DNA of 6,704 bases, from the NCBI GenBank assembly GCA_016188625.1, contig JACPHL010000149.1, forward strand, positions 1-6,704. Direction: 5' to 3'. The notes beneath the pieces were generated by a model. The model searched no databases. It was given only the letters and a program-made list of their open reading frames with translations, and was not told where the DNA came from. Positions within the stretch are counted from its first letter, which is position 1; every line of letters starts with the position of its first letter. This stretch comes from Candidatus Rokuibacteriota bacterium. Its GTDB lineage: Bacteria > Methylomirabilota > Methylomirabilia > Rokubacteriales > JACPHL01. Shown one piece after another: positions 1-6,704 of the stretch. The position numbers and the translations under genes were made by a program.

Positions 1-566
1 AGATGGTGGCCGACCTCCTCGTGGCCGCCGCGCTGCCGCTCACCCCCGAGGTCGCCGTCAACCTCTTCACGGCCGTGGCCACCGACACCGGGTCGTTCCG
101 CTACTCCAACGCCACCCCCAAGGCCTTCCGGCTCGCGGCCCACCTGGTGGAGCTCGGGGCGGATCCCGCGGCCATCGCCGGCGAGCTCTACGAGTCGCGC
201 GACCTCGCCGGGCTCCGACGCCTCGGCGAGCTCCTCGGACGGATCGCGGTGAACCCCGCCGGGACCGTCGCCTGGCTCGTCCTGGACCGCGAGGCCCTGG
301 CCGATCCCGACCTCCCCGGGGGCGAGGACTTCGTCACCTACCCGCGCTCGCTGCGCGGGGTGAAGGTGGCGCTCCTCTTCCGGGAGTTCGAGGGCGAGGT
401 GAAGGTGAGCCTCCGGGCCAAGGGCGAGGTGGACGTGGCCCGGATCGCCGCCCGCTTCGGGGGCGGCGGCCACCCCAACGCGGCCGGGTGCGTGGTGCCG
501 GGGGGGCTCGACGCGGTCAAGGCCCGGCTCCTCCAGGCCGTCGAGGAGGCCCTGGCCGCCGGATGA
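1..566 (+). CDS. nrnA: DHH/DHHA1 phosphoesterase, NrnA-like oligoribonuclease/pAp phosphatase (5' truncated by window)
   Basis: NrnA proteins are cytoplasmic manganese-dependent enzymes that hydrolyse very short RNA oligonucleotides and, in many members, 3'-phosphoadenosine 5'-phosphate. Only the C-terminal ~187 residues lie here; the N-terminal DHH motif is upstream of the window, so the ATG at position 3 is an internal Met and not the start. Seen directly: the late DHH-domain motif TDTGSFRYSNATP, with its metal-ligand Asp encoded at 84-86, and the DHHA1 substrate-binding motif GGGGHPNAAG at 459-488, close to the C terminus as expected. The stop TGA (564-566) overlaps the truB ATG as ATGA, indicating translational coupling. 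Position just upstream of truB matches the infB-rbfA-nrnA-truB order. A cyclic-dinucleotide phosphodiesterase of the same superfamily is the main alternative, but the lack of membrane or GGDEF parts in the visible portion and the context favour NrnA. Confidence 0.9.
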   Translation, partial: MVADLLVAAALPLTPEVAVNLFTAVATDTGSFRYSNATPKAFRLAAHLVELGADPAAIAGELYESRDLAGLRRLGELLGRIAVNPAGTVAWLVLDREALADPDLPGGEDFVTYPRSLRGVKVALLFREFEGEVKVSLRAKGEVDVARIAARFGGGGHPNAAGCVVPGGLDAVKARLLQAVEEALAAG

Positions 567-1489
567 GCCTCCACGGCCTCCTCCTGGTGGAGAAGGGGCC
601 CGGGGTGACGTCCTTCCAGGTGGTGGCCCACCTCCGCCGGGTCCTGCGGGTCCCCAAGGTCGGCCACGGCGGGACCCTGGATCCGATGGCGACGGGGGTC
701 CTCCCGATCCTCCTCGGCGAGGCCACCAAGCTGGCCCCCTACCTCCTCGGGCACGACAAGGAGTACGTCGCGACGCTCCGGCTCGGGATCCGGACCGACA
801 CCCTGGACCTCACCGGCCAGGTCCGGGAGGAGCGGCCGATCCCGCCCCTCGAGGCGGAGGCGGTCAGGGCGGTCCTTGCCCGCTTCGTCGGCGAGGTCGA
901 GCAGGTCCCGCCCATGTACTCGGCCCTCCACGTGGGCGGCCGGCGGCTCCACGAGCTGGCCCGGGCGGGGGTGGAGGTGGCGCGGGCGCCGCGGCGGGTC
1001 CGGATCACGGTCCTCGAGCTCCTGGCGTTCGAGCCCCCGCAACTCCGGATCCGCGTCCGCTGCGGGGCGGGGACCTACATCCGGGCGCTCGGCGCCGATC
1101 TCGGCGAGGCCCTCGGCTGCGGGGCCGCGACCGAGGCGCTGGTCAGAACCCGCGTCGGCCCCTTCGGGCTGGAGGACGCCCTCCCGTGGGCCGAGGTCCT
1201 GGCCGGCGATCCCGAGCGGCTCCGGGCCCGGCTCCTCCCTCCCGACCGGGCGGTGGGGCATCTCCCCGCGGTCAGCGTGACCCCGGCCGGGGCCCGGCGG
1301 CTCGCCCACGGCCAGGGGCTGACCCCGGAGGAGTTCTCGAGCCCCGCACCCCTCGCCCCCCCGCAGCCGGTGCGCCTCTACGCGGAGGGGCGCTTCCTGG
1401 GCCTCGGCCAGATGGCGCCCGGCGGGCGCCTCGCCCCTCTCCGTCTCCTCCATGGAGATCCTGCGCGGCCTCGACCGGTATCCCCCTGA
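563..1489 (+). CDS. truB: tRNA pseudouridine(55) synthase TruB
   Basis: TruB isomerises U55 in the T-loop of tRNAs to pseudouridine. The 308-residue product has the bacterial family length. Motifs seen: GHGGTLDPMATGVL with the catalytic Asp at residue 40; DKEY with the conserved active-site Tyr 68; PPMYSALHVGGRRLHELAR at 116-134, where the usual Tyr of the YELAR element is His 130; and RCGAGTYIRALGADLG at 166-181. The C-terminal ~70 residues (from about PAVSVTPAG) resemble the small PUA-like TruB C-terminal domain. The start at 563 is chosen over the longer open frame from 488 because family proteins begin near this Met (MSLHGLLLVEKGPGVTS) and because it forms an ATGA overlap with the upstream gene. 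A GGAGG at 545-549 is rather far upstream, so coupling probably drives initiation. The last 38 bases overlap ribF. Confidence 0.96.
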   Translation: MSLHGLLLVEKGPGVTSFQVVAHLRRVLRVPKVGHGGTLDPMATGVLPILLGEATKLAPYLLGHDKEYVATLRLGIRTDTLDLTGQVREERPIPPLEAEAVRAVLARFVGEVEQVPPMYSALHVGGRRLHELARAGVEVARAPRRVRITVLELLAFEPPQLRIRVRCGAGTYIRALGADLGEALGCGAATEALVRTRVGPFGLEDALPWAEVLAGDPERLRARLLPPDRAVGHLPAVSVTPAGARRLAHGQGLTPEEFSSPAPLAPPQPVRLYAEGRFLGLGQMAPGGRLAPLRLLHGDPARPRPVSP

Positions 1490-2381
1490 GGGTCCCGAGA
1501 GCGTCGTGGCCCTCGGGGCCTTCGACGGCGTCCACCTGGGGCACCAGGAGGTGATCCGGACCGCGGTGGCGCGCGCCCGTGCCCTGGGGGTCCGGGCGGT
1601 CGCCGCGACCTTCGATCCCCATCCGCTGGCCGTCCTGGCCCCCGCCGAGGCCCCGCCCCAGATCGTCACCCTGGAGGAGCGCCTCGAGCTGATCGGGGCG
1701 CTCGGACCGGACCTGGCCGTGGTCATCCCCTTCACCCTGGAGTTCTCGAAGGTGGAGCCCGAGGCGTTCGTCACCGAGATCCTCCACGGGCGGCTCCGGG
1801 CGCTGGAGGTGGTCGTCGGGTTCAACCACACCTTCGGGCGCGGGGCCCGGGGCGACGCCCGGCTCCTCGAGGAGCTGGCCGCCCCCCTCGGGCTCCGGGT
1901 CCACGTGACCCCCCCGCGGGTCGTCGACGAGGTGGTCGTCTCCTCCTCGTCCATCCGCCAGGCCCTCCGGACGGGCGATGTCCGGGCCGCCGCCGTCCTG
2001 CTCGGCCGCCCCTACACGGTGCGCGGCCGGGTCCTCCAGGGGGCCGGGCGCGGCCACGCCGTGGGGTTCCCGACCGCGAACCTGCAACCGGACCGGCCGC
2101 CCCTCCTCGCCAGGGGGGTCTACGCCGGCCGGGCCCGCTGGGAAGGCGGCTCGGCGGACGCGGTCATCAACGTCGGGGTCCGGCCGACCTTCGGGGAAGG
2201 GGAGCTCTGGGTGGAGGCCTACCTCCTGGGCTTCTCCGGGGCCCTCTACGGGGAGACCCTGACCCTCGCCTTCCTCGCCCGGATCCGCGATGAGCAGCGG
2301 TTCCCCTCGGTGGACGCCCTCCGCGTGCGGATCCGGGAGGATGTCGCCGAGGCCGTGCGGCTGCTCGATCGGCACCGGTAG
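1452..2381 (+). CDS. ribF: Bifunctional riboflavin kinase / FAD synthetase RibF
   Basis: RibF phosphorylates riboflavin to FMN and adenylylates FMN to FAD. The 309-residue protein shows both modules. N-terminal nucleotidyltransferase: GAFDGVHLGH at 22-31 (the HxGH-type signature), TFDPHP at 53-58, VGFNHTFGRGARGD at 122-135 and the SSSSIRQAL element at 164-172. C-terminal kinase: GFPTAN at 205-210, GVYAG at 222-226, NVGVRPTF at 240-247, VEAYLLGF with the likely catalytic Glu 255, then LYGE. The ATG at 1452 gives the usual short N-terminal extension before the GAFDG motif. No purine-rich ribosome site precedes it (the sequence there is pyrimidine-rich), and it lies inside truB, so translation is probably coupled to truB. 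The stop TAG abuts the predicted rpsO promoter. No terminator is visible between ribF and rpsO. Confidence 0.96.
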   Translation: MEILRGLDRYPPEGPESVVALGAFDGVHLGHQEVIRTAVARARALGVRAVAATFDPHPLAVLAPAEAPPQIVTLEERLELIGALGPDLAVVIPFTLEFSKVEPEAFVTEILHGRLRALEVVVGFNHTFGRGARGDARLLEELAAPLGLRVHVTPPRVVDEVVVSSSSIRQALRTGDVRAAAVLLGRPYTVRGRVLQGAGRGHAVGFPTANLQPDRPPLLARGVYAGRARWEGGSADAVINVGVRPTFGEGELWVEAYLLGFSGALYGETLTLAFLARIRDEQRFPSVDALRVRIREDVAEAVRLLDRHR

Positions 2382-2383
2382 CC

Positions 2384-2412
2384 TTTACACCCGCCCGGAG
2401 GTGTGGTAGACT
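2384..2412 (+). promoter_or_regulatory. Predicted sigma70-type promoter for rpsO-pnp
   Basis: TTTACA at 2384-2389 (5 of 6 to TTGACA) and TAGACT at 2407-2412 (4 of 6 to TATAAT) are separated by exactly 17 bp. TGG directly before the -10 box gives the extended -10 form TGn. Transcription would begin near 2418-2420, leaving a leader of about 100 nt before rpsO. It starts 2 bp after the ribF stop, in one of the few AT-containing patches of the window. An internal rpsO promoter is known in E. coli and other bacteria; its use here is inferred. Confidence 0.6.
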
Positions 2413-2419
2413 GACGCGA

Positions 2420-2519
2420 TTGTTGAAGATTCAGAGCTTTCGAGAACCGTCCCCAAGGGTGCAGCAGGCAGGTCTGCATCGGGGGCGGCGATTGGGGTGC
2501 CTCCCCAGGAGGTCCACAC
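2420..2519 (+). promoter_or_regulatory. Structured rpsO leader, candidate S15 autoregulatory element
   Basis: The leader contains a strong hairpin. The lower stem pairs 2447-2454 (CCGTCCCC) with 2481-2488 (GGGGGCGG), 8 bp including one G-U. Unpaired AAG lies at 2455-2457. The upper stem pairs 2458-2464 (GGTGCAG) with 2474-2480 (CTGCATC), 7 bp including a G-U next to a G-C, and the loop is CAGGCAGGT. Downstream, two exclusive hairpins are possible. One pairs TGGGG 2493-2497 with CCCCA 2503-2507 and leaves most of the Shine-Dalgarno free. The other pairs GCCTCC 2499-2504 with GGAGGT 2508-2513 and buries it. The Shine-Dalgarno AGGAGGT (2507-2513) sits 6 nt from the ATG and fixes the rpsO start. 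No T-run follows the hairpin, so it is not an intrinsic terminator. S15 represses its own translation through lineage-specific leader structures; that this is one of them is inferred. Confidence 0.55.
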
Positions 2520-2789
2520 ATGTCCCTGCCCGGCGACCGAAAGCAGGCGCTCATCCAGGAGTATCGTCTCCACGAGTCGGACACCGGATCCCCCGAGGTC
2601 CAGATCGCCCTCCTGAGCGAGCGGATCGCCACCCTCACGGAGCACTTCAAGGTCCACAAGAAGGACCACCACTCCCGCATGGGCCTGCTCAAGCTCATCG
2701 GCAAGCGTCGCGGGCTCCTCGAGTACCTGAAGCGGAACGACCCCGACCGCTACCGCGCGCTCATCACCAAGCTCGGGATCCGGGGATAG
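2520..2789 (+). CDS. rpsO: 30S ribosomal protein S15
   Basis: S15 binds the three-way junction of helices 20, 21 and 22 in the central domain of 16S rRNA, nucleates platform assembly and contacts 23S rRNA in an intersubunit bridge. The product is 89 residues, the standard length. Seen: the conserved DTGSPEVQ at 21-28 and the family signature running from [15 protein letters not shown] (39-53) through [17 protein letters not shown] (55-71), rich in the basic and His residues that contact rRNA. The start is fixed by AGGAGGT 6 nt upstream. The gene lies between ribF and pnp, the classical arrangement. It probably has its own promoter in addition to read-through from ribF, and the leader upstream suggests feedback control by S15. 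Confidence 0.98.
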
Positions 2790-2815
2790 CCCGCGGCCCG
2801 GGGCGGCGCCTCGGG
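2790..2815 (+). promoter_or_regulatory. Hairpin in rpsO-pnp spacer
   Basis: CCCG (2790-2793) pairs with CGGG (2812-2815) and, past one mismatch, GGC (2795-2797) pairs with GCC (2808-2810), leaving a 10-nt loop. It begins directly after the rpsO stop codon. No T-run follows, so it should not terminate transcription. In E. coli the pnp leader carries a stem cut by RNase III that mediates PNPase autoregulation; this hairpin is in a similar place but is short, and any such role is only inferred. The remainder of the spacer (2819-2846) is purine-rich and holds the pnp ribosome site. Confidence 0.35.
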
Positions 2816-2846
2816 TCTGAAGGAAAGAAGGGAAGGTAAGGTATCC

Positions 2847-5045
<2,199 letters not shown>

Positions 5046-5072
5046 CGCCCGGCGGCCTTCCGGAGGGCGGGG

Positions 5073-6338
5073 GTGGAGGGCGAATACCGGAAGAGTGTCC
5101 TCCCCGACGGCATCCGCCTGGTGACCGAGCGGATGCCGCACGTCCGCTCCGTTGCCGCCGGGATCTGGGTCGAGACCGGGAGCCGCCACGAGCCCGAGGG
5201 GCGGAGCGGCGTCTCGCACTTCATCGAGCACCTCGTCTTTAAGGGGACCGAGACCCGCACCGCCGAGGAGATCGCCCGGGCGGTGGACTCGGTGGGCGGC
5301 CAGATGGACGCCTTCACCTCCAAGGAGCACACCTGCTTCTACGTCAACGTCCTCGACCAGCACGTCCCCCTCGCCGTCGATCTCCTCGCCGACATCCTCC
5401 TCCACGCCCGCTTCGCCCGGGAGGACATCGAGCGGGAGAAGACGGTCGTCCTCCAGGAGTTCCGCATGGTGGAGGACACCCCCGAGGACCTGATCCACGA
5501 CCTCTTCGCCCGGCGGATCTGGCCCGATCACCCCCTGGGCCGCCCGATCCTGGGGAGCCGGGATGTCGTGCTGGGCCTGGACCGGGAGGTCATTCTCAGC
5601 CACTTCGCCGAGGAGTACTGCCCGGCCCGGATCACCATCGCGGTCGCCGGCCACGTGGACCACGACCGGCTGGTGGAGCTCTTCGCGCCCCGCTTCGAGG
5701 GGTTCCACCGGCGCCCTGTGCACCGGGACGGCCTGCCGCCCGTCCTCACCCCGCAGGTGGACGTGGTGGCGAAGTCCCTGGAGCAGGTCCACTTCGTCCT
5801 GGGCCTGCCCGGGTTCGCCCACACCGCCCCGGAGCGCTACGCCCTCTACCTCCTGAACACGATCCTGGGCGGGGGGATGTCCTCCCGGCTCTTCCAGGAG
5901 GTCCGGGAACGGCAGGGGCTGGTCTACTCGATCTACTCCGGGAGCGCGGCGTTTCGGGATGCGGGCCTGCTCTACATCTACGCCGGGACCGAGGCGGCCC
6001 ACTTCCCCAAGGTCCTCCGCCTCGTCCTCGACGAGCTGGCCCGGCTCCGGGACAAGGGGATCACCGAGGAGGAGCTCGCCCGCTCGCGGGAGCACCTCAA
6101 GGGGAACCTGATGCTCTCCCTGGAGTCCACCTCGAGCCGGATGAACCGGCTCGCCAAGCAGGAGATCTACTTCGGGCAGTTCTTCTCGCTCGACGAGATC
6201 CTAGCCGCCGTGGACGCGGTGACCGTGGAGGAGGTCGGGCGCCTGATCGAGCGCCTCGTCGTGGAGCGCGACCTCTCCCTGGTCGCCCTGGGGCCCGTCG
6301 AGCCCGGGTCGATCGCCCGCGCCTCCCTCGCCCTCTAG
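5073..6338 (+). CDS. M16 family zinc metallopeptidase (processing-peptidase-like, inverzincin)
   Basis: Related to bacterial YmxG/MlpA-type peptidases and to the beta subunit of mitochondrial processing peptidase. These are single M16 units of about 400-430 residues, and this product has 421. Zinc and catalytic residues are present: inverted motif HFIEH with His 49, Glu 52 and His 53, and the third ligand Glu 129 in VVLQEF, 76 residues after His 53 as in active subunits. The C-terminal half has the typical glycine-rich segment GGGMSSRLFQEVRERQGLVYS at 266-286, including the Arg and Tyr that bind substrate. No signal peptide is visible, so a cytoplasmic enzyme is likely. The start is GTG at 5073, with GGAGG at 5062-5066 placed 6 nt upstream, giving the family N terminus (YRKSVLPDGIRLVTERMPHVRSV). 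The gap to pnp is 27 bp, so it is probably in the same operon. The natural substrate is unknown. Confidence 0.95.
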   Translation: MEGEYRKSVLPDGIRLVTERMPHVRSVAAGIWVETGSRHEPEGRSGVSHFIEHLVFKGTETRTAEEIARAVDSVGGQMDAFTSKEHTCFYVNVLDQHVPLAVDLLADILLHARFAREDIEREKTVVLQEFRMVEDTPEDLIHDLFARRIWPDHPLGRPILGSRDVVLGLDREVILSHFAEEYCPARITIAVAGHVDHDRLVELFAPRFEGFHRRPVHRDGLPPVLTPQVDVVAKSLEQVHFVLGLPGFAHTAPERYALYLLNTILGGGMSSRLFQEVRERQGLVYSIYSGSAAFRDAGLLYIYAGTEAAHFPKVLRLVLDELARLRDKGITEEELARSREHLKGNLMLSLESTSSRMNRLAKQEIYFGQFFSLDEILAAVDAVTVEEVGRLIERLVVERDLSLVALGPVEPGSIARASLAL

Positions 6339-6450
6339 GAATATGCCCGAGTACGGTTTTGGGGAGTCCGCCCCCCGGCAGGCCCGATCCGTACGCCGAA
6401 GGGCGAACGCCCCCGCCGGGGAGGTGTCGGCCCCTCGCTCCACACGCTCC

Positions 6451-6571
6451 GCGGCGGACCCTTCCGTGGCCGGCGGGGCGGGGAGACCCCTCCGGACTCG
6501 CCTTGAGGCTGCCTTTTACTTGCGGTCCGGCTTCCCCTTCCCCGCCGGCTCACGGTGGGTGCCCCCGCCGC
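6451..6571. repeat. Long imperfect inverted repeat (40-bp bulged hairpin)
   Basis: Successive complementary blocks pair in nested order: 6451-6457 with 6565-6571 (7 bp), 6458-6461 with 6557-6560 (4), 6464-6468 with 6551-6555 (5), 6469-6478 with 6540-6549 (10), 6480-6484 with 6533-6537 (5), 6492-6497 with 6525-6530 (6), and 6499-6501 with 6522-6524 (3). That is 40 Watson-Crick pairs, leaving a 20-nt apical loop (6502-6521), a bulged T6550, a 4-nt bulge at 6561-6564 and small internal loops. A competing local hairpin, GGGG-AGA-CCCC at 6480-6490, is possible. Outer blocks 6446-6450/6591-6595 and 6432-6438/6609-6615 could extend the fold. The pairing is directly visible; the strand that is transcribed, if any, and the function are unknown. 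Confidence 0.65.
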
Positions 6572-6677
6572 TCCGCTTAACGTTCCGCTCGGAGCCGATG
6601 CCTCCCGCGCGAGGGCTCGGAGGGAAGACGGGATTCGCTCGCCGGGGCACCCCGGCCACGCCCCCGAATTGAATTCG

Positions 6678-6688
6678 AAAGGAGGTGA
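6678..6688 (+). promoter_or_regulatory. Very strong Shine-Dalgarno of the next gene
   Basis: AAAGGAGGTGA is complementary along nearly its whole length to the usual 3' end of 16S rRNA. The GGAGG core ends 8 nt before an ATG at 6694. An AT-rich patch (GAATTGAATTC, 6666-6676) precedes it, which would keep the site unstructured. No other ribosome site in the window is this close to the consensus, suggesting an efficiently translated gene downstream. Confidence 0.8.
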
Positions 6689-6693
6689 GAGAC

Positions 6694-6704
6694 ATGAGGA
6701 GAAT
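6694..6704 (+). CDS. Start of an unidentified gene, cut by window end
   Basis: Only ATG AGG AGA AT is present, giving Met-Arg-Arg and an incomplete fourth codon. It is called as a gene start solely because of the ideal Shine-Dalgarno 8 nt upstream. Two Arg after Met would fit the basic start of a signal peptide, but the sequence is far too short to claim this. It is separated from the M16 gene by 355 bp, so it may belong to a new transcription unit whose leader includes the palindrome at 6451-6571. Confidence 0.6.

Follow-up and report, generated by a model that had tools for sequence, protein, structure and literature searches.

The palindrome lying downstream of the M16 peptidase gene in the window (6,704 nt, the whole of contig C277 of a Rokubacteriales MAG) very probably belongs, at roughly 0.87, to a family of ERIC/MITE-like intergenic palindromes that are dispersed, non-autonomous and specific to part of the Rokubacteriales. 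The family is previously unnamed and new, whereas its kind is already known; in the literature searched, dispersed palindromic repeats had not been described from Rokubacteria. Mobility of the element is suggested by its dispersal and by its presence or absence at given positions. The MAG spans 2.6 Mb in 344 contigs, is 84% complete and is broken at repeats.

The initial annotation had described nested complementary blocks with asymmetric bulges at positions 6451-6571, read as a 40-bp palindrome with a 20-nt apical loop, and had called for folding against shuffled controls. The blocks and bulges are present. The minimum free energy of this interval was -79.7 kcal/mol, compared with -58.6 ± 4.0 kcal/mol for 200 dinucleotide shuffles (z = -5.28), and none of the 200 shuffles folded equally well. 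The proposed rod was recovered with about 41 pairs; the loop is approximate, an extra short hairpin being predicted in the apex. As the full extent of the structure, however, the interval proved too narrow: it covers only the interior of a 188-nt element (Table 1), for which fold z-scores of -5.79 and -5.30 were obtained on the + and - strands, respectively, and of -4.41 when folded as DNA. This element is bounded by 16-bp terminal inverted repeats, and in a fold of the whole gap pairing continued past both ends. The complete 355-nt gap was itself just mildly unusual (z = -1.9 and -2.2), so the fold signal resides in the element. Upstream lies a truB-ribF-rpsO-pnp-M16 gene run, and downstream a likely gene start at 6694 that is cut by the contig end.

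Table 1. Features assigned in the window, with the basis of each assignment.
Feature	Positions	Strand	Basis
Complete dispersed palindrome (188 nt; variant with a longer spacer)	6419-6606	+	Alignment of 53 intact copies; fold z -5.8
Left terminal inverted repeat, GGGAGGTGTCGGCCCC	6419-6434	+	Limit of the conserved sequence in aligned copies
Right terminal inverted repeat, GGAGCCGATGCCTCCC	6591-6606	+	Limit of the conserved sequence in aligned copies
Conserved left internal-loop motif, TCGCTCCACACGCTCC	6435-6450	+	20-mer CCCCTCGCTCCACACGCTCC: 86 own-genome matches, control 3
Conserved right internal-loop motif, TCCGCTTAACGTTCCGCTC	6572-6590	+	20-mer CCGCTTAACGTTCCGCTCGG: 66 own-genome matches, control 0
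Inner bulged palindrome (initial annotation)	6451-6571	+	Fold z -5.28, 0/200 shuffles
Apical spacer, 33 nt in the window copy	6494-6526	+	Anchor spacing counts
Extended hairpin with flanking pairs beyond the terminal repeats	6409-6616 (approximate)	+	Whole-gap fold; matched-flank pairing, 49 copies
Second repeat module adjoining the element (mosaic flank)	6341-6418	+	BLAST of 6339-6420 against own-genome loci
M16 peptidase gene, upstream	5073-6338	+	Pfam PF00675 and PF05193

A BLAST comparison of the gap with its own genome, also called for at the outset, returned about 40 strong dispersed matches. Together with the recurrence of the left-end and right-end motifs (Table 1) and the 53 intact copies found among 74 loci read, this bears out the earlier suggestion of a dispersed MITE/REP-like palindrome. 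Intact copies are mostly 172-174 nt long with a median identity to the consensus of 92.5%; the window copy and the copy at L009 exceed this length and depart further from the consensus (76 and 82% identity, respectively). Terminal inverted repeats, typical of MITEs, are present as 16-bp ends in the 53 copies, and the combination of an imperfect palindrome, intergenic position and many copies places the family with the ERIC-like elements. Several partial copies stop at contig ends, indicating that the assembly breaks at the element; the total in this MAG is more than 70, and the true number is probably higher. The family thus marks break sites of this assembly. One copy (L173:1-430, G000:C26) is centred in a large inverted duplication whose arms reach into coding sequence, reflecting either a genuine rearrangement or a fold-back made by the assembly close to the contig end.

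Placement was assessed with a codon-usage gene caller trained on the genes of the window. All but one of the 74 copies are intergenic, the exception overlapping a predicted gene. Where both neighbours were visible, 32 copies lay between tandem genes, nine between convergent genes and one between divergent genes (convergent versus divergent, binomial p = 0.02). Between tandem genes, 15 copies were oriented sense to the genes and 17 antisense; this even distribution argues against a strictly oriented leader as a general role, and the earlier proposal of a leader controlling the gene at 6694 is not sustained in that general form. A long G+C-rich hairpin with such a convergent bias might act as an intrinsic or bidirectional transcription terminator, but this is highly improbable, given that no terminator-like site with a T tract was found in the gap and that copies lie inside gene pairs (etfA-acd and ftsW-murC) that abut in relatives. 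At L188:893-1999 (G000:C331), an open reading frame resembling a HisC-type aminotransferase, its usual C terminus seemingly missing, runs on into the element, which may have inserted within the gene. A copy in the related genome G025 (L161:575-910) lies between genes resembling cytochrome oxidase subunits I and II.

The superfamily was detected in 11 of 60 Rokubacteriales genomes, the present one included, with G031, G002 and G033 counted from fragments or weak matches only, and none of 35 genomes from the rest of the class contained it. The relatives that carry it belong to several other genera and hold it at low copy number; the exact pattern of their form matched Candidatus Rokuibacteriota MAGs only. 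These copies share their arms with those of the present genome, with 81-83% mean identity between copies; the centre is longer, and the outer stems are highly variable yet complementary. Left-arm modules some 25-40 nt long, solitary or additional, were also observed in relatives, beside or without a full element (L152, L153, L158, L166, L167 and L150).

As expected for MITEs, presence or absence could be seen at two orthologous junctions. Between etfA and the acyl-CoA dehydrogenase gene (acd), G033 has a gap of 0 nt, most non-carriers have 4-19 nt and two have about 100-130 nt, compared with about 225-330 nt in carriers G019, G037, G025 and G055, the copy in G055 being partial. Similarly, most non-carriers have an ftsW-murC gap of -8 to 48 nt, two others have 119 and 190 nt, and carriers G039, G028, G037 and G019 have 291-335 nt. 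Across both junctions, genes that almost touch in most non-carriers are separated by roughly 225-350 nt in carriers, so the element comes and goes. G033 belongs to the same genus as G019 and G037, so presence differs within one genus, although its missing etfA-acd copy could reflect loss instead of non-insertion. At ftsW-murC, the element is inverted in G039 (L148) relative to G037, G019 and G028 (L153, L164 and L156). Three junctions were compared further: site A (aminotransferase-glycosyltransferase), site B (ftsW-murC) and site C (etfA-acd). Spacers at the same site were alike in G037 and G039 (site A), G037 and G028 (site B) and G037 and G025 (site C), so that some same-site copies are likely to be related by descent. 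By contrast, the site C arms of G019 and G037 (81% identity) are no more alike than those of unrelated copies, which suggests separate insertion or replacement.

Pairing within the element was analysed in an alignment of 18 copies from relatives with the spacer left out. Compensatory change, a further check called for at the outset, was found as alteration on both sides at 23 of 45 pairs. Paired cells amounted to 94.3%, compared with 83% in shuffles, which ignore relatedness, and 40-55% in slid controls, a comparison that favours the structure because it was derived from the same alignment. Individual pairs in the outer helix showed up to six pair types, a variety that is still hard to explain other than by conserved pairing. 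Flanks of 49 copies also paired better with their own partners than with the flanks of other copies (z about -4 at both 12 and 40 nt), with a strong contribution from the L173 copy inside the inverted duplication. None of the three outcomes that the initial annotation had named as contrary to its proposal (folding energy at the level of shuffles, no copies elsewhere and no compensatory changes) was observed, and as a whole its interpretation is partly supported.

An RNA conserved on one strand is expected to show an excess of G-U pairs on that strand. Among pairs predicted on both strands, relatives' copies contained five G-U and seven A-C cells, and own-genome copies seven G-U and 17 A-C cells. 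Without a G-U excess, DNA palindromy, hairpins on either strand or correction by template switching fit better than one stranded RNA, and a strand-specific RNA was rejected since the G-U/A-C asymmetry showed no strand preference.

At two orthologous sites the arms were better conserved than third codon positions of murC. At site B, the arms of G037 and G019 are 97.9% identical, compared with 84.6% for third codon positions of murC, and at site A the values for G037 and G039 are 95.9% for the arms and 70.7% for murC third positions of the same genome pair. Paralogous copies within one genome average 83%, so gene conversion among copies is not the explanation; the conservation at both sites would instead follow from purifying selection or from a recent transfer of the region. 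In other orthologous pairs the arms do not exceed the paralogous level, and the excess is limited to some copies. That some orthologous copies keep their arms better than synonymous sites suggests that at least some of them do something for the host.

This conservation, like the strong covariation, would suit a cis-acting regulatory RNA, leader or intercistronic, that has spread by duplication and acts on the neighbouring gene. Such a role is nevertheless unlikely for the family: copies in the own genome show no preferred orientation, the element at one site is reversed from one genus to another, wobble pairs lack a strand preference, Rfam provides no match, and non-carriers keep the same gene pairs without the element. 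Similarly small is the chance that the pairing is mostly a mutational by-product, in which replication template switching makes and perfects palindromes with no selection for structure. In its favour, the double changes occur with few G-U intermediates, and template switching is known to homogenise inverted-repeat arms (PMC7202029, PMC8604942). It leaves unexplained, however, the arm sequences shared by dispersed copies and the conservation of arms above synonymous sites while the spacer diverges; spacer inversion, another of its products, did not emerge as a rule at orthologous sites. No reverse-complement spacer match was found in the site A or B pairs, and one site C pair, L152-L158, scored in both senses. 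Because a given junction occurs with or without the element in different genera, and with the element in either orientation, the family can be used to test whether selection or template switching maintains the pairing of palindromes.

The apical spacer falls into length classes of 21-22 nt in most own-genome copies, 33 nt in the window copy and L009, and 51 or 79-86 nt in relatives. In its middle, relatives' spacers are near random between copies (0.517 identity, compared with 0.493 for shuffles). The lengths lie near whole helical turns, a pattern noticed post hoc on four values. It is conceivable, if rather doubtful, that length (about 21, 33, 51 or 82 nt) and not sequence is selected, with the two arms bound by a host protein on a single face of the duplex and the element functioning at operon junctions as an architectural site, either chromosomal or transcriptional. 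A guide-like match between the spacer and its own flank was rejected, the longest exact match averaging 8.65 nt compared with 8.8 nt for other flanks.

Returning to a dispersed, non-autonomous palindrome, the element is probably moved or copied in trans by an enzyme recognising palindromic DNA, and would survive where it is least harmful, between co-directional or convergent genes. There it would be transcribed as a long hairpin that could affect the processing or stability of flanking mRNA segments, by analogy with ERIC, which alters the stability of flanking mRNA in Yersinia (PMC2229807; PMC10969869); on this reading the element would be retained as an intercistronic hairpin. Among the end motifs of this fragmented, 84% complete MAG, no long left-end to right-end pair was found that could represent an autonomous parent. 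No target-site duplication common to the flanks of the 53 copies was seen by eye, and the gaps of non-carriers are too divergent to define the ends. Phage, plasmid and viral-contig collections gave no match to the element, the plasmid and phage sets being covered by distant-mode BLAST.

In its palindromic, extragenic and mosaic organisation, with several hairpin types including mini-hairpins and a high copy number, the element resembles REP/BIME sequences and the REPINs associated with RAYT. Mobilisation by a RAYT (Y1 transposase) is still very unlikely: the unit is far longer than REP, and PF01797 gave no match in this incomplete MAG. The RAYT association was also rejected among relatives, where the presence of PF01797 does not track the element. 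The family shares with MITEs such as the Neisseria Correia elements its short length, terminal inverted repeats, intergenic position, non-autonomy and presence/absence between relatives, but is palindromic along most of its length, with no parental insertion sequence or target duplication identified. The likeness to ERIC (IRU, RU-1, the 127-bp enterobacterial repeat) lies in an imperfect palindrome of 100-200 bp, placed between genes in tens to hundreds of copies with no known transposase of its own. Unlike ERIC, it occurs in a different phylum, with a sequence that differs as far as tested; its apical spacer has fixed length classes and nearly free sequence, and it adjoins other hairpin modules. 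The effect of ERIC on mRNA also depends on orientation, whereas the orientation of the present element is even. A long rod-like fold with internal loops is shared with 6S RNA and similar bacterial RNAs, and a 6S-like or other structured RNA had been put forward; the many copies in both orientations, the lack of an Rfam match and the absence of a wobble strand asymmetry speak against it. No Rfam covariance model reached its gathering score in the window or seven other loci, and the tRNA/tmRNA search was empty; loose Rfam thresholds yielded chance matches to microRNA models only.

The adjoining module was traced by BLAST of positions 6339-6420, which gave 77-82% identity over 65-83 nt in six own-genome loci and weaker or shorter matches at further loci; it flanks several other copies as well, on one side or the other. 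The genome also contains seven mini-hairpins, each 52 nt long, in which just a short loop motif accompanies the terminal repeats; the repeats surround TCGCTCCACACGYTCCGCTC, as at L255, L258, L260, L264, L266 and L267. These can be derived from the full element by deletion between the 9-bp repeats ACGCTCCGC and ACGTTCCGC, or may look like the target that received the inner part. Another family of hairpin repeats, CTCGGAGGGGGG-N6-CCCCCCTCCGAG, was observed about 103 times in the genome (control 0), for example at G000:C134:2180-2209, and often lies near copies of the element.
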